A DNA stretch of 64,000 nucleotides from Kribbella flavida DSM 17836 (GTDB lineage: Bacteria; Actinomycetota; Actinomycetes; Propionibacteriales; Kribbellaceae), in NCBI RefSeq assembly GCF_000024345.1, contig NC_013729.1:1798001-1862000 (forward strand), read 5' to 3'. The notes beneath the pieces are model-generated. The model was not told the DNA's origin. It ran no database searches and worked only from the letters and a program-made list of their open reading frames with translations. Each line of letters begins with the position of its first letter. Position 1 is the stretch's first letter. The translations under genes and the position numbers were made by a program. This document shows, one piece after another, positions 1-64,000 of the stretch.

Positions 1-452
1 ATCTCTCCGCAGCGCGCCGCAAGCCGGAGACGGAAGTACTGCGCTTCGGTGTCGCACCGGCGAGCGCTGACGTCGCCGCAGCTCTCCAGTGTGAGGCAGG
101 AGATCGCGTACTGCGCCTGGAGCGCCTCCGCCGGGCGGATGGCGAACCGCTCGCGCTGATGCGCAACTGGTTGCCTCCGGAGATGCTCGACACCGACCCG
201 AGCACCCTGGCCGAGCGCGGCCTGTACGAACTGCTGCGGGCGGAGGGCGTCCGCCTGAAGGTGGCGCACCAGACCATCTCGGCACAGCCCGCGACCGTGG
301 AACAAGCCCGGCTCCTTTCCGAGGAGCCGGGCTGTCCCTTGCTGGCGACCACGCGCATCACCTACGACGATCACGGGCGCGCGGTGGAGTACGGCTCACA
401 CCTGTTTCGCGCCTCCCGGTACGCCTTCGAACACACCCTCGTCCACCGCTGA
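1..452 (+). CDS. GntR-family regulator, C-terminal UTRA domain (partial)
   Basis: The open frame is already running at the left edge (codons from position 3) and stops at 452, so the N-terminal winged-helix DNA-binding part lies outside the window. The visible ~149 residues read like a UTRA effector-binding domain: V-L-R-F-G-V near the start, then D-R-V-L-R-L-E-R, then ADGEPLALMRNWLPPEM, and a C-terminal strand ending YGSHLFRASRYAFE. UTRA domains bind small ligands and modulate GntR/HutC-type repressors. The ATG at 159 is internal to the domain and should not be used as the start. Ligand and targets cannot be inferred. It converges on the next gene with 39 bases between them. Confidence 0.8.
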   Translation, partial: LSAARRKPETEVLRFGVAPASADVAAALQCEAGDRVLRLERLRRADGEPLALMRNWLPPEMLDTDPSTLAERGLYELLRAEGVRLKVAHQTISAQPATVEQARLLSEEPGCPLLATTRITYDDHGRAVEYGSHLFRASRYAFEHTLVHR

Positions 453-491
453 CCCACCCCTCGGAGGGTCTGCGGCGGACGAGGGCAAGCC

Positions 492-1781
492 TCAGTTCGT
501 ACCGGTTCCCGGGAACTTCCACGCCGGGTCACCGGCCATCGTCAGCAGCTGGTCCTTGCTGAACACCGGCTTCGCGCGGGTGCGCGCTTCCTTCTCCTCC
601 GGCCCGTTGTAGTTGACCATGTCGATCGACCGGCCGTCCGGGTAGTGGATCTCGATCCGGTTGGCGAGAACGCCCATGGCGGCCTGACGCTCGTCCGAGT
701 AGGACGGCTCGTTCGTCGACCAGCGCACCACCGCGCCGTCGGCGCGGACCTCGCAGTGCCGTGCACCACCCTCGTCCGAGCACTTGGTCACCGGCCTCTC
801 GTAGCGCAGCGACACCGCGACCTGCGACACGCCCTTGCCGTCGTTGACGAGGTACGACGCGGCGTTGTGTCCCTCCGTGCCGCCACCCGAGGTCTCGGGG
901 CGGGTGAGCTGCAGACCCTTGGGCAGGACGTTCTTCAAGGTTTGCAGAGTCGCTGTCAACGCAATGGTGGGCTTGCCGGTGCCCGGGTTCTTGGGGTCCG
1001 GCTCGGAAGTGCCGACCTGCTCGGGCGGGAAGGCCCACTGATCACTGGACGCGATGGGGGTCAGGTCCTCGACCGTGAAGAGCGGCTCGGGCCGGCTGGT
1101 GCGGGCGGCAGTCGGCTGCGGCGCGTTGAGGCTGTAGAGGCTGATTCGTCGACCGTCGGCAGAGGAGATGTTCACCACGGTGTTCTGCACACCGCCGGGG
1201 TTGCTCGGCGCGAGGAGGGGGGAGATCGACTCGTTCGTGGTGGAGTAGATGATCGAGCCGTCCGGACGGACCGTGCAGTTGCTGGGCAGGCCTGCGCAGC
1301 TCTCGGGTGGCGTGGTGGTGGCCAGCTGGGCGCGGATCAGCGACGCGCCCTTGCCGTCGTCGACGACGACCTCCGCGTAGTGCCATCCGTTGTCGTTCCA
1401 GCTTTTCGGAGCCGACAGCTTCAGGTTGCCCGGCAGCAGCTTCGTCAGAATTCCCAGCGTGTGCGCGGGCGTGGCGACAGACGGCTTGGCGGCCGGAGGC
1501 TTGGCAGACGGCTTGGCCGACGGCTTGGCCGACGGCGTCCCGGGGCCGGCGACAGGCGGCTGCGATGGCTCGTTGCCGGCGAACAGCTGGGTCCCGCCGA
1601 TGATGACGCCGGCGGTGGCCACGGCCGCCGTCGCGCCGGTCAAGCTCAGCAGGGCGGTCCGGCGTCGGCGCAGCGCCGCGCCGCGGCGCATTCCCCGCTC
1701 GACCAGGTCGGGGGACTCGGGTTCGAGGTTCTCGGTGGCCCGCCGCATCAAGTCGGGCAGCGAGTCGTTCAGGTTGCTCAT
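492..1781 (-). CDS. Membrane-anchored partner of the adjacent sigma factor, with a duplicated extracytoplasmic domain
   Basis: This 429-residue protein has a short charged cytoplasmic head (1-41), one membrane segment (about 42-67), a low-complexity Pro-Ala-Lys linker (PSAKPSAKPSAKP, about 83-100) and a large exported part. The exported part is an internal duplication: two units of about 150 residues both contain a leucine-rich start, VVDDGKGAS or LVNDGKGVS, a Cys pair, VRPDGSII or VRADGAVV, and STTNES or STNEPS. It begins 25 bases after the SigE-type sigma gene and has AGGAG ahead of its ATG, so the two form an operon. By position it may act as an anti-sigma factor or signal sensor. No zinc anti-sigma HxxxCxxC motif is visible, so that role is inferred. 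Confidence 0.7.
   Translation of the reverse strand: MSNLNDSLPDLMRRATENLEPESPDLVERGMRRGAALRRRRTALLSLTGATAAVATAGVIIGGTQLFAGNEPSQPPVAGPGTPSAKPSAKPSAKPPAAKPSVATPAHTLGILTKLLPGNLKLSAPKSWNDNGWHYAEVVVDDGKGASLIRAQLATTTPPESCAGLPSNCTVRPDGSIIYSTTNESISPLLAPSNPGGVQNTVVNISSADGRRISLYSLNAPQPTAARTSRPEPLFTVEDLTPIASSDQWAFPPEQVGTSEPDPKNPGTGKPTIALTATLQTLKNVLPKGLQLTRPETSGGGTEGHNAASYLVNDGKGVSQVAVSLRYERPVTKCSDEGGARHCEVRADGAVVRWSTNEPSYSDERQAAMGVLANRIEIHYPDGRSIDMVNYNGPEEKEARTRAKPVFSKDQLLTMAGDPAWKFPGTGTN
1498..1533 (-). repeat. 12-bp tandem repeat, three units, inside the linker of the membrane protein
   Basis: Three consecutive 12-base units (GGCTTGGCAGAC once, GGCTTGGCCGAC twice on the + strand) encode the PSAK repeats of the linker on the minus strand. 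Such a repeat could change length by slippage without a frameshift. Confidence 0.8.
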
Positions 1782-1806
1782 CGGGGTTTTCTCCTGGGAC
1801 GTCGGG

Positions 1807-2307
1807 TCAGAGTGCGATCAGGTGGACGGCGTCGTCGCCGAGAACGGTCCGGAGCCGGTCGAGGGCCCGGGACGTCCTGGTTCTGATCGCACCGGCGTTC
1901 TTGCCGAGATCGAGCGCGACCTGTTCGACGCTGCGATCTTCGAAGAACCGCAGCACCAGCACCGCACGATCGAGGGGCGCCAGCTCGGCCAACGCGTTCT
2001 GCAACGACACCCGCAGCTCGACGTCGCCGGGGCGTTCGGCCCGTTCCGGCAGTGTCGACGTCGGCTGCTCGGTCCAGCTGCGCCGGCGGCGTTGCGAGAT
2101 GAACGTGCGCGCCAGCACCGTCTGCGCGTACGCCGGCGGGTTGTCGATCCGCCGGACGCCTCGCCAGGCGCGAAACATCTTCGCCAGCGTCTCCTGGACC
2201 AGGTCCTCGGCGTGGTGCCTGTCGCCCGTGAGCAGCCACGCCGTTCGGTACAGATGAGGGGTCCGCGCTCTGGCGAACTCCTCGAAATCGTCCGTCGTCG
2301 GTCTCAT
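1807..2307 (-). CDS. ECF sigma factor, SigE family
   Basis: The 166-residue protein has the two ECF regions. Region 2 runs from about residue 10 to 75 (YRTAWLLTGDRHHAEDLVQETLAKMFRAW). Region 4 runs from about 100 to 160 (LAPLDRAVLVLRFFEDRSVEQVALDLGKNAGAIRTRTSRALDRL), with a helix-turn-helix. It directs RNA polymerase to a dedicated promoter set. I chose the ATG at 2307 because GAAGG lies seven bases upstream; an in-frame start at 2331 is also possible. It is co-transcribed with the membrane protein behind it and faces the tad locus across about 295 bases, so it may control both, though no matching promoter pair was proven. Confidence 0.87.
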   Translation of the reverse strand: MRPTTDDFEEFARARTPHLYRTAWLLTGDRHHAEDLVQETLAKMFRAWRGVRRIDNPPAYAQTVLARTFISQRRRRSWTEQPTSTLPERAERPGDVELRVSLQNALAELAPLDRAVLVLRFFEDRSVEQVALDLGKNAGAIRTRTSRALDRLRTVLGDDAVHLIAL

Positions 2308-2356
2308 CACTGCCTTCCGTCGTGGCCTCACCCTGTACGACGCTGCGGTCCACCGG

Positions 2357-2403
2357 GGGTGTTACACCCGATCCGGCCGAGGTCGGCGGACGCCGTACGG
2401 CGT
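2357..2403. promoter_or_regulatory. Two short palindromes between the sigma factor and the tad locus
   Basis: GGGTGT-T-ACACCC lies at 2357-2369 and the perfect 14-base palindrome ACGCCGTACGGCGT at 2390-2403. They sit in the divergent intergenic region, so they could be operators for either side. The second palindrome uses words common throughout this genome and may be chance. Confidence 0.3.
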
Positions 2404-2602
2404 ACTGGTTTCTGCAGGAAGCTGCAACGGGGGTGGACCTCACAGTGACCGCGTGGTTACGGTCAGGCGGCCTCTGCCTGCCGGAAGTTGTCCACAGGCC
2501 GGGCGGAACGGGTTGGCGCCCGACCCCTCGGGCTTGGGAAGATGGTCGCTCAGGGTGACGAAGTGGTCGCCTTTCCGGAACACCGACGGACACGGGGAGC
2601 CG

Positions 2603-3880
2603 ATGACAGCCGACAGAGTCGCCGCACGCCGCAACGGGTTCGGTGGCGCCGTCGAGCTGATCGACGCGCAGGTGCGCGACCTCGTCCGCCGCGAGGGCAT
2701 CGACCCGCTGCGCGACCCGGCCGCGGTGAACGCGATCGTCGCCACCGTGGTGCGCGAGTACGACGAGCGCAGCCTGACCGGGATCGTGCCGCCGATCGGC
2801 GACGTCGAGGCGGTCAGCCGCGAGGTGCACGACCGGGTGGCCGGCTTCGGGCCGCTGCAGCGCTACCTGGACGACCCGGCGGTCGAGGAGATCTGGATCA
2901 ACGAGCCGTCCCGGGTCTTCATCGCCCGGGAGGGCCGGCACGAGCTGACCACCACCGTGCTGACCGAGGAAGAGGTCGCGGACCTGGTCGAGCGGATGCT
3001 GAAGACGACCGGGCGGCGGATCGACGTCTCCCAGCCGTTCACCGACGCCCGGCTGCCGGACGGGAGCCGGGTGCACATCGTGCTCGGCGGCATCACCCAG
3101 CGGTACGCCGCGATCAACATCCGCAAGTTCACCGTCCGGGCCACGCGACTGGCCGACCTGGTCGCGCTCGGCTCGCTGACCCCGCATGCCGCCGCGGTGC
3201 TGGACGCGGCCGTTGCCGTCGGCCTCAACATCCTCGTCTCCGGCGGGACGCAGGCGGGCAAGACCACGATGCTGAACGCGCTGGCCGGCTCGATCCCCGG
3301 CAGTGAGCGGGTGATCAGCTGCGAGGAGGTCTTCGAGATCAAGCTGCCGATCCCCGACTGGGTGTCGATGCAGACCCGGCAGGCCGGGCTGGAGGGCACC
3401 GGCGAGGTGCGGCTGCGCGACCTGGTCAAGGAGTCGCTGCGGATGCGGCCGTCGCGGGTGATCGTCGGCGAGGTCCGCGGCGAGGAGTGCCTCGACCTGC
3501 TGCTCGCGTTGAACAGCGGATTGCCCGGCATGTGCACGATCCACGCGAACTCGGCCCGCGAGGCGCTGACCAAGATGTGCACGCTCCCGCTGCTGGCGGG
3601 GGAGAACATCGGCTCCCGGTTCGTGCTGCCGACGGTGGCGGGCTGTGTCGACCTGGTGGTGCACCTCGGCATCGCGCACGACGGGCAGCGGCGGGTCCGG
3701 GAGATCGTTGCCGTCAGCGGGCGGATCGAGGAGCAGACGATCGAGACCGAGACGCTGTTCGGCACGTTCGGCGGCGTGCTGCGGCGAGCCGAGGGGCAAC
3801 TGCCGCACCCGGAGCGCTTCCAGCAGGCCGGCTACTCCCCGTCCGGTTTGCTCACCGAGTTGCCGCGGGGCGTGAACTGA
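2603..3880 (+). CDS. tadA: TadA/CpaF-family secretion ATPase
   Basis: This 425-residue hexameric ATPase would power assembly of a Tad (tight adherence) pilus from the cytoplasm. Visible motifs are Walker A (GGTQAGKTT, residues 214-222), the Asp/Glu box region around DARLPDGSRVH (148-158), Walker B (RVIVGEVRGEE, about 286) and the His box CTIHANS. An N-terminal region of about 90 residues precedes the CpaF core (GFGPLQRYLDDPAVEEIWIN). The ATG at 2603 has GGGGA upstream; the frame is open from 2453 but that earlier start would add 50 low-quality residues. Its stop overlaps the start of the next gene. No TadZ/CpaE gene precedes it, which is unusual. Confidence 0.9.
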   Translation: MTADRVAARRNGFGGAVELIDAQVRDLVRREGIDPLRDPAAVNAIVATVVREYDERSLTGIVPPIGDVEAVSREVHDRVAGFGPLQRYLDDPAVEEIWINEPSRVFIAREGRHELTTTVLTEEEVADLVERMLKTTGRRIDVSQPFTDARLPDGSRVHIVLGGITQRYAAINIRKFTVRATRLADLVALGSLTPHAAAVLDAAVAVGLNILVSGGTQAGKTTMLNALAGSIPGSERVISCEEVFEIKLPIPDWVSMQTRQAGLEGTGEVRLRDLVKESLRMRPSRVIVGEVRGEECLDLLLALNSGLPGMCTIHANSAREALTKMCTLPLLAGENIGSRFVLPTVAGCVDLVVHLGIAHDGQRRVREIVAVSGRIEEQTIETETLFGTFGGVLRRAEGQLPHPERFQQAGYSPSGLLTELPRGVN

Positions 3881-4740
3881 TGGGACTGCTGCTCGGGCTG
3901 TTCTTCGGGATCGGCGTGCTGCTGCTCGTCTGGACGTTCGTCGCGCCGCGGGAGGAGAAGGCGAAGACCGACGGGCGGCTGGTCGCCCGCAGCCGGGACC
4001 TGCTCGCTCGCGCGGGCGTCGAGGGGGTGACGCCGGGCGCGTTCATCGGGGCCTGCCTGATCACGGGGTTCGTGGCGTTCGTGCTGATGTTCCTGGTGTC
4101 GGCGGCCCTGCCGGTCGGCGTGGTCTTCGGGCTGATGGCCGGCGGCGTACCGGTGGCGGTGCTGAAGAGTCGCGCGCGCAAGCGGCTGGCCGAGTTCCGG
4201 GAGTTGTGGCCGGACGTGGTGGACAACATCGCCTCCGCGGTCCGGGCCGGGTTGTCGCTGTCCGAGGCGCTGGCGCAGGTGGGCGAGCGTGGACCGTTGC
4301 CGCTGCGCGAACCGTTCCGGCGGTTCGGTGCCGACTACGCGTCGACCGGGCGGTTCGCCGAGTCGCTCGACCGGCTGAAGGCGCGGCTGGCGGACCCGGT
4401 CGGTGACCGGGTGGTGGAGGCGTTGCGCATCGCCCGCGAGGTCGGCGGCGGCGATCTCGGCCGGCTGCTCCGGTCTCTGTCCAGCTTCCTGCGCGACGAC
4501 GCCCGCACCAGGTCGGAGCTGGAGTCCCGCCAGTCCTGGTCGGTCAACGGCGCTCGCGTCGCTGTCGCCGCACCCTGGCTGGTGCTTGGTCTGCTGTCTT
4601 TCCAGGGTGACGTGATCCAGCGCTACAACTCGCCGGTCGGCGCACTGGTCATCGGTATCGGCGCCGCCGTCTGCGTGCTCGCCTACCGCGTCATGCTCCG
4701 CATCGGCCGCCTCCCCGAGCCGGAACGAGTCCTGCGGTGA
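3880..4740 (+). CDS. tadB: TadB-like inner-membrane platform protein
   Basis: The 286-residue protein starts at the ATG that overlaps the tadA stop (ATGA). It has an N-terminal membrane segment (GLLLGLFFGIGVLLLVW), a pair of segments at about 45-90, a cytoplasmic T2SSF domain (ELWPDVVDNIASAVRAGLSLSEAL and onward) and C-terminal segments (WLVLGLLSF, ALVIGIGAAVCVLAY). This is the layout of TadB platform proteins, which partner with TadC and the ATPase. Translational coupling to tadA is likely. Confidence 0.88.
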   Translation: MGLLLGLFFGIGVLLLVWTFVAPREEKAKTDGRLVARSRDLLARAGVEGVTPGAFIGACLITGFVAFVLMFLVSAALPVGVVFGLMAGGVPVAVLKSRARKRLAEFRELWPDVVDNIASAVRAGLSLSEALAQVGERGPLPLREPFRRFGADYASTGRFAESLDRLKARLADPVGDRVVEALRIAREVGGGDLGRLLRSLSSFLRDDARTRSELESRQSWSVNGARVAVAAPWLVLGLLSFQGDVIQRYNSPVGALVIGIGAAVCVLAYRVMLRIGRLPEPERVLR

Positions 4741-4799
4741 GGCCGACCGACACGGTGCGTGGGAACGCGCGGCCGACTGAGGAACGAGCAGGTGGTGCG

Positions 4800-4868
4800 A
4801 TGAGCCGGGCGGTCGTGGTGATCGGGCGGGCCGTGTCCTGCCGCGGACCAGGGTGGGTGCCGCGATGA
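4800..4868 (+). CDS. Possible 22-residue leader ORF coupled to tadC
   Basis: In the 124-base gap between tadB and tadC an ATG at 4800, preceded by AGGTGG at five bases, opens a 22-codon frame (MSRAVVVIGRAVSCRGPGWV, then PR). Its TGA overlaps the ATG of tadC at 4865. The arrangement suggests translational coupling, but a peptide this short has no recognisable domain and could be chance. Confidence 0.35.
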   Translation: MSRAVVVIGRAVSCRGPGWVPR

Positions 4869-5803
4869 GCCCGACGGTTCTGGGCGGCCTGCTCGGTGCG
4901 GTGTTCGGGGCCGGTCTGCTGCTGGTGGTTCGGCGGTTGCCGTTCCTGCGCAAGCCGACGGTCGACGACCGGATCGGCCCGTACCTGCGGGACCTGGCCG
5001 GCGCCGACGTGTTTCTCGGCGTCACCGACTCGGGCTCACCGTTCCACGCGATGCTGCGGATGTTCGGTCCTTCGTTGCGGGCGGGAGCGGTCCGGCTCGA
5101 GCGGATCCTCGGTGGAGCGGCGTCGATCCGGCGCCGGTTGGCTCGGGCGGGCATCGACCGCAGTGTGGAGGAGTTCCGGATCGAGCAGGTGCTGTGGGGG
5201 ACGGCCGGGTTCGGAGGCGGTCTGCTCGTGTCTCTGATCGCCCTGTCCTTCGGCGCCGGCAACCCTGTCGGCCTGCTGGTGTTCTGCGCCCTGCTTGCCG
5301 TCCTCGGCGTCCTGTCGCGGGACACCTATCTGACCGGTCAGGTGCGGAAGCGCGAGCGGCGGTTGCTGGCCGAGCTGCCGACGGTCGCGGAGTTGCTGGC
5401 CCTCTCGGTCGCGGCCGGCGAAGGTCCGGCGGCGGCGCTCGACCGGGTGGCCCGTTCGTGCCGGGGCGAGCTGGCCGACGAGCTGCAGCGCGTCCTCGCG
5501 GAGACCCGCGCCGGGTCGTCGCTGGTGCGCGCGCTCGACGGACTCGCGGACCGGACGGGCCTGGTCGCGCTGTCCCGGTTCGCCGACGGGCTCGCGGTCG
5601 CCCTCGAACGCGGCACCCCGCTGGCCGACGTACTGCGGGCCCAGGCGGGCGACATCCGGGAGGCGAGCCGGCGTGAGCTGATCGAGTCCGGGGCTCGCCG
5701 GGAGGTCGCGATGATGGTGCCCGTGGTGTTCCTGGTGCTGCCCGTCACCATCGCCTTCGCCTTCTACCCAGGCGCCGTCGGGATCCGGCTGATCGCCGGA
5801 TGA
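4865..5803 (+). CDS. tadC: TadC-like inner-membrane platform protein
   Basis: The 312-residue protein has an N-terminal membrane segment (VLGGLLGAVFGAGLLLVV), two segments at about 115-155 (FGGGLLVSLIALSFGAG, VGLLVFCALLAVLGVL), a T2SSF domain (LLAELPTVAELLALSVAAGEGPAAALDRV) and a C-terminal segment (MMVPVVFLVLPVTIAFAFYPG). The order matches TadC. The ATG at 4865 has AGGGTGGG seven bases upstream; an in-frame GTG at 4853 is the alternative. It follows tadB and precedes the pilin gene. Confidence 0.87.
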   Translation: MSPTVLGGLLGAVFGAGLLLVVRRLPFLRKPTVDDRIGPYLRDLAGADVFLGVTDSGSPFHAMLRMFGPSLRAGAVRLERILGGAASIRRRLARAGIDRSVEEFRIEQVLWGTAGFGGGLLVSLIALSFGAGNPVGLLVFCALLAVLGVLSRDTYLTGQVRKRERRLLAELPTVAELLALSVAAGEGPAAALDRVARSCRGELADELQRVLAETRAGSSLVRALDGLADRTGLVALSRFADGLAVALERGTPLADVLRAQAGDIREASRRELIESGARREVAMMVPVVFLVLPVTIAFAFYPGAVGIRLIAG

Positions 5804-5817
5804 ACTGAGGAGAAACC

Positions 5818-6015
5818 ATGTCCCTGTTGCTGACCAGACTGTTCCTGTCGCTGGTGCTGACCCCACGCCCCGCCGCGAAGGAGCGCGGCGACGTGCCCGG
5901 CTGGGTGCTGATCACGGTGATGACCGCCGGCTTGGTGGTTGCCATCTGGGGGTTCGCCGCCACAGAGCTCAGAGCCATGCTCGAACGCGCCCTGAACTCC
6001 GTCACTGGCAAGTGA
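5818..6015 (+). CDS. flp: Flp-type pilin or pilin-like protein
   Basis: The 65-residue protein has a basic/hydrophobic leader (MSLLLTRLFLSLVLTPRPAAKERG) followed by a single hydrophobic segment (VPGWVLITVMTAGLVVAIWGFA) and a short polar tail. Size, position between tadC and the TadE genes and the single helix fit the major Flp pilin. The usual processing motif (Gly followed by Glu-Tyr at +5/+6) is not exact here: the helix follows ERGDVPG. It starts 15 bases after tadC behind GAGGAG, and its stop overlaps the next start (GTGA). Confidence 0.75.
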   Translation: MSLLLTRLFLSLVLTPRPAAKERGDVPGWVLITVMTAGLVVAIWGFAATELRAMLERALNSVTGK

Positions 6016-6524
6016 CCTACGTCCCGCCCACCCCGCCCGCGCGATCGGTACGCCGCGTGGCGATGCCTTCTGCCGTTCGCGGCAGGGGGCGTTCCACCGG
6101 ATGCCGCCGATGGCGGGACCGGCTGCGCCTCGCCGGGCGCGGGCGGGTGCGGGGTGAGCGGGGCGCGGCGGTGGTGGACTTCGTGCTGGTGTCGGTTGTT
6201 GTGGTGCCGTTGTTCCTGGGCATTCTGCAGGTGGGGCTGTTCCTCTACCTCCGGAACACGATGACCGCGGCGGCGTCCGAGGGAGCGCACTACGCGGCTG
6301 TGCTCAACCGCGACACCGCCGACGGCGCCGACCGGACCCGGCAGCTCGTCGACGGCGTCGTCCGGGACGAGCTGATCGAGTCGGTCACCGCGGAAGAGGT
6401 CGACCTCGACGGGCAGCCGGTCGTCCGGGTGGCGATCTCCGCGCACATGCCCGCGCTCGGTTTGTGGGGGCCGGGCATCGACTTCTCCGTCGAGGGGCAC
6501 GCCATCAAGGAGACCGGCGAATGA
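6012..6524 (+). CDS. TadE-family pilus protein
   Basis: This 170-residue protein has an unusually long basic N-terminus (about 47 residues), then the TadE signature: GERGAAVVDFVLVSVVVVPLFLGILQVGLFLYLRNTMTAAASEGAHYAA. TadE proteins are pseudopilins processed at the membrane and needed for Tad pilus function. The GTG at 6012 overlaps the preceding stop; an ATG at 6063 is another possible start and would remove much of the basic extension. The rest is an extracytoplasmic beta-rich domain. It is one of three TadE/F/G-type genes in a row with overlapping ends. Confidence 0.85.
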   Translation: MTYVPPTPPARSVRRVAMPSAVRGRGRSTGCRRWRDRLRLAGRGRVRGERGAAVVDFVLVSVVVVPLFLGILQVGLFLYLRNTMTAAASEGAHYAAVLNRDTADGADRTRQLVDGVVRDELIESVTAEEVDLDGQPVVRVAISAHMPALGLWGPGIDFSVEGHAIKETGE

Positions 6525-6994
6525 GCCGCCGGGAAGCCTGCGCGCGCAAGCAGGTCCGGGACGAGCAGGGTAGTGCGGTGGTGGAGTTCTCCTGGCTGGC
6601 GTTGCTGCTGCTGGTGCCGTTGATCTACGTGATGCTCGGGGTATTCGACGTCCAGCGCGCCTCGTACGGCGCGACGGCGGCGACGCGGGCGGCCGGGCGG
6701 GCGTTCGTGATCGTGCCGTCGGGGCTGACCGAGGACGACGCGCGGGCGCGGGCGTTCGAGGCGGCGCGGCTGGCGATGAAGGACCAAGGTCTCGAGCTGC
6801 AGTCCGGCGACCTGACCATCTCCTGTACGCCGGCTTGTCTGGAGCCAGGCTCCACGGTCACCGTCGAGCTCGACTACCAGGTGCCGCTGCCCTTCATCCC
6901 CGAGGCGCTCGGCGGTTCGCGTCCCGCCGTCCAGGTCTCCGCCTCGCACACCGAGCCGTACGGCGACTACCGCGAAGCCAAGGGCACGCCATGA
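6521..6994 (+). CDS. Second TadE/TadF-like pilus protein
   Basis: The 157-residue protein starts at the ATG overlapping the preceding stop. It has the TadE-type N-terminus, DEQGSAVVEFSWLALLLLVPLIYVMLGVFDVQRASYGATAATRAAGRA, followed by an extracytoplasmic region with a Cys pair (SCTPAC, about 107-112) that could form a disulfide. It probably works beside the other minor pseudopilins. TadF is equally possible as a name. Confidence 0.83.
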   Translation: MSRREACARKQVRDEQGSAVVEFSWLALLLLVPLIYVMLGVFDVQRASYGATAATRAAGRAFVIVPSGLTEDDARARAFEAARLAMKDQGLELQSGDLTISCTPACLEPGSTVTVELDYQVPLPFIPEALGGSRPAVQVSASHTEPYGDYREAKGTP

Positions 6995-7482
6995 GTCGCC
7001 GTACGCCGAGAGCCGGTGCGATCACCGGATCGACAACGCGACGCCGCGTGCCGGCGATGCGGCGGCGGGACGAGCGCGGGCAGATGACGGTGCTGATCAT
7101 CGGCTTCACCGCGATCGTGCTGCTGATGATTGCCGTGGTCACCGACATCTCGAAGGTGTTCCTGGTGCGGCGTGACCTGGATGCGACCGCCGATGGAGCG
7201 GTGCTTGCCGCAGCCAACGGGTTGGCGGCGATCTACGGCCAGACCAGTGCCGGCAGCACTGCGGAGCTGGACGTCGAGCAGGCTCGGCGGCTGGCCGCGG
7301 AGTACCTGGACACGGTGGCCGCTAGCAACCGTTTCGACGGGCTGGACTGGTCGGCCGAGGTCACCGGTACCACGGTCACGGTCGAGCTGACGTCGACCGT
7401 CGACCTACCGTTCCAGCCGCCCGGGTGGCAGGGATCGGCCGGCATCGCCTCCACCGCGTCCGCCGTCGTTCCCATCCGCTGA
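6991..7482 (+). CDS. TadG-like / helicase-secretion-neighbourhood-type pilus protein
   Basis: The 163-residue protein has a basic N-terminus with [51 protein letters not shown], the Flp-associated TadG N-terminal signature. The remaining ~90 residues form a small extracytoplasmic domain. Full TadG proteins also carry a von Willebrand A domain, which is absent here. The start overlaps the preceding stop, making this the last gene of the seven-gene tad unit. Confidence 0.8.
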
Positions 7483-7512
7483 ACTGCCGGCCGAGTGGGG
7501 CACGATGGGTCC

Positions 7513-8307
7513 ATGCGGATCGATCTGACGGGACGACGGGCGCTGGTTTCCGGATCCAGCCAGGGCATCGGGCAGGCGATCGCCACCGAGCTGGCTCGGG
7601 CGGGAGCGAGTGTGGTGGTGAACGGACGGGACCAGGACAGGACCGAACGGGCCGCGGAGGCGATCGCCCGGGAGGTGCCCTCGGCCGAGTTGCTGCCGGT
7701 GGCGGCGGATCTGGCGTCCGCGGACGGGGCCGAGGCGCTGCGGGAACGTGCCGGGGAGCTGGACATCCTGGTCAACAACCTCGGCATCTTCGGCGCCAAG
7801 CCGGTGCTGGAGATCGAGGACGACGAGTGGCGCCGGTACTTCGAGGTGAACGTGCTGTCGGCGGTGCGGCTGATCCGGATGTACCTCCCGGGCATGACGG
7901 AGCGCGGGTTCGGGCGGGTGATGAACATCGCGAGCGACTCGGCGGTGGTGACGCCGCTGGAGATGGTGCACTACGGGGTCACGAAGACGGCGCTGCTGGC
8001 GGTGACGCGGGGGTTCGCGAAGGCGGCGGCGGGGACCGGAGTGACGGTGAACTCGGTGATGGCGGGGCCGACGCACACGCCGGGGGTGGAGGAGTTCGTG
8101 GGCGAGCTGGTCGGCGAGGAGCTGCCCTGGGACGAGGCGCAGCGGCAGTTCATGCGGGAGCACCGGCCGTACTCGTTGATCCAGCGGCTGATCGAGCCGA
8201 CGGAGATCGGGAACATGGTGGTCTATCTGAGCTCGGAGCAGGCGTCGGCGACGACTGGTGGGGCGGTGCGGGTCGATGGCGGGTACGTCGACTCGATCTT
8301 GCCGTAG
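7513..8307 (+). CDS. SDR-family oxidoreductase
   Basis: The 264-residue protein is a classical short-chain dehydrogenase/reductase. It has the NAD(P) motif GSSQGIG (about 12-18), VNGRDQD at the second strand, the NNLG motif (about 85), the catalytic Ser in MNIASDSA, the Tyr-x-x-x-Lys in HYGVTKTAL, and a C-terminal substrate loop. The final [14 protein letters not shown] strand is typical. I chose the ATG at 7513; a GTG at 7495 would add six residues. Substrate is unknown. It is not obviously co-transcribed with tad (30-base gap) and is followed by prfB. Confidence 0.85.
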
Positions 8308-8423
8308 ACGACCTGGAGAGCGGTTACCTCGTCAGTTGGCCGCAGGCCTGCCGCGAGCTGACCGGCGGATACCGGCACCGGTGGATTCCGGTGCGGCACG
8401 CGGAGCGGGTACGCTGCTTGGTT

Positions 8424-9545
8424 GTGGCTGGACTGGATTTTGACGCGGAGCTCAAGCAGCTCGACGCGACGTTGACCTCGATCGAGAAGGTGCTCGATCT
8501 GGACGCGCTGCGCCGGGAGATCGCCGACCTCGGGGAGCAGGTCGCCGCTCCCGACCTGTGGGACGACCAGGCGAACGCGCAGAAGGTGACGTCGCGGCTG
8601 TCCAGCCTGCAGGCCGACGTGGAGCGGGTGACCAACCTGCGCAGCCGGATCGACGACCTCGGCGTGATGATCGAGCTGTCCCGCGAGGAGAACGACGCGG
8701 ACAGCCTGGCCGAGTCGGAGAAGGAGATCGCGGCGCTGGCCAAGTCGATCCAGTCCCTCGAGGTCCGCACGCTGCTGTCCGGCGAGTACGACGAGCGCGA
8801 GGCCCTGGTGACGATCCGCTCCGGCGCGGGTGGTGTCGACGCCGCCGACTTCGCCGAGATGCTGCAGCGGATGTACCTGCGCTGGGCCGAGCGGCACGGC
8901 TACCCGACCGAGGTCTACGACACGTCGTACGCCGAGGAGGCGGGGCTCAAGTCGACCACCTTCGGCGTCAAGGCGCCGTACGCCTACGGCACGCTCAGCG
9001 TCGAGTCGGGCACCCACCGGCTGGTCCGGATCTCCCCGTTCGACAACCAGGGCCGCCGGCAGACCTCGTTCGCCGCGGTCGAGGTCGTCCCGGTGCTGGA
9101 GCAGACCGACGAGATCGACGTGCCCGAGGAGGAGCTGCGGATCGACGTGTACCGCTCGTCCGGCCCGGGTGGTCAGAGCGTCAACACCACCGACTCCGCG
9201 GTCCGGATCACCCACCTGCCGACCGGCACCGTCGTCTCCTGCCAGAACGAGAAGTCCCAGCTGCAGAACAAGGCCAGCGCGATGGTCATTCTCAAGGCCA
9301 AGCTGCTCGCGCTGAAGAAGGCCGAGGAGCGGGCCCAGATCGACGCGCTGCGCGGTGACGTGCAGGGCTCGTGGGGTGACCAGATGCGGTCCTACGTGCT
9401 GCACCCGTACCAGATGGTGAAGGACCTGCGCACGCAGTACGAGTCGGGCAACACCTCCGGGGTGTTCGACGGCGAGATCGACGACTTCGTCGAGGCCGGT
9501 ATCCGCTGGCGCCGGACCGGCCAGACGGTCGCCGACCAGAACTGA
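8424..9545 (+). CDS. prfB: Peptide chain release factor 2
   Basis: This 373-residue protein recognises UGA and UAA in the ribosomal A site and triggers peptide release. It carries the SPF anticodon-like tripeptide ([10 protein letters not shown]) and the GGQ peptidyl-transferase motif ([20 protein letters not shown]). The N-terminal coiled-coil domain starts [17 protein letters not shown]. The GTG at 8424 is the natural start. The frame is continuous, so the autoregulatory +1 frameshift known from Escherichia coli prfB is absent. The next gene starts one base after the stop. Confidence 0.96.
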
Positions 9546-9546
9546 C

Positions 9547-10329
9547 GTGCCGGTCCCGGAGACGCTGCGCGCGGACTGCGGCAACTGCTTCGGGCTCTGC
9601 TGCGTCGCGCTGACCTTCGCGCGGTCGGCCGATTTCGCGATCGACAAGGCGGCCGGTGAGCCGTGCGTCAATCTCCAGGACGACTACCGCTGCGGCATCC
9701 ACCAGAAGTTGCGCGGCGCCGGGTTCCCAGGCTGCACGGTGTACGACTGCTTCGGCGCCGGGCAGAAGCTGTCGAAGCTGGCCGGCGTGAGCTGGCGCGA
9801 GCAGCCCGGGCAGGAGATGTTCGCGGCGCTGCCGATCATGCGGCAGCTGCACGAGCTGCTCTGGTACCTGACGGATGCCGAGCAGCGGCCGGAGACCGCG
9901 CCGATCCGCGCTGAGCTCCGGCAGAGCCTTCGCCACGTCGAGGGCCTCACTCTGCAGCCGGTGCTGGACGTTGACCTGGCCAAGGAGCGCTCCAGCGTCA
10001 ACGAGCTGCTCGTCAGGACCAGTGAGCTCGTCCGCGGCAAGCAGAGCAAGAAGAAGGAACGCCGCGGCGCCGATCTCGTCGGCGCTCGCCTCGGCAAGGC
10101 CGATCTCAGCCGCGCCAACCTGCGCGGGGCCTACCTGATCGCCGCGGACCTGGCCGGCGCCGATCTCCGCCTGGCGGATCTGATCGGCGCCGATCTGCGC
10201 GACTGCGACCTCCGGGGTGCTGATCTCACCGGGGCGCTCTTCGTCACCCAGTCCCAGGTCAACGCGGCGCAGGGAGACAGCTCCACCCGCATCCCCGCGA
10301 GCCTGCTCCGCCCCACGCACTGGCAGTAG
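9547..10329 (+). CDS. YkgJ-type Cys-cluster protein fused to pentapeptide repeats
   Basis: The 260-residue protein has two parts. Residues 1-75 hold many cysteines (CGNCFGLCC, PCVNL, RCGIH, GFPGCTVYDCFG), a pattern of YkgJ/UPF0153 proteins thought to bind zinc or iron. Residues about 172-235 are twelve A(D/N)LxX pentapeptide repeats (GADLVGARLGKADLSRANLRG and onward), expected to form a right-handed quadrilateral beta-helix. A charged helical region with KKKERR links them. Pentapeptide proteins can mimic DNA or serve as scaffolds; the function here is unknown. The GTG at 9547 follows the prfB stop by one base, so co-translation is likely. Confidence 0.8.
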   Translation: MPVPETLRADCGNCFGLCCVALTFARSADFAIDKAAGEPCVNLQDDYRCGIHQKLRGAGFPGCTVYDCFGAGQKLSKLAGVSWREQPGQEMFAALPIMRQLHELLWYLTDAEQRPETAPIRAELRQSLRHVEGLTLQPVLDVDLAKERSSVNELLVRTSELVRGKQSKKKERRGADLVGARLGKADLSRANLRGAYLIAADLAGADLRLADLIGADLRDCDLRGADLTGALFVTQSQVNAAQGDSSTRIPASLLRPTHWQ

Positions 10330-10366
10330 GGCGTGTCTCCCAATTCCCCGTCTACTGCGCGGCACT

Positions 10367-10407
10367 CGACACGGCACTTGCCGTCGCGCGTGTACCCGTT
10401 CGTGTCG
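10367..10407. terminator. Weak inverted repeat between convergent genes
   Basis: CGACACG at 10367-10373 and CGTGTCG at 10401-10407 are complementary with a 27-base spacer. It lies between two converging genes, so it may contribute to termination; the stem is short. Confidence 0.3.
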
Positions 10408-10415
10408 CTACTGGC

Positions 10416-12056
10416 TCAGCGATCCAGCCGGTCGAGTACGGCGGCGCGTGTCCGCTGGGCCGCCGCGTCGAGGTTCAGCCCCGACAGCGTCGATGCCGAG
10501 CAGAACGTGTCCCGCCTGGGCAGGGTTCCGTCGACCAGATAGGTGGTGGTCAGGTTGAGCGCGCACGGGTTGTCGTCGTACACGTAGACGCCGTGTTCAC
10601 CCGCGTCGACGCTCACCAGCCGGGCCCGGTGCCCGAACGCCTTGCGCAGCAGCACTCCGCCGAGATGCGGGGTGGCGGGGTCACGCAGGTTCTGCAGGAT
10701 CAGGACGTTGGCCGGTCCGTCCTTCGTGATCCGCACGGGCGGTTCGGCCGGCCGAGGCCAGTAGGCGCAGGGACTGATGTTCGCGCCGGCGGCACCGAAC
10801 ATCGGGAAGCGCTTGCGATCCCTGGCGACATCTCGCTGGTAGGTCGCGACGTCCGTGGGCCAGGCTGTGTCGTTGCAGGTGACCGCAAGGAACGAGGAGA
10901 AGGCATTGTCGTACGGCGACGGTGCCGCGCCTGCGGTGCCTGGGCCGGCGCTCAACCCAGGCAAGGCGCGGACAGCCGGCATCCGGCCGTCCGCCCGCTG
11001 GCGCTGGACGGCCGCGTCGTCGGAGCCGGCCAGCGACTGCCAGATCTGGGCCGTCAGCGGGAACCTCGAATCGCCGTACAACCCGGCGAACACGTAGAGC
11101 CGGAAGGTCGCACCGTCGATTCCGTCGACGGGCTTGCGATCCAGTTGTTCGGCGAGGGCGAAGAAGTTCCTTCGCACCTCGGCCGGGGTCCGGCCGAGAC
11201 CGTAGCCGGCGTGGCGCGCAGCCGCGAACTTCGCGAAGTCGGGGAACCGCTGCTCCATGCCCGGCCCGAATCGCCGCACGGCGGCACGATCCAGGGAGGT
11301 GGTGCCGGGGTTGCTGTCCAGCACGATCCGGTCGGTCCGCTCGCGGAACATCGAGGCATAGGCCGAGCCCAGCGCCGAACCGTAGGAGGCTCCGAAGAAG
11401 CTGATCTTCTGCTCGCCGAGCGCGATCCGGATCTGGTCCATGTCGCGGGCGGTGTTGGCCGTCGAAATATGCGGCAGCAACCCCTGCTTGTCGTTGGCGG
11501 CGCATTGAGCGGCCACCCGCTGGACGATCTTGGCCTGCCTGACGACGGCGGCCGAGTTCTCGGCGTACGGCGGGATGTTGGCGGCGTACTCGTCGTCGGC
11601 CCGGAAGCCGCAGCTCACGGGTGACGAGTGGCCAACGCCGCGCGGGTCCATGCCGATCAGGTCGTACGCCGCGGAGACGGTCGCCGGTAGTCCCAACGCG
11701 ACCAGTTCAGCGGGCTGTGCCACACCTGATCCGCCCGGGCCGCCCGGGTTGAGCAGCAGAACACCTCGCCGGCCGGCCGGCTTCGGGCTGGCCAGCCGGG
11801 AGATCAAGATTTCGATCTTCCGGCCGTCGGGCTTGGAGTAGTCCAGCGGCACCGGCACCTTCGCGCACTGCAACTGCGGAGCCCCTGGCGCCACACCGGT
11901 CGGACACTTGCCCCAGGCCGGCTTCACCGGCTCGGCAGCGGCATGGGGAATTCTGGTCTCTTCAGCGATCGCCGGCGCGGCGGTGATCAACGTCCCGCCG
12001 AGACCAGCAGTGACCACCAATGCCAGCCCCGCACGAGCGACTCGTCGACAACGCAT
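10416..12056 (-). CDS. Secreted alpha/beta-hydrolase, tripeptidyl-aminopeptidase (S33/TAP) type
   Basis: The 546-residue protein has a Sec signal peptide (MRCRRVARAGLALVVTAGLG, cleavage near AIA-EE). The alpha/beta-hydrolase fold shows RRGVLLLNPGGPGGSG (oxyanion region), the nucleophile elbow GASYGS, an acidic residue in QNLRDPATP and the histidine in DAGEHGVYVY. The C-terminal TAP-like domain (from about 430) is typical of Streptomyces mycelial proteases that remove tripeptides. The ATG at 12056 is chosen because AGAGAGGA precedes it and it directly starts the signal peptide; a GTG at 12083 is upstream. It probably degrades extracellular peptides. Confidence 0.87.
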   Translation of the reverse strand: MRCRRVARAGLALVVTAGLGGTLITAAPAIAEETRIPHAAAEPVKPAWGKCPTGVAPGAPQLQCAKVPVPLDYSKPDGRKIEILISRLASPKPAGRRGVLLLNPGGPGGSGVAQPAELVALGLPATVSAAYDLIGMDPRGVGHSSPVSCGFRADDEYAANIPPYAENSAAVVRQAKIVQRVAAQCAANDKQGLLPHISTANTARDMDQIRIALGEQKISFFGASYGSALGSAYASMFRERTDRIVLDSNPGTTSLDRAAVRRFGPGMEQRFPDFAKFAAARHAGYGLGRTPAEVRRNFFALAEQLDRKPVDGIDGATFRLYVFAGLYGDSRFPLTAQIWQSLAGSDDAAVQRQRADGRMPAVRALPGLSAGPGTAGAAPSPYDNAFSSFLAVTCNDTAWPTDVATYQRDVARDRKRFPMFGAAGANISPCAYWPRPAEPPVRITKDGPANVLILQNLRDPATPHLGGVLLRKAFGHRARLVSVDAGEHGVYVYDDNPCALNLTTTYLVDGTLPRRDTFCSASTLSGLNLDAAAQRTRAAVLDRLDR

Positions 12057-12095
12057 TTTCGGTCCTCTCTCTCGTTCGTCCACGAGCCCACTCCA

Positions 12096-12118
12096 GACCG
12101 TGCCGCTAGGGCACGGTC
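12096..12118. promoter_or_regulatory. 9-bp inverted repeat ahead of the secreted peptidase gene
   Basis: GACCGTGCC and GGCACGGTC are perfectly complementary with a five-base loop, 40 bases upstream of the peptidase start on the minus strand. TTGACC overlaps one arm. It could be an operator or a hairpin in the 5' leader. Confidence 0.4.
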
Positions 12119-12424
12119 AAATCCCCGTCCCAGCCCACGTCAGGGGCGACGTAGTGCCGCCGCCGTGTCAGCCACTCCCAGCGCGGGTGCCGAAGGTGGC
12201 GAGGTGCTCAAGTCCTCGATGGCATCCGTTGGGGCGGCGAGGCACAGAGGCTCGCCGGTGGGTGACGTGTCAACGGCGGCTCGGCCGGGACGATGACGTC
12301 CTTCGCGATCCGCTCGCGTGCCGCGAGCGGCCGGCGCCGTACGCCGGGACTTCGGCGCGAGGAGGTCCCGGCCGGGGGCAGCTAGAAAGCTGCGCGGTTA
12401 GACGAGAGGTTGCCGTCGCGATGA
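12119..12424. other. Intergenic stretch without a supported gene
   Basis: The stretch between the peptidase and GH5 genes holds only one 8-base hairpin (GCCGGGAC at 12343-12350 with GTCCCGGC at 12365-12372). Frames across it lack coding character or recognisable motifs. Confidence 0.6.
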
Positions 12425-12426
12425 GG

Positions 12427-12461
12427 CCCGGGCCGGCCCTGGGGGCGGAGGCCGGCCCGGG
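12427..12461 (-). terminator. Terminator hairpin behind the GH5 gene
   Basis: A perfect 12-base stem (CCCGGGCCGGCC at 12427-12438 with GGCCGGCCCGGG at 12450-12461) and an 11-base loop lie six bases past the GH5 stop. There is no U-tract, as is common in actinobacteria. Confidence 0.75.
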
Positions 12462-12466
12462 ACGGC

Positions 12467-13585
12467 TCAGCTGGTCGGGAAGTCGTCCGGGGTGCGGATC
12501 CGGTCGCGGACCCAGACGCCGGCGGGCTTCAGCACGCTGGTGCCGGTGAACGAGTTCCCGGCGCAGGTGCCTTGGATGAAGACGGCGCCGGAGCGGAAGT
12601 CGTCGGAGAAGTTCCAGTTGGTCCAGCCGATCTTCTTGCTGGCCAGGAAGTCGAGGTACTTCTGCGCGGAGGTGAAGTCGTTGCCGCCGTCACCGGTGTA
12701 GGTCTGGGTGCCGAACTCGGTGACGAACAGCGGGATCCGGTCCGCGGCTCGGGCCAGGGCGTTGAAGTACTCGTCCTGGTGCGACGCGGCGTAGAAGTGG
12801 AAGGTGTACATGAAGTTCGTCGCGTTGATCGGGTTGTTGACGATGTCGGCCTCGGTCCGCCCGTCCGAGATGCCGAGCGAGGCCCAGCCGTGGGTGCCGA
12901 CGAAGACCACGCTGTCGGGGTCCTTGGCGCGGATCACCGGGATCATCTGCTCGGCGTACGACTTGATGCCGGCCCAGGAGACGTTGTTCGGCTCGTTGGC
13001 GATGTCGTAGATGATGTTGGTCTTGAACTTGTGCCGATCGGCGATCTCGGTGAAGAACGTCTTGGCCAGCGCCAGGTTGGCGTTCGGGTCACCCGGGTCG
13101 AGCTGGTGCCAGTCGACCAGCGCGTAGAGGCCGCGCCGGGTGGCCTCCTCGATGTAGTGGTGCACCAGGTCGGTGAACCGCCGCGGGTCGGTCTGGTAAC
13201 CGCCCTCCTGAACGTACATCGAGATGCGCAGGATGTCGGCTTTCCAGTCGTTGGCCAGGGCATCGAGCGAGGCGGTCTTGACGCAGTGGCTGTACCACTG
13301 CAGGCCGTGCGTGCTCATTCCGCGCAGCTGGATCGGCTTGCCGTACTGGTTGCACAGCTTGGTGCCGCAGACCCGGAGCTGGCCGTTGATCGCGACCGGG
13401 GTGGTGGCGGCGACCGTGTCGACGGTGAGCGAGTCGGCCGTCGGGCCGACGCCTGGGGAGATCGCGGCGTTCACGGACTCGTAGCGGACGGGGGCGGCGG
13501 AACTGGTGGTCGCGGTCGTGGTGACCAGGGCGGTGGCGGTCAGCAGCACACTGACTGCCAGCGCCGACCAGCGGGTACGCGTCAT
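12467..13585 (-). CDS. Secreted GH5 glycoside hydrolase (endoglucanase/cellulase-like)
   Basis: The 372-residue protein has a signal peptide (TRTRWSALAVSVLLTATALV, cleavage near SSAAP). An N-terminal spacer is followed by a GH5 (beta/alpha)8 barrel: GKPIQLRGMSTHGLQWY, ADILRISMYV, ALVDWHQLDPGD, the acid/base Glu198 in YDIANEPN, HFYAAS, and the nucleophile Glu290 in PLFVTEFGT, with WTNWNFSDD near the end. This resembles subfamily GH5_2 endo-beta-1,4-glucanases. No carbohydrate-binding module is present. A palindromic operator candidate lies 52 bases upstream and a strong hairpin follows the stop, so it appears to be a monocistronic, sugar-regulated gene. Confidence 0.9.
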   Translation of the reverse strand: MTRTRWSALAVSVLLTATALVTTTATTSSAAPVRYESVNAAISPGVGPTADSLTVDTVAATTPVAINGQLRVCGTKLCNQYGKPIQLRGMSTHGLQWYSHCVKTASLDALANDWKADILRISMYVQEGGYQTDPRRFTDLVHHYIEEATRRGLYALVDWHQLDPGDPNANLALAKTFFTEIADRHKFKTNIIYDIANEPNNVSWAGIKSYAEQMIPVIRAKDPDSVVFVGTHGWASLGISDGRTEADIVNNPINATNFMYTFHFYAASHQDEYFNALARAADRIPLFVTEFGTQTYTGDGGNDFTSAQKYLDFLASKKIGWTNWNFSDDFRSGAVFIQGTCAGNSFTGTSVLKPAGVWVRDRIRTPDDFPTS

Positions 13586-13636
13586 CCCGGAGTGCCTCCT
13601 ACTTCGCCGGGGGCGGTGGACGGAGTGAGGACCTGA

Positions 13637-13651
13637 TAGGAAGGTTTCCTA
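13637..13651. promoter_or_regulatory. Candidate carbohydrate-repressor operator upstream of the GH5 gene
   Basis: TAGGAA-GGT-TTCCTA is a perfect 6-3-6 palindrome 52 bases upstream of the GH5 start. GGAA/TTCC palindromes of this shape occur ahead of glycosidase genes in actinomycetes, possibly for ROK-family repressors; that family assignment is from memory and not proven here. It differs from the TGGGAGCGCTCCCA box of CebR. Confidence 0.55.
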
Positions 13652-13769
13652 ATAGTTGTCCGGGAACTTAGCCTCGATGCTCCGCGCTGTCAATCGGTGA
13701 CGGAGAGTGTCGGCACGCCGCGGTCTTGTGCTCGCCGGTCGGGCTGTCGTTGTCAGACTCTTCTCCGGC

Positions 13770-14678
13770 TCAGGCGGTGTCGCGCTCGGCCCACGCGGCT
13801 TGCAGCGCCGCCAGCGTGACCGCGACGGCGGGCCGTCGGGCGGTCGCCGTTCGCCACAGGGCGTAGATGCGGCGGCTCGGCGCCGGCTGCAGCGGTACGG
13901 CGACGACGCCGGGCGGCAGTGGTCCCCGGCCCAACCGCGGGAGCAGGCCGATACCGATGCCTCGGGCAAGCATCGCGACTTGGGTCTGGTACTCCGCGAC
14001 CGAGTACGCCACCTCCGGCTCGACGCCGGCCTTGCGCATCGTCCGGACCAGCCAGTCGTGGCAGATCGTGCCGGCCGGCTGGCAGATCCAGCGCTCGCCG
14101 ACCAGGTCGGTCGCGCGCACGAACTCCTTGCCCGCCAGGCGATGGGTGGCCGGTACGAGGATGTCCGCGGGATCCGTGCCGAGCTTCAGCCGGGACAGTT
14201 CCTCCGGCAGCGCGAGTGGGGTGTTGTGCCAGTCGTGCACGACCGCCACGTGGATCTCGCCGCGGTGCACCGCCGTCACCGCGTCGAAGGGGTCCATCTC
14301 GACGACGCGCACGTCCAGGGCCGGATGGCCGTCGATCAGCCCGGGGAGCGCGGCCGGGAGAAGTCCTCTGGCCGCCGTGGCGAAGGCGGCGACGACCAGT
14401 TCGCCGATCGCCTGGCCGCGGTGCTCCTCCAGTCGCAGCTCGGCGTCCTCGACGAGTTCCAGCACCTTCGACGCGGTGGCGACGAGTTCCTGGGCGGCGT
14501 CGGTGAGCACGATGCCCCGGCCGCGCTTCTCCAGCAGGGTCGTCCGGGTTTCCCGCTCCAGCTTGGCCAGCTGCTGAGAGACCGCAGAGGGCGTGTAGCC
14601 GAGAGCATCCGCCGCGCCGCCGACCGAGCCGTACACCGCGACGGCGTGCAGAGCGCGCAACCGACCGAGATCCATCAT
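13770..14678 (-). CDS. LysR-family transcriptional regulator
   Basis: The 302-residue protein has an N-terminal winged helix-turn-helix (MDLGRLRALHAVAVYGSVGGAADALGYTPSAVSQQLAKLERE) and a periplasmic-binding-like effector domain (from about 90). The ATG at 14678 has AGGAG at six bases; the next codon is also ATG (14675). It is transcribed away from an EamA exporter gene with 72 bases between the starts, the classic arrangement of LysR regulators and their target. It probably activates the exporter when a metabolite accumulates. Confidence 0.9.
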   Translation of the reverse strand: MMDLGRLRALHAVAVYGSVGGAADALGYTPSAVSQQLAKLERETRTTLLEKRGRGIVLTDAAQELVATASKVLELVEDAELRLEEHRGQAIGELVVAAFATAARGLLPAALPGLIDGHPALDVRVVEMDPFDAVTAVHRGEIHVAVVHDWHNTPLALPEELSRLKLGTDPADILVPATHRLAGKEFVRATDLVGERWICQPAGTICHDWLVRTMRKAGVEPEVAYSVAEYQTQVAMLARGIGIGLLPRLGRGPLPPGVVAVPLQPAPSRRIYALWRTATARRPAVAVTLAALQAAWAERDTA

Positions 14679-14750
14679 TAAGTACTCCTGCACTGTCAGT
14701 GGTAGTAATGTGCGCTGGTTCTAAACTGTAAGCCCACCCAGACTGAGGCC

Positions 14751-15656
14751 ATGCGTCCTCGTCACGTGCTGCTCGCGCTCACCGTCGTCCTGGTCTGGGG
14801 AGTGAACTTCGTCGTGATCGAGGTGGGTCTCGAGGACTTCCCGCCGCTGCTGTTCTCGGCTCTGCGCTTCTTCTTCGCGGCGGTGCCGGCGATCTTCGTG
14901 CTGGGCCGGCCGCCGGTCGCGTGGCGATACGTGATCGCAGTAGGACTGGCACTCGGAGTGGCCAAGTTCGGGCTGGTGTTCGTGGCGATGGACCGCGGTG
15001 TGCCGGCCGGCCTGGCTTCGCTGGTCCTGCAGTGCCAAGTGATCTTCACGGTGATCTTCGCGGTTCTACTGCTCGGGGAGCGCCCGCGCCGGCCGCAGCT
15101 GGCCGGGATTGCCGTCGCCTGCGCCGGATTGCTGCTGATCGTGCTCGACCGCGGTCTCACGGCGCCGCTCGGTGCGCTGCTGCTGGTGATCGCCGCGGGT
15201 GCCTGCTGGGGCGTCTCGAACACCGTGACCCGGCACGCCAAGCCGCAGGACACCCTGCGCTTCATGGTCTGGGTGAGTGCCGTGGCAGTTCTTCCACTGG
15301 GCGGCCTGTCGCTGCTGGTCGAAGGACCGCGTGCCGATCTGGAGGCGCTGCGGGGAATCGACCTGACCGGAGCCGGCGCACTGGCATTCCTGGCCTTCGT
15401 GGCGACGCTGTTCGGGTTCGGTGTCTGGGGCTTCCTGCTGCGCGTGTACGACGCCAGCACGGTCGCGCCGTTCTCGCTGCTGGTCCCGGTGGTCGGGATG
15501 GGCGCGGCCTGGCTGCTGCGCGGTGAAGCCGTCGGGCTGCAGCAGGGCATCGCGGCGCTGCTGATCATCGGCGGCATGGCCTGTACGGTGATCCGCCGCC
15601 GACCCCGTACCGAGGCAGACTCGGTCGAGTGGATGCTCAGCAAGTCAGCCGCCTGA
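14751..15656 (+). CDS. EamA/DMT-family exporter
   Basis: The 301-residue protein consists of ten predicted membrane helices arranged as two EamA repeats. The first begins VLLALTVVLVWGVNFVVIEVGLEDFPPLLFSALRFF, the second ALLLVIAAGACWGVSNTVTRH. Such proteins export amino acids or other metabolites; this group is sometimes named after YdcZ/O-acetylserine exporters, but the substrate is unknown. GAGG precedes the ATG and a TAAACT -10-like box lies at 14722-14727. The divergent LysR gene is the likely regulator. Its 3' end overlaps the serpin-like gene by 28 bases. Confidence 0.88.
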   Translation: MRPRHVLLALTVVLVWGVNFVVIEVGLEDFPPLLFSALRFFFAAVPAIFVLGRPPVAWRYVIAVGLALGVAKFGLVFVAMDRGVPAGLASLVLQCQVIFTVIFAVLLLGERPRRPQLAGIAVACAGLLLIVLDRGLTAPLGALLLVIAAGACWGVSNTVTRHAKPQDTLRFMVWVSAVAVLPLGGLSLLVEGPRADLEALRGIDLTGAGALAFLAFVATLFGFGVWGFLLRVYDASTVAPFSLLVPVVGMGAAWLLRGEAVGLQQGIAALLIIGGMACTVIRRRPRTEADSVEWMLSKSAA

Positions 15657-16714
15657 CCACCCGCTGGACCGAAGCACTGCCCGGTGACGGCAGCACGGTG
15701 CTCTCCGGCTACGGGGCCGCGCCGCTGCTCGCCGTACTCGGCTCTGTCGCTGTTGAGCCAGCTCGCTCAGAGCTGATGGCCGCGGGTGGGCAATGGGCAG
15801 GACTGCTACCCGGTACGCCGGAGCTGCGGGCAGCCATCGGGCTGTGGACCCGGCCGGAGGTTCCGCTGGAGCCGGGGCTGGACCAGGTGATTCCGGCTCA
15901 GCTCCGCGGTGTGCTGACCGGGCGTCAGGCGCTGGACCGTTGGGTGGTCGAGCAGACGGACGGGCTGCTGGAGCGCATGCCGGTCCAGCTCACAGCGGAG
16001 ACACTGCTGGTCCTGGCATCCGCGCTGGCTGTCCGGACCACCTGGGCGCAGCCGTTCGAGGCGTGGGAGCGAGGAGTCGGCGGCCGGTCGGTGTGGTGGT
16101 TGTCGCGGGTCGATCCGGATCTCAGCACCGTCCGGTGCCACGACACGGCAAACGGCGCGATGACGGCGGTCACCGTGCGGGGGAGCGGCGCCATCGACGT
16201 TCGGCTGGTCGTCGCGGACCCGGCTGTCGCGCGCAACAAGGTTCTCGCTGCGGCGGTTGGACTTGGTGAGGGCGGCGCTGACGCAGTCCGGTTGCTGGAG
16301 GGTTTGCCGTCCCCGGCGGTGTCCGTGGTGGAGACCATGGATCCGCAACCGACGGTGACCTTGTCGGTGCCGTACTTCGAGGTCGATGCCGAGCACGATC
16401 TGCTGGCGTGCCCGGAGGTGTTCGGGCTGGTCACCGCGTCGGACCCGCGGCGGGGGCACTTCCCGGGGCTGAGTTCGATGCCGTTGGCTGTGAGTCAGGC
16501 GAAGCAGGCGGTGATGGCGCGGTTCTCGGCGACCGGGTTCGAGGCGGCCGCGGTGACGGCGATTCCGGCCGTGGCCGGGTCCGCGCCGATCCCTGGGGCC
16601 CGAGGGCTCAGGGTGGACCTGGACCGGCCGTTCGCGTTCGTCGCGGTGCACCGGCCGACGGGTACGCCGCTCGTCGCCGGCTGGGCCGACGAGTCGGCGT
16701 ACAAGGTGGTGTGA
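15629..16714 (+). CDS. Serpin-like protein (first of two paralogues)
   Basis: The 361-residue protein lacks a signal peptide. Serpin landmarks are LVLASALAVRTTWAQPFE (the shutter strand, like LVLVNAIYFKGKW), YFEVDAEHDLL, LAVSQAKQAVMARFSATGFEAAAVTAIP (the hinge, where serpins read EEGTEAAAAT) and DRPFAFVAVHRPTGTPLVAGW (the C-terminal DRPFLF strand). The stretch after the hinge would be the reactive-centre loop. The GTG at 15629 lies inside the end of the EamA gene. It is about as long as a full serpin, although the middle is divergent. It may inhibit an endogenous protease. A paralogue lies at 19310. Confidence 0.75.
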   Translation: MDAQQVSRLTTRWTEALPGDGSTVLSGYGAAPLLAVLGSVAVEPARSELMAAGGQWAGLLPGTPELRAAIGLWTRPEVPLEPGLDQVIPAQLRGVLTGRQALDRWVVEQTDGLLERMPVQLTAETLLVLASALAVRTTWAQPFEAWERGVGGRSVWWLSRVDPDLSTVRCHDTANGAMTAVTVRGSGAIDVRLVVADPAVARNKVLAAAVGLGEGGADAVRLLEGLPSPAVSVVETMDPQPTVTLSVPYFEVDAEHDLLACPEVFGLVTASDPRRGHFPGLSSMPLAVSQAKQAVMARFSATGFEAAAVTAIPAVAGSAPIPGARGLRVDLDRPFAFVAVHRPTGTPLVAGWADESAYKVV

Positions 16715-16718
16715 AGCC

Positions 16719-17276
16719 CTAATCGGTGGTGAGCTGGTCGCGGACCTGCATGAGCGCGAAGCCGAGCAGGTTGAGGCCTCGCCACTGGTCCGGGTGCTCG
16801 GCGCGCTCGTCGTCGGCGGCCAGGCCGATGCCCCAGATCCGGTCGACCGGGCTGGCCTCGACCAGGACGCGCTCGCCGGTACCGAGCAGGTAGTCGCGCA
16901 GTACCGGGTTCTGCTCGAACTTCCGCACGTTGCCCTCGACAACCAGATCGAACCGGTGCTGCTGCCACACCTCGGTGTCGAAGCCGCGGACCGTGCGCCC
17001 GATCGCCTTCGCTTGCTGAGGATGTCCTGCAGCGAGCACGTCCCGCTCCGCGTCGCGGTCCCCGAACAGCCGCGCCTTGGCCGCCATCATCCAGTGCTCG
17101 GCCGTCGGGTAGCGCACCTCGCCGACCGTGAACGGCGCCCGGTACCACTGGCTCAGGCAACTCGCGTCCGCCTGCCCGTCGGCGCTCGGGGTGTCGCCCC
17201 AGAAGAAGACGTACTTGTAGCGCTTGGTGCTCGCCAGGCCCTCGAGCAGGTCGGCGGTGGACCGTGCAGTGCTCAT
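16719..17276 (-). CDS. NADAR-family protein (YbiA-like N-glycosidase)
   Basis: The 185-residue protein has the NADAR fold motifs: FFWGDTP, LSQWYRAPFTV, YPTAEHWMMAAKARLFGD, AKAIGRTVRGFD, FEQNPVLRDYLLGTGERVLVEASPVDRIWGIGL and WRGLNLLGFALMQVRDQL. Family members remove damaged riboflavin intermediates or ADP-ribose from NAD-related substrates. Its ATG overlaps the stop of the DUF1980 gene (ATGA), so it is the third gene of the permease operon, an unexpected partner. It converges on the serpin-like gene with four bases between the stops. Confidence 0.9.
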   Translation of the reverse strand: MSTARSTADLLEGLASTKRYKYVFFWGDTPSADGQADASCLSQWYRAPFTVGEVRYPTAEHWMMAAKARLFGDRDAERDVLAAGHPQQAKAIGRTVRGFDTEVWQQHRFDLVVEGNVRKFEQNPVLRDYLLGTGERVLVEASPVDRIWGIGLAADDERAEHPDQWRGLNLLGFALMQVRDQLTTD

Positions 17277-18007
17277 TCGTACGGGTTGGCCGGGGCCGTC
17301 ACCGTCTTCACCTCGGACACGGTGAGCGCGGCGACGTCGCCGTCGGTGCGCTTGGTCGGCTCGGCCCACTCGCCGGTCACCGTGACCCACTGGTTCTTCG
17401 GTGGGGCGGCCTGGCCGCGCGCCTCGACCATGAACGCGGTGCCGTCGGCGACGCAGCAGGTCAAGCCGATCCGGGAGACGTACCAGCTGCCGTTCTTGCC
17501 GGGCGTGACGAAGCCGGTGAGCTGGAAGCTGCGGCCCTTCATGCTCTCCTTCTCCCACACCGCCCAGACGGCGTAGTCGCGGACCGCCAGCGGCACCGGG
17601 GCGTTGCCCTGCGCGCTCTTGGCCAGCCAGGAGTTGCCCTTCGGCTCCACCGGCTTGGCCGCGACCGGCGACTGGCGCTGGGCGGCGTCGGCGCCGAGGG
17701 CCGGCGGGTCGACGACCAGCAGGGCGAAGACCGGGATCAGCAGCAACCAGGCCGCGCGCGGCAGGCCGTGGTGGCCGTGACCGTCGTCGGCGTGCTCCAC
17801 GTGCTCACCTGCCGGTTTGCGGCGGGTGTCGGCCAGGACGTCGGCGACCGCGAGCAGGATCAGGATCACTCCGGCCGCCAGCAGCATCCAGCGCATGCCC
17901 GGCTTCACGTACCGCAGGTAGGTCCCGGAGATCGCCAGCTGGACGATCGCCGCGCCGACGAAGACGACCACGAGCCCTGCGACGTTGCGCCTCACAGCAA
18001 CCACCAT
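17273..18007 (-). CDS. TIGR03943/DUF1980 permease-associated protein
   Basis: The 244-residue protein has two N-terminal helices (VAGLVVVFVGAAIVQLAISGTYLRYVKPGMRW, MLLAAGVILILLAVADVL), a His-rich loop (EHVEHADDGHGHHG, about 66-80), another helix (AAWLLLIPVFALLVV) and a soluble C-terminal domain with a conserved CC pair (RIGLTCCVADGTAF). It is the partner of UPF0718-type permeases (YcgQ with YcgR in Bacillus). The His-rich loop and CC pair suggest metal handling. I use the ATG at 18007 (16-base overlap with the permease stop); the GTG at 17995 gives a GTGA overlap and is the alternative. Confidence 0.85.
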   Translation of the reverse strand: MVVAVRRNVAGLVVVFVGAAIVQLAISGTYLRYVKPGMRWMLLAAGVILILLAVADVLADTRRKPAGEHVEHADDGHGHHGLPRAAWLLLIPVFALLVVDPPALGADAAQRQSPVAAKPVEPKGNSWLAKSAQGNAPVPLAVRDYAVWAVWEKESMKGRSFQLTGFVTPGKNGSWYVSRIGLTCCVADGTAFMVEARGQAAPPKNQWVTVTGEWAEPTKRTDGDVAALTVSEVKTVTAPANPYE

Positions 18008-19131
18008 CCCACGACAAGACTGGCCAGGATCGCCACCAGGAAGGTGGCCGGCGCGAACCGGACGGCGAACTTCGGGCCGAACGTGCCGGCCTGCAGCGCG
18101 ATCAGCTTCACGTCCACGATCGGCCCGACCACCATGAACGCCAGCCGCGCGGTGAGCGAGAACTGGGTCAGGCTCGCCGCCACGAACGCGTCCGCCTCGG
18201 AGCAGATCGCCAGCAGCACCGCCAGCAGGCCGAGCACGACGACCGAGAGCAGCAGGTTGCTCGCGACGGTGTCGAGCCACTCGCGCGGGACCACCACGTT
18301 GAGCGTCGCAGCGGCGGCCGCGCCGACGACGAGGAAGCCACCGGCGTGCAGGAAGTCGTGCAGCATCGACGACCGGAAGACCTCGAGCCGGCCGGTGCCC
18401 TCCGCGTGCCGGCTCTTCGGCATCCGCAGCCAGGAACCGCCCTTGCCGGTCAGCAGCCAGAGCCAGCCGATCAGCATCGACACCCCGAGCGAGGTCACCG
18501 CCCGCGCGATCACGACCTTCGGCTGACCGGGAAAGGCCACGGCGGTGGAGGCCAGCACGACCGGGTTGATCGCGGGCGCCGAGAGCAGGAACGCGATCGC
18601 CGCGGCGGGCGTGACGCCGCGGGCCATCAGCGCGGCCGACACCGGCACGGAGGCGCATTCGCAGCCCGGCAGGATCACGCCCGACGCACTGGCCACCGGT
18701 ACGGCGAGGGCCGGGTGCTTCGGCAGCGCCTTGGCGAAGAAGGAGGCCGGCACGAACGCGGTCAGTGCGGCGGACAGCAGCACGCCGAGCACCAGGAACG
18801 GCAGCGCCTGGACCGTCACGCCGACGAACATGGTCGCCCAGGTCCGGACACCGTCGTCGGTGAACAGCCCGGCGAAGAGCCGGCGCCCGAACAGCGCGAG
18901 GCCGACCAGCACGATCAAGGTCGCGGTGAACGCGATCGAGGACGCGGCCGGCTCCTTCTGCTCCTCGCCGTGCGCGTCGCCGTGCGGGGGCTCGCCGGAG
19001 TCGCCGGCGGGCTGGTTGGAGGGTGCGTCGGAGGTGGCCGGCGGCGGGCCGACCGGGGGCGCGGTATCGCCTGTCGCGACGGGAGAATCCGGCGCCTCGG
19101 CGGAGTCGGCAGGCGTGCTCATGGGCGGCAT
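17992..19131 (-). CDS. UPF0718/ArsP-type permease
   Basis: The 379-residue protein starts with a long Pro/Ala/Glu-rich cytoplasmic tail (about 60 residues) and then eight or so membrane helices. The signature GCECASVPVSAALMARGVTPAAAIAFLLSAPAINPVVLASTAVAF and the second half EADAFVAASLTQFSLTARLAFMVVGPIVDVKLIAL identify PF03773 permeases, a family that includes organoarsenical exporters. With the DUF1980 partner it is more likely part of a two-protein metal or cofactor permease. ATGs at 19131 and 19122 are both possible. A candidate Zur box lies 48 bases upstream. Confidence 0.85.
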   Translation of the reverse strand: MPPMSTPADSAEAPDSPVATGDTAPPVGPPPATSDAPSNQPAGDSGEPPHGDAHGEEQKEPAASSIAFTATLIVLVGLALFGRRLFAGLFTDDGVRTWATMFVGVTVQALPFLVLGVLLSAALTAFVPASFFAKALPKHPALAVPVASASGVILPGCECASVPVSAALMARGVTPAAAIAFLLSAPAINPVVLASTAVAFPGQPKVVIARAVTSLGVSMLIGWLWLLTGKGGSWLRMPKSRHAEGTGRLEVFRSSMLHDFLHAGGFLVVGAAAAATLNVVVPREWLDTVASNLLLSVVVLGLLAVLLAICSEADAFVAASLTQFSLTARLAFMVVGPIVDVKLIALQAGTFGPKFAVRFAPATFLVAILASLVVGWWLL

Positions 19132-19178
19132 ACTGACACAGCGGGGTGCGTGGGATCGACTACCCAGGGTGGCCAGTA

Positions 19179-19195
19179 ATGAAAATCAGCGTCAT
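19179..19195. promoter_or_regulatory. Candidate Zur box upstream of the permease operon
   Basis: ATGAAAATC-AGCGTCAT matches the left half of the actinobacterial Zur box (TGAAAATGATTTTCA) at every position and the right half at four of seven. It is 48 bases upstream of the permease start. The DUF1980/permease pair is a plausible zinc-starvation target, but binding is inferred. Confidence 0.45.
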
Positions 19196-19309
19196 GCCGC
19201 CGAATAGTCGCCCTGCGGAGGCTTGCCTGGGGTGAGTGCGTCGCCGGTGCAGGTTCGGTGCTCGTGCGGTTCCTGTTGACGGCTCGACCCCCATGGCAGG
19301 GTGGAGCCC

Positions 19310-20491
19310 ATGGATGCCAACGTCGTGACCGCGGTCAACAGTCTCACCTCCCGCTGGGCGCGCACCCTCGCGCCCGGCAACACCGTCATCTCCGGCCTCG
19401 GCCTGTGGCCGTTGCTCGCGCTGCTGGCGACCGCTGCCGACGAGCCGGGGCGTGCGGAGCTGTCCGAAGCCGCCGGCGTCGACGCATCCACCGCCGCCTC
19501 CCAAGCCGTCGACCTGATCCGCACGGTCGACTCCGCCACCGACCTGCACGCGGCCCTGGGGGTCTGGGTCCACCAGCAGCTCAAGCTCAGCGAGACGTTC
19601 GACAGCGTCATCCCGACCGAGCTCACCGGGACGTTGACCGGTGACCTGACCGGCGACAAGGCCACACTGGACGCCTGGGCCGCCGAGCACACCGATCACC
19701 TGATCCGCGAGATGCCGCTGCAGGTCACCCCCGACCTCGCCGTCGTGCTCGCCTCGGCGCTCTCCCTGCGCACCACCTGGGCCCGCCCGTTCCGCGAGCA
19801 GATCAAGCGGATCCCGACCGGCCCCTGGTCCGGCTCCTGGCACTGGCTCGACCGCACCGACCGCGACCTCGACGCCGTCCGCGTGTACGACGACCCGGCC
19901 GCCGGCCCGCTGACCGTGATCACTGTCCAGGGGGACGCCGACGTCGACGTTCTGCTCGCCATCGCTTCTCCCGAGGCAGCCCAGCCTGACGTCCTCGCCG
20001 GTCTGCTCGCGGCAGCTGCCAGGCCTGCCGCCGGTCGCCCCGGGTCGATGCTCGTGCAGCAAGGTCAGCCCGGTCAGCAGCTGGCCCCGGCCCTCACGAT
20101 CACCCAGACCACGTCACCGACTCCCGAGGTCAACCTCTCCCTGCCGTCCTTCGCCGTCCAGGCCGAGCACGACCTGCTGGCCCAGCGCGAGCTTTTCGGC
20201 CTCACCGCCGTCACGTCCGACCCCGGTGCCCAGGGCCACTTCAGCGCCATCAGCCCGGACCCGCTCGTCGTCGGCCAGGCGAACCAGACGGTGCTCGCCC
20301 GGTTCTACGCCACCGGCTTCGAAGCCGCCGCCGTGACCGCGATGGGCATGATGCGCACGTCCGTGTCCGTCACCCAATCCCGCCGCCTCGACGTAGCCCT
20401 CACCCAGCCCTTCGCCTTCACCGCCCTGCACCGAGAAACCCGCCTCCCCGTGGTCGCCGGCTGGATCGCCAGCCCCACCGAGCCCGAGTAG
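19310..20491 (+). CDS. Serpin-like protein (second paralogue)
   Basis: The 393-residue protein is a paralogue of the one at 15629. Shared blocks include NSLTSRWARTLAPGNTVISGLGLWPLLALLATAA at the start, LAVVLASALSLRTTWARPFRE, LPSFAVQAEHDLLAQRELFGL, VVGQANQTVLARFYATGFEAAAVTAMG (hinge) and LTQPFAFTALHRETRLPVVAGW at the end. No signal peptide is seen. The ATG at 19310 has GGTGG at seven bases; an in-frame GTG at 19301 is possible. It lies on the other side of the permease operon from its paralogue, which suggests a local duplication followed by insertion or rearrangement. Confidence 0.75.
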   Translation: MDANVVTAVNSLTSRWARTLAPGNTVISGLGLWPLLALLATAADEPGRAELSEAAGVDASTAASQAVDLIRTVDSATDLHAALGVWVHQQLKLSETFDSVIPTELTGTLTGDLTGDKATLDAWAAEHTDHLIREMPLQVTPDLAVVLASALSLRTTWARPFREQIKRIPTGPWSGSWHWLDRTDRDLDAVRVYDDPAAGPLTVITVQGDADVDVLLAIASPEAAQPDVLAGLLAAAARPAAGRPGSMLVQQGQPGQQLAPALTITQTTSPTPEVNLSLPSFAVQAEHDLLAQRELFGLTAVTSDPGAQGHFSAISPDPLVVGQANQTVLARFYATGFEAAAVTAMGMMRTSVSVTQSRRLDVALTQPFAFTALHRETRLPVVAGWIASPTEPE

Positions 20492-20603
20492 CAGCAACAG
20501 CTCGCGTCTCCCGTTGATCTCGAGGCGACTGCCCAGCGCCGACTAGCGAGCCGGATACCGACCCGGGCGAGCGGTGGTGCTGCTCCGGTCCGCAACCCTC
20601 GGA

Positions 20604-20643
20604 CAGGAAACGGGGGCCACGGGCAGGAAGCGGGCACCACGGA
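20604..20643. repeat. Imperfect 20-bp tandem repeat
   Basis: CAGGAAACGGGGGCCACGGG at 20604-20623 is followed directly by CAGGAAGCGGGCACCACGGA at 20624-20643. It lies in the 253-base gap between two converging genes and is otherwise featureless. Confidence 0.5.
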
Positions 20644-20744
20644 CGGGCTGTTGCGCGTTCACGGTCCCGCGTGCCGGTCCGACGGGCTCGGCCGTCCGCC
20701 TCCACCGGCGTCCGCGGTGCCTCGCGGTCGCTGCCGGGAAGCGG

Positions 20745-21296
20745 TCAGCTCGGGCTGGGCAGGGTGAAGAGGCGGTTGAGCAGGGCGGAAGCTTCGTCAA
20801 CGGCCGGACGGTCGTCGGTGAGCAGCAGGTCGAAGAGCAGGCCGCGGGCGGCGGCCAGCCCGAGCCGGGCATACGCCGGGGCCTGGTCGGGAGGGACGCC
20901 TGCCTTCACGCACAGGTCGGTCAACGGTGGCAGCCAGACCGTGATGAGGTCGGCCTTCAGGGCCTCGGTGTGGGGGAGTCCCTGCATGGCGTGGGCGGAG
21001 AGCTCGAAGAAGAGCGGGCCGTAGACCAGGCTCGCCTCGGTGACGCGGCGCCAGAACTGCTCCGCCTGCTGCTCGACCGAAAGATCCTCGGCATCCAGCT
21101 GCGCGAGCAGGTCGCGTTGCTGCTGCTCGACGGTGCGGACCACCTCGGCCAGCAGTCCGTCGCGGGAGCCGAAGTGGTAGATCAGCATGCGGTGGCTGGT
21201 GCCGATCGCGGTCGCGATGCTGCGCAGGCTCGCGTCGCCGATCCCGTGCCGGGCGAAGTGCTCGACCGCGTCGGCGAGCAGAGTCTCCCGGCTCAC
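20745..21296 (-). CDS. TetR-family transcriptional regulator
   Basis: The 183-residue protein has the TetR N-terminal helix-turn-helix (LLADAVEHFARHGIGDASLRSIATAIGTSHRMLIYHFGSRDGLLAEVV) and an all-helical ligand domain. HRMLIYHFGSRDGLL is the recognition helix. It is the second gene of an operon with the SRPBCC gene (46 bases apart). An 18-base palindrome covers the start of that operon, which makes autorepression likely. The ligand is unknown. Confidence 0.9.
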   Translation of the reverse strand: MSRETLLADAVEHFARHGIGDASLRSIATAIGTSHRMLIYHFGSRDGLLAEVVRTVEQQQRDLLAQLDAEDLSVEQQAEQFWRRVTEASLVYGPLFFELSAHAMQGLPHTEALKADLITVWLPPLTDLCVKAGVPPDQAPAYARLGLAAARGLLFDLLLTDDRPAVDEASALLNRLFTLPSPS

Positions 21297-21342
21297 ACCC
21301 CACCCCGTGCGAAGGCCAATGGGGTTCCGGTGGTCCGCGGGA

Positions 21343-21759
21343 TCACCCTTCGGTGACCTTCTTCAGGGTCTCCAGTTCCAGGGCCACGTACTGGTCGGTG
21401 AGCTTCGCGTAGAGCCGGCCGAGCAGCCAAGCCAGCGGGCCCTCCTGGATGATCGTCCCGGTCGCGACCGTGCCGGCCGGCGTACTGACCACCCGGTGCC
21501 CGCCGGTGGTCCGGATCCCCGGGCCGCGGGACACCCATTCGAAGTACTCGCCGTCCTTGAAGTGCGTCACCTCCCACACCGCGACGGCGAGCTTCGGCTG
21601 GCGGATGCGGGCTCGTGAACCGACCCGGAGCGGGCCCTCGTCGAGCCGCTCGACGGCGTCCACGGTCGGCAGCCACTCGGGCCAGCGGGCAACGTCGCTG
21701 AAAACCGCCCAGACACGTTCGGCCGGGGCGTCGATGGTGATGGAGTGCTCGAAGCGCAT
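21343..21759 (-). CDS. SRPBCC (polyketide-cyclase/START-like) protein
   Basis: The 138-residue protein begins MRFEHSITIDAPAERVWAVFSDVARWPEWLPTVDAVERLD, the hallmark of the SRPBCC fold, and ends in a long helix (AWLLGRLYAKLTDQYVALELETLKKVTEG). These proteins bind hydrophobic ligands in a deep pocket; no enzyme residues can be assigned. The ATG at 21759 lies inside an 18-base palindrome and has no Shine-Dalgarno, so the mRNA may be leaderless. It is in an operon with a TetR regulator. Confidence 0.9.
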   Translation of the reverse strand: MRFEHSITIDAPAERVWAVFSDVARWPEWLPTVDAVERLDEGPLRVGSRARIRQPKLAVAVWEVTHFKDGEYFEWVSRGPGIRTTGGHRVVSTPAGTVATGTIIQEGPLAWLLGRLYAKLTDQYVALELETLKKVTEG

Positions 21760-21775
21760 GTACCAAATGGTACAT
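21758..21775. promoter_or_regulatory. 18-bp palindromic operator overlapping the SRPBCC start codon
   Basis: ATGTACCA-AA-TGGTACAT is a perfect 8-2-8 palindrome. On the minus strand a -10-like TACCAT sits 8-13 bases ahead of the ATG, as in leaderless actinobacterial promoters. Binding here would block both polymerase and initiation. The TetR gene of the same operon is the obvious candidate. Confidence 0.7.
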
Positions 21776-21894
21776 CTGCGCACGACGGCGGTCGATGAGC
21801 AGACGGTGGACGTAGCGTGTACGGAGAGTGAGAGTCGGCCGGATCGGCGATTGCAGTGTGCTGACGGTCCGGTGCCGCCGGTAGGGTCAGCGCC

Positions 21895-22092
21895 ATGGCT
21901 GACCAGAACGGCACGAACAACGTCACCGAGAACGAGCAGGACCCGGGCGCCAGCACCCAGATGTTCCGCGCTTTCGTCAACGAGGGCGAGGTCGGGACCG
22001 CCGAGGAGCCGAAGCTGAACGGCCGGATGCTGGCCGTCGTCGGCGGCGTCGTGGTCCTGATCGCGGTCGTCGCGGCCGTTCTCGTCTTCTGA
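21895..22092 (+). CDS. Small single-helix membrane protein
   Basis: The 65-residue protein has an acidic, Asn-rich N-terminal part (MADQNGTNNVTENEQDPGASTQMFRAFVNEGEVGTAEEPKLNG) and one C-terminal membrane helix (MLAVVGGVVVLIAVVAAVLVF), so it is tail-anchored with its head in the cytoplasm. The coding frame is clear from GC3 pattern and AT-poor codons, but no family is recognised. Confidence 0.6.
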   Translation: MADQNGTNNVTENEQDPGASTQMFRAFVNEGEVGTAEEPKLNGRMLAVVGGVVVLIAVVAAVLVF

Positions 22093-22140
22093 CCCGTTCC
22101 GAGGTACGACCGTGCCGTCCGGTGAGAGCGCGCTGAGCCG

Positions 22141-22818
22141 GTGACCACCCTCGACGTCCAGGTGGTCCGCGTCTTCGTGGACTCCTCCGGCGCCTTCGGC
22201 AACCCGCTCGGCATCGTCGACGGGCGGCAGGTCCCGGACGCCGACCGTCAGGCCGTCGCCGCGCAGCTCGGTTACAGCGAGACGGTTTTCGTCGACGAGG
22301 CCGAGGCCGGCCGGATCCGGATCTTCAGCGCCACGGCCGAGATGCCGTTCGCCGGTCACCCGACGGTCGGTGCCGCCTGGTGGTTGCACTCCCAGGGCCA
22401 CCGCACCGACGTACTGCGCGTCCCGGCCGGCGAGGTACCGGTCACCCGCGCCGACGGCTACACCTTCGTCCGGGCCCACGCGACCTGGGGCAGCACGTTC
22501 GACTGGCACCAGCTGGACACCCCGCCGGACGTGCTGGCCGCCTCGCCCGCGGAGTACTCGGCGGGGCACACATTCCTGTGGGCGTGGCAGGACGAGCCGG
22601 CCGGCCGCGTCCGCGCCCGGGTGTTCGCCCCCGCGATGGGTGTGCCCGAGGACGAAGCCACCGGTTCCGCCGCCACTCAGCTCACCGCCCGCCTCGGCCG
22701 GAACCTCCACATCGTGCAAGGCGCCGGCTCCGAGCTGCTGACCACGCTCCTGCCCGACGACTGGACAACCGTCGGCGGCCGCGTCCTGCCTGCGCCCGCC
22801 CGCACCTTCACCTACTGA
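22141..22818 (+). CDS. PhzF-family isomerase, short form
   Basis: The 225-residue protein has the two PhzF signature blocks: VDSSGAFGNPLGIV with the conserved Glu in GYSETVFVDEAE, then TAEMPFAGHPTVGAAWWL, and in the C-terminal half MGVPEDEATGSAATQLTARL. PhzF enzymes isomerise or epimerise small acids through an active-site Glu. Family members are usually 260-300 residues; the segment linking the two halves is shortened. The GTG at 22141 overlaps no neighbour. It probably belongs to a diverged but active subfamily. Confidence 0.85.
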   Translation: MTTLDVQVVRVFVDSSGAFGNPLGIVDGRQVPDADRQAVAAQLGYSETVFVDEAEAGRIRIFSATAEMPFAGHPTVGAAWWLHSQGHRTDVLRVPAGEVPVTRADGYTFVRAHATWGSTFDWHQLDTPPDVLAASPAEYSAGHTFLWAWQDEPAGRVRARVFAPAMGVPEDEATGSAATQLTARLGRNLHIVQGAGSELLTTLLPDDWTTVGGRVLPAPARTFTY

Positions 22819-22931
22819 CCGCCGGACACCTCAGCGCCCGCAGAGCGATACCACCGGCCAGGACCGCGGTATCCGTTGACGGGAGTGGTGTGCCGGATGG
22901 AGCATGGGTGCTCGGCGAGCGGGAGGTCACG

Positions 22932-23774
22932 ATGGCGGAAATCGTGCGGGCGGCGTTGGTGCAGACCTCGTGGACCGGCGACCAGGAGTCGATGATCAAG
23001 GCGCACGAGGAGTACGCGCGTCAGGCGGCGGCGGCCGGGGCCGAGGTGATCTGTTTCCAGGAGCTGTTCTACGGGCCGTACTTCTGCCAGCTGCAGGACC
23101 CGAAGTTCTACGAGTACGCCGAGAGTGTGCCCGGGCCGACGGTCGAGCGGTTCCAGGCGCTGGCCCGGGAGCTCGGCCTGGTGATGGTGCTGCCGGTGTA
23201 CGAGCAGGAGCAGCCCGGGGTGCTCTACAACACCGCCGCGGTCGTCGATGCCGATGGCAAGTACCTCGGCAAGTACCGGAAGACGCACATCCCGCAGGTG
23301 AAGGGGTTCTGGGAGAAGTTCTACTTCCGGCCCGGCAACCTCGGCTACCCGGTGTTCGACACCGCGGTCGGCCGGATCGGCGTCTACATCTGCTACGACC
23401 GGCACTTCCCGGAGGGGTGGCGGGCGCTCGGACTGGCCGGGGCCAAGATCGTGTTCAACCCGTCCGCGACGCACCGCGGCCTCTCGTCGTACCTGTGGCA
23501 GCTGGAGCAGCCGGCCTCGGCGGTGGCCAACGAGTACTTCATCGGCGCGATCAACCGGGTCGGCATCGAGTCCGACTACGGCGACAACGACTTCTACGGG
23601 TCGTCGTACTTCGTGGACCCCGAGGGCAAGTTCGTCGGCGACCTCGGGCACGACCACGACCCGGAGCTGATCGTGCGCGACCTCGACCTGGGCCTGCTCG
23701 ACACGGTCCGCGACCGCTGGCAGTTCTACCGCGACCGCCGGCCCGACGCGTACGGGGACCTGACCGCACCGTAA
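22932..23774 (+). CDS. N-carbamoyl-beta-alanine amidohydrolase (nitrilase superfamily)
   Basis: The 280-residue protein has the Glu-Lys-Cys catalytic triad of carbon-nitrogen hydrolases: Glu44 (CFQELFYGPYF), Lys117 (KYRKTHIPQ) and Cys154 (VYICYDRHFPEGW). The close match to beta-ureidopropionases and the following dihydropyrimidinase gene indicate hydrolysis of N-carbamoyl-beta-alanine to beta-alanine, CO2 and ammonia, the third step of reductive pyrimidine breakdown. GGGAGGT precedes the ATG. The 19-base spacing to the next gene indicates one operon. Confidence 0.9.
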   Translation: MAEIVRAALVQTSWTGDQESMIKAHEEYARQAAAAGAEVICFQELFYGPYFCQLQDPKFYEYAESVPGPTVERFQALARELGLVMVLPVYEQEQPGVLYNTAAVVDADGKYLGKYRKTHIPQVKGFWEKFYFRPGNLGYPVFDTAVGRIGVYICYDRHFPEGWRALGLAGAKIVFNPSATHRGLSSYLWQLEQPASAVANEYFIGAINRVGIESDYGDNDFYGSSYFVDPEGKFVGDLGHDHDPELIVRDLDLGLLDTVRDRWQFYRDRRPDAYGDLTAP

Positions 23775-23793
23775 TCAGCCGAAGGAGCGCGCG

Positions 23794-25200
<1,407 letters not shown>

Positions 25201-25212
25201 GGGGGGAAACCG

Positions 25213-26205
25213 GTGGACTTCGGAGTGGTGTTCCAGTGCGACCCGCCGGCCTCGGCGGTGGTGGAGCTCGCGGTCCAGGCCGAGCGGGCCGGGTTCAGCT
25301 ACGTCTGGACGTTCGACTCGCACCTGCTCTGGCAGGAACCGTTTGTCCTCTACCCCCAGATCCTCGCCGCCACCCGCAGCGTGCTGGTCGGCCCGATGGT
25401 CACCAATCCCGGTACCCGCGACTGGACCGTGATCGCGTCCCAGTTCGCCACCCTCAACGAGACGTTCGGCAACCGCACGATCTGCGGCATCGGCCGCGGC
25501 GACTCCGCGCTGCGCACGCTGGGTGCGCAGCCGGGCACGCTCGCCGAGCTCAAGCAGTGTGTCGAGGTGGTCCGGGGCCTGGCCCGCGGTGAGACAGTCA
25601 GTTACCGCGGCCAGGAGCTCAAGTTCGGCTGGGTCTCCGCGGGCGCGCTGGACGTGTGGGTCGCGGCGTACGGGCCAAAGGCGCTGGCCGTGACCGGGCA
25701 GGTCGGCGACGGGTACATCCTGCAGCTGGCCGATCCCGACATCGCCGCCTGGATGATCGCGGCGGTCCGCCGCTCCGCCGAGCAGGCGGGTCGCGACCCG
25801 GCGGCGATCAAGTTCTGCGTTGCCGCGCCGGCGTACGTCGGGCACGATCTGGAGCACCAGCGCGACCAGACCCGGTGGTTCGGCGGCATGGTCGGCAACC
25901 ACGTCGCCGACATCGTCGCCCGCTACGGCACGACCGGCGGTATCCCGCAGGCCCTGACCGACTACATCAAGGACCGGCAGGGCTACGACTACGCCGAGCA
26001 CGGCCGCGCCGGCAACAGCCACACCGCCTTCGTGCCCGACGAGGTGATCGACCGCTTCTGCGTGCTCGGCCCGGTCGAGAACCACCTCGCCCGGCTGGCG
26101 GAGTTGACGGCGATCGGCGTCGACCAGTTCGCCCTCTACCTCCAGCACGACGCCAAGGAGGAGACGCTCGCCGCCTACGGCCGCGACATCATCCCGTACG
26201 TCTGA
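25213..26205 (+). CDS. LLM-family (F420-type) oxidoreductase of the pyrimidine operon
   Basis: The 330-residue protein is a bacterial-luciferase-like (beta/alpha)8 flavin or F420 enzyme: MDFGVVFQCDPPASAVVELAVQAERAGFSYVWTFDSHLLWQEPF, then VGPMVTNPGTRDWTVIASQFATLNETFG and TICGIGRGDSALRTLGAQPGTLAEL. It lies 12 bases after the dihydropyrimidinase stop behind GGGGGGAAA, starting with GTG. Relatives are found with pyrimidine-degradation genes. It may perform or support the initial reduction of the pyrimidine ring, or handle a downstream aldehyde; the reaction is not established by sequence. Confidence 0.85.
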   Translation: MDFGVVFQCDPPASAVVELAVQAERAGFSYVWTFDSHLLWQEPFVLYPQILAATRSVLVGPMVTNPGTRDWTVIASQFATLNETFGNRTICGIGRGDSALRTLGAQPGTLAELKQCVEVVRGLARGETVSYRGQELKFGWVSAGALDVWVAAYGPKALAVTGQVGDGYILQLADPDIAAWMIAAVRRSAEQAGRDPAAIKFCVAAPAYVGHDLEHQRDQTRWFGGMVGNHVADIVARYGTTGGIPQALTDYIKDRQGYDYAEHGRAGNSHTAFVPDEVIDRFCVLGPVENHLARLAELTAIGVDQFALYLQHDAKEETLAAYGRDIIPYV

Positions 26206-26210
26206 GTCGG

Positions 26211-27059
26211 CTACTCGCTGATTCCGGAACGCTCGACGCCTTCGACGATCCAGCGCTGCAGGAAGACGAACATCACCAGCAACGGCAGGATCGCGATCGT
26301 GGCGGCGACGAACAGCTGGGGGAGGTTGATGGTCTGCGCGGTCAGGAACGTGGAGAGCGCGATCTGCACCGTCCAGGCGTTGCGGTCCGGGGCGATCACC
26401 AGCGGCCACAGGAACGCGTTCCAGGAGCCGATGAAGGTGATCGTGCCGATCGCGGCGATGAAGCCGGTGGAGTTCGGCACGACGATGCGCCAGAACGTTC
26501 CCCAGTACGCCGTACCGTCGAGCTGCGCCGCCTCCTCCAGCTCGCGCGGGAAGCCCAGGAAGTACTGCCGGAACAGGAACGTCGCGAACGCCTGGAACAA
26601 GCCGGGGACGATCAGCCCGCGCAACGTGCTGACCCAGCCGAGCGTGGAGACCAGCACGAAACTCGGCACGAACGTCACCGCGGCCGGGATCAGCAGGGTG
26701 GCGACGATGAAGTAGAACACCGCGTTCGCGTACCGGAACGGGATCCGCGCCAGCCCGTAGCCGGCCAGTCCGGAGATCACCAGGACGCCGATGGTCTGGA
26801 CCACCGAGATCACCAGCGAGTTGACCAGGCTGCGCGCCATCGGCACCGCCGGGTCGTTGAACAGGTCGACGACGTTGCTCCACTGCAGCGACGACGGGAA
26901 GAACGTCCACGACGGCGAGGTGATGTCCTGCTCGGTCGACAACCCGTTGCGCACGAGCAGGTAGAACGGCAGCAGGAAGAGCACCGCGCCGACGACGAGC
27001 ACGGCGTACCGCAGGACGGAGCCGGTCCGGTCCGCGCGGGATCGCTGGATCGTGGCCAT
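26211..27059 (-). CDS. CUT1 sugar ABC transporter permease, MalG type
   Basis: The 282-residue protein has six membrane helices and the EAA loop (ELEEAAQLDGTAYWGTFWRIVVPNSTGFIAAIG), with the typical FRQYFLGFPR ahead of it. It forms one half of the membrane channel of an oligosaccharide importer. It starts one base after the stop of the MalF-type gene. No ATPase is encoded here, so a shared MsiK-like ATPase elsewhere is likely. Confidence 0.92.
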   Translation of the reverse strand: MATIQRSRADRTGSVLRYAVLVVGAVLFLLPFYLLVRNGLSTEQDITSPSWTFFPSSLQWSNVVDLFNDPAVPMARSLVNSLVISVVQTIGVLVISGLAGYGLARIPFRYANAVFYFIVATLLIPAAVTFVPSFVLVSTLGWVSTLRGLIVPGLFQAFATFLFRQYFLGFPRELEEAAQLDGTAYWGTFWRIVVPNSTGFIAAIGTITFIGSWNAFLWPLVIAPDRNAWTVQIALSTFLTAQTINLPQLFVAATIAILPLLVMFVFLQRWIVEGVERSGISE

Positions 27060-27060
27060 C

Positions 27061-27990
27061 TCAGTCCTCCCTCCGGCCGAGGCCCAGGAACCGGCCCTGG
27101 ACGAGCGCGACCAGCGCGATCAGCAACGTGAGCAGGACGGCGCCGGCACTGCCGTGACCGAAGTCCTGGCCCTGACCGAGCGCCGCGTAGTACAGGTAGA
27201 CGAGCGGCGGTCGCGCGTACGGCGGGTACTGCCCGTCGCTGGCCAGCAGGTTGTAGAACTCGTCGAACGCCTGGAACGCGTTGATCAGGAGTAGGAGCAG
27301 GACGGCGGTCGATGTCGCCCGCAGTTGCGGCAGGGTGAGGTAGCGGAGCACCTTCCAGCCGGTCGCGCCGTCGATCGCGGCCGCCTCGTACAGCGACGGC
27401 GCGATCCGCTGCAGCCCGGCCAGGAACAGGATCATGTAGAACCCGGCCTGCAGCCACATCCGGGCGGTGACGATCACCAGCCAGTACCAGGGCGGTTGCG
27501 TCACCGAGAGCCAGGGGACTGGTTCGGCGCCGAACCAGCCGAGCACGGTGTTCGCCAGACCGAACCGGACCCCGTTGAAGATCGACAACTTCCAGACCAG
27601 CGAGGCGACGACGTACGAGCAGGCGGTCGGCAGGAAGAACACCGACCGGAAGAACGTCTGCGCGAACCGGGTCCGGTGGACCATCAGCGCCAGCCCGAGC
27701 GACACCACGAACGTGGTCGGCACGATGAACACCGCGAACACCACGAAGGTGAGCAGGCTGGACCGGAACGCCGCGTCCCGCAGCATGTCCAGGTAGTTGC
27801 CCAGGCCGACGAAATCGGTCGGCGTGACGGTGTTGCGGGCGTCGAAGAAGCTCAGCACCACCGACCAGACGATCGGGACGTAGACGAACACCAGCAGGCC
27901 GAGCACGAACGGCCCGACGAACACGGCGAACCACAGGTTGCGGTCGTGCCGGCCGCGCAACCGGGCACCGAGCGGAGCCGGCGACGACAT
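27061..27990 (-). CDS. CUT1 sugar ABC transporter permease, MalF type
   Basis: The 309-residue protein has six helices and the EAA loop (PSLYEAAAIDGATGWKVLRYLTLPQLRAT). FVFVYVPIVWSVVLSFFDARN and VGLGNYLDML at the N-terminus are typical of MalF relatives. Its ATG overlaps the stop of the binding-protein gene (ATGA). It pairs with the MalG-type permease behind it. Confidence 0.92.
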   Translation of the reverse strand: MSSPAPLGARLRGRHDRNLWFAVFVGPFVLGLLVFVYVPIVWSVVLSFFDARNTVTPTDFVGLGNYLDMLRDAAFRSSLLTFVVFAVFIVPTTFVVSLGLALMVHRTRFAQTFFRSVFFLPTACSYVVASLVWKLSIFNGVRFGLANTVLGWFGAEPVPWLSVTQPPWYWLVIVTARMWLQAGFYMILFLAGLQRIAPSLYEAAAIDGATGWKVLRYLTLPQLRATSTAVLLLLLINAFQAFDEFYNLLASDGQYPPYARPPLVYLYYAALGQGQDFGHGSAGAVLLTLLIALVALVQGRFLGLGRRED

Positions 27991-29273
27991 CAGCCGGCGA
28001 TGCGCTTCAGCTCGGCCTCGACGACCGCCTTGACCGCCTTGAGCTCGGTCGCCGGGTCGCTGCCGGACTTGACGATCCGGTTCAGCGCGTCCGAGTACGC
28101 CGTACCGGACTTCGGGGTCCACAGCAACGGTGTCTGGGCGTGCCCGTGCTCGTTGACGAATCGCACCGCGTCGGCGGCCGGGCCGGACTTCAGCTTGTCC
28201 GCCTTCTCGGCCAGGCTCTTGCGGGCCGGGATGTGGAAGCCGTAGCTCTGCGCCCAGTCCAGCTGCTTGTCGGTCTGGTCGACCCACAGCCACTTGACGA
28301 ACTTCTTCGCCGCGTCGACGTTGCTCGACTTCGTGCTGACGGAGGCGCTGTACGCGCCGACCGGCACGCTGGGTGCGCCGGTGGAGGCGTCCAGCTTCGG
28401 CCACGGCAGTACGCCGAAGTCGTCCCCGAAGGCCTTCTGGATCTGCGGCAGCGTCCAGAGGCCGGTGAACTGCATCGCGGTCAGCCCCTGGGTGAACGCC
28501 GACGGGTCGGACCAGTCGGTCGGGGCCCCGAGCAACAACGCCTTCGAGCTGAACAGCTCGCGCAGCTTGCGCAGCGACTCGGCCACCGCCGGGGTGTCGA
28601 AGCCGAACCGCCCGTCCTGGGTCAGGTAGTCGGCGCCGGCCGACCACAGCGCCGGTCCGCCGAGGATGCCGACGCCGCCGTCGTTGCCGACGAACAGGCC
28701 CTTCACGTCGTCGGTGGTCAGCTTCTTCGCCGCCGCGAGCAGCTCGTCGACGGTCTGCGGCGGCTGGACGCCGGCCTGCTGGAGCAGGCTTTTGCGGTAG
28801 ACGAGTAACTGCATGTCGGTCGCCTGCGGGATCGCGTAGAGCTTGCCCTGGTACGTCACTCGCTCCAGCAGCGACGGGGTGAAATCGCTCCTGGCGTCGC
28901 CGAGCAGGTCGCTCAGGTCGGCCACCTGGCCCCCCTTGATCATGTCGATGCTCGGGCCGTTGCCGTACTCGAACACGTCCGGCCCGCCGTCGGTGAGCAG
29001 GGCGGCCGCCGTCTTCTTGTCGTAGTCGCCGGGGGACCACTGCACGCTCACGGTGGCGTCGGGGTACTCCTCGGCGTACCGCTCGACGGCCTGCTGGGTC
29101 CCGGCCTCGCCGTACTGGTGGTACCACTGCGACAGCGCCGGCTTGTCGCCGCTGACGTTGCCACCGGCCCCTTCGCGGCCGGTGTTGGAGCCGCAGCCTG
29201 TGACCGCCGCCACGGCCAGTCCGCTTCCCAGGGTGAGAAAGCCCCGCCGGTCGATTCGACCTGTACCCGACAT
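27990..29273 (-). CDS. Sugar-binding lipoprotein of the CUT1 importer
   Basis: The 427-residue protein has a twin-arginine/lipobox leader (RRGFLTLGSGLAVAAVTGCGSN), so it is exported by Tat or Sec and lipid-anchored at Cys. The rest is a type 1 extracellular solute-binding protein (KPALSQWYHQYGEAGTQQAVERYAEEYPDATVSVQWSPGDYDKKTAAALLTDGGPDVFEYGNGPSIDMI). GGAGGT precedes the ATG at 29273. The substrate is not evident. The operon is divergent from the LytS/LytTR genes, which probably control it. Confidence 0.92.
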   Translation of the reverse strand: MSGTGRIDRRGFLTLGSGLAVAAVTGCGSNTGREGAGGNVSGDKPALSQWYHQYGEAGTQQAVERYAEEYPDATVSVQWSPGDYDKKTAAALLTDGGPDVFEYGNGPSIDMIKGGQVADLSDLLGDARSDFTPSLLERVTYQGKLYAIPQATDMQLLVYRKSLLQQAGVQPPQTVDELLAAAKKLTTDDVKGLFVGNDGGVGILGGPALWSAGADYLTQDGRFGFDTPAVAESLRKLRELFSSKALLLGAPTDWSDPSAFTQGLTAMQFTGLWTLPQIQKAFGDDFGVLPWPKLDASTGAPSVPVGAYSASVSTKSSNVDAAKKFVKWLWVDQTDKQLDWAQSYGFHIPARKSLAEKADKLKSGPAADAVRFVNEHGHAQTPLLWTPKSGTAYSDALNRIVKSGSDPATELKAVKAVVEAELKRIAG

Positions 29274-29366
29274 CTTCGACGTACCTCCACCTCGACGGTC
29301 AGCAGTCTCCGACCCTATGACCGAACGGGTCCGCCGGTGCCGAAGTCCACGCTGTGGAAAATGCAC

Positions 29367-29394
29367 TTGCCGGATCGACTTTCGGCGATAGGGT
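29367..29394 (+). promoter_or_regulatory. Putative promoter of the histidine kinase gene
   Basis: TTGCCG at 29367-29372 and TAGGGT at 29389-29394 are 16 bases apart. A second TAGGGT on the other strand (29312-29317) may serve the divergent transporter operon. Only the -10 boxes are convincing. Confidence 0.4.
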
Positions 29395-29424
29395 GCGCGC
29401 CGGCCCGTCCCTGACTCCGTCGCC

Positions 29425-30594
29425 GTGAGCCGTACCCGCGCCTACGCTGCTGCGATGGCAATGCTCGCGGTCGACGCGCCGATCACCCGCCGGCGAGCGG
29501 CGGGCTGGGCCGTGCTCGCCACCCTCGCCTGGTCGGGCGACGCGATCGTCACCGCCCTGCAGTACCGGACGATGGTGTCGCAGGAAGGTCAGCCGATGCC
29601 GGGCTGGGCGGAGGTGCTGCCGACCAACGTCGCGTCCTCGCTGCTGTGGGTGCCGTTCACGGTGATGATCCTCTGGCTCGCCTTCCGGTGGCCGATCACC
29701 GGTGCCCGGCGTAACCTGCTCGTTCACCTGGCGGGGTTCGCCGTCGTGGTGGTCGGCCGGGCGGTCGCCGTGGTGCTGCTGAACGGCCTGGTCGGCTGGT
29801 ACCCGGTCACCGTCCCGCGGTGGCCGGAGCTGCTGATGGCGAGCCTGGTGAACAATCTGATCCTGTTCGTGCTCGTCACCGGGTTCGCCCACGCCGTCTT
29901 CTACCAGCAGGCCGCCCGGGACGCGCAAGCACGGTTCACCGCGGCCCGGCTGGACGCGCTGACCAGCCAGCTCCAGCCGCACTTCCTGTTCAACGCGCTC
30001 AACACCATCGCGGCGCACGTGCACCACCGGCCGGACGTGGCGGAGGCGATGATCGTGGACCTCTCGGCGCTGCTGCGGTCGTCGATCAGCCGGGACAGTT
30101 CCGCGCTCGTGCCGCTGGACGACGAGCTGGCGATCGGTTCGGCGTACCTGAAGATCGAGGAGCACCGGTTCGAGGACCGCTTGCGGGTCGAGGTCGCCGT
30201 GGATCCGGCGGCCCGGGATGCCGGCGTACCGCCGTTCCTGCTGCAGCCGCTGCTGGAGAACGCCGTGCAGCACGGTCTGGCGCCGCGCGCCGGCCGGAGC
30301 ACGCTGCGGATCCGCGCGGTCCGCACGGGCGACGAGGTGGTCATCGAGGTGGCCGACGACGGTGCCGGACTGGGTGCCGGGGGCCCGGACGCCGGACCGA
30401 CGACCGCGGGCGGGCGGTCCGCCGCGCGTGCGGCCGAGGGGATCGGCCTGGCCAACGTGCGGGCCCGGCTGACCGAGACCTTCGGCCCGGCCGCGACGCT
30501 GACGCTGACCGCGAACGAGCCGAGCGGCACCGTGGCGACGATCCGGGTCCCCTACCGGCCGGCTGTGCCGGCCGACGCGGCGGTCCGGCCGTGA
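29425..30594 (+). CDS. LytS-type sensor histidine kinase
   Basis: The 389-residue protein has four N-terminal membrane helices (about 27-160), then the His_kinase domain (LDALTSQLQPHFLFNALNTIAAHVHH, phospho-acceptor His186) and a HATPase_c domain with the N box (PLLENAVQHGLAP) and G boxes ([19 protein letters not shown]). It senses a signal at the membrane and phosphorylates the LytTR regulator encoded next. The GTG at 29425 lacks a strong Shine-Dalgarno; ATG at 29455 or 29461 is equally possible. It is divergent from a sugar importer operon. Confidence 0.9.
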   Translation: MSRTRAYAAAMAMLAVDAPITRRRAAGWAVLATLAWSGDAIVTALQYRTMVSQEGQPMPGWAEVLPTNVASSLLWVPFTVMILWLAFRWPITGARRNLLVHLAGFAVVVVGRAVAVVLLNGLVGWYPVTVPRWPELLMASLVNNLILFVLVTGFAHAVFYQQAARDAQARFTAARLDALTSQLQPHFLFNALNTIAAHVHHRPDVAEAMIVDLSALLRSSISRDSSALVPLDDELAIGSAYLKIEEHRFEDRLRVEVAVDPAARDAGVPPFLLQPLLENAVQHGLAPRAGRSTLRIRAVRTGDEVVIEVADDGAGLGAGGPDAGPTTAGGRSAARAAEGIGLANVRARLTETFGPAATLTLTANEPSGTVATIRVPYRPAVPADAAVRP

Positions 30595-31304
30595 TCCGCG
30601 CGCTGATCGTCGACGACGAGCCGCCGGCCCGGGCCCGGCTCGAACGCATGCTGGGCGAGCACCCGGACGTCGAGGTCGTGGCCGCGGTCGGCGACGTGCC
30701 GGCCGCGATGCGGCGACTGGCGCAGGACCGCCCGGACACCGTGTTCCTGGACGTCCGCCTGCCCGGTGACGACGGCTTCACGCTGCTCGAACTGCTCGGC
30801 CGGAGCGACCGCCCCGCGGTGGTCTGCACCACGGCGTACGCCGATCACGCGGTCCGCGCGTTCGACGAGAGGGCCGTCGACTACCTGCTCAAACCGTTCT
30901 CGCGCGAGCGGCTGGCCGAGGCGCTGGCCCGGGTGCGGGAGCACCACCGCCCGGTGCGGCCGGCCGGTCCGGCGCCGGCCCGGCGGATCCCCGTGCCGGG
31001 GCCGACCGGGATCGGCTTCGTCGACGTACGGCGGGTGGAGTCGGTGCGGGCCGAGCGGAACTACGTGCGGGTGCACACCGACGACCGGCGGGTGCTGCTG
31101 CGCGCGACGTTGCGGGAGATGGAGGACCGGCTGCCGGGGCAGGAGTTCGTCCGGGTCAACCGCTCGGTGATCGTCCGGATCGACCGGGTGGTGGAGCTGC
31201 AGCCGCTCCCGCACGGCGAGGTGGCGCTGCGGCTGGCGTCCGGCGACCAGGTCGTCTCCGGCCGGTCGCACGCGGCGGTCGTCCGGGCGGCCCTCGGTCT
31301 GTGA
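30591..31304 (+). CDS. LytTR-family response regulator
   Basis: The 237-residue protein has a receiver domain (acidic pair Asp9-Asp10, phospho-acceptor Asp54 in VFLDVRLPG, Lys101 in YLLKPF) and a C-terminal LytTR DNA-binding domain (FVDVRRVESVRAERNYVRVHTDDRRVLLRATLREMEDRLPGQEFVRVNRSVIVRIDRV). It overlaps the kinase stop (GTGA). LytTR proteins bind tandem imperfect repeats and often control transport or surface genes, here perhaps the divergent importer. Confidence 0.92.
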   Translation: MIRALIVDDEPPARARLERMLGEHPDVEVVAAVGDVPAAMRRLAQDRPDTVFLDVRLPGDDGFTLLELLGRSDRPAVVCTTAYADHAVRAFDERAVDYLLKPFSRERLAEALARVREHHRPVRPAGPAPARRIPVPGPTGIGFVDVRRVESVRAERNYVRVHTDDRRVLLRATLREMEDRLPGQEFVRVNRSVIVRIDRVVELQPLPHGEVALRLASGDQVVSGRSHAAVVRAALGL

Positions 31305-31428
31305 GCCCGCACTCGGCAACGGCCGGTTCGTCCCCGCCGTCCACCGCTTCGTCCCTTTCCGGCGCGGTGGTCGTGCCCAGGACCCCGAGGCTTGCGGTGT
31401 CCCACCGCCAGACCCAGGAGGTTTCCAG

Positions 31429-32388
31429 GTGCTCGCTCGCCTGCTCGCCGTCACCGCGGCCCTGAGCTCGACCCTGCTTCTGCCCGCCACTGCCGGCCCG
31501 ACCGCGGAAACCCCGGCGCGCGCCGGGGACTCGGCCGTCACGGGTCACCGGGCTCCTGCCTTGTTCGCCCCCGGGGTGATCTCCACCCCGGACCAGGAGG
31601 AGTACCGGATCACCTTCACCCCCGACGGCCGGACGGCGTACTTCAGCCGCGCCGCCTCGTTCTTCCCGGTCTCCCGGCAGGCCACGATCTACCAGTCCCA
31701 GCGCACCCGGACCGGCTGGAGCACCCCGGTCGTCGCGCCGTTCTCCGGCACGTACTCCGACATCGACCCGTTCGTCACCCCGGACGGCAAGCACCTGTAC
31801 TTCTCCTCGATCCGGCCGGTCGGCGGCACCGCACGCGACGACATCGACGTCTGGGTGGTCGACCGCCGGCCGGACGGGAGCTGGAGTGCCCCGCGGCACA
31901 CCGGTGCGGTGAACCAGGGCGGCGTCGCCGCGGACGGCTCACCCATCGACGAGCTCTACCCGAGCATCGGGCCGGACGGCGCGATGTACGTCGGCAGCAA
32001 CCGCGACGGCGGCCAGGGCGGCTGGGACGTGTGGCGGGCAGCGCCGCGCCGCGACGGGACCTTCGGCCCGGCCGTGAACCTGGGGCCGAAGCTGAACACC
32101 GCCGGCTGGGAGTTCAACCCGGTGGTCTCGCCGGACGGGCGGTACCTGGTGTTCTCCCGGATCGCCGCCTTCCAGGCACCGTGGGGTGAACTGCAGGCGT
32201 CGGCACGGACCGCTCACGGCTGGGGCGCGCCGCATCCGATCGAGGCGGTGAACACCGAGGCCGACGAGTACCACGCGTCGTTCTCCCCGGACGGACGGCG
32301 GTTCTACTTCGTTCGCAACGCGGTGACCGAGACGTCCAACGGCGACTTCTACACGATCCCGGTCCGGAACCTGCGGCTCGGCCGCTGA
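31429..32388 (+). CDS. Secreted PD40-repeat (TolB-like) propeller protein
   Basis: The 319-residue protein has a signal peptide (MLARLLAVTAALSSTLLLPATAG). At least five PD40-type repeats follow, each with a FTPDGRTAYFSR-like strand pair (FTPDGRTAYFSR, VTPDGKHLYFSS, IGPDGAMYVGS, VSPDGRYLVFSR, FSPDGRRFYFVR). They should close a beta-propeller. No enzyme motif is seen, so it probably binds a protein or carbohydrate outside the cell. AGGAGG lies ahead of the GTG start. Confidence 0.85.
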   Translation: MLARLLAVTAALSSTLLLPATAGPTAETPARAGDSAVTGHRAPALFAPGVISTPDQEEYRITFTPDGRTAYFSRAASFFPVSRQATIYQSQRTRTGWSTPVVAPFSGTYSDIDPFVTPDGKHLYFSSIRPVGGTARDDIDVWVVDRRPDGSWSAPRHTGAVNQGGVAADGSPIDELYPSIGPDGAMYVGSNRDGGQGGWDVWRAAPRRDGTFGPAVNLGPKLNTAGWEFNPVVSPDGRYLVFSRIAAFQAPWGELQASARTAHGWGAPHPIEAVNTEADEYHASFSPDGRRFYFVRNAVTETSNGDFYTIPVRNLRLGR

Positions 32389-32396
32389 CCACTTTT

Positions 32397-32425
32397 GGCG
32401 CCGCACCGGGCCTCGGTGCGGCGCC
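32397..32425. terminator. Bidirectional terminator hairpin
   Basis: A perfect 12-base stem (GGCGCCGCACCG with CGGTGCGGCGCC) and a five-base loop lie between two converging genes, ten bases after the PD40 stop. No U-tract follows on either strand. Confidence 0.75.
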
Positions 32426-32449
32426 GGCGGTCAGGCGTTGCAGGGGCGG

Positions 32450-33496
32450 TCAGGCGTCGGACAGCCGGGCGATGGTGGCGCTGGCGCGGCGGACGATCGG
32501 CACCGGCCCTTCCGGCAGGACGTCGCCGATGAACGTGTAGTACCGCAGGATCTCGGGATCGACGTCGCCGGGGCGGTGCCGGCTGTGGTCGCGCACCCAG
32601 TCGATGATGTCGCCCCACCCGGGCGCCGCCAGCGAGCCACCGAAGTGCTGCACCGACAACCCGGCGCACAGGTTGCCGAACGCGAGCCGGTGCGCCAGCG
32701 GCCAGCCGCGCAACGTACCGAGCACGAGCGACGCCAGGAACACGTCGCCGGCCCCGGTGGGGTCGTACGAGCGGACCGGCAGCGCGGGGATGTGCTCCTC
32801 CTCACCGGTCGCCGAGTCGATCGCCAGTACGCCGTCCGAGCCGTTCGTCACCACGGCCAGCGGGACCCGGTCGGCCAGCTTGTGCAGAGCGGCCTTCGGC
32901 GAGTCGGTCCGGGTGTAGGCCATCGCCTCGCCGGCGTTCGGGGTGAAGGCGTGGAAGCCGTCGAGCACGTCGAGCACGGCGGGCGACCAGGTGTCGGTCG
33001 GGTCCCAGCCGACGTCGCCGAACAGCAGCGCGCCGGACGCCCGGGCCTCCGCGGTCCAGCTCGGCAGTTCCTCGGCGACCGGCACGATCGCCGACCGGGT
33101 CAGCAGGCCCGGCCCGACCAGCTTGCTCGGGTCGCCCGGCGCCTCGTGCGCGTGGGTCACCATCGCCCGGTCCCGGTCGATCGACATCGACACGGTGACG
33201 GGGGAGTGCCAGTGGCCGATCCGGCGGGAGTGGGACAGGTCGACCTTCTCCTGGTCGGCCAGCGTGCGCCAGCAGAAGTCGGCGTACACGTCGTCGCCGA
33301 ACACGGCGGCCAGGCCGCTGCGCAGGCCGAGCCGGCTGGCGGCGATGGCGAAGTTCGCGACGCCGCCCGGGCAGGACCCCATTCCCTCGGCGAAGATCTC
33401 GGTCCCGGTGGTCGGGGCGCTCTCCAGGCCGGTGAGAACGATGTCCAGGAACACGGTCCCCTGGACGAACACGTCGTAGCAGTCGGGGTCGTCCAT
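32450..33496 (-). CDS. PfkB-family carbohydrate kinase
   Basis: The 348-residue protein has the PfkB signatures: GGVANFAIAASRLGL near the N-terminus (about 46), and the C-terminal DPTGAGDVFLASLVLG (about 260) with the catalytic Asp. It phosphorylates a sugar or nucleoside using ATP. Substrate cannot be assigned, although the fold suggests adenosine- or ribose-like ligands. It converges on the PD40 gene and diverges from the next small membrane gene. Confidence 0.9.
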   Translation of the reverse strand: MDDPDCYDVFVQGTVFLDIVLTGLESAPTTGTEIFAEGMGSCPGGVANFAIAASRLGLRSGLAAVFGDDVYADFCWRTLADQEKVDLSHSRRIGHWHSPVTVSMSIDRDRAMVTHAHEAPGDPSKLVGPGLLTRSAIVPVAEELPSWTAEARASGALLFGDVGWDPTDTWSPAVLDVLDGFHAFTPNAGEAMAYTRTDSPKAALHKLADRVPLAVVTNGSDGVLAIDSATGEEEHIPALPVRSYDPTGAGDVFLASLVLGTLRGWPLAHRLAFGNLCAGLSVQHFGGSLAAPGWGDIIDWVRDHSRHRPGDVDPEILRYYTFIGDVLPEGPVPIVRRASATIARLSDA

Positions 33497-33597
33497 CGGA
33501 GGCGCTTTCTGTCGGTGGCGGCTGGTGTGCTGTCCTTCGTAGCATCATCCGCCGGTCACCACCACGGATTTGGGAGGACGTCGATGACTACTGGGAC

Positions 33598-33999
33598 GTG
33601 TCCGTGATTCCGACCTGGATCTCGGTGGTGGGCGTGGTGGCGACGGTGCTGAGTCCGTTCCTCGCGCTCGGCGGGGTGATGCTCGGCGCCTACCTGACCC
33701 GCAAGTCCGACCGGGAGCTGGACACCTGGCGGCACCGCGAGGAGACGATGCGGATGGTGCGCTGGGCGGTCGAGCAGATCTTAGCCGGCGACGAGGTGGG
33801 CACGGACGCCGGCGTGGTGACGCTGCGTTCACTGATGCGCTCCGAGCTGTTGCAGCCGGAGGACTACGACCTGGTCGCCGCGCTGACCGCCGCCGTGGCG
33901 ATCGACCGGGTCGGCGAGGCCGCGTACGCTGAACTCGCGGACGCGAACACCGAAGTCGTCGAGGAAGGCAGTCGCCGATGGCTGAGAAGAAGACCGTGA
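33598..33999 (+). CDS. Hypothetical membrane protein with one helix
   Basis: The 133-residue protein has one N-terminal helix (WISVVGVVATVLSPFLALGGVMLGAYLTRK) followed by a soluble helical domain (REETMRMVRWAVEQILAGDEVGTDAGVVTLRSLMRSELLQPEDYDLVAALTAAVAI). The GTG at 33604 is an alternative start. It overlaps the next small gene by 22 bases, which suggests an operon. No function is known. Confidence 0.65.
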   Translation: MSVIPTWISVVGVVATVLSPFLALGGVMLGAYLTRKSDRELDTWRHREETMRMVRWAVEQILAGDEVGTDAGVVTLRSLMRSELLQPEDYDLVAALTAAVAIDRVGEAAYAELADANTEVVEEGSRRWLRRRP

Positions 34000-34142
34000 A
34001 GGTGTCCCGGCAGGCGGTCGAGCTGGCCCGGTTGCACGTCGAGGCGGCCCGGCGCGCCGGGCGCAAGCCCGAGCCCGCCGTCGCCCGGATTGCGGACGCC
34101 CGCCCGGAGAACGGCAACGGAACCGCCCCCGCCCCCGCCTGA
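33978..34142 (+). CDS. Small basic hypothetical protein
   Basis: The ATG at 33978 opens a 54-residue frame: MAEKKTVKVSRQAVELARLH, then VEAARRAGRKPEPAVARIAD and a short Pro/Ala-rich tail. GAGGAAGG precedes the start. The N-terminal half is amphipathic and basic and could bind nucleic acid, but no family is recognised. It overlaps the preceding gene by 22 bases. Confidence 0.55.
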   Translation: MAEKKTVKVSRQAVELARLHVEAARRAGRKPEPAVARIADARPENGNGTAPAPA

Positions 34143-34173
34143 GGGCGGCACGCCTGACCGAATCCGCCTGCCG

Positions 34174-34218
34174 GAGCACCTACACTGATCGACGGCCGCT
34201 CCCAGTGGCGTACGGTGC
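34174..34218 (+). promoter_or_regulatory. Putative ftsE promoter region
   Basis: A TACACT -10-like box (34181-34186) lies about 90 bases upstream of ftsE. It is enclosed by GAGCACC (34174-34180) and GGTGCTC (34212-34218), a 7-base inverted repeat. No well-spaced -35 box is visible. Confidence 0.3.
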
Positions 34219-34272
34219 TCTGGTGGTTACCGCTGCGTCGCTCCCTGTTCCCGACCACGGCCGGAATGTCCC

Positions 34273-34962
34273 GTGATCCGCTTCGAGAATGTTTCCAAGA
34301 CGTACGAGGGCCAGTCCAAGGCTGCCCTGCTGAACGTGAACGTCGAGATCGAAAAGGGCGAGTTCGTCTTCCTGGTCGGCACCTCCGGGTCCGGCAAGTC
34401 GACGTTCCTTCGTCTCGTGCTGCGTGAGCACCGGACCTCCAAGGGCCACATCATGGTCGCCGGCAAGGACCTGAACCGGCTGGCCAGCTGGCGGATCCCG
34501 CAGATGCGCCGGCAGATCGGCACCGTCTTCCAGGACTTCCGGCTGCTGCCGAACAAGACCGTCGCGGAGAACGTCGCGTTCGCCCTGCAGGTGATCGGCA
34601 AGCCGCGCGCGCACATTCGCAAGACGGTGCCCGAGGTGCTCGAGCTGGTCGGTCTGGACGGCAAGGAGGACCGGCTGCCCGACGAGCTGTCCGGCGGTGA
34701 GCAGCAGCGCGTCGCGATCGCGCGCGCGTTCGTGAACCGGCCGATGATCCTGATCGCCGACGAGCCGACCGGAAACCTGGACCCGGGCACGTCGGTGGGC
34801 ATCATGAAGCTGCTGGACCGGATCAACCGGACCGGCACGACGGTCGTGATGGCCACCCACGACGTGTCGATCGTGGACCAGATGCGCAAGCGCGTGATCG
34901 AGCTGGAGAACGGCCACGTCGTCCGCGACGAGTCGCGCGGCGTCTACGGCTACCAGCACTGA
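34273..34962 (+). CDS. ftsE: Cell-division ABC ATPase FtsE
   Basis: The 229-residue ATPase has Walker A (GTSGSGKST, 36-44), the Q loop (VFQDFRLL), signature [14 protein letters not shown], Walker B ([13 protein letters not shown]) and switch His (MATHDVSIV). With FtsX it forms a membrane complex that does not transport a solute but activates a septal peptidoglycan hydrolase; the M23 gene two genes downstream is the probable effector. The GTG at 34273 starts [13 protein letters not shown]. Confidence 0.96.
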
Positions 34963-34991
34963 GACTGCCTGATACAGGGACTGACTGACTG

Positions 34992-35903
34992 ATGCGCTTG
35001 AACTACATCCTTTCCGACCTCGGGATCGGCCTGAAGCGGAACCTGTCGATGACGATCGCGGTCGTCGTCACCATCTGGGTCTCGCTGTCGCTGTTCGGCA
35101 GCGCGCTGCTCGCCCGCGAGCAGGTCGAGCTGATGAAGGGCAACTGGTACGACAAGATCCAGATCTCGATCTTCCTCTGCACCAAGGACTCCGGCGGCCG
35201 CGGCTGCTCGGGCGCCGAGGTGACCACGGAGCAGAAGAACCGGATCAAGCAGGTGATCGAGTCGAGCCCGGACACCGCGCCCGAGGGTGTGTTCGGCGAG
35301 ACGAAGAAGGAAGCGTTCGAGCAGTTCAAGAAGCTGTACAAGGACTCGCCGATCGTCAGCACGGTCACCGAGGACCAGATGCAGGAGTCCTTCCGGGTCA
35401 AGCTGAAAGATCCTCAGCGCTACCAGAACCTGGTCAGCGCGGTGGCCGGCCTGCCGGGCGTGGACACCGTGCAGGACCTGAGACAGTACCTCGATCCACT
35501 CTTCAAGGCGCTGAACGGCTTGCAAGTCGGGGCGCTGGTGGCCGCCGGTCTGCTGCTGGTCGCCGCGCTGATGCAGATCTCCAACACGATCCGGCTGGCA
35601 GCCTACGCCCGCCGCAGGGAGATAGGCATCATGCGCCTGGTGGGCGCCTCGAACTTCTACATCCAGCTGCCGTTCCTGCTGGAGGCGGTGCTGGCCGCCC
35701 TGATCGGCGCAGTGCTTGCCTGTGGCACCCTCTGGGTCGGCGTGTACTTCGTCGTCATGCAGCGGGCCCAGGAGACCTTCCGGGTCTGGCAGTGGGTGGG
35801 CGCCGCGGAGACCTTCCAGGCGACGCTGATCATGGTCGTGGTGGGTCTGGTGCTCGCGGTGGTCCCGACATTCCTGACGACGCGGAAATACCTCAAAGTC
35901 TGA
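34992..35903 (+). CDS. ftsX: Cell-division permease-like protein FtsX
   Basis: The 303-residue protein has one N-terminal helix (about 18-40), a large extracytoplasmic loop (about 45-170) with a Cys pair in CTKDSGGRGC, and three C-terminal helices with the FtsX signature (RLAAYARRREIGIMRLVGASNFYIQLPFLLEA). The loop should contact the coiled-coil of the M23 hydrolase. It follows ftsE by 29 bases in the same operon. Confidence 0.96.
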   Translation: MRLNYILSDLGIGLKRNLSMTIAVVVTIWVSLSLFGSALLAREQVELMKGNWYDKIQISIFLCTKDSGGRGCSGAEVTTEQKNRIKQVIESSPDTAPEGVFGETKKEAFEQFKKLYKDSPIVSTVTEDQMQESFRVKLKDPQRYQNLVSAVAGLPGVDTVQDLRQYLDPLFKALNGLQVGALVAAGLLLVAALMQISNTIRLAAYARRREIGIMRLVGASNFYIQLPFLLEAVLAALIGAVLACGTLWVGVYFVVMQRAQETFRVWQWVGAAETFQATLIMVVVGLVLAVVPTFLTTRKYLKV

Positions 35904-35960
35904 CCCGGGTGGCTTATCGTGCAGTAGCACGACACCTCAACCCAGAGCAAGGGGTCGACT

Positions 35961-37418
35961 GTGGTCCCGCACTTCCCCGGTGCGAACCTGCGAGAGCGGG
36001 CGCGCATCAAGCGAGACGACAGCATCGGCGCCAGCGCCACCTCGAGCGGACGGTCACGCACGCGACCGCCCGCTCGGCAGACGATTGTCGCCGCTTGCTG
36101 CGTTGTCCTGTCCCTGACCGCCGGAGCGCTGGCGGTGGTTCCGTCTGCCCAGGCGGACCCACCTGACCCGAACGCGCAGAAGAAGCAGCTCGACGCCCAG
36201 ATCAACCAGTCCAAGGCCGATCTGCACGAGTCGTACGACCAGCTGGCCAAGTCCGTTGCCGCCTACAACCAGGCGGAGACGCGGTACGAGACCGTGCAGG
36301 CGCGGTACGCCGCGGCGCAGGGCAAGCTGGCCGCCGCCAAGGCCGCCGACGTCGTTGCCGCGAGCAAACTCAGGGCCGCCGAGCAGGCGCTGTCGACGGC
36401 CCGCGGCGACGTGGCCGAGGGACAGAAGCTGATCGCGCAGAAGCAGCAGGTCGCGGGACGCGCGGTCCGGTCGGCGTACCAGCAGCAGAACTCGCTGGTC
36501 GGGCTGGCCATCGTGCTGCGCGGCGCCTCGCCCGCCGACCTGGCCAGCGGCATGCAGGTGCAGCGCAACGTCTTCGGCATCACCGGCAACGTGATCACCA
36601 GCCTGAACAACGCCCAGGCGCAGCTGGCGAACAAGCAGGCCAAGCTGGCCGAGGCGGAGCGAGTGGTCGCCGCCCAGCGCGCCGAGGCGGCGCGGACCGT
36701 TCAGGAGGTCAGCAAGCTGACCAAGCAGGTCGCCGCGGACAAGGCCGAGGCCGCTGCCGTCGCCGCGACCCGGCTGACCGCCCAGCAGGCGGCCGAGAAG
36801 GACAAGAACTCCGAGCTGGCGCAGTACCAGTCGCTGGTCGCCGAGCGTCGCCGGGTCGAGCAGGTCCTGATCGCCCGGGCGCGGGCCGAGAAGGCCCGGG
36901 CCCTGGCCGAGAAGGCCGCCGCCGCCCGCCGCAAGGCCGCCGCCGAAGCGGCCGAGCGCGCCAAGGCGAAAAAGGAGAAGCGACCGCCGCGCAAGCTGCC
37001 GGACCCGCCCCCGCCCCGGAACGACGGCGGGCTGAGCTACCCGGTCAACACCTACATCACGTCGCCGTACGGGATGCGGTTCCACCCGATCCTGCGCTAC
37101 TGGAAGCTGCACGACGGCACCGACTTCGGCGCCGGCTGCGGTACGCCGATCCGCGCCGTGGCCAGTGGGGTGGTGACGGACCGTTACTACAACGGCGGCT
37201 ACGGGAACCGGATCTTCGTCTCCCACGGCGTTCTCGACGGCAGCTCCCTCACCTCGGTCTACAACCACCTGTCCCGGTACCGGGCCCGGGTGGGCCAGCG
37301 AGTCCGCAAGGGCCAGGTCATCGGCTACGTCGGCAACACCGGCTACTCGACCGGTTGCCACCTGCACTTCATGATCTACCAGGACGGCCGCGTGGTTAAC
37401 CCGATGAAGTGGCTGTGA
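35961..37418 (+). CDS. FtsEX-associated M23 murein endopeptidase (EnvC/RipC-like)
   Basis: The 485-residue protein has a long basic N-terminus, a signal/membrane helix (TIVAACCVVLSLTAGALAVVPSAQA, about 41-65), an extended coiled coil (about 70-340, rich in AEKAR, QQAAEKD, RAEKARALAEKAAAAR) and an M23/LytM domain. The M23 zinc ligands are visible: His and Asp in YWKLHDGTDFG, and HLHF near the end. The order coiled coil then peptidase matches EnvC and mycobacterial RipC, which FtsEX activates at the septum. The GTG at 35961 is used. Confidence 0.9.
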   Translation: MVPHFPGANLRERARIKRDDSIGASATSSGRSRTRPPARQTIVAACCVVLSLTAGALAVVPSAQADPPDPNAQKKQLDAQINQSKADLHESYDQLAKSVAAYNQAETRYETVQARYAAAQGKLAAAKAADVVAASKLRAAEQALSTARGDVAEGQKLIAQKQQVAGRAVRSAYQQQNSLVGLAIVLRGASPADLASGMQVQRNVFGITGNVITSLNNAQAQLANKQAKLAEAERVVAAQRAEAARTVQEVSKLTKQVAADKAEAAAVAATRLTAQQAAEKDKNSELAQYQSLVAERRRVEQVLIARARAEKARALAEKAAAARRKAAAEAAERAKAKKEKRPPRKLPDPPPPRNDGGLSYPVNTYITSPYGMRFHPILRYWKLHDGTDFGAGCGTPIRAVASGVVTDRYYNGGYGNRIFVSHGVLDGSSLTSVYNHLSRYRARVGQRVRKGQVIGYVGNTGYSTGCHLHFMIYQDGRVVNPMKWL

Positions 37419-37439
37419 GGTGTCTGGGATACTGGCGGG

Positions 37440-37910
37440 ATGGTGAAACAGACCGGCCAGAAGCCGATCGCGCAGAACCGTAAGGCGCGACACGACTACC
37501 ACATCGACGACGTGGTGGAGGCCGGACTCGTGCTGACCGGGACCGAGGTGAAGTCCCTGCGGCTGGGTCGGGCCTCCCTCGTCGACGCGTTCGCCTCGGT
37601 GCGGGGCAACGAGCTCTGGCTGCAGAACATGCACATCCCGGAGTACACGCACGGCACCTGGACCAACCACGAGCCGCGCCGCACCCGCAAGCTGCTGCTG
37701 CACCGCGACGAGATGCAGAAGCTGATCAAGGCGATCGAGCAGCAGGGCGTCACGCTGGTCCCGCTGTCGCTGTACTTCAAGGACGGCTACGCCAAGGTCG
37801 AGCTGGCGACGGCCCGAGGCAAGAAGGACTACGACAAGCGCCACGCCCTGGCCGAGCGCCAGGCCTCCCGCGAAGCCCAACGAGCCCTCTCCGAACGCCA
37901 CCGCCGCTGA
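37440..37910 (+). CDS. smpB: SsrA-binding protein SmpB
   Basis: The 156-residue protein has the SmpB OB-fold motifs: [64 protein letters not shown] and the C-terminal [16 protein letters not shown]-like tail (here [18 protein letters not shown]). It binds tmRNA, whose gene lies about 800 bases downstream, and loads it into stalled ribosomes for trans-translation. Confidence 0.97.
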
Positions 37911-38043
37911 TCCGCGGACTGGTCGCCCGCCACCACCCCGGCGTACGGACCCCTTCGGCTGAGCGCGGCCCTGGGGTCGGCTCAGGGGTCGTTCCGGGCG
38001 GAACCCGATGGGGCGGACGCCCGCCGCGGCGCACAGTGGAGGC

Positions 38044-38604
38044 ATGTCCACTTCAGAGCTGCTGGTGACGCCGGCCCAACGGGACCGCGCGGTCGAGATC
38101 CTGCAAGAAATGTACGCCGACGGCCGGCTGACCCACTTCGAGTTCGACACCCGGCTCGAGCTGGCGCTGAAGGCCCGCACCCGGGCCGAGCTGAACGGCT
38201 CCTTCGACGGGCTGCTGGCCCGCCCGGTCCCCACCTACGCGCCGGCCGCGTTCACCCGCCCGGCCCCCCTCCAGCGGTACGACGGCAAGGGCCGCGGCCT
38301 GGGCACGATCTCGCACTGGCTCGGCTACCCCACGTTCTTCGTCGGCCCCGCCCTGATCGCGGCCACCGCCGGCAAGGAGAACCCGGCCGTCCGCAAGCAC
38401 GCCGTCGAGGCGGTGAACTTCCAGCTCAGCGCCCTCGGCCTGTTCATGCTGCTCGGCGTCGTCACCGCGGTCACCGACGGCTTCACCGGTTTCCTGTTCC
38501 CGATGCTCGGCCTGGTCTGGTTCGTGCTCACCGGCGTGGCCGGCCTGGCCACCATGCTCGGCACCAACTTCCGCTACCCGTTCACCCTGCGCCTGATCAA
38601 GTAG
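38044..38604 (+). CDS. DUF1707-DUF4870 membrane protein
   Basis: The 186-residue protein joins an N-terminal DUF1707 domain (VTPAQRDRAVEILQEMYADGRLTHFEFDTRLELALKARTRAEL, about 7-55) with a C-terminal DUF4870-type domain of three or four helices (LGYPTFFVGPALIAATAGKENPAVRKHAVEAVNFQLS and onward). The pair occurs widely in actinobacteria; the function is unknown. TGGAGG precedes the ATG. It lies between smpB and ssrA but is probably independent of trans-translation. Confidence 0.82.
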   Translation: MSTSELLVTPAQRDRAVEILQEMYADGRLTHFEFDTRLELALKARTRAELNGSFDGLLARPVPTYAPAAFTRPAPLQRYDGKGRGLGTISHWLGYPTFFVGPALIAATAGKENPAVRKHAVEAVNFQLSALGLFMLLGVVTAVTDGFTGFLFPMLGLVWFVLTGVAGLATMLGTNFRYPFTLRLIK

Positions 38605-38707
38605 GCCGGCGGCCGGCGGGAATCCCGGGTGCGGGTGGCTTGTTGGACTTGGTAGTGTGGACCTTCCACCGGTCCTTCGGGGCGGGTGGGAGTTTGACAA
38701 CTCAACA

Positions 38708-39082
38708 GGGGGTGAACGGTTTCGACTTTGGACGTACGTTCCAAGGGAAGCGGGCCGAGGATCCAGGGTTATCTCGTAAACGATCTCTGGAAACCAATAA
38801 CTGCCGATTCCAAGCGCAGTAGCTTCGCTCTCGCCGCCTGACGGCCTGAGCAACTAAAGAAGCGGTCAGCCCGGGAGTGCTTCCGACCCGGTTCCTGGCC
38901 TCAGCTAGGGAGCTTGCTTCATCAACCCGGTCACGGGGTTGATGCGGGACATTAACAGTGACTGAGTCCGTCAGCGACGTGTCTGTACGAGCGCTGGGAC
39001 TGAGAAAACGCCATTACAGACTGCGCCCGGAGAAGTCTTGGAGCGACGCTGAAGGACGCGGGTTCGATTCCCGCCACCTCCA
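38708..39082 (+). ncRNA. ssrA: Transfer-messenger RNA (tmRNA)
   Basis: The 375-nucleotide RNA rescues stalled ribosomes with SmpB. Its 5' GGGGGTG (38708-38714) pairs with CACCTCC (39075-39081) to form the seven-pair acceptor stem, including the G3-U pair that specifies alanylation, followed by discriminator A39082. The T arm (GGGTTCGATTCCC) is near the 3' end. The resume codon GCC at 38803 starts a 12-residue tag, ADSKRSSFALAA, ended by TGA at 38839. The start of the tag matches the mycobacterial ADS form. CCA is not fully encoded. A strong hairpin follows. Confidence 0.95.
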
Positions 39083-39095
39083 CCCCTGAGAGTTT

Positions 39096-39132
39096 GACTT
39101 CGCCCCGGCAGCCTGGCTGCCGGGGCGAAGTC
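39096..39132 (+). terminator. Terminator of the tmRNA gene
   Basis: A perfect 16-base stem (39096-39111 with 39117-39132, starting GACTTCGCCCCGGCAG) and a five-base loop (CCTGG) begin 14 bases after the tmRNA discriminator base. Confidence 0.85.
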
Positions 39133-39357
39133 GTCTGTGCGGCTTCTGTGGTGTGGCCCGAGCCGGCGCCCACGCTCGCTGCGGTGCTGCTCCGGCTTGC
39201 CCGTTTGAGTTCATGCGTGCTGCCGCCCGCTTGGCCGACGGCGGGTGTCACCGGGTGGGCCCGATGATTCCGTCGGGGTGGTCGGTGGTTCGCCTGCTCG
39301 CGTCGTACCGCGTGCGCTCCCCGCCGCCAGCGGCTGTCTCTCGCACCTCACACTCCA
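39133..39357. other. Intergenic stretch without a supported gene
   Basis: Frames cross this stretch on both strands, but they lack a ribosome-binding site and recognisable motifs. No repeat of the tmRNA 3' end (an attR-like site) is seen here. Confidence 0.55.
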
Positions 39358-39416
39358 ACTTTGAGCACGGCTCAGCCGTCTCCAGCCACTTGGAATGACC
39401 GAGCCGTGCTCAAAGT
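39358..39416. repeat. Long inverted repeat with 16-bp perfect arms
   Basis: ACTTTGAGCACGGCTC (39358-39373) is the exact complement of 39401-39416, with a 27-base spacer. It lies 17 bases past the stop of the minus-strand gene at 39433. The loop is too long for a typical intrinsic terminator. Confidence 0.85.
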
Positions 39417-39432
39417 CGGTGGTTTCCGCAGG

Positions 39433-39861
39433 TCAGTACGAATACCGACTGACCTTCTCCGGGTGGAGCACGATCCGCACCCACTCCTCCGCCAGGATCC
39501 CGGCGAGGTCCTCCGCCCGGACCGGGTCGGTCAGGTCCCAGTACCGCTCGGCCAGTCGAGTGGCGAGCTCGCGCCCGCCGTCGGGTTCCACCGTGGCTCG
39601 GCCGGCGATCGACACCCAGCGTTCGCGTTCGCCGACGGGGGCGGCGACGACGATCGAGGCGCGGGAGTCGCGGCGGAGGCGTCGGACCTTGACGGTGTCC
39701 GGGCCGGTGAACAGCTGGATCGTGCCTTCTGCGGTGGCCTCGAACCACACCGGGCGGGGCTGGGGTGGCAGCGGACCCGCGGCGACGGACAGGAATCCGT
39801 ACAGCGCGCGCTGGAGGAACTCGAAATCCTCGGCGGTCAGCGTGTCGGCGTCGGTGCTCAT
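39433..39861 (-). CDS. Pyridoxamine-5'-phosphate-oxidase-like (FMN/F420 split-barrel) protein
   Basis: The 142-residue protein has the split-barrel pattern: FLSVAAGPLPPQPRPVWFEATAEGTIQLFTG, then KVRRLRRDSRASIVVAAP and WVSIAGRATVEPDGG, ending with VRIVLHPEKVSRYSY. In actinobacteria such proteins bind FMN or F420 and act as reductases or flavin carriers. ATG at 39861 is used; a GTG at 39864 is in frame. Confidence 0.82.
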   Translation of the reverse strand: MSTDADTLTAEDFEFLQRALYGFLSVAAGPLPPQPRPVWFEATAEGTIQLFTGPDTVKVRRLRRDSRASIVVAAPVGERERWVSIAGRATVEPDGGRELATRLAERYWDLTDPVRAEDLAGILAEEWVRIVLHPEKVSRYSY

Positions 39862-40082
39862 CACGGCCTTTCCGGTCGGCGAGGGGACAGCGTCCCCAGG
39901 TCATTGAAGTCAACGTCGACGCGGGAAGCGGATGTTCCGTCACGCGGCATGTCGGCGCGCCACGGGGGAGCAGGGCCGGCAGCGGACGCTGCGGCCGACC
40001 TCCGCGGACTCCGATCAGCAAAACCAAGAAAAACGGAGGCCATCTCCGGAAGACCTCGGTGGTGGCGCGGGTTGTAGTGGGC

Positions 40083-40892
40083 ATGACGATCGAACTGGGG
40101 TTGATTCTTCCGACGTCCACGCCGGATCCGAGCCGGCCGGTGCTTGGTGACGCCCGGGCCGCGGCGCGGCTGGCCGAGGGGGCCGGTGTCGAGTCGGTGT
40201 GGTCCACCGACCACCTGATCGCGAGTGCGCCGATGCTCGACAGCACGGTCGTGCTGGCGACGGCCGCGGCGGTGACGGAGCGGGTCAAGATCGGGTACGG
40301 CGTGATGTTGCTGGCGCTGCGGCCAGTCGCCTGGGCGGCGAAGCAGGTGACCTCGCTGCAGCACGTCTCCGGCGACCGGCTCCTGCTCGGGGTGGGCACG
40401 GGCAACCCGGCCCACGGCGACGTCGGCTGGCGTGCGGCCGGTACGTCGTTCGAAAGCCGTGGGCGGCGGACGGATGAGGCGCTGCAGGTGCTTCCTGATC
40501 TGATTGCCGGGCGCAAGGTCCAGTTGGAGGAGGGGCTGGAGGCTGCGATTGCTCCTGGTGCGACGGTTCCGCCGCTCCTGGTCGCGGGCGACGGCCAGAA
40601 GGCGCTCGCTCGCGCCGCGCGTTTCGGCGACGGCTGGGTCTCGATCGGGCTCGCAGTCGACGACGTGCCGGCGCGGATCGCCGCGTTGGAGGACCTTGCG
40701 GCCGGCTACGACCGGCCGCGACCGGCCCTCACCATCGTCGGCCCGCAAGTCGACGACATCGACGAGGCCAAGGCGGTCGACCAGCTCGCGGCGTACGCGG
40801 AGGCGGGGGTGGAGCGCGTCATCCTCGTGCCGGGTGGCGACGGTTGGGAGCAGGGCTACGAACGCGCCGCGAGGCTACGCGCAGCCCTGTGA
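40083..40892 (+). CDS. LLM-family F420-dependent oxidoreductase
   Basis: The 269-residue protein has the luciferase-like barrel: TIELGLILPTSTPDPSRPVLGDARAAARLAEGAGVESVWSTDHLIAS, TERVKIGYGVMLLALRPVAWAAKQVTSLQHVSGDRLLLGVGTGN and PPLLVAGDGQKALARAARFGDGWVSIG. It is smaller than the usual ~300 residues but has the conserved core. The divergent neighbour is also a flavin/F420-type protein, so the two may share a process. Substrate is unknown. Confidence 0.85.
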   Translation: MTIELGLILPTSTPDPSRPVLGDARAAARLAEGAGVESVWSTDHLIASAPMLDSTVVLATAAAVTERVKIGYGVMLLALRPVAWAAKQVTSLQHVSGDRLLLGVGTGNPAHGDVGWRAAGTSFESRGRRTDEALQVLPDLIAGRKVQLEEGLEAAIAPGATVPPLLVAGDGQKALARAARFGDGWVSIGLAVDDVPARIAALEDLAAGYDRPRPALTIVGPQVDDIDEAKAVDQLAAYAEAGVERVILVPGGDGWEQGYERAARLRAAL

Positions 40893-40922
40893 ACCGAACA
40901 CCCCCAAGGTGATGCGGCCGGG

Positions 40923-42242
40923 TCAGCGCACGGTCAGGTTGAACACGCCGCTGTACGTCGCGTCGGCCGTCGCTGTGCCCGGCACCCACCAGCGGAACTG
41001 CGTCACGCCTCGGCGGTTCCAGGGGAACGACAGCAGCCCGCGACCGGCGTACAGGGTCTTGTAGGACACGCCCTGCCAGACACCACTGGCGTTCTTGAAC
41101 TGCAGCGCCGCTCGCTGTGCGCCGGCCGGATCCACCCACAGGTAGGCCTGCGGACGGGTTCCATAGCTGATCACCGGGCTGATGAACTTCGCGGACACCA
41201 CCCGCGTCGTCGCCCGGACCGTCGTGGTGCCGCTGACCGCGCCGTACGACAGGCTCTCGCCGTTGTCCTTGTTCGGCCTGACCACGCGGTACTCGCGGTG
41301 GCCGGGGTTCTTCACCACGGCGGTGTACTTGCCGGCGAGGTCGGTCTTGGTCGTGCCGACCACCGTCCAGGGCGCCGTGCTCGACGTCCGCTGCTGCACG
41401 ACGACCGTGTCGAGCACGGACTCCGTCCTCCGGTCGTCACAGGACGGCGGCCCTCCGCTGACGAGCAGCCAGCGGATGAACACTTGACCGGTCAGCGTCG
41501 TCGTCGCCCCGTACTGCGTTCTCGCGGGCCCGGCGATACTGGGCGGGTTGGTGACTCCGACGAAGTCACCCGGGCCGTCCTGCACGCCCCACTCGTTCTC
41601 GGCGTCGACCACGACCTCGTACGGCAGGCCCTGCGCGCTCGGCACGACCCCGGTCCGGCTGGTCGTCGGCGGAAGATCCCTGACCACGGCGCACTCCCAG
41701 TTGCCGTAGTCGGGGTCGGTGTCGACGGACTGCTGGACGCGGTAGCGGTACGCCGTCGGCAGGTCGAGCGGGTCGTTCGGCGTTCCGTCGGTGCTGGTGT
41801 CGGCCGGCACGGTCCACCGGACCTGGCCGTCGGCCGTGAAGGACAAATCCACGGCCGACGGTCGGTAGGTGAACATGTCGAAGTCGACCGACCTCGCCGA
41901 GCCGCCGTCCGCTGCGGACACGACGATCCACCACTTGACCGCCGGATCGCTCGATCTCCTGAAGCGGGCGGGCGTGACCACGAGTTCGTTCGCCGCTCCG
42001 GCGGGCGTGGTGCCGAGCTCGGTTGGTCCGGCGCCAGGGTCGCTGGAGTAGAGCGTCAGGGTGTTCGCGGCGGAAGCACTCTCGGTCCAGGTGACCCGAA
42101 CCCCCTCATGCGCCGGCGTCGCCCAGGCGACCCTCACGTCCCCCACCGCGGCGGGGTTGCTGATCTCTGCCGCCGCGGGCGGTGCGCTCGTCCCGATCAG
42201 CAGCGCCGCTGCGCCGGTCAGCGCGATCGATGTCTTGTGCAT
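40923..42242 (-). CDS. Secreted Ig-/fibronectin-like protein
   Basis: The 439-residue protein has a signal peptide (MHKTSIALTGAAALLIGTSAPPAAAE). The mature part looks beta-rich with two or three Ig- or Fn3-like domains (VRVAWATPAHEGVRVTWTESASAANTLTLYSSDPG; AKPFISPV-type repeats near the end). One possible Cys pair lies in PPSCDD and NWECAV. There is no catalytic motif. It is likely a cell-surface or secreted adhesion or matrix component. Confidence 0.7.
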   Translation of the reverse strand: MHKTSIALTGAAALLIGTSAPPAAAEISNPAAVGDVRVAWATPAHEGVRVTWTESASAANTLTLYSSDPGAGPTELGTTPAGAANELVVTPARFRRSSDPAVKWWIVVSAADGGSARSVDFDMFTYRPSAVDLSFTADGQVRWTVPADTSTDGTPNDPLDLPTAYRYRVQQSVDTDPDYGNWECAVVRDLPPTTSRTGVVPSAQGLPYEVVVDAENEWGVQDGPGDFVGVTNPPSIAGPARTQYGATTTLTGQVFIRWLLVSGGPPSCDDRRTESVLDTVVVQQRTSSTAPWTVVGTTKTDLAGKYTAVVKNPGHREYRVVRPNKDNGESLSYGAVSGTTTVRATTRVVSAKFISPVISYGTRPQAYLWVDPAGAQRAALQFKNASGVWQGVSYKTLYAGRGLLSFPWNRRGVTQFRWWVPGTATADATYSGVFNLTVR

Positions 42243-42303
42243 GTGAGCCCCCAGATGGTCGTCTACAAGGCTCGATGCGGCGTCGGGCGCAAAGGTTGCG
42301 GGC

Positions 42304-43026
42304 TCAGCTTGCGGATGGCTCCGGGTGGCGAGTCGTCCACCAGTCGCGCCAGCGCTTGTCGATCGCGGAGCGCGTCTCGTCGTCCACGCCGTACAGGCTG
42401 AGGATCGCCATCGCCGCGCCGGCCGGCTTGTCCGGGCCGGGCGGGACGTGGCTGAGCACGAGCAGGCCGTTTCCCCAGGCGTCGACCGTGATCCCGACCT
42501 GGTGCTCGGAGCGGAACCACACCGTGCCGGTGGCCGGCTCGCCCACCAGCTCCAGCGCGTACGACGCTCCGACCGGCGCGGTGAGTCCGAGTGCGTCGGC
42601 CGCTGATTGCTGGCCGCCCGCGCCCGAGTAGAAGAGGGTTCGGCGGGCGTCGCCGGCGTGCTGCTCAACCGCGAACCGCAGCTGCTGCAGGAACGTGATC
42701 CAGCCCTCGGTGACGTCGTCGTAGTACGCGTCCCACTCCGGGTCTTCGCCGAAGGCGGCCCGGGTCAGCGTGACCCGGGTGCCGCCGTCGGCGGGTTCGA
42801 CGACGAAGCGGTCGCCGCCCTGGATCTCCAGCACCCCGGCCTGCGCGTCCTCCTCGGTGATCGCGGCGAAGTAGATGTGGTCGATCTCCTGGTCCAACCC
42901 GCCCTCGGATCCTTCGAACTCCCAGCCGTGCCAGTGCCGGATCTTGTCCTTGTCGCGCAGTGCGTCCCACACCGCCTCGACCGGCGCGGCCACGGTGACC
43001 ACGATCGTCGGCCTCTGCTCGCTCAT
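42304..43026 (-). CDS. SRPBCC/AHSA1 protein of the ArsR operon
   Basis: The 240-residue protein has an N-terminal AHSA1-like domain (PTIVVTVAAPVEAVWDALRDKDKIRHWHGWEFEG; FVVEPADGGTRVTLTRAAFGEDPEWDAYYDDVTEGWITFLQQLRFAVEQHAG) and about 90 extra residues that look like a second, START-like half. Its ATG overlaps the ArsR stop (ATGA). ArsR-SRPBCC pairs are common in actinobacteria; the ligand is unknown. Confidence 0.88.
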   Translation of the reverse strand: MSEQRPTIVVTVAAPVEAVWDALRDKDKIRHWHGWEFEGSEGGLDQEIDHIYFAAITEEDAQAGVLEIQGGDRFVVEPADGGTRVTLTRAAFGEDPEWDAYYDDVTEGWITFLQQLRFAVEQHAGDARRTLFYSGAGGQQSAADALGLTAPVGASYALELVGEPATGTVWFRSEHQVGITVDAWGNGLLVLSHVPPGPDKPAGAAMAILSLYGVDDETRSAIDKRWRDWWTTRHPEPSAS

Positions 43027-43598
43027 TCTGCGTCCTCTCCTTCGGTAGGTCGGGGTGCTGGGTGGCCGCCGGCGACCAGGCGGTACGGGCGGCCGCCAGG
43101 AGCGTCGAACGACTCGACCACCTGGCGGACGGCCTCGGTCAGCGCGTCGGTGAACCGGTGCACGTCGCCCGGTTCGGCGAACCGGACCTCCGTCTCCAGC
43201 GTGAAAGTCAGCAGTCGCTTGCCGGCGGCATCGGCCTTCTGCTGCATCCGGGCGACGTCGCGAACGGTGCCTGAGGCAACCTCCACCAGGTGCTCGGCCG
43301 CGTACTGGTCGTGCAGCCGGGTGAACTCGCCCTGCATCACCGACGGGTCCACCACGAAGGCGACCGAGGCCGCACGCAGGATCCGCTCGACGCACCCCCG
43401 GCGCTGCCGCTCCTCGACCAGCTCCACCAGGCCGGCCTTCTCCAGCGCGCGGAGGTGGTAGTTGAGTCGCTGTCGCGGCATGTCCAGCGCCGTCGCGAGC
43501 TGCGTCGCCGAGGCGGGCTCACGCAGCCGCCGCAGCAGTTCCCGACGCAACGGCGACAGGGCGGCCCGTACCGCCTCCGGCTCTTCCAGCAGCTTCAT
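43023..43598 (-). CDS. ArsR-type helix-turn-helix regulator
   Basis: The 191-residue protein has an N-terminal winged helix-turn-helix (EAVRAALSPLRRELLRRLREPASATQLATALDMPRQRLNYHLRALEKAGLVELVEERQRRGCVERIL) and a C-terminal domain of about 110 residues of unknown ligand. I use the ATG at 43598; a GTG at 43604 is in frame. A 26-base palindrome with 9-base arms lies 14 bases upstream, so autorepression is likely. It is followed by the SRPBCC gene. Confidence 0.88.
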   Translation of the reverse strand: MKLLEEPEAVRAALSPLRRELLRRLREPASATQLATALDMPRQRLNYHLRALEKAGLVELVEERQRRGCVERILRAASVAFVVDPSVMQGEFTRLHDQYAAEHLVEVASGTVRDVARMQQKADAAGKRLLTFTLETEVRFAEPGDVHRFTDALTEAVRQVVESFDAPGGRPYRLVAGGHPAPRPTEGEDAE

Positions 43599-43611
43599 GA
43601 GCACCAGACTG

Positions 43612-43637
43612 GTATTGACAGATTAATTTGTCAATAC
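43612..43637. promoter_or_regulatory. Palindromic operator between the ArsR operon and the nucleotidyltransferase gene
   Basis: GTATTGACA, an 8-base A+T-rich centre and TGTCAATAC form a perfect palindrome. TTGACA occurs in both arms, facing outward as possible -35 boxes for the two divergent genes. The ArsR-type regulator is the likely ligand. Confidence 0.75.
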
Positions 43638-43677
43638 GCCGTCAGCGACTGGCCCGGCAGTGGGGGAGCATGGCCGC

Positions 43678-44595
43678 ATGGCGATCGATGGGCCGCAGTT
43701 GCCGGTCGGGACTCAGGTCGTACTGCGTGCTGCCCGGCCGGACGACGCCGGCGGTACGGCGCAGCGGGGTGCGACCGGGCGGATCGATGGCGCCACGGCC
43801 GACGGGCGGTACGAGGTGCGGCTCGCCGACGGGCGGAGTACGACGGCCAGGCGGGACCAGTTGAGTCTGCGGACGGCGTACCAGGACGAGGCGATCGGGG
43901 TGGAGGCGCCGGACGGGGACCGCCTCGTGCGGGAGCGGACGATCTACGCCGCAGTGGTCGGGTCGCGCGCCTTCGGGCTGGACACCGACACGTCGGACAC
44001 CGACACCCGCGGCGTGTACGTCGCGCCGACGGAGGCGTTCTGGTCACTGGCCAAGCCGCCGACGCACGTCGAGGGGCCGGAGCCGGAATGGTTCTCCCGG
44101 GAGGTCGAGCGGTTCTGCGAGTTGGCCCTCAAGGCGAATCCGAACCTGCTCGAGGTGCTGCACTCGCCGCTGGTGGTGACGCGGACGCCGCTCGGCGACG
44201 AACTGCTGGAGCTGCGGCCGGCCTTCCTGTCCCAGCTCGCCTACCAGACGTACTCCGGCTACGTGCTGAGCCAGTTCAAGAAGCTGGAAGCGGACTTCCG
44301 GCGTGACGGTGCGCCGAAGTGGAAGCACGTCATGCACCTGATTCGTCTGCTGCTCTCGGCCCGCACGCTGCTGGCCGAAGGTGTGCTCGTGGTCGACGTC
44401 GGTCCGCACCGCGACCGCTTGCTCGCGGTCAAGGCGGGCGCGCTGCCGTGGGACGAGGTCGAACGCTGGCGTCTCGACCTCCACGAGCAACTCGACGACG
44501 CGCTGCGGACGTCGGTTCTGCCTCCTACGCCGGAGGTCGGCAAGGTCGATGCCTGGCTCGGATCGGTTCGGCGAAGGAGCATCGCCGAGGCGTGA
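43678..44595 (+). CDS. COG3541-type nucleotidyltransferase with an extra N-terminal domain
   Basis: The 305-residue protein has the pol-beta nucleotidyltransferase signature (VVGSRAFGLDTDTSDTDTRGVYVAP, about 84-108) followed by helical regions (EVERFCELALKANPNLLEVL; MHLIRLLLSARTLLAEG). Residues 1-60 form a separate KOW/SH3-like region (VGTQVVLRAARPDDAGGTAQRGATGRIDG and onward). Substrates of COG3541 are unknown; phage homologues modify RNA or DNA ends. The ATG at 43678 has GGGGGA upstream. It is divergent from the ArsR operon across its palindrome. Confidence 0.85.
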   Translation: MAIDGPQLPVGTQVVLRAARPDDAGGTAQRGATGRIDGATADGRYEVRLADGRSTTARRDQLSLRTAYQDEAIGVEAPDGDRLVRERTIYAAVVGSRAFGLDTDTSDTDTRGVYVAPTEAFWSLAKPPTHVEGPEPEWFSREVERFCELALKANPNLLEVLHSPLVVTRTPLGDELLELRPAFLSQLAYQTYSGYVLSQFKKLEADFRRDGAPKWKHVMHLIRLLLSARTLLAEGVLVVDVGPHRDRLLAVKAGALPWDEVERWRLDLHEQLDDALRTSVLPPTPEVGKVDAWLGSVRRRSIAEA

Positions 44596-44856
44596 CCCGG
44601 TCCGGATGCCGAACGCCCGGACCAGGATGTTGTGAAGTTGTGAGCAGCGCCCGACCGGGTGCAGGCGAACACTGCCGGTGCGGTCGAGTCGATCCGGCGA
44701 ATGCGCTCAAGGCCCTGCTGAACAAGGCGAATCCGCATGCCGACCCGGCTGCCGGACATCAGCTGACCGCCGTCGGCGGTCGGCAGTTCCTTCGTTGTAA
44801 AGGTCTGGGCGCGCACGGGACAGCAGCCCAGTGTACTTACTTAATTACGTGAAGCA
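44596..44856. other. Intergenic stretch without a supported gene
   Basis: One plus-strand frame crosses the stretch, but it continues out of the preceding gene in another frame and carries no motif. I see only the promoter elements at its right end. Confidence 0.55.
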
Positions 44857-44886
44857 TTGACATCCGGTGTGTCAAGGGAAATAGTT
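44857..44886 (+). promoter_or_regulatory. Putative promoter/operator of the alpha-galactosidase operon
   Basis: TTGACA (44857-44862) and ATAGTT (44881-44886) are 18 bases apart and about 40 bases ahead of the start. TTGACA also pairs with TGTCAA at 44870-44875 as a 6-7-6 inverted repeat, a possible operator. Confidence 0.45.
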
Positions 44887-44924
44887 CCGTCCTGAAATCA
44901 ATCAGAAAGCAGAGTGAACCAACA

Positions 44925-47051
44925 GTGTCGAACATCAACGTGCTGCAGCTCCGCTCCGCGGGCGTCAGTCTCGTGCTGGACTGCTCCGGTCCGGCCCTAC
45001 CGTCGGTGCTGCACTGGGGCGCGGACCTGGGTGAGCTGAGCGACAGCGCGCTGGTGGAGTTCAGGCGCGGCGCCGGCGCGGTTCAGACCGGCAACGGCCT
45101 GAACGACGACCTCCCGGTCTCCGTCGTTCCGGAGTACTCCGCCGGCTGGTTCGGCCTGCCCGGGCTCACCGGGCACCGCGACGGCCGGGACTTCTCCGCC
45201 GCGTTCCGGCTGGAGAACGGCACCCGCGACGGCAACGTCGTCTCGGTCGCCGCCGTCGATCCGGTCGCGCAGCTGAAGCTCGCGCTGACCATCGAGCTGA
45301 CCGACTCCGGTCTGGTCAAGGCGAAGGCCGACCTGACGAACACCGGCGGTTCGGCGTACACGGTGGACGGGCTGGTGCTCGCGCTGCCGGTGCCGACCGA
45401 GGCGACCGAACTGCTCGACCTGACCGGCCGGCACATCGGCGAGCGGCACCCGCAGCGGCACGCGTTCACCCAAGGGGCGCACCTGCGCGACAACCGCCGC
45501 GGCCGCACCGGTGCCGATGCCACCCTGCTGCTGATCGCCGGCACCCGCGGCTTCGGCTTCGGCTTCGGCGAGGTGTGGGGCCTGCACACCGCCTGGAGCG
45601 GCAACCACCGCTCGTACGCCGAACGCGGCATGAGCGGGTACGCCGTGATCGGCGGCGGCGAGCTGCTGCTGCCCGGCGAGGGCCGGCTGGAACCGCAGGG
45701 CAGTTACAGCACGCCCTGGATCTACGGCTCGTACGGCGTCGGCCTCGACCAGCTGTCGGCCCGCTTCCACGAGTACCTGCGGGCCCGCCCGACGCACCCG
45801 TCGACGGACCGCCCGGTGGTGCTGAACACCTGGGAAGCCGTCTACTTCGACCTCGACCTGACCAAGCTCACGGCGCTCGCCGACGCGGCCGCCGAGGTCG
45901 GCGCCGAGCGGTTCGTGCTCGACGACGGCTGGTTCCGCGGCCGTCGCAACGACCGCGCCGGCCTGGGCGACTGGTACGTCGACGAGGGGATCTGGCCGAA
46001 GGGCCTGCACCCGCTGGTCGACCACGTCACCGGCCTCGGGCTGCAGTTCGGCCTCTGGGTGGAGCCCGAGATGGTCAACCCCGACTCCGACCTGGCTCGC
46101 GAGCACCCGGACTGGATCCTTGCCACCGGCAACCGGACGCCGCCGACCGCGCGGTACCAGCAGGGCCTCAACCTGGGCATCCCGGCGGCGTACGACTACA
46201 TTCTCGAGCGGCTCGACGCGCTGCTGAACGAGTACGACATCTCCTACCTCAAGTGGGACCACAACCGGGATTTCGTTGATGGTGGCAACCAGTTGACCGG
46301 CGCGGCGGGCATTCACGAGCAGACGCTCGCCGTCTACCGGCTGCTGGACGAGCTGAAGCGCCGGCACCCAGGGCTGGAGATCGAGTCCTGCTCGTCCGGC
46401 GGCGCCCGGGTCGACCTCGCGGTGCTGGAGCGGACCGACCGGGTCTGGGGCAGCGACAGCAACGACGCGCTGGAGCGGCAGAAGATCCAGCGCTACACCC
46501 AGCTGCTGCTGCCGCCGGAGCTGATCGGCTGCCACGTCGGTCCGCCCAGGGCGCACACCACCGGCCGGACCCAGACCTTGGCCTTTCGGGCGGCGACCGC
46601 GCTGTTCGGCCACTTCGGCATCGAGTGGGACATCAGCGCGGCGTCGGCCGAGGAGCGCGCGCAACTGGCAGGCTGGGTCGCGCTGCACAAGGAGCTTCGG
46701 CCGTTGCTGCACACCGGCCGGGTGGTCCGGGCCGACCGTGGGCCTGAGGACGTCCTGCTGCACGGCGTCGTCGCGCAGGACGGTTCCCGCGCGGTCTACA
46801 GCGCCGTCCAGCTGACCCAGTCGGTCACCTCCGACGTGGGCCGGGTCCGGCTGCCCGGCCTGGAACCGCAGCGGACGTACCGCGTCAGCAAGATGGCCAC
46901 GCCCGGCCCCGAGCCGCGGCACCCCGCGACCTGGTGGGTCGACGGTGGCCAGGTGGAACTGAACGGCGCCGCTCTCGCCGCCGTCGGGATCCAGGTCCCG
47001 GCCCAGTGGCCCGAGAGCGCGATCCTGCTGGACGTCCGAGCCATCGACTGA
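44925..47051 (+). CDS. GH36 alpha-galactosidase
   Basis: The 708-residue cytosolic enzyme has an N-terminal beta-supersandwich domain, a (beta/alpha)8 catalytic barrel with the nucleophile Asp in YLKWDHNRDF (about 444), the acid/base Asp in RVWGSDSNDA (about 508), RFVLDDGWFRGR and LWVEPEMVNPDSD, and a C-terminal beta domain. It hydrolyses alpha-galactosides such as melibiose or raffinose after uptake. The GTG at 44925 is used. Three importer genes follow in the same operon. Confidence 0.93.
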   Translation: MSNINVLQLRSAGVSLVLDCSGPALPSVLHWGADLGELSDSALVEFRRGAGAVQTGNGLNDDLPVSVVPEYSAGWFGLPGLTGHRDGRDFSAAFRLENGTRDGNVVSVAAVDPVAQLKLALTIELTDSGLVKAKADLTNTGGSAYTVDGLVLALPVPTEATELLDLTGRHIGERHPQRHAFTQGAHLRDNRRGRTGADATLLLIAGTRGFGFGFGEVWGLHTAWSGNHRSYAERGMSGYAVIGGGELLLPGEGRLEPQGSYSTPWIYGSYGVGLDQLSARFHEYLRARPTHPSTDRPVVLNTWEAVYFDLDLTKLTALADAAAEVGAERFVLDDGWFRGRRNDRAGLGDWYVDEGIWPKGLHPLVDHVTGLGLQFGLWVEPEMVNPDSDLAREHPDWILATGNRTPPTARYQQGLNLGIPAAYDYILERLDALLNEYDISYLKWDHNRDFVDGGNQLTGAAGIHEQTLAVYRLLDELKRRHPGLEIESCSSGGARVDLAVLERTDRVWGSDSNDALERQKIQRYTQLLLPPELIGCHVGPPRAHTTGRTQTLAFRAATALFGHFGIEWDISAASAEERAQLAGWVALHKELRPLLHTGRVVRADRGPEDVLLHGVVAQDGSRAVYSAVQLTQSVTSDVGRVRLPGLEPQRTYRVSKMATPGPEPRHPATWWVDGGQVELNGAALAAVGIQVPAQWPESAILLDVRAID

Positions 47052-47065
47052 GGAGGAGATCGGCT

Positions 47066-47998
47066 GTGACCGTGACGACGAGTTCCCCGGCGAGTGCTGC
47101 CACCAGCACTCCGGCGCGGCGACAACGACAAAAGCTCGGGGACCTGAAGGTCGCGATGATCTTCCTGGCCCCGGCCACCCTCGGCTTCGTGGTGTTCTAC
47201 ATCTGGCCCACCCTGCGCGGCGCGTACCTGAGCTTCACCGAGTACAGCCTGCTGCAGCCGCCCGAGTTCAACGGGCTGCAGAACTACGAGCGGATGGTGC
47301 AGGACAGCTTCTTCTGGAACGCCCTCGTCGTCACGGTCGAGTACGTCGTGATCAACATCGGCCTGCAGACCGTGCTGGCCGTGTTCATCGCGATGCTGAT
47401 GTACCGGCTGACCAAGTCGATCACGGTCCGGGCGGTCATCCTGCTGCCTTACCTGATCGCGAACGTCGTGGTCGCGCTGGTCTGGTACTGGATGCTCGAC
47501 TTCCAGGTCGGCATCGTGAACCAGGCGCTGACCTGGGTCGGCATCGACCCGATCGCCTTCTTCGGGGAGTCGCACTGGGCGATCCCGACGGTGGCCGGGA
47601 TCAACATCTGGCGGCACATGGGCTACACGGCGCTGCTGGTGTTCGCCGGCCTGCAGATGATCCCGTCGTACGTGTACGAGGCGGCCGAGGTGGACGGGTC
47701 CTCGGAGTGGCAGACGTTCTGGCGGATCACGCTGCCGCTGCTGCGGCCGGTCCTGGTGATGGTCCTGGTGGTCACCATGATCGGCTCCTTCCAGGTCTTC
47801 GACACGATCGCGGTGACCACCCAGGGCGGGCCGATCAACGCCACCCGGGTGATCTACTTCTACATCTACGAACGGGCCTTCACCCGGTTCGACTTCGGCT
47901 ACGCCTCGGCGATGGCGATGGTGCTGTTCGCCATTCTCGCGGTGGTCTCGCTGCTGCAGCTGCGGCTGCTCCGGGCCAAGGAGAGTGACCTGGCATGA
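47066..47998 (+). CDS. CUT1 sugar ABC permease, MalF type (alpha-galactoside operon)
   Basis: The 310-residue protein has six helices and the EAA loop (PSYVYEAAEVDGSSEWQTFWRITLPLLRPVLVM). AGGAGGAG precedes the GTG start at 47066, 14 bases after the galactosidase stop. Substrate is inferred from the adjacent enzyme. Confidence 0.92.
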   Translation: MTVTTSSPASAATSTPARRQRQKLGDLKVAMIFLAPATLGFVVFYIWPTLRGAYLSFTEYSLLQPPEFNGLQNYERMVQDSFFWNALVVTVEYVVINIGLQTVLAVFIAMLMYRLTKSITVRAVILLPYLIANVVVALVWYWMLDFQVGIVNQALTWVGIDPIAFFGESHWAIPTVAGINIWRHMGYTALLVFAGLQMIPSYVYEAAEVDGSSEWQTFWRITLPLLRPVLVMVLVVTMIGSFQVFDTIAVTTQGGPINATRVIYFYIYERAFTRFDFGYASAMAMVLFAILAVVSLLQLRLLRAKESDLA

Positions 47999-48876
47999 GG
48001 AAAGCACTCACTCCGAGCCGCGCGGTGGCGTGGGCCTGCCTGATCGTGCTGATGCTGCTGACCCTGTTCCCGTTCTACTGGATGCTCCGGACGGCGTTCT
48101 CCGACAACACCCAGCTGGCCGGCCACCCGAGTTCGCTGCTGCCGGTGGAGACCACCCTCGGCGCCTTCAAGCGGGTACTCGGGCTGGCGACGGTCGAGGA
48201 GGCGCAGGCCCAGGGCGGCTCCGGGGCCTCGGTCAACTTCTGGCTCTACCTGCGCAACTCGCTGGTGGTGTCCACCGTGACGACGGTCTGCCAGGTGTTC
48301 TTCAGCGCGATGGCGGCGTACGCGTTCGCCCGGCTGCGCTGGCCCGGCCGGGACAAGGTGTTCGCGCTGTTCCTGGCCGCGCTGATGGTGCCGCCGATCT
48401 TCACCACGCTGCCGAACTTCGTGCTGATCAAGAACCTCGGCCTGCTGAACAGCTTCGCCGGCATCATCCTGCCGGGCGCGCTGATGACGCCGTTCGCGAT
48501 CTTCTTCCTGCGCCAGTTCTTCCTCGGCATCAACCGGGAGCTGGAGGAGGCGGCGATGATCGACGGCGCCGGGCACCGCAAGATCTTCTTCGGCATCATC
48601 ATCCCGATGAGCGCGGCACCGATCGCGACGCTGGCGATCCTGACCTACATCAACTCCTGGAACGACTACTTCTGGCCGCTGCTGGTCGGGCAGCAGGAGA
48701 ACGTCCGGGTGCTCACCGTCGCGCTCGGCGTGTTCCGGTCGCAGACGCCGCAGGGCGGGCCGGACTGGGCCGGGCTGATGGCGGCCACGCTGGTCGCGGC
48801 GCTGCCGATGATCATCCTGTTCCTGGCGTTCGCCAAGCGGATCACCAACTCCATCGGTTTCTCCGGGATCAAGTGA
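47995..48876 (+). CDS. CUT1 sugar ABC permease, MalG type (alpha-galactoside operon)
   Basis: The 293-residue protein has six helices, the FLRQFFLGINRELEEAAMIDGAGHRKIFFGIIIPMS coupling loop and the NSWNDYFWPLLV motif. Its ATG overlaps the stop of the MalF-type gene (ATGA). As in the other importer, no ATPase is encoded. Confidence 0.92.
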   Translation: MRKALTPSRAVAWACLIVLMLLTLFPFYWMLRTAFSDNTQLAGHPSSLLPVETTLGAFKRVLGLATVEEAQAQGGSGASVNFWLYLRNSLVVSTVTTVCQVFFSAMAAYAFARLRWPGRDKVFALFLAALMVPPIFTTLPNFVLIKNLGLLNSFAGIILPGALMTPFAIFFLRQFFLGINRELEEAAMIDGAGHRKIFFGIIIPMSAAPIATLAILTYINSWNDYFWPLLVGQQENVRVLTVALGVFRSQTPQGGPDWAGLMAATLVAALPMIILFLAFAKRITNSIGFSGIK

Positions 48877-48884
48877 GGGTCGAG

Positions 48885-50240
48885 ATGAACGTTTCACGAC
48901 GCACGTTGCTCAAGGGGACGCTGGCCGGCCTGGCCGCCTCGGCCGTGGCCGGCTGCAACAACGGAGCCGCCTCGCGGGGCGAGGGTGAGGTCATCTACTG
49001 GCTGTGGGACTCCGCCCAGCTGCCGATGTACGCCGAGTGCGCGAAGGTGTTCCAGCAGCAGAACCCGCAGTACAGCGTGAAGATCGAGCAGTACGGCTGG
49101 AACGACTACTGGAACAAGCTGGTCACCGGCTTCATCTCCGGGACCGCGCCGGACGTGTTCACCGCGCACTCGGCGAAGTACCCGCTGTTCGCGGACAAGG
49201 GCCAGGTGCTCGCGCTGGACGACTTCGTGGCCCGCGACAACGTCGACCTGTCGATCTACCAGCCCGGCCTGGCCGACCGCTGGATCGGTGCCGACGGCAA
49301 GCGGTACGGGCTGCCGAAGGACTTCGACACCGAGGTGTACTTCTACAACAGCGCGCTCACCGACGCGGCCGGGATCAGCACCGAGCAGCTCAACGCGATG
49401 ACCTGGAACCCCAAGGACGGCGGCACGTTCGAGCAGATCGTCGCCCGGCTGACCGTCGACGCGAAGGGCCGGCGCGGCGACCAGCCCGGCTTCGACAAGA
49501 ACAACGTCAAGGTCTACGGGCTCGGCTACGGCGACGCCGGCGGCGCGGACGGCCAGACCAGCTGGAGCTGGTACGCCGCGATCAACGGCTGGAAGTACTC
49601 CGAGGGTGAGCCGTGGGGCACCAAGTTCTTCTACGACGACCCGAAGTTCATCGAGACGATCAGCTGGTGGCGCGGCCTGATCAGCAAGGGCTACATGCCG
49701 ACGTACGCGCAGGCCAAGTCCGGCGTCGACGTGACGACCTCGTTCGGCGCGGGCAAGTACGCGATCACGGCGAACGGCTCCTGGATGCTGGCGACGTACG
49801 CCGGTCTGAAGCAGGTGAAGACCAAGCTGGCCCGGCTGCCGCAGGGACCGGTCGGCAAGCGGATGTCGATGATGAACGGTTTGGCGGACACCATCTGGGC
49901 CGACACCACCCGCCGGGACGCGGCCTGGGCCTGGGTGAAGTTCCTCGGCTCGAAGACCGCCCAGGACATCGTCGCCAAGGCCGGCGTGGTGTTCCCGGCG
50001 GTGACGGCGTCGATGCCGGCCGCGAAGGCCGCGTTCGAGGCCGACGGGTGGGACATCACGCCGTTCCTGGAGCCGGTCGAGTCCGGCGACGTGTTCCCCT
50101 TCCCGGCGAACCCGAACGCGGCCGACGTCACCGCGGTGATGGTGCCGGCGATGGACTCGGTGATGTCGTTCGAGAAGGAGCCGTCGTCGCTGGCCGAGGC
50201 CAACGACGACGTCAACCAGATCCTCGCGGCGGCGTCCTAG
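48885..50240 (+). CDS. Sugar-binding lipoprotein (alpha-galactoside operon)
   Basis: The 451-residue protein has a twin-arginine lipoprotein leader (MNVSRRTLLKGTLAGLAASAVAGCNNG) and an extracellular solute-binding fold (VIYWLWDSAQLPMYAECAKVFQQQNPQYSVKIEQYGWNDYWNKLVTGFISGTAPDVFTAHSAKYPLFADKG). It is the last gene of the operon, nine bases after the permease, rather than the usual first. Confidence 0.92.
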   Translation: MNVSRRTLLKGTLAGLAASAVAGCNNGAASRGEGEVIYWLWDSAQLPMYAECAKVFQQQNPQYSVKIEQYGWNDYWNKLVTGFISGTAPDVFTAHSAKYPLFADKGQVLALDDFVARDNVDLSIYQPGLADRWIGADGKRYGLPKDFDTEVYFYNSALTDAAGISTEQLNAMTWNPKDGGTFEQIVARLTVDAKGRRGDQPGFDKNNVKVYGLGYGDAGGADGQTSWSWYAAINGWKYSEGEPWGTKFFYDDPKFIETISWWRGLISKGYMPTYAQAKSGVDVTTSFGAGKYAITANGSWMLATYAGLKQVKTKLARLPQGPVGKRMSMMNGLADTIWADTTRRDAAWAWVKFLGSKTAQDIVAKAGVVFPAVTASMPAAKAAFEADGWDITPFLEPVESGDVFPFPANPNAADVTAVMVPAMDSVMSFEKEPSSLAEANDDVNQILAAAS

Positions 50241-51016
50241 CTGCTCGCGCTGCTGTAGCGGCGGCTCGCCAGCTGCCAGTGCAGCACCGTGAGCAGCAGG
50301 CCCACCACCAGGGCCGGTAGGGCGAGCAGCAGGTGTGAGGTGGTGCCGGTCAGGGTCTGGACCGGCACCGCCGCGATCAGGCCGGCCGGCGCGACCGTCG
50401 ACAGCACGAGTCGCGCCGGACCGGAGAAGTAGCTGATCGGGTACTTGCCCGCCTCACGTAGCTGGAGCGCGATCTCGTTCACCGGCTCGGCGCTGTCGAA
50501 CCAGAACGCCAGGTAGACCAGGTTCGCCCACAGCAGGCTGAAGCCGACGAAGCCGATCGCTGCCCAGGCCAGCGCACGCAGTACGAGGTCTGGGGCGGGC
50601 TGCAGGCCGGCGGTGTGCAGACCGGCCAGGACCAGGGCGAAGCCGGACGCGACGCGGCCCAGCTCGGCCGGCTCCATCCAGCGGAGCGCGGTGAACAACT
50701 GCGCGTTCACCGGCCGGACCAGGATCAGGTCGAGATCGCCCTGCCGGACGTAGCCGTCGATCTTGGCCAGGTTCGGGGTGACGAAACAGTCCATCAGGCC
50801 GGTGGAGATGCCGTAGATCCCGACGACCACGACGGCCAGCGAACCGGTCCACGCGGTGCCGCCCGCGCCGGTGAGGATCAGCACCGGAACGATGCCGAGG
50901 GCCAGGTCGCCGATCGACGAGAGCGCGTTGATCAGGGTCTGGCTGCGGAACTGCAGGTCCCGGCGAACGGCCTGCCGGAAGCAGCCCCAGAGCAGCCGCG
51001 GCCAACGGCCCCTCAT
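50237..51016 (-). CDS. ABC-2-type permease, second subunit
   Basis: The 259-residue protein has six helices and the ABC-2 (DUF990-like) pattern: FRQAVRRDLQFRSQTLINALSSIGDLALGIVPVLILTGAG, then DGYVRQGDLDLILVRPVNAQLFTALRW and a C-terminal pair of helices. Its ATG overlaps the stop of the other permease gene. The three-gene unit (ATPase and two permeases) is a widespread actinobacterial exporter of unknown substrate. Confidence 0.85.
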   Translation of the reverse strand: MRGRWPRLLWGCFRQAVRRDLQFRSQTLINALSSIGDLALGIVPVLILTGAGGTAWTGSLAVVVVGIYGISTGLMDCFVTPNLAKIDGYVRQGDLDLILVRPVNAQLFTALRWMEPAELGRVASGFALVLAGLHTAGLQPAPDLVLRALAWAAIGFVGFSLLWANLVYLAFWFDSAEPVNEIALQLREAGKYPISYFSGPARLVLSTVAPAGLIAAVPVQTLTGTTSHLLLALPALVVGLLLTVLHWQLASRRYSSASS

Positions 51017-51810
51017 GCGCCCGCGCCCTGGTAGTTGCGCAGTCCGAGGCGCCAGACGACCACCGCGCCGCCGACCAGTACGACGAACCAGCCGGCCTGC
51101 AGCAGGAAGCCCGTCGCTTCCGCCGTACCGAGCAGAACCTCCAGCGGGAACGACACCAGGAAGCGGAACGGCTGCGCCGCCAGGAACGGCTGGAGCGCAG
51201 CCGGGAAGAGCGCGAGCGGGATCAGCGCGCCCGAGAGCAGCCGCGCCAGCAGGAACCGCAGCCGGTTGATCGCGGCGATGTCCTCCAGCCAGAACGCCAG
51301 CGAGCCGACCACGACGTCGAAGGCGAACGTCATCGTCGCCGCCAGCACCAGCGCGACCGTGAACAGGATCCAGCGCGACCAGCTGCCCGGCAGGCTCAGA
51401 TCGTCGCGGAAGACCAGACCGAGCACGACGACCGGCGGCAGCAGCAATCCGAGCTTCAGGAACTTCTCGGCCGCGTTGTTGGCGAGGCTCGCCAGATGGG
51501 TCGAGCACGGCCGGACGAGCCAGCGGTTGAGCCCGCCGAGCCGGATGCCCGCGGCGAGGAAGCCCGACGTCCAGCTCGAGGTCAGCATGTTCACGACACT
51601 GACCAGGACCAGGTAGCTGGTCAGGTACGTCGAAGAGACCGGCGGCGTCGCTCCCTGGTCGATCGCGCCGTGCCAGACCAGCAGCGAGACGCACGGCGGG
51701 ATGACGTTCCCGATCTGCATCAGCGCCAGCCACCAGCGGTAGTGCAGCATGATCCGGACCTCGTGCACGGTCAGGACCCGGAGCAGCCGGACCGTGCGCC
51801 GAGCGCTCAC
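51013..51810 (-). CDS. ABC-2-type permease, first subunit
   Basis: The 265-residue protein has six helices (RWWLALMQIGNVIPPCVSLLVWHG; WILFTVALVLAATMTFAFDVVVGSLAFW; LLARLLSGALIPLALFPAALQPFL) and the RLGGLNRWLVRPCSTHLASLANNAAEKFLKL loop. The GTG at 51810 overlaps the ATPase stop (GTGA). It pairs with the permease encoded behind it. Confidence 0.85.
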   Translation of the reverse strand: MSARRTVRLLRVLTVHEVRIMLHYRWWLALMQIGNVIPPCVSLLVWHGAIDQGATPPVSSTYLTSYLVLVSVVNMLTSSWTSGFLAAGIRLGGLNRWLVRPCSTHLASLANNAAEKFLKLGLLLPPVVVLGLVFRDDLSLPGSWSRWILFTVALVLAATMTFAFDVVVGSLAFWLEDIAAINRLRFLLARLLSGALIPLALFPAALQPFLAAQPFRFLVSFPLEVLLGTAEATGFLLQAGWFVVLVGGAVVVWRLGLRNYQGAGA

Positions 51811-52625
51811 GAGCGGCCCCGGAACATCGCGGCGAGCACCTGGTCGAGGTCCGCGTCGGCGTGCTGACCGCTGCGCGCGCGCAGCTCGGCGAGGTCGCCG
51901 TCGAACCCGATCACCCCGTGGTCGATCAGGGCGATCCGCCCGCACAGCGCGGCGACGTCGCTCATGTCGTGGCTGGTCAGCACGATCGTCGTTCCGTGGT
52001 CCCGGTTCAACTCCGCCAGGAAGTTGCGCAGGGCAAGCTTGGCGACGACGTCCAGGCCGACTGTCGGCTCGTCGGCGAACAGCAGGTCCGGGCCGTGCAG
52101 CAGCGCCAGCACCAGCTCGCACCGCATCCGCTGGCCGAGGGACAGCTTGCGGACCGGGACGTGCAGCAGGTCGGTGACGTCGAGGCGCTCGGACAGCTCG
52201 TCGACGGCGGCGTCGAAGCGCGGCTTGGTCAGGGCGTACATCTCCCGGTGGATCAGCAACGAGTCGTACGTCGAGACGTCCCACCACAGCATCGACTTCT
52301 GGCCGAAGACGACCGAGATCCGGCTGAGGAAGTCGAACGAGCGGCGCGCCGGCCGGTGACCGAGCACCTCCAGCTCGCCGCCGGTCGGGCGGAGCAGCCC
52401 GCAAAGCATCTTGATCGTGGTGGTCTTGCCGGCGCCGTTCGGGCCGAGCAGGCCGATGATCTGGCCCGGCGGCACGGTCAGGCTCAGGGCGTCGACCGCG
52501 ATCCGCTCGCGGCGCTGCGGGCGAAGCAGGCCGCGGACCGCTCCGGCCAGGCCGGGCGCCTGCTCGGAGTACCGGTAGGTCTTGGTGAGGTTCGTCGCGC
52601 GGATCACCGCGGTGGTTGCTGACAT
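51807..52625 (-). CDS. ABC transporter ATPase of the ABC-2 exporter
   Basis: The 272-residue ATPase has Walker A (GPNGAGKTTT), Q loop (VVFGQKSMLWW), signature LSLGQRMRCELVLALLH, Walker B (DLLFADEPTVGLD) and switch His (LTSHDMSDV). It resembles COG4586-type export ATPases. I use the ATG at 52625; a GTG at 52628 is one codon upstream. It leads the operon. Confidence 0.92.
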   Translation of the reverse strand: MSATTAVIRATNLTKTYRYSEQAPGLAGAVRGLLRPQRRERIAVDALSLTVPPGQIIGLLGPNGAGKTTTIKMLCGLLRPTGGELEVLGHRPARRSFDFLSRISVVFGQKSMLWWDVSTYDSLLIHREMYALTKPRFDAAVDELSERLDVTDLLHVPVRKLSLGQRMRCELVLALLHGPDLLFADEPTVGLDVVAKLALRNFLAELNRDHGTTIVLTSHDMSDVAALCGRIALIDHGVIGFDGDLAELRARSGQHADADLDQVLAAMFRGRS

Positions 52626-52950
52626 CACGCCTCCAGGGCCGGCCCACGCAGACTGGGGAGCCGGGTCGGTGGAGCAGCCGGAGTCTGCCGGCGATCCGTC
52701 CCACGGATGCGGCGGGACGACCGTCGGCGAGTTTAGTGCCCACCGGTGCCGGGCGCCTGGGGTTTTCGGGGCCGGCCCCGGGCCGGTCCCTGACGAGGAC
52801 TACGCCCGGGGGAGTACGCCGTCCTGCGCCGGGCGGGGCAGGGTGCTCCCTGCGGGGTAGCCGAGGTGTCGCCGCGGAGGCGACGCGGTGCAGGGGTCCG
52901 GAAGGACACGATCGGTGCAGTTGAACGACGGCGAGCACCGAGGAGGGGCC
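52626..52950. other. Divergent intergenic stretch, no gene seen
   Basis: The stretch between the ABC-2 ATPase and the DUF1707 gene contains several short G+C hairpins, such as GTCGCC-GCGGA-GGCGAC near 52869. Frames within it lack motifs. It must hold both promoters, but no clear -10/-35 pair is visible. Confidence 0.5.
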
Positions 52951-53517
52951 ATGAGTGAGCACAGACCCGGCGGAGTCCGGATCGGGGACAAGGAACGCGA
53001 GGACGCGGTCAAGCGGCTGGGCGAGCACTACGAGGCCGGCCGGCTGAGTACGGACGAACACACCGAACGCGTCGGTCAGGCCTTGCAGGCGAAGACGGCC
53101 GCCGACCTGGCGGCACTCTTCGCGGACCTGCCGGGTGGGCAGCAGGCGGGCAGCGCGACGGCAGGCGACGCAGCGGGCGAGCAGGCGTGGGCAGGTCCGT
53201 TCGGCTGGACCCGGCCGCCGTGGACGGCGCCGGAGTCGGGCGGTCCGGGAGTGGGCTCAACCGGTCCGGGATCGGCCGGTCCGGGATCGGCCGGTCCGGG
53301 GTCGGCCGGCTCCGGGGCGGGATGGCCCGGTGGGCCGGGGTGGGCGGCGCGTGGGTCGCGGGTGCCGGTGCCCTTGCTGATCGCCCTGGCGGCGGTCGCG
53401 GTGTTCGCGGCGGTCGGGTGTGTGGTGCTCGGCGGGCATCCGCCGGTGCTGCCGGTGCTGCTGATCGTGGCCGCGGTCGTGTTCGTGACGAAGCGGCGTC
53501 AGGGGCAGCGGGCATGA
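52951..53517 (+). CDS. DUF1707 protein with a repetitive linker and C-terminal helices
   Basis: The 188-residue protein has an N-terminal DUF1707 domain (VRIGDKEREDAVKRLGEHYEAGRLSTDEHTERVGQALQAKTAADLAALFADLP, about 9-62), a Gly/Pro/Ser-rich linker (about 70-130) and two C-terminal helices (VPLLIALAAVAVFAAVGCVVLG, VLPVLLIVAAVVFV). AGGAGGGG precedes the ATG. It leads an operon with a four-helix membrane protein and a multicopper oxidase. Confidence 0.85.
   Translation: MSEHRPGGVRIGDKEREDAVKRLGEHYEAGRLSTDEHTERVGQALQAKTAADLAALFADLPGGQQAGSATAGDAAGEQAWAGPFGWTRPPWTAPESGGPGVGSTGPGSAGPGSAGPGSAGSGAGWPGGPGWAARGSRVPVPLLIALAAVAVFAAVGCVVLGGHPPVLPVLLIVAAVVFVTKRRQGQRA
53261..53320 (+). repeat. 15-bp tandem repeat, four units, in the DUF1707 linker
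   Basis: CCGGTCCGGGATCGG repeats twice exactly (53261-53290) and twice with changes (53291-53320). It encodes the GPGSA repeats of the linker and keeps frame, so slippage would alter only linker length. Confidence 0.85.
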
Positions 53518-53924
53518 GGACGGCGTACCGGGCGCTCGCCTCGGCCATCGCGCTGGCGGTGGTGCTCCAGGTCGCGTCGATCGCGCTGGCCGGGTTCACC
53601 ATCGCCGGCGACGCGCAGGACGGCGCGGCGATCGGCGCCGACTACACGAACCTCGGCCAGAGCTTCCACAGCACCGCCGGCATCGCGATCGGCCTGGTGG
53701 CGCTGATCTTCCTGATCGTGTCGTTCCTGACCGACGTGCCGCGCGGCCGGATGCTGGCCGGTGTCGTCGTCGGCCTGGTGGTACTCCAGTTCGTGCTCGC
53801 GGTGGCCTCGTTCGGCCTGCCCGCACTCGGCGTCCTGCACGGCATCAACGGTCTCGCCATCGCCGGCGTCGCCGGAGCCGCCTCCCGCCGCGCGGTCGCA
53901 CCCCGGATGGCGACCAGTGGCTGA
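53514..53924 (+). CDS. Four-helix membrane protein
   Basis: The 136-residue protein has four predicted helices, with His in GQSFHSTAGIAIG and VLHGINGLAI at membrane edges, a layout seen in b-type cytochromes or DUF6220-like proteins. Heme ligation is only a possibility. Its ATG overlaps the DUF1707 stop. It lies between that gene and the multicopper oxidase, so it may deliver electrons or anchor the oxidase. Confidence 0.7.
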   Translation: MRTAYRALASAIALAVVLQVASIALAGFTIAGDAQDGAAIGADYTNLGQSFHSTAGIAIGLVALIFLIVSFLTDVPRGRMLAGVVVGLVVLQFVLAVASFGLPALGVLHGINGLAIAGVAGAASRRAVAPRMATSG

Positions 53925-55473
53925 CGGCAACAACCTCGAGCAGCCCGCCGCCGGTGCGTCGGCCGACGGCGGGCAGGAGCGGCGGACCGGCCGGCTGCGC
54001 AACCGGCTGGTCGCCGTCGGGGTGGCGCTGGCGGTGCTCGTGCCGCTGGCCTACCTCTGGGCGACCAGCCTCGTCCCGGACGAGTACTCCGCGACCGGCA
54101 TGGGGTTCGCCGACTACGGCGGCGGTCCGGGAGCGTCGTCGTCGGAGCACGACCACCACGGCGGGAAGAGCGTCGTCGACCTCACCGGTCCCCGCGCCGG
54201 TACCCCGGACGTCGCGCTGACCCTGACGGCGCGCGAGCAGCGGTTCACCTTGGCGACCGGGCAGTCCGTCGACGGCTACACCCTCAACGGCACGTCGCCC
54301 GGACCACTGATCCGCGCGGTCCAGGGCGATCTGGTCGAGGTCACGCTGGTCAACGAGTCCGTCGCCGACGGCGCGACCCTGCACTGGCACGGCATCGACG
54401 TCCCGAACGCCGAGGACGGGGTCGCGGGCGTCACCCAGGACGCCGTACCGGTGGGTGGCAAGCACGTCTACCGTTTCCGCGCGGAGCAGGCCGGTACGTA
54501 CTGGTACCACTCCCACCAGGTCTCCAGCGAGCAGGTCCGCAACGGCCTGTTCGGCACCATCGTGATCAGCCCGCGGGCGGCGCCGGCCGGCCCCTCGGCG
54601 CAGGGCTCGCGCGGGACGGAGGACCGGGATCTCGTCGCCGCGATCCACACCTACGACGACCGCCGGACGATCAACGGCCGCACCGGTTCCTCCCGCGAGG
54701 ACGTCGCGGCCGGGACGCGGCTGCGGGTGCGCATCGTCAACACCGACAACGCCCTCGTCCGCACGGGGCTGGTCGGGGCCCCGGTGAAGGTGCTCGCCGT
54801 CGACGGTCAGGATCTGAACGGGCCGACCCCGACCACCGACGCGTTCCCGCTCGCCGCCGGGGCCCGGGTCGACCTCGACGTCACGATCCCGCCCACCGGG
54901 GTACGTTTGGAGGCCGGCGGCGGCTCGCTCGCCCTGGCCCCGCCCGGCGTCGAGGCGCCGGCCGATCCTTTGCCATCGGCAACCGTGGATCTGCTGTCCT
55001 ACGGTTCCCCGGCGCCGTTGGCGCTGGACCCGGCGAAGGCCGACCGCGCCTTCGAGTACCGGATCGGCCGCCGGCCCGGCTTCCTCGACGGTGTGCCGGG
55101 TCTGTGGTGGACGATCAACGGCCACAAGTTCCCCGACGTGCCGATGTACATGGTGACCGAAGGGGACGTGGTGACGATGACGATCTCCAACAGCAGCGGC
55201 CAGTCCCATCCGATGCACCTGCACGGCCACCACGCCGTCGTGCTGTCCCGCAACGGGGTGAAGTCGACCGGTACCCCGTGGTGGGTCGACACCCTGGAGG
55301 TCGGCGACAAGGAGACCTACGAGATCGCCTTCACCGCGGACAACCCCGGCCTGTGGATGGACCACTGCCACAACCTGCCGCACGCGTCAGAGGGGCTGAT
55401 GACCCACCTCATGTACGAGGGCGTCAGTACGCCGTACGTCGTCGGCGGCTCGGCCGGCAACGAACCGGAGTAG
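53917..55473 (+). CDS. Multicopper oxidase
   Basis: The 518-residue protein has an N-terminal signal-anchor helix (LVAVGVALAVLVPLAYLWATSL), a His-rich stretch (SSEHDHHGGKS) and cupredoxin domains. Copper ligands appear as HWHG (about 155), HSH (about 198), HPMHLHGH (about 430) and HCHNLPHASEGLM (about 482). It oxidises a metal ion, phenol or other donor while reducing O2 at the outer membrane face. The GTG at 53917 overlaps the preceding stop region by eight bases. It differs from CueO by lacking a Met-rich segment. Confidence 0.9.
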   Translation: MADGNNLEQPAAGASADGGQERRTGRLRNRLVAVGVALAVLVPLAYLWATSLVPDEYSATGMGFADYGGGPGASSSEHDHHGGKSVVDLTGPRAGTPDVALTLTAREQRFTLATGQSVDGYTLNGTSPGPLIRAVQGDLVEVTLVNESVADGATLHWHGIDVPNAEDGVAGVTQDAVPVGGKHVYRFRAEQAGTYWYHSHQVSSEQVRNGLFGTIVISPRAAPAGPSAQGSRGTEDRDLVAAIHTYDDRRTINGRTGSSREDVAAGTRLRVRIVNTDNALVRTGLVGAPVKVLAVDGQDLNGPTPTTDAFPLAAGARVDLDVTIPPTGVRLEAGGGSLALAPPGVEAPADPLPSATVDLLSYGSPAPLALDPAKADRAFEYRIGRRPGFLDGVPGLWWTINGHKFPDVPMYMVTEGDVVTMTISNSSGQSHPMHLHGHHAVVLSRNGVKSTGTPWWVDTLEVGDKETYEIAFTADNPGLWMDHCHNLPHASEGLMTHLMYEGVSTPYVVGGSAGNEPE

Positions 55474-55559
55474 CCGGCGGGTCGTCGGCGAGCACGTGGC
55501 CCCACGTCGCACGACCGTCCCGACAGGCGCGTTCCGGTCATCTGCGGTATCCCTGGAGT

Positions 55560-56003
55560 ATGACCTGGCGCGACCGCCTCCGAGCCGCCACCGCCGTCCT
55601 GGCGCTGCTGGCGGGCGCCGTCGTGACTCCGATCGCCCTGGCCCGCCTGGACGACGACCTCCGCCTCATCCAGACCCAGCCGGTCCGCGAGGTCGAGGTC
55701 GTCACCGCGCTCCACGCCACCACCTGGCGCACCCAGCTGACGACGGTGATGGTCCGCCACCCCGAGACCCAGGTCCCCACCGCCCTGGAGGGCGCCGGCA
55801 AGCTCCCCGGCCTGCCGGGCCCCGGCAGCTACATCTCCGTGGTCGTCGACCCCGCCGACCGCACCCGCCTCCTCCCGACGGCGGCCGACTGGGCACCCAG
55901 CTGGTACGACTACGCCATCCTGTCCATCGCCGCGGCCCTGCCTGCGGTAGCCCTCGCAGCCCTCGTACTCATCACCATGAGCCGCCCCCGTCACGAGGTC
56001 TAA
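55560..56003 (+). CDS. Two-helix membrane protein
   Basis: The 147-residue protein has a helix at each end (AATAVLALLAGAVVTPIALARL, about 8-29; YDYAILSIAAALPAVALAALVLITM, about 115-139) and an extracytoplasmic loop. It resembles the Rv1312/mycobacterial type of small membrane proteins only in topology. The coding frame is supported by high GC3; function is unknown. Confidence 0.65.
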   Translation: MTWRDRLRAATAVLALLAGAVVTPIALARLDDDLRLIQTQPVREVEVVTALHATTWRTQLTTVMVRHPETQVPTALEGAGKLPGLPGPGSYISVVVDPADRTRLLPTAADWAPSWYDYAILSIAAALPAVALAALVLITMSRPRHEV

Positions 56004-56024
56004 ACCCGCCCACCCTCTTTCCGG

Positions 56025-56097
56025 GGATAACCCGCCAATTTGTGGGTTATCCGACCGCATGCGAGGGGGTGAACCCACAAGTTGGGAGGTTATCCCT
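56025..56097. repeat. Long imperfect inverted repeat with a nested hairpin
   Basis: The arms at 56025-56049 and 56073-56097 are complementary at 22 of 25 positions (blocks GGGATAACC, CCAA and TGTGGGTT) around a 23-base spacer. The left arm can also fold alone: GATAACCC (56027-56034) with GGGTTATC (56045-56052). It lies between converging genes and overlaps the end of the minus-strand one. Confidence 0.85.
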
Positions 56098-56311
56098 TGA
56101 AATGGTGTGGGGAGAGGTGCTGTTGCGGGGTGGGGAGGTGGTAGGCGGCGAGACGTTCGCAGGCGGCGTCGATGGCGGCCTTCTGGGACTCGTACTGGCC
56201 GTACCAGAGCGGGGCTTCCGGTACGGGGTCGACCGGGTCGTCGATGTCGGCGTACCAGGTGGTGCCGGTGCGGAAAATCCTGGCGTGCAGGTGCAGCTCG
56301 GTCCCGTTCAT
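56090..56311 (-). CDS. Small hypothetical protein
   Basis: The 73-residue protein reads MNGTELHLHARIFRTGTTWY, then ADIDDPVDPVPEAPLWYGQYESQKAAIDAACERLAAY and a His-rich tail. The pattern of a short beta segment with Trp/Tyr then a helix suggests a small dsRBD- or HicB-like fold, but that is speculative. I use the ATG at 56311 because upstream codons lack support. Its end overlaps the long inverted repeat. Confidence 0.55.
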   Translation of the reverse strand: MNGTELHLHARIFRTGTTWYADIDDPVDPVPEAPLWYGQYESQKAAIDAACERLAAYHLPTPQQHLSPHHFKG

Positions 56312-56400
56312 CGCGCTTGTCTCCTGGCTGAGAGTCGTGCGTTGCCCACTTCCCATGATGTGACCGGGAGTGAGCGGCGCCGGCAGCGACACGCGGGGTG

Positions 56401-57498
56401 TTACCGGACCAGGACGGTCAGCCGCTGGGCGGTGTTGTTGGCGAAGCCGCCACGGTTCCACGGGGCCTCGACGGGCTGGACCCGGCCGGACCTGTCGTGG
56501 GCGCGGCAGGTGAGCACGTGCTCGCCGGGAGTGGCGGTCCAGGAGTAGGTGAAGGAGCGCCAGGCGAGGTCATCGTTGCTTGGGGCATCGAGTTCGGCGT
56601 CGTACCAGGTGACGCCGGCGTCGGTGCTCACCTCGACGCGGTCGACCGGGGCCCAGCCGGACCACGTCCGGCCCTGCAGCACGATCTCGCCGGCGGTGAC
56701 GAAGCGGTGCCGGCTCATGAAGTCCGGGTGCCCGGGCGGGATCATCAGGGCCCGGGGCTCGATCCGCGTGACCGGGGTGCCGGGCTCGTCGGCCTCGGTC
56801 CGGATCCGGTACGCGACGGCGTTCTGGTAGCCGGTGAACTCGTGGTCGATCAGCTCGATCGACCGTAGCCACTTCACGCTGGCCATGCCGTACCAGCCGG
56901 GGACCACCAGCCGCAGCGGGTACCCGTGCTGGGGCGGCAGCGGCAGCCCGTTCATCTCCCAGGCGACGATCGCGCCCGACTCCAGCGCCTCGGTGACGGA
57001 GAGCCCGCGCTGGTAGTCCTGCTCGACGCCGCGCTCGATGCCGTGGTCGGCGCCGGTGAACACGACGTCGACCGCGTCCGCCCGGACGCCGGCCGCGGCG
57101 AGCAGGTCGGCCAGCGGGACCCCGGTCCACTCCGCGGTGCCGACGGCTTCCATCAGCCAGGGCTGGCTGATCGGCCGGGGCTGCAGGCTCGCGCGCCCGT
57201 TGCCGGCGCACTCCAGCGTCACCCGCACGGTCTGCCGGCCCATCGCCCGCAGCTCGGTCAGACCGAAGGAGATCGGTTGCTCGACACAACCGTCAACGGT
57301 GAGACGCCAGTTGCCGGCGGTGGTCATCGGAATGTCGTAGTGCACGAGCACGTAGTGCAGCCCGGGCGGCGTCAGGTCGTAGCGCAGCGCCTCCAGCGGC
57401 ATCCCGTGGTTGCGGGCCGCCAGGTGCAGCTCGTCGGTGGTGATGCCCTCACCGGTGTCCGCCAGCCGAGCCTTCGGACTGAATCTGTCGATCGACAT
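56401..57498 (-). CDS. Sulfite-oxidase-family molybdoenzyme
   Basis: The 365-residue protein has the Mo-binding Cys in VTLECAGNGRASLQP, and an active-site region GVPLADLLAAAGVRADAVDVVFTGADHG, WEMNGLPLPPQHGYPLRLVVPGWYGMASVKWL, followed by a C-terminal Ig-like dimer domain (PVDRVEVSTDAGVTWYDAELD). Sulfite and other molybdopterin dehydrogenases share this layout. No signal peptide is seen, so it appears cytoplasmic. AAGGGGGG lies ahead of the ATG at 57498. Substrate could be sulfite or an oxidised methionine residue. Confidence 0.88.
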   Translation of the reverse strand: MSIDRFSPKARLADTGEGITTDELHLAARNHGMPLEALRYDLTPPGLHYVLVHYDIPMTTAGNWRLTVDGCVEQPISFGLTELRAMGRQTVRVTLECAGNGRASLQPRPISQPWLMEAVGTAEWTGVPLADLLAAAGVRADAVDVVFTGADHGIERGVEQDYQRGLSVTEALESGAIVAWEMNGLPLPPQHGYPLRLVVPGWYGMASVKWLRSIELIDHEFTGYQNAVAYRIRTEADEPGTPVTRIEPRALMIPPGHPDFMSRHRFVTAGEIVLQGRTWSGWAPVDRVEVSTDAGVTWYDAELDAPSNDDLAWRSFTYSWTATPGEHVLTCRAHDRSGRVQPVEAPWNRGGFANNTAQRLTVLVR

Positions 57499-57559
57499 CG
57501 CCGTTCCCCCCTTCACCAGACCCCCACCCTAGTCAGCGGGGCGGGATCAGAGCCACCCG

Positions 57560-58417
57560 TCAGATGTCGGGGGCCTCCGAGCGCGGCGTGCGGGTGATCG
57601 CGATCGACGCGGCGACCACGCAGACCATGCCGGCCAGCTGGACGGCGGCCAGGCGCTGGTGCAGGACCAGGAAGCCGGCGGTCGCGGCGACGGCCGGTTC
57701 CAGGCTCATCAGGATGCCGAACACGGCCGGCCGCATCGTGCGCAGGGCCAGCGTCTCGAGCGAGTACGGCAGGACCGACGAGAGCATCGCGATCGCGAAG
57801 CCGGCGAGCAGCACGTGCCCGTGCAGGAGCTCGGCCGCGCCGGCCGTCGCGAAGCCGGCCGGGACGGTGAGCGCGGTGGCGACGACCATCGACAGCGCGA
57901 GGCCGTCGAGCTGGGCGAACCGGCGCCCGGTCTCGGCGCTCAGCAGGATGTAGCCGGCCCAGAGCAGGCCCGCCAGCGCGGCGAAGCCGACGCCCAGCCA
58001 GTCGACGGCCGACAGTTCGTGCCCGTTGACCAGGACGACGCCGAGCCCGGCCGCGGCGACCGCGATCAGGTCGCGCCGGCGGCGGGACATCGCGGCGGCG
58101 AGACCGAGCGGGCCGATGAACTCGATCGTCACCGCGACGCCGAGCGGCAGACGTTCCAGCGAGAGGTAGAACGACAGGTTCATCAGGCCGAGCACGGTGC
58201 CGAAGGCAAGAACCGCGAGCAGGTCCCGGCGGGTCCGCTTCCGCAGGCTCGGGCGGGCGATCAGCAGCAGGACCGGCACGGCCAGCGCGAGCCGCAGCGA
58301 CACGGTGCCCGCGGCCCCGATCCGGTCGATCAGGTTCGACGCCAGCGCGCCGCCGAACTGGACGGACACCACCCCACCCAGCACCATCGCCGTCGGCGGC
58401 ATCCGGAACGTTCGCAC
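57560..58417 (-). CDS. EamA-family (RhtA-like) exporter
   Basis: The 285-residue protein has ten helices in two EamA repeats. The sequence LPLGVAVTIEFIGPLGLAAAMSRRRRDLIAV and SSVLPYSLETLALRTMRPAVFGILMSLEPAVAATAGFLVLHQRL resembles the RhtA branch that exports threonine or homoserine. It starts with GTG at 58417. It follows a TetR gene in the same direction, separated by a long inverted repeat. Confidence 0.87.
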   Translation of the reverse strand: MRTFRMPPTAMVLGGVVSVQFGGALASNLIDRIGAAGTVSLRLALAVPVLLLIARPSLRKRTRRDLLAVLAFGTVLGLMNLSFYLSLERLPLGVAVTIEFIGPLGLAAAMSRRRRDLIAVAAAGLGVVLVNGHELSAVDWLGVGFAALAGLLWAGYILLSAETGRRFAQLDGLALSMVVATALTVPAGFATAGAAELLHGHVLLAGFAIAMLSSVLPYSLETLALRTMRPAVFGILMSLEPAVAATAGFLVLHQRLAAVQLAGMVCVVAASIAITRTPRSEAPDI

Positions 58418-58464
58418 GGCCCGATCACATCACGTCCGGTCGGGGCCGCCGGTCCAGGGCCAAG

Positions 58465-58571
58465 AGGCGGACCTGCGGCACTCACCAACCCGGCCGGCGA
58501 GGGCACGGCCAGGCGGGATAGGTGGTCTTCGGGCGGTGCCGCCGGGGTTGGTGAGTGCTGCAGGTCCGCCT
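58465..58571. repeat. Long inverted repeat with 27-bp arms
   Basis: The arms 58465-58491 and 58545-58571 are complementary at 26 of 27 positions (the exception is a G-T pair, allowed in RNA) around a 53-base spacer. It starts six bases past the stop of the TetR gene (58577). No target duplication or transposase is apparent. Confidence 0.88.
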
Positions 58572-58576
58572 TGACG

Positions 58577-59206
58577 TCAGTCGCCGCGGAGGGTGTGCAG
58601 GCCCTGCCAGAGCAGGTCCTGGAGAGTGCGGGCGGTCTTCTCGGCCGACGGCGGGTTCGTGCTGCGGGTGCGCCAGATCGCCAGCCGTTCGGTGGCGCCG
58701 GAGATCGTCTGGGCGATGACCTGGATCTCCTGCTCGTCGGTCTCCCGGTCGGCCGGCAGGTTGAGCCGGACCATGGTCGCGATCAGCTCGACGAAGTCGG
58801 CGCGCACCTCGTCGGCCGCCTGCGCCGCGGGACCGGCCGCCAGCATGCCCTCGTCGACGATCACCGACCAGGCTCGCGGGTGCTCGTCCAGGAACCGGAA
58901 CCAGGCCACCAGCCCGGCGTACATGGCGTCCTCGGCGTCCGGGGCGGCCAGCACGGCCTCCGACACGGCGTCGAGCAGTTGCGCGCGCAGGCGGGACAGG
59001 CAAGCGAGGAACAGGCCGTCCTTCGAACCGTAGTACTGGTAGATCAGCGGTTTGGAGACGCCGACCTCGGCCGCGATCTCGTCCATCGAGGTGCCCTGGT
59101 AGCCGCGGTCGCCGAAGATCCGCTCGGCCGCGTCCAGGATCTCCCGCTCCCGCGCGGCCCGGTCCCGCCGCCGCTTCACCGGTCCGCCGTCCGTGGTGGT
59201 CGTCAC
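58577..59206 (-). CDS. TetR-family regulator of the adjacent monooxygenase
   Basis: The 209-residue protein has the TetR helix-turn-helix (REILDAAERIFGDRGYQGTSMDEIAAEVGVSKPLIYQYYGSKDGLFLACLSRLR, about 22-75) and a helical ligand domain. It starts with GTG at 59206. It is divergent from the monooxygenase gene, and a perfect 19-base palindrome lies in the 68-base gap. The arrangement indicates repression relieved by the substrate of the monooxygenase. Confidence 0.92.
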   Translation of the reverse strand: MTTTTDGGPVKRRRDRAAREREILDAAERIFGDRGYQGTSMDEIAAEVGVSKPLIYQYYGSKDGLFLACLSRLRAQLLDAVSEAVLAAPDAEDAMYAGLVAWFRFLDEHPRAWSVIVDEGMLAAGPAAQAADEVRADFVELIATMVRLNLPADRETDEQEIQVIAQTISGATERLAIWRTRSTNPPSAEKTARTLQDLLWQGLHTLRGD

Positions 59207-59207
59207 C

Positions 59208-59237
59208 TTGCACAGCTTAACTGACTCACAGTAACTT
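59208..59237 (+). promoter_or_regulatory. Putative promoter of the monooxygenase gene
   Basis: TTGCAC (59208-59213) and TAACTT (59232-59237) are 18 bases apart. The -10 box overlaps the palindrome at 59233-59251. Confidence 0.45.
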
Positions 59238-59251
59238 ACTTGGAGTAAGTT
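59233..59251. promoter_or_regulatory. TetR operator candidate, 19-bp palindrome
   Basis: AACTTACT-TGG-AGTAAGTT is a perfect 8-3-8 palindrome between the TetR gene and the monooxygenase gene. It covers the likely -10 of the monooxygenase promoter. Confidence 0.8.
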
Positions 59252-59274
59252 CTTCCGAGCGGCAGGAGGACGGG

Positions 59275-60726
59275 ATGACGACGCAGCACCACCGCATCGT
59301 GGTGATCGGCACCGGGTTCGCCGGGATCGGCATGGCGGCCCGGCTCAAGCAGGCCGGCTACGACGACTTCGTGGTGCTGGAGCGCGCCGCGGAGGTGGGC
59401 GGCACCTGGCGGGACAACACCTATCCGGGCTGCCGGTGCGACGTGCCCTCGCACCTGTACTCGTTCTCCTTCGCGCCCAACCCGGACTGGTCGAGCACGT
59501 TCTCCCCGCAGCCCGAGATCGAGGCGTACCTGCAGCAAGTCACCGATCGCTTCGGCGTGCGCCCGCACATCCGCTTCGGCCACACCGTCGAGTCCGCGCA
59601 CTGGGTCGACGGCCACTGGCTGATCCACACCGACCAGGGCGACTTCACCGCCGGGATCCTGCTGTCCGGGATGGGACCGCTGGCCGAACCGGCGGACCCG
59701 AAGCTGCCCGGGATCGAGTCGTTCGAGGGAGAGGTGTTTCACTCGGCGCAGTGGAACCACGACCTGGACCTCGCCGGCCGCAAGGTCGCGGTGATCGGGA
59801 CGGGTGCGTCGGCGATCCAGTTCGTACCGGCGATCCAGCCGGAGGTGGAGGAGCTGCACCTGTTCCAGCGGACGCCGCCGTGGGTGCTGCCGCGACCGGA
59901 CCGCCGGATCAGCCGGCTGGAGAAGGCCGTGTACCGGCGGTTCCCGCTGGCGCAGAAGGCAGTGCGGACCGGTATCTACTGGGCTCGCGAGTCGATGGTG
60001 CTCGGGTTCGCCAAGCTGCCGGGCATCATGACGCAGGCGCAGAAGGTCGCCGAGAAGCACCTCGAGCGGCAGATCCGGGACCCCGAGCTGCGGGCCGAGC
60101 TCACCCCTGACTTCACCCTCGGCTGCAAGCGGGTGCTGATCTCCGACGACTACTACCCGGCCGTCGCGCAGCCCAACGTCGAGGTGGTCACCGACGCGAT
60201 CGCCGAGGTGACGCGGACCGGCATCCTCACCGCCGACGGGGTGAAGCACGAGGTCGACACGATCATCTACGGCACCGGCTTCCGGGTCACCGACCTGCCG
60301 GTGATGGACATGGTGCACGGCCGTGAGGGCCGCAGCCTGCGCGAGGCCTGGGCCGACGGCATGGAAGCCCACCTGGGCACCGCGGTCGCCGGCTTCCCGA
60401 ACTTCTTCCTGCTGATCGGGCCGAACACCGGCCTCGGGCACAGCTCGATGGTGTTCATGATCGAGTCGCAGATCGCCTACATCCTGGACGCGCTGCGGAC
60501 GATGGACGCTGAGGGGCTGCGGGAGGTCGAGGTGCGGCCGGAGGTGCAGCGCGCGTTCGTGGACCGGGTCCGGTCGTCGATGCGCAACACGGTCTGGACC
60601 CGCGGCGGCTGCACCAGCTGGTACCTCGACGCGCAGGGCCGCAACACCACGCTCTGGCCCTCGTTCACGTTCCGGTTCCGGCAGCTGACCAGGCACTTCG
60701 ACCGGAGAGAGTACCGGGTGGGCTGA
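59275..60726 (+). CDS. Flavin-containing monooxygenase, Baeyer-Villiger type
   Basis: The 483-residue protein has the FAD dinucleotide motif GTGFAGIGMA (about 12-21), GGTWRDNTYPGCRCDVPSHLYSFSF, the NADPH motif GTGASAIQFVPA (about 178-189), and the fingerprint FEGEVFHSAQWNHD close to the BVMO FxGxxxHxxxW sequence (about 155-168). GAGGACGG precedes the ATG. It inserts oxygen next to a carbonyl or N-oxygenates a substrate. The divergent TetR gene likely controls it. Confidence 0.92.
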   Translation: MTTQHHRIVVIGTGFAGIGMAARLKQAGYDDFVVLERAAEVGGTWRDNTYPGCRCDVPSHLYSFSFAPNPDWSSTFSPQPEIEAYLQQVTDRFGVRPHIRFGHTVESAHWVDGHWLIHTDQGDFTAGILLSGMGPLAEPADPKLPGIESFEGEVFHSAQWNHDLDLAGRKVAVIGTGASAIQFVPAIQPEVEELHLFQRTPPWVLPRPDRRISRLEKAVYRRFPLAQKAVRTGIYWARESMVLGFAKLPGIMTQAQKVAEKHLERQIRDPELRAELTPDFTLGCKRVLISDDYYPAVAQPNVEVVTDAIAEVTRTGILTADGVKHEVDTIIYGTGFRVTDLPVMDMVHGREGRSLREAWADGMEAHLGTAVAGFPNFFLLIGPNTGLGHSSMVFMIESQIAYILDALRTMDAEGLREVEVRPEVQRAFVDRVRSSMRNTVWTRGGCTSWYLDAQGRNTTLWPSFTFRFRQLTRHFDRREYRVG

Positions 60727-60735
60727 CCACTCGCT

Positions 60736-60758
60736 ATGTGACATCGATCGTGTTACAT
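60736..60758. promoter_or_regulatory. Inverted repeat ahead of the membrane-protein pair
   Basis: ATGTGACA, a 7-base centre and TGTTACAT pair at seven of eight positions. It lies 38 bases upstream of the next start, so it may be an operator for a TetR- or CRP-like protein. No adjacent regulator is obvious apart from the TetR at 58577. Confidence 0.45.
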
Positions 60759-60796
60759 TCAATCGGTCGGATAGCTGAGGGGAAGGACCGCGGCTG

Positions 60797-62101
60797 ATGA
60801 TCCCGTTGCACGGCATCGGCGGGCGCGGGGATCTGCCGGTCCCGCTCTGGCTCGCGGTCTACTCGGCGGCCGCCGCCGTCGCGATCTCCTTCTTCGCGCT
60901 CGCGGCCTTCTGGTCGCAGCCGCGGTTCGAACGCAGCGCCGGTACGCCGCTGGTCGTGCTGACCCGCTGCGTGGATGCCCGGGCGACCCGGTGGGTGCTC
61001 AAGGCCATCGGTCTGCTGGCGCTGGCTCTGTTGCTGGGTGCCGCCTGGTTCGGCAACGACTCGCCCGCGCTCAACCCGGCGCCGACCTGGCTCTACGTCT
61101 GGATCTGGGTCGGCATCATCCCGATCTCCCTGCTGTTCGGACCGGTCTGGCGACTGGTCAATCCGCTGCGCACGCTGTCCGCCCTGGCCCGGCGTACGGC
61201 GTACCGGCGGCTTCCGGACCGGGTCTCCTACTGGCCTGCGGTGGCCGGGCTGTTCGCGTTCCTCTGGCTGGAGCTGGCGTACCCCGAGGGGTCCGATCCG
61301 CGGGTGGTGGCCCTCTTCGTCACCGCGTACGCCGTCCTGAACGTTGCTGCAGGCATCATCTTCGGCCCGCGCTGGTTCCGGGTCGGCGACAGCTTCGAGG
61401 TGTACGCCGAGCTGCTCGCGAAGCTGAGTCCGATCGGTCGAGGCACGGGCGGTCGGCTGGTCCTGCGCAATCCGTTGGCCGGCTTGGCGACGATGCCGCA
61501 GGAGCCGGGCCTGGTCGGCCTGCTCTGCCTGCTGCTCGGATCCACCGCCTTCGACGGGATCTCCCGCTGGTCCGCGTGGACCGGCCCGACCGGGCAGCTC
61601 GGTGCCGCGCAGCACATCGCGGCGCACACCGGCGGCCTGCTGGCGACGGTCGCGATCGTGGCGCTGCTCTTCCTCGGCGCGACCCGGGCAACCGGATCGC
61701 CCCAGGTCAGGCCCGGTGCCGTCGGCCACGCCGGTCTGCCGGGCGCGTTCGCGCACTCGCTGGTCCCGATCGCGATCGGGTACGCCGTGGCGCACTACTT
61801 CTCGTCCGCGATGTTCCAGGGCCAGGCCGGCGTGCTGCTGGCGACCGATCCGTTCGGCCGCGGCTGGGACCTGCTCGGCGTCGGCGCTACGCGGATCGAC
61901 TACGGGTTCCTCGGTACCGGCCTGATCGCCGGCGTGCAGCTCGGCGCGATCGTGCTCGGGCACGTTCTCGGTGTGGTGTCGGCGCACGACCGGGCGACCG
62001 GGCTGTTCCGGCGCCGGCAGCTGCGGCGGGCGCAGTATCCGTTGCTGGCGGCAATGGTGGCCTTCACCGCGGGCGGTATCGCGCTGGTGACCGCGTCATG
62101 A
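60797..62101 (+). CDS. Polytopic membrane protein
   Basis: The 434-residue protein has about eleven predicted helices and starts MIPLHGIGGRGDLPVPLWLA, with PISLLFGPVWRLVNPLRTLSA and several WF/WG-rich loops. Similar actinobacterial proteins are sometimes named fenitrothion hydrolase, a label I recall but cannot test here. No enzyme motif is evident. GAGGGG precedes the ATG. Its stop overlaps the start of the next small gene (ATGA). Confidence 0.7.
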   Translation: MIPLHGIGGRGDLPVPLWLAVYSAAAAVAISFFALAAFWSQPRFERSAGTPLVVLTRCVDARATRWVLKAIGLLALALLLGAAWFGNDSPALNPAPTWLYVWIWVGIIPISLLFGPVWRLVNPLRTLSALARRTAYRRLPDRVSYWPAVAGLFAFLWLELAYPEGSDPRVVALFVTAYAVLNVAAGIIFGPRWFRVGDSFEVYAELLAKLSPIGRGTGGRLVLRNPLAGLATMPQEPGLVGLLCLLLGSTAFDGISRWSAWTGPTGQLGAAQHIAAHTGGLLATVAIVALLFLGATRATGSPQVRPGAVGHAGLPGAFAHSLVPIAIGYAVAHYFSSAMFQGQAGVLLATDPFGRGWDLLGVGATRIDYGFLGTGLIAGVQLGAIVLGHVLGVVSAHDRATGLFRRRQLRRAQYPLLAAMVAFTAGGIALVTAS

Positions 62102-62325
62102 CGGCCCTGCTGGTTACCTTGCACCTGGGTGGTGTCCCGGAGGCCGCGATGGTGCTCGGGCCTGTGCTGCTGATCGCCGCCTTCCTCCGGATCGCCAGGC
62201 GCAACGACGCGGTGACCGTGGACGAGGAGGACTGGGACGCGAATCTCGGCGACTTCGGTGATGGGGACGCCAACGATCCTGGTCAGGCAGGTCAGCGCAC
62301 GGACAGCCGGGTCCGATCACGCTGA
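62098..62325 (+). CDS. Small membrane protein with an acidic tail
   Basis: The 75-residue protein has one helix (AAMVLGPVLLIAAFLRIAR) and an acidic, Asp/Gly-rich tail (VTVDEEDWDANLGDFGDGDANDPG). The ATG overlaps the stop of the preceding gene, so the two are translationally coupled and may act together. Confidence 0.65.
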   Translation: MTALLVTLHLGGVPEAAMVLGPVLLIAAFLRIARRNDAVTVDEEDWDANLGDFGDGDANDPGQAGQRTDSRVRSR

Positions 62326-62343
62326 CGTGTCGGAACCGCGGCG

Positions 62344-63858
62344 TCAGCGCACCTTCACCGTGGCGGCCGGGCCCCGGGTGACGTTGCGGCCGTCGGTCGC
62401 CTCGACCCGGTAGCTGACCGTCTGCCCGCTGCGCACGCCGGTGTCGGTGAAGGTCGCCACCGTCGGCCGCACCCACGGGTACGCGTTGCGGCTCCAGCTG
62501 CGGACCTTCGTGGTGCCGCGGTACAGCGTGTAGGTCAGGCTGATGTTGTCGGCGTCGAACACCGCCGGGAAGCTGACCGTCGTCCGGCCGGCGACCGTGC
62601 TGGTCACCTTCGGTGCCCTCGGCGCGGCCGGCCGGGCGCCGCCGGCGACGTCGGTGAACCGGGTGAGGCCCTGCTGCGGCACGCCGTTCACCCGCAGGAA
62701 GTCGCCGCCCACCCACAGGTCGTTGCCGCCGGAGGTGACCGCCAGCGGCCCGACCCAGGTGTTGTCGCCCGCGTCGGTGGTCGGGAACCACGGCCCGAAC
62801 TTGCCGTTCGCGACGTTCTGCACCAGCAGGTGGTGGGTGCCGGTGCCGTCGCCGAACGAGCCGTCCTGGCGGCAGTCGTGCGCGTGCGACCCCTTGTAGA
62901 GCCAGCTCCCGATCGCCTTGATCGCCTCGGTGGCACCCAGGCACTTGCTCTGCCACAACAACTTGCCGGTTTTCGTGTCGGCGGCCAGGATGCCGTCGTA
63001 GCAGCCGCTGCCGCTGCCCGCGTTGGCGACGAACACCCGGTGCCCGAGGGTGTCGATGTCCTTGACCCGGCTCTCGCACTCGGTCGGTGCCGGGATGGCC
63101 GCGGCGGCCGGCATCGGGTAGGCGTTGCCGTTCGTGGTGTTCAGCATCGCCAAGGAGTGCCGTGCGGTGCCTTTCAGGGTGGTGAAGCCGCCGCCGACGA
63201 AGACCCGGGTGCCGTCGTCGGACAGGTCGATCGCGTGCACGTCGGCGTCGGCGTTCGGGTTCCAGGGCAGCAGGGCGCCGGTGGTCAGCGTCACCGCGGC
63301 GAGCCGGTTGCGCGTCACGCCGTCCACCTGGCTGAACGAGCCGCCCAGGTAGACGGTGTTGCCCCAGATGGCCAGGGCCGAGACCCGGTAGCTGACGGCC
63401 GGGTCCCAGCCGGTGACGAGCTTGTTGGTGGCGACGCTGAACATCGCGACGTGCTGACGGGCGACACCGTCGACCCTGGTGAAGTCACCGCCGATCACGA
63501 CGTACTTGCCGTCCGGACTGGTGGCGATGCTCCACACCGGGCCGTTCAGCCGCGGCGCCCAGGTGCTGGCGGCGCCGGTGCTGCGGCTGAACGACGCGAC
63601 GTAGCTGCGCACGGCCTCGCCTTCGCCGGCCGGGTTCCCGCCCGGCCGGACCCGGGTGAACAGGCCGCCGGCGTAGACCGCGTTGCCGGCGGTCGCGAGC
63701 GCGTTCACGCTCGCGTCGGTCTGCCAGGTGGGCTGGGCGACCGCCGACACGGCCGACCCGAAGCCGCGCGTGGCCGCCTCCACGGGCGCGCCCTGCGGGA
63801 TCAGCGCGGCGGCGATCACACCGGCGGCCGTGACCGTGGCCAGAACAAGCTTTTTCAT
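62344..63858 (-). CDS. Secreted beta-propeller protein (delta-60-repeat type)
   Basis: The 504-residue protein has a signal peptide (MKKLVLATVTAAGVIAAALIPQGAPVEAA). At least five repeats with GGxFxxVxG follow: YAGGLFTRVRPGG, VIGGDFTRVDGVARQHVAMF, YLGGSFSQVDGVTRNRLAAV, FVGGGFTTLKGTARHSLAML, WVGGDFLRVNGVPQQGLTRF. These match DUF5122/delta-60-type propeller blades. A C-terminal Fn3-like domain (about 420-504) completes it. Cys pairs near 258 and 285 could be disulfides. It probably binds a ligand at the cell surface. ATG at 63858 follows GAGGA. Confidence 0.87.
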   Translation of the reverse strand: MKKLVLATVTAAGVIAAALIPQGAPVEAATRGFGSAVSAVAQPTWQTDASVNALATAGNAVYAGGLFTRVRPGGNPAGEGEAVRSYVASFSRSTGAASTWAPRLNGPVWSIATSPDGKYVVIGGDFTRVDGVARQHVAMFSVATNKLVTGWDPAVSYRVSALAIWGNTVYLGGSFSQVDGVTRNRLAAVTLTTGALLPWNPNADADVHAIDLSDDGTRVFVGGGFTTLKGTARHSLAMLNTTNGNAYPMPAAAAIPAPTECESRVKDIDTLGHRVFVANAGSGSGCYDGILAADTKTGKLLWQSKCLGATEAIKAIGSWLYKGSHAHDCRQDGSFGDGTGTHHLLVQNVANGKFGPWFPTTDAGDNTWVGPLAVTSGGNDLWVGGDFLRVNGVPQQGLTRFTDVAGGARPAAPRAPKVTSTVAGRTTVSFPAVFDADNISLTYTLYRGTTKVRSWSRNAYPWVRPTVATFTDTGVRSGQTVSYRVEATDGRNVTRGPAATVKVR

Positions 63859-63938
63859 CAACGTCCTCAGGCAGGAACACTGCTGTCACTATGTGCGACA
63901 ACAGAGTAACTGTCCGCTCAATCTGAGGTGGAGCCAGG

Positions 63939-64000
63939 TCACTTCAGCGTGATGCTCGCCCAGACCTTGTGGTGGTCCGAGGTCGAGGTCGGCACCACCT
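63939..64000 (-). CDS. C-terminus of an endonuclease/exonuclease/phosphatase-family protein (partial)
   Basis: The minus-strand frame enters from the right edge and ends VVPTSTSDHHKVWASITLK at the stop 63939-63941. SDHH followed by a hydrophobic strand is the C-terminal active-site motif of the EEP family. Only about 19 residues are visible, so the substrate class is open. Confidence 0.6.
   Translation of the reverse strand, partial: VVPTSTSDHHKVWASITLK

Follow-up and report, generated by a model that had tools for sequence, protein, structure and literature searches.

The window, a stretch of 64,000 nt from the chromosome of Kribbella flavida DSM 17836, contains a long inverted repeat between two genes of the minus strand: the stop codon of a TetR-family regulator gene lies 7 nt from the element, and the start of an EamA-type transporter gene lies 49 nt beyond it (Table 1). 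Re-reading the sequence bore out the description given in the first-pass annotation, including the position directly behind the TetR gene. The arms (58465-58491 and 58545-58571) match at 26 of 27 positions around a loop of 53 bases, the sole exception being G58477/T58559, and in a repeat search they can be extended to 34 nt at 91% identity. The predicted fold of the repeat strand lies 7.9 SD beneath the mean of dinucleotide shuffles (z -7.9). The RNA stem had been described as uninterrupted, which holds for a plus-strand transcript, with its G-U pair, but not for a minus-strand one. Because both genes are on the minus strand, where the G-T pair becomes an A/C mismatch, the stem is interrupted in the TetR/EamA transcript.

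The arm sequence has no second occurrence within the window (zero expected from shuffles), and the single match of our family model R1 to the window is the element itself (E 2e-12). Compared with the family boundaries, the repeat at 58465-58571 has 2 more matching bases per side. By its span, the window copy belongs to the 79 class described below. Its presumed core, CAGGCGGG, which lies 21 nt from one decamer and 30 nt from the other, is assigned tentatively because the canonical TGAGCGTG is absent from this copy. No target duplication was seen here.

Table 1. Genes and element parts at the locus, in window positions
Feature	Position	Strand	Basis
EamA-type transporter	57560..58417	-	Pfam PF00892
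Whole element, family boundaries	58467..58569	.	logo and model R1
Left 24-bp site GCGGACCTGCGGCACTCACCAACC	58467..58490	+	logo
Left outer block CGGAC	58468..58472	+	
Left decamer CACTCACCAA, portion varying among arm subtypes	58479..58488	+	
Presumed core, alternative form CAGGCGGG	58510..58517	+	read from sequence, position only
Right 24-bp site, inverted, minus-strand reading GCGGACCTGCAGCACTCACCAACC	58546..58569	-	
Right decamer, TTGGTGAGTG on the plus strand	58548..58557	-	
Right outer block, GTCCG on the plus strand	58564..58568	-	
TetR-family regulator	58577..59206	-	Pfam PF00440, E 8e-20

A family of elements in Kribbella

A unique sequence present at the same place in all relatives, which the first-pass annotation would have taken as evidence against a mobile element, is not what we found; copies are dispersed over the K. 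flavida genome and across Kribbella. A similarity search of the 7,579,488-bp K. flavida genome located the arms at dozens of places, and the pattern ACTCACCAA-N35..65-TTGGTGAGT has 19 exact matches there, compared to 0 for the reversed control. A covariance model of 108 positions, trained on 50 elements that align without gaps and stem almost entirely from Kribbella other than K. flavida, gave at least 104 strand matches at no fewer than 54 loci in this genome (E <= 1; the locus count is a lower bound, with 150 candidates scored). The copies, about 50 in number, are spread round the chromosome. The same model detected the element in 35 of 38 Kribbella species, with copy numbers that vary widely between species, and in none of 81 genomes from the rest of the order. 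Across 85,000 species genomes, a pattern search identified at least 120 loci, and among the matches listed all but four were named Kribbella; two of these four belong to a strain filed under the name Streptomyces sp. SID13031, apparently a misnamed Kribbella, and the other two lack the outer block. Pattern matches from SAR116 and from Bacteroidales (L145) were rejected as family members for want of the CGGAC outer blocks, and a search with the outer block only returned mostly noise. In the papers searched, we came across no description of such a family. Altogether, this previously undescribed element family was found only in the genus Kribbella, and we consider its existence and anatomy practically certain.

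Each copy measures about 103 bp from end to end and consists of two 24-bp sites, CGGAC-N6-CACTCACCAA, in inverted orientation. In the logo of 73 core-bearing copies of the 80-bp class, the site reads [GC]CGGAC-N6-CACTCACCAA-CC, inverted at both ends, with conservation that sets in at -11 and ends at +11. The interior usually includes an 8-bp off-centre core, TGAGCGTG or sometimes CAGGCGKG, and is otherwise free. The core is matched at 7 of 8 positions in 97 of 170 elements, against 8 of 170 expected with shuffled interiors; 73 of the 170 contain no good match. Among 54 K. flavida copies, the mean identity of the interiors is 44%, compared to 43% for shuffled ones, and few pairs reach 64-78%.

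The spacing is far from free. Decamer-to-decamer spans (n = 170) fall into bands of 79-82 bp (145 elements), 67-71 bp (20) and 89-90 bp (3), with 2 outliers, the band of the 67-70 class being broader; the multi-species loci were chosen for exact decamers and gaps of 46-61, and the K. flavida set is unselected. The gaps between core and arms are 11, 20-22 or 30-32 bp. Both the span bands and the core-arm gaps are steps of about one helical turn. At orthologous gene pairs in two species, the spans are either equal within 1-2 bp or 9-11 bp apart, about one turn (69/80, 71/81, 70/80 and 70/79). The core shows no clear orientation bias relative to transcription or replication (26 opposite versus 14 same in tandem pairs; about even between replichores). 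Some elements, mostly of the 67-70 class, contain an inner inverted repeat, ACACGCCGT...ACGGCGTGT (K. flavida 1439617, 5173872 and 6288926; also L052, L105 and L118).

Where CACTCACCAA is scarce in a species, other decamers occupy the same frame of CGGAC and core. One of these, GCCATCACAA, with a span of about 69, reaches 29 exact copies (for example, in genomes G038, G092 and G110) and does not occur in K. flavida; another, CCCATCAA, is present in G107 and G010, with one copy in G098. The subtype switches between species, with CGGAC and core unchanged, and the two arms of an element are usually of the same subtype. At the TetR 3' end, the arms are of the CACTCACC type or a variant in K. flavida, G017, G059 and G032, and of the CCATCAAT type in G098 and G010. 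Side-by-side subtypes can share an outer block (GTCCGGAC, locus L290). Three tandem subtype-B elements lie at L361:440-921 with an exact 207-bp period. Arm types A and B are both missing from genomes G025 and G113. In L317, the first 90 nt past the antiporter stop hold a palindrome of shorter span with the CGGAC-N6 frame and inner GCAGGCAGAACCC, possibly a further arm subtype. A different family of long palindromes, ATTTGCCTGGCTGACCCATCAAATCGGGGGTT..., is present in several Kribbella genomes (L205, L206, L207, L210 and L213, around position 1480-1600).

Placement at gene 3' ends

With genes called by our own, uncurated codon-usage finder, 83 of the 120 elements with a neighbouring gene 3' end begin -5 to +10 nt from the stop codon, a position taken by 8.6% of random intergenic points. 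Convergent gene pairs are enriched (39% against 11% expected) and divergent ones depleted (14% against 37%); of the 144 classified elements, 140 are intergenic and 4 lie inside predicted genes. The neighbouring genes share no function, and we saw no gene family that is repeatedly found next to an element. The possibility that these are operators of one regulon was rejected given the functionally unrelated neighbours and the location at 3' ends. In eight species, an element lies directly past the stop codon of an antiporter gene; in three species, the stops overlap and there is no element; others have different palindromes or short hairpins at this place. In one of them (G032, locus L321), the right arm of a decayed element forms part of a 19-bp stem with a 5-nt loop, which resembles an ordinary terminator. 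The second gene of many tandem pairs begins within 5-50 nt, so that a promoter would have hardly any space if transcription stopped at the element. The placement points to a role at gene ends without proving one, and a boundary function there is a tentative proposal to which we give somewhat less than an even chance.

Three elements lie within 7 kb of the K. flavida chromosome (1.2727-1.2731 Mb; L354:10687-11068), the middle one 8 nt behind a gene for an HU-family DNA-binding protein (PF00216). We rejected this gene as the source of a cognate protein since its adjacency to one element looks coincidental.

Mobility, arm pairing and related elements

The first-pass annotation likened the repeat to a miniature transposable element, and this comparison survives in part. 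The elements are dispersed, old relocated copies occur, and the anticipated empty sites exist, at the 3' ends of the TetR and antiporter genes. Some K. flavida copies at unrelated places have related interiors (64-78% identity). In K. pittospori and K. capetownensis, the element is part of a younger composite repeat, about 350 bp long; this repeat is non-coding, contains several palindromic elements and occurs at many loci (L088, L097, L104, L123 and L141). Two 97%-identical paralogues, L141 and L123, differ by the presence or absence of one whole 105-bp subtype-B element. Taken together, these cases imply that an element is occasionally relocated or lost, a rare event that leaves no target duplication. 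These observations, along with the varied copy number, favour a selfish mobile element, similar to a REPIN or a MITE, with a transposase that would act in trans and require both ends and the core in register; placement at stop codons would reflect target preference or survival, and the arm subtypes would follow different transposases.

The rest of the comparison did not hold. The interiors are mostly unrelated between copies, and the best interior identity between K. flavida copies is 78% despite intact arms. At orthologous places, the arms and the spacing are kept after the interiors have diverged, which mobility alone does not explain, and placement is tied to stop codons. Like the first-pass annotation, we saw neither a transposase nor a target-site duplication: none of the filled/empty pairs shows a duplication, and no transposase or RAYT (Y1/HuH) was recognised beside the elements or in nine cluster regions, nor was any other cognate gene beside the clusters. 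Single arms in K. flavida flank ordinary genes with no transposase, and we rejected the view that a lone arm marks one end of a larger transposon. No element was found in phage, plasmid and viral-contig collections. On balance, we consider the purely mobile reading unlikely, although it is the strongest of the alternatives.

MITEs such as the Correia elements are non-coding, about 100 bp long, with terminal inverted repeats of roughly 24-26 bp and many copies near genes. The Kribbella elements share the size, the terminal inverted repeats, the multiplicity and the location near genes, but their interiors are not homologous, target-site duplication is lacking and no parent transposon was seen; an ordinary MITE was rejected on account of the interiors and the missing duplication. 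The DNA uptake sequences of Neisseria and Pasteurellaceae are genus-specific decamers with dialects that form inverted pairs behind stop codons in thousands of copies. The Kribbella decamers are likewise genus-specific, with dialects, and form inverted pairs past stops, but there are about 50 copies rather than thousands, nearly always paired at 80 bp and accompanied by an outer block and a core. The BIME/REP sequences of E. coli also form inverted intergenic pairs at gene 3' ends, in combinations, but each REP is itself a hairpin, and sequence and architecture are unrelated to those of Kribbella; REPs within 15 nt of stop codons have been reported to stall ribosomes (PMC12306157).

The nearest known kind are the REPINs, inverted REP doublets mobilised by RAYT that in Pseudomonas fluorescens have preferred distances of 71 and 110 bp (PMC3116915). 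The likeness extends to inverted conserved ends around a less conserved spacer, pairing of arms of the same group or subtype at preferred distances, several groups per genome, an extragenic and dispersed distribution and long vertical persistence. The defining feature of a REP is a short imperfect palindrome (hairpin) after a GTAG or CGTC tag (PMC3733652). In contrast, the Kribbella arms are not small palindromes and lack the sequence of tag and hairpin: single arms have no folding advantage over shuffles (mean -0.58 versus -0.70 kcal/mol), and among 108 arms GTAG occurs in 1 and CGTC in 14. Further differences are the helical-turn spacing with a central core and the tight placement at stop codons, and no RAYT was found nearby. 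The element thus has the form of a REPIN, yet we do not class it as one, because the defining tag and hairpin were sought and not found.

A second alternative is an RNA hairpin in the 3' part of both convergent mRNAs, a bidirectional terminator or mRNA protector in which arm pairing would be the active feature. The location directly behind stops, the enrichment between convergent genes and the stable fold of the repeat strand suit this possibility, as do the other palindromes and hairpins at the antiporter 3' end, including the one that uses a right arm. Arm pairing, however, is not conserved in K. flavida. In the unselected set, the two arms of an element have a mean of 5.94 differences in 24 positions, and re-pairing arms at random across elements gives 6.09 (permutation z -0.8, p = 0.25). 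Because arms resemble each other no more within an element than between elements, the hairpin is not the conserved feature in this species, and the conserved pairing of an intrinsic terminator is missing. The long uninterrupted stem is thus no property of the family; with 1 arm difference, the window copy is in the extreme tail of the K. flavida distribution, together with one other copy. In the 50-element alignment, about 40% of the copies leave the six spacer positions unpaired, and the alignment tests show little sign of RNA structure as the conserved feature, which the arm permutation rejects for K. flavida. Compared with shuffles, interiors of the 79-81 class are hardly more stable (mean z -0.6 to 0), and those of the 67-70 class often form strong hairpins (z about -3). 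Moreover, a hairpin needs neither helical-turn spacing nor a conserved core in an unstructured interior, and a search of Rfam gave only sub-threshold chance matches, none above the gathering score. Outside K. flavida, there are several cases of a rare variant common to both arms of one element (CACTGATC in G017; CACTCACT in G059; CACACACC in G006, G010 and G107; CACTCACA in G107; CACTGACC in G104), which leave some doubt on the absence of conserved pairing. Homomeric proteins of different specificity or a symmetric master copy would produce such variants; so would arm-to-arm templated repair or conversion, or pairing. Overall, the RNA reading appears improbable. A chance palindrome, or the ordinary terminator of one gene pair, would fit the single copy in the window, but the dispersed family and the zero expectation from shuffles already refute it, and its probability is negligible.

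A proposed duplex-DNA element at gene ends

The arms are most simply explained as one and the same double-stranded site contacted twice, independently, and the element is probably recognised as duplex DNA. Inverted sites and a core at whole-turn spacing suggest a DNA-binding protein that reads double-stranded DNA; no such protein was found beside the elements. A putative multimeric protein would contact the core and the two arms from a single face of the DNA and may fold the approximately 100 bp into a compact complex. Less surely, this complex could mark or enforce the 3' boundary of genes, by stopping or insulating transcription or by managing topology between neighbours. The element itself spreads rarely. 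The combined explanation that we prefer, a Kribbella-specific REPIN-like element that acts as protein-bound duplex at gene 3' ends, stands at about an even chance.

A bolder version, which we regard as possible but unlikely, is that the element is a new kind of bacterial chromosome element, a three-site, helically phased duplex scaffold that would mark gene 3' ends. Within the one genus it would come in several interchangeable specificities, and a separate homomeric DNA-binding protein would read each of them. Under this scaffold reading, arm sequence and protein would co-evolve genome-wide.

It has long been debated whether short, dispersed palindromic repeats are selfish or benefit their host, and the Kribbella family offers a clean test. 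Because the interior is free, the constraint on the arms, the core and the turn-by-turn spacing can be measured directly, and because the decamer differs between species, the protein that reads it can be searched for by co-variation across about 40 genomes. With such a protein in hand, the family would stand as a new type of actinobacterial element, acting at gene ends or in the nucleoid.
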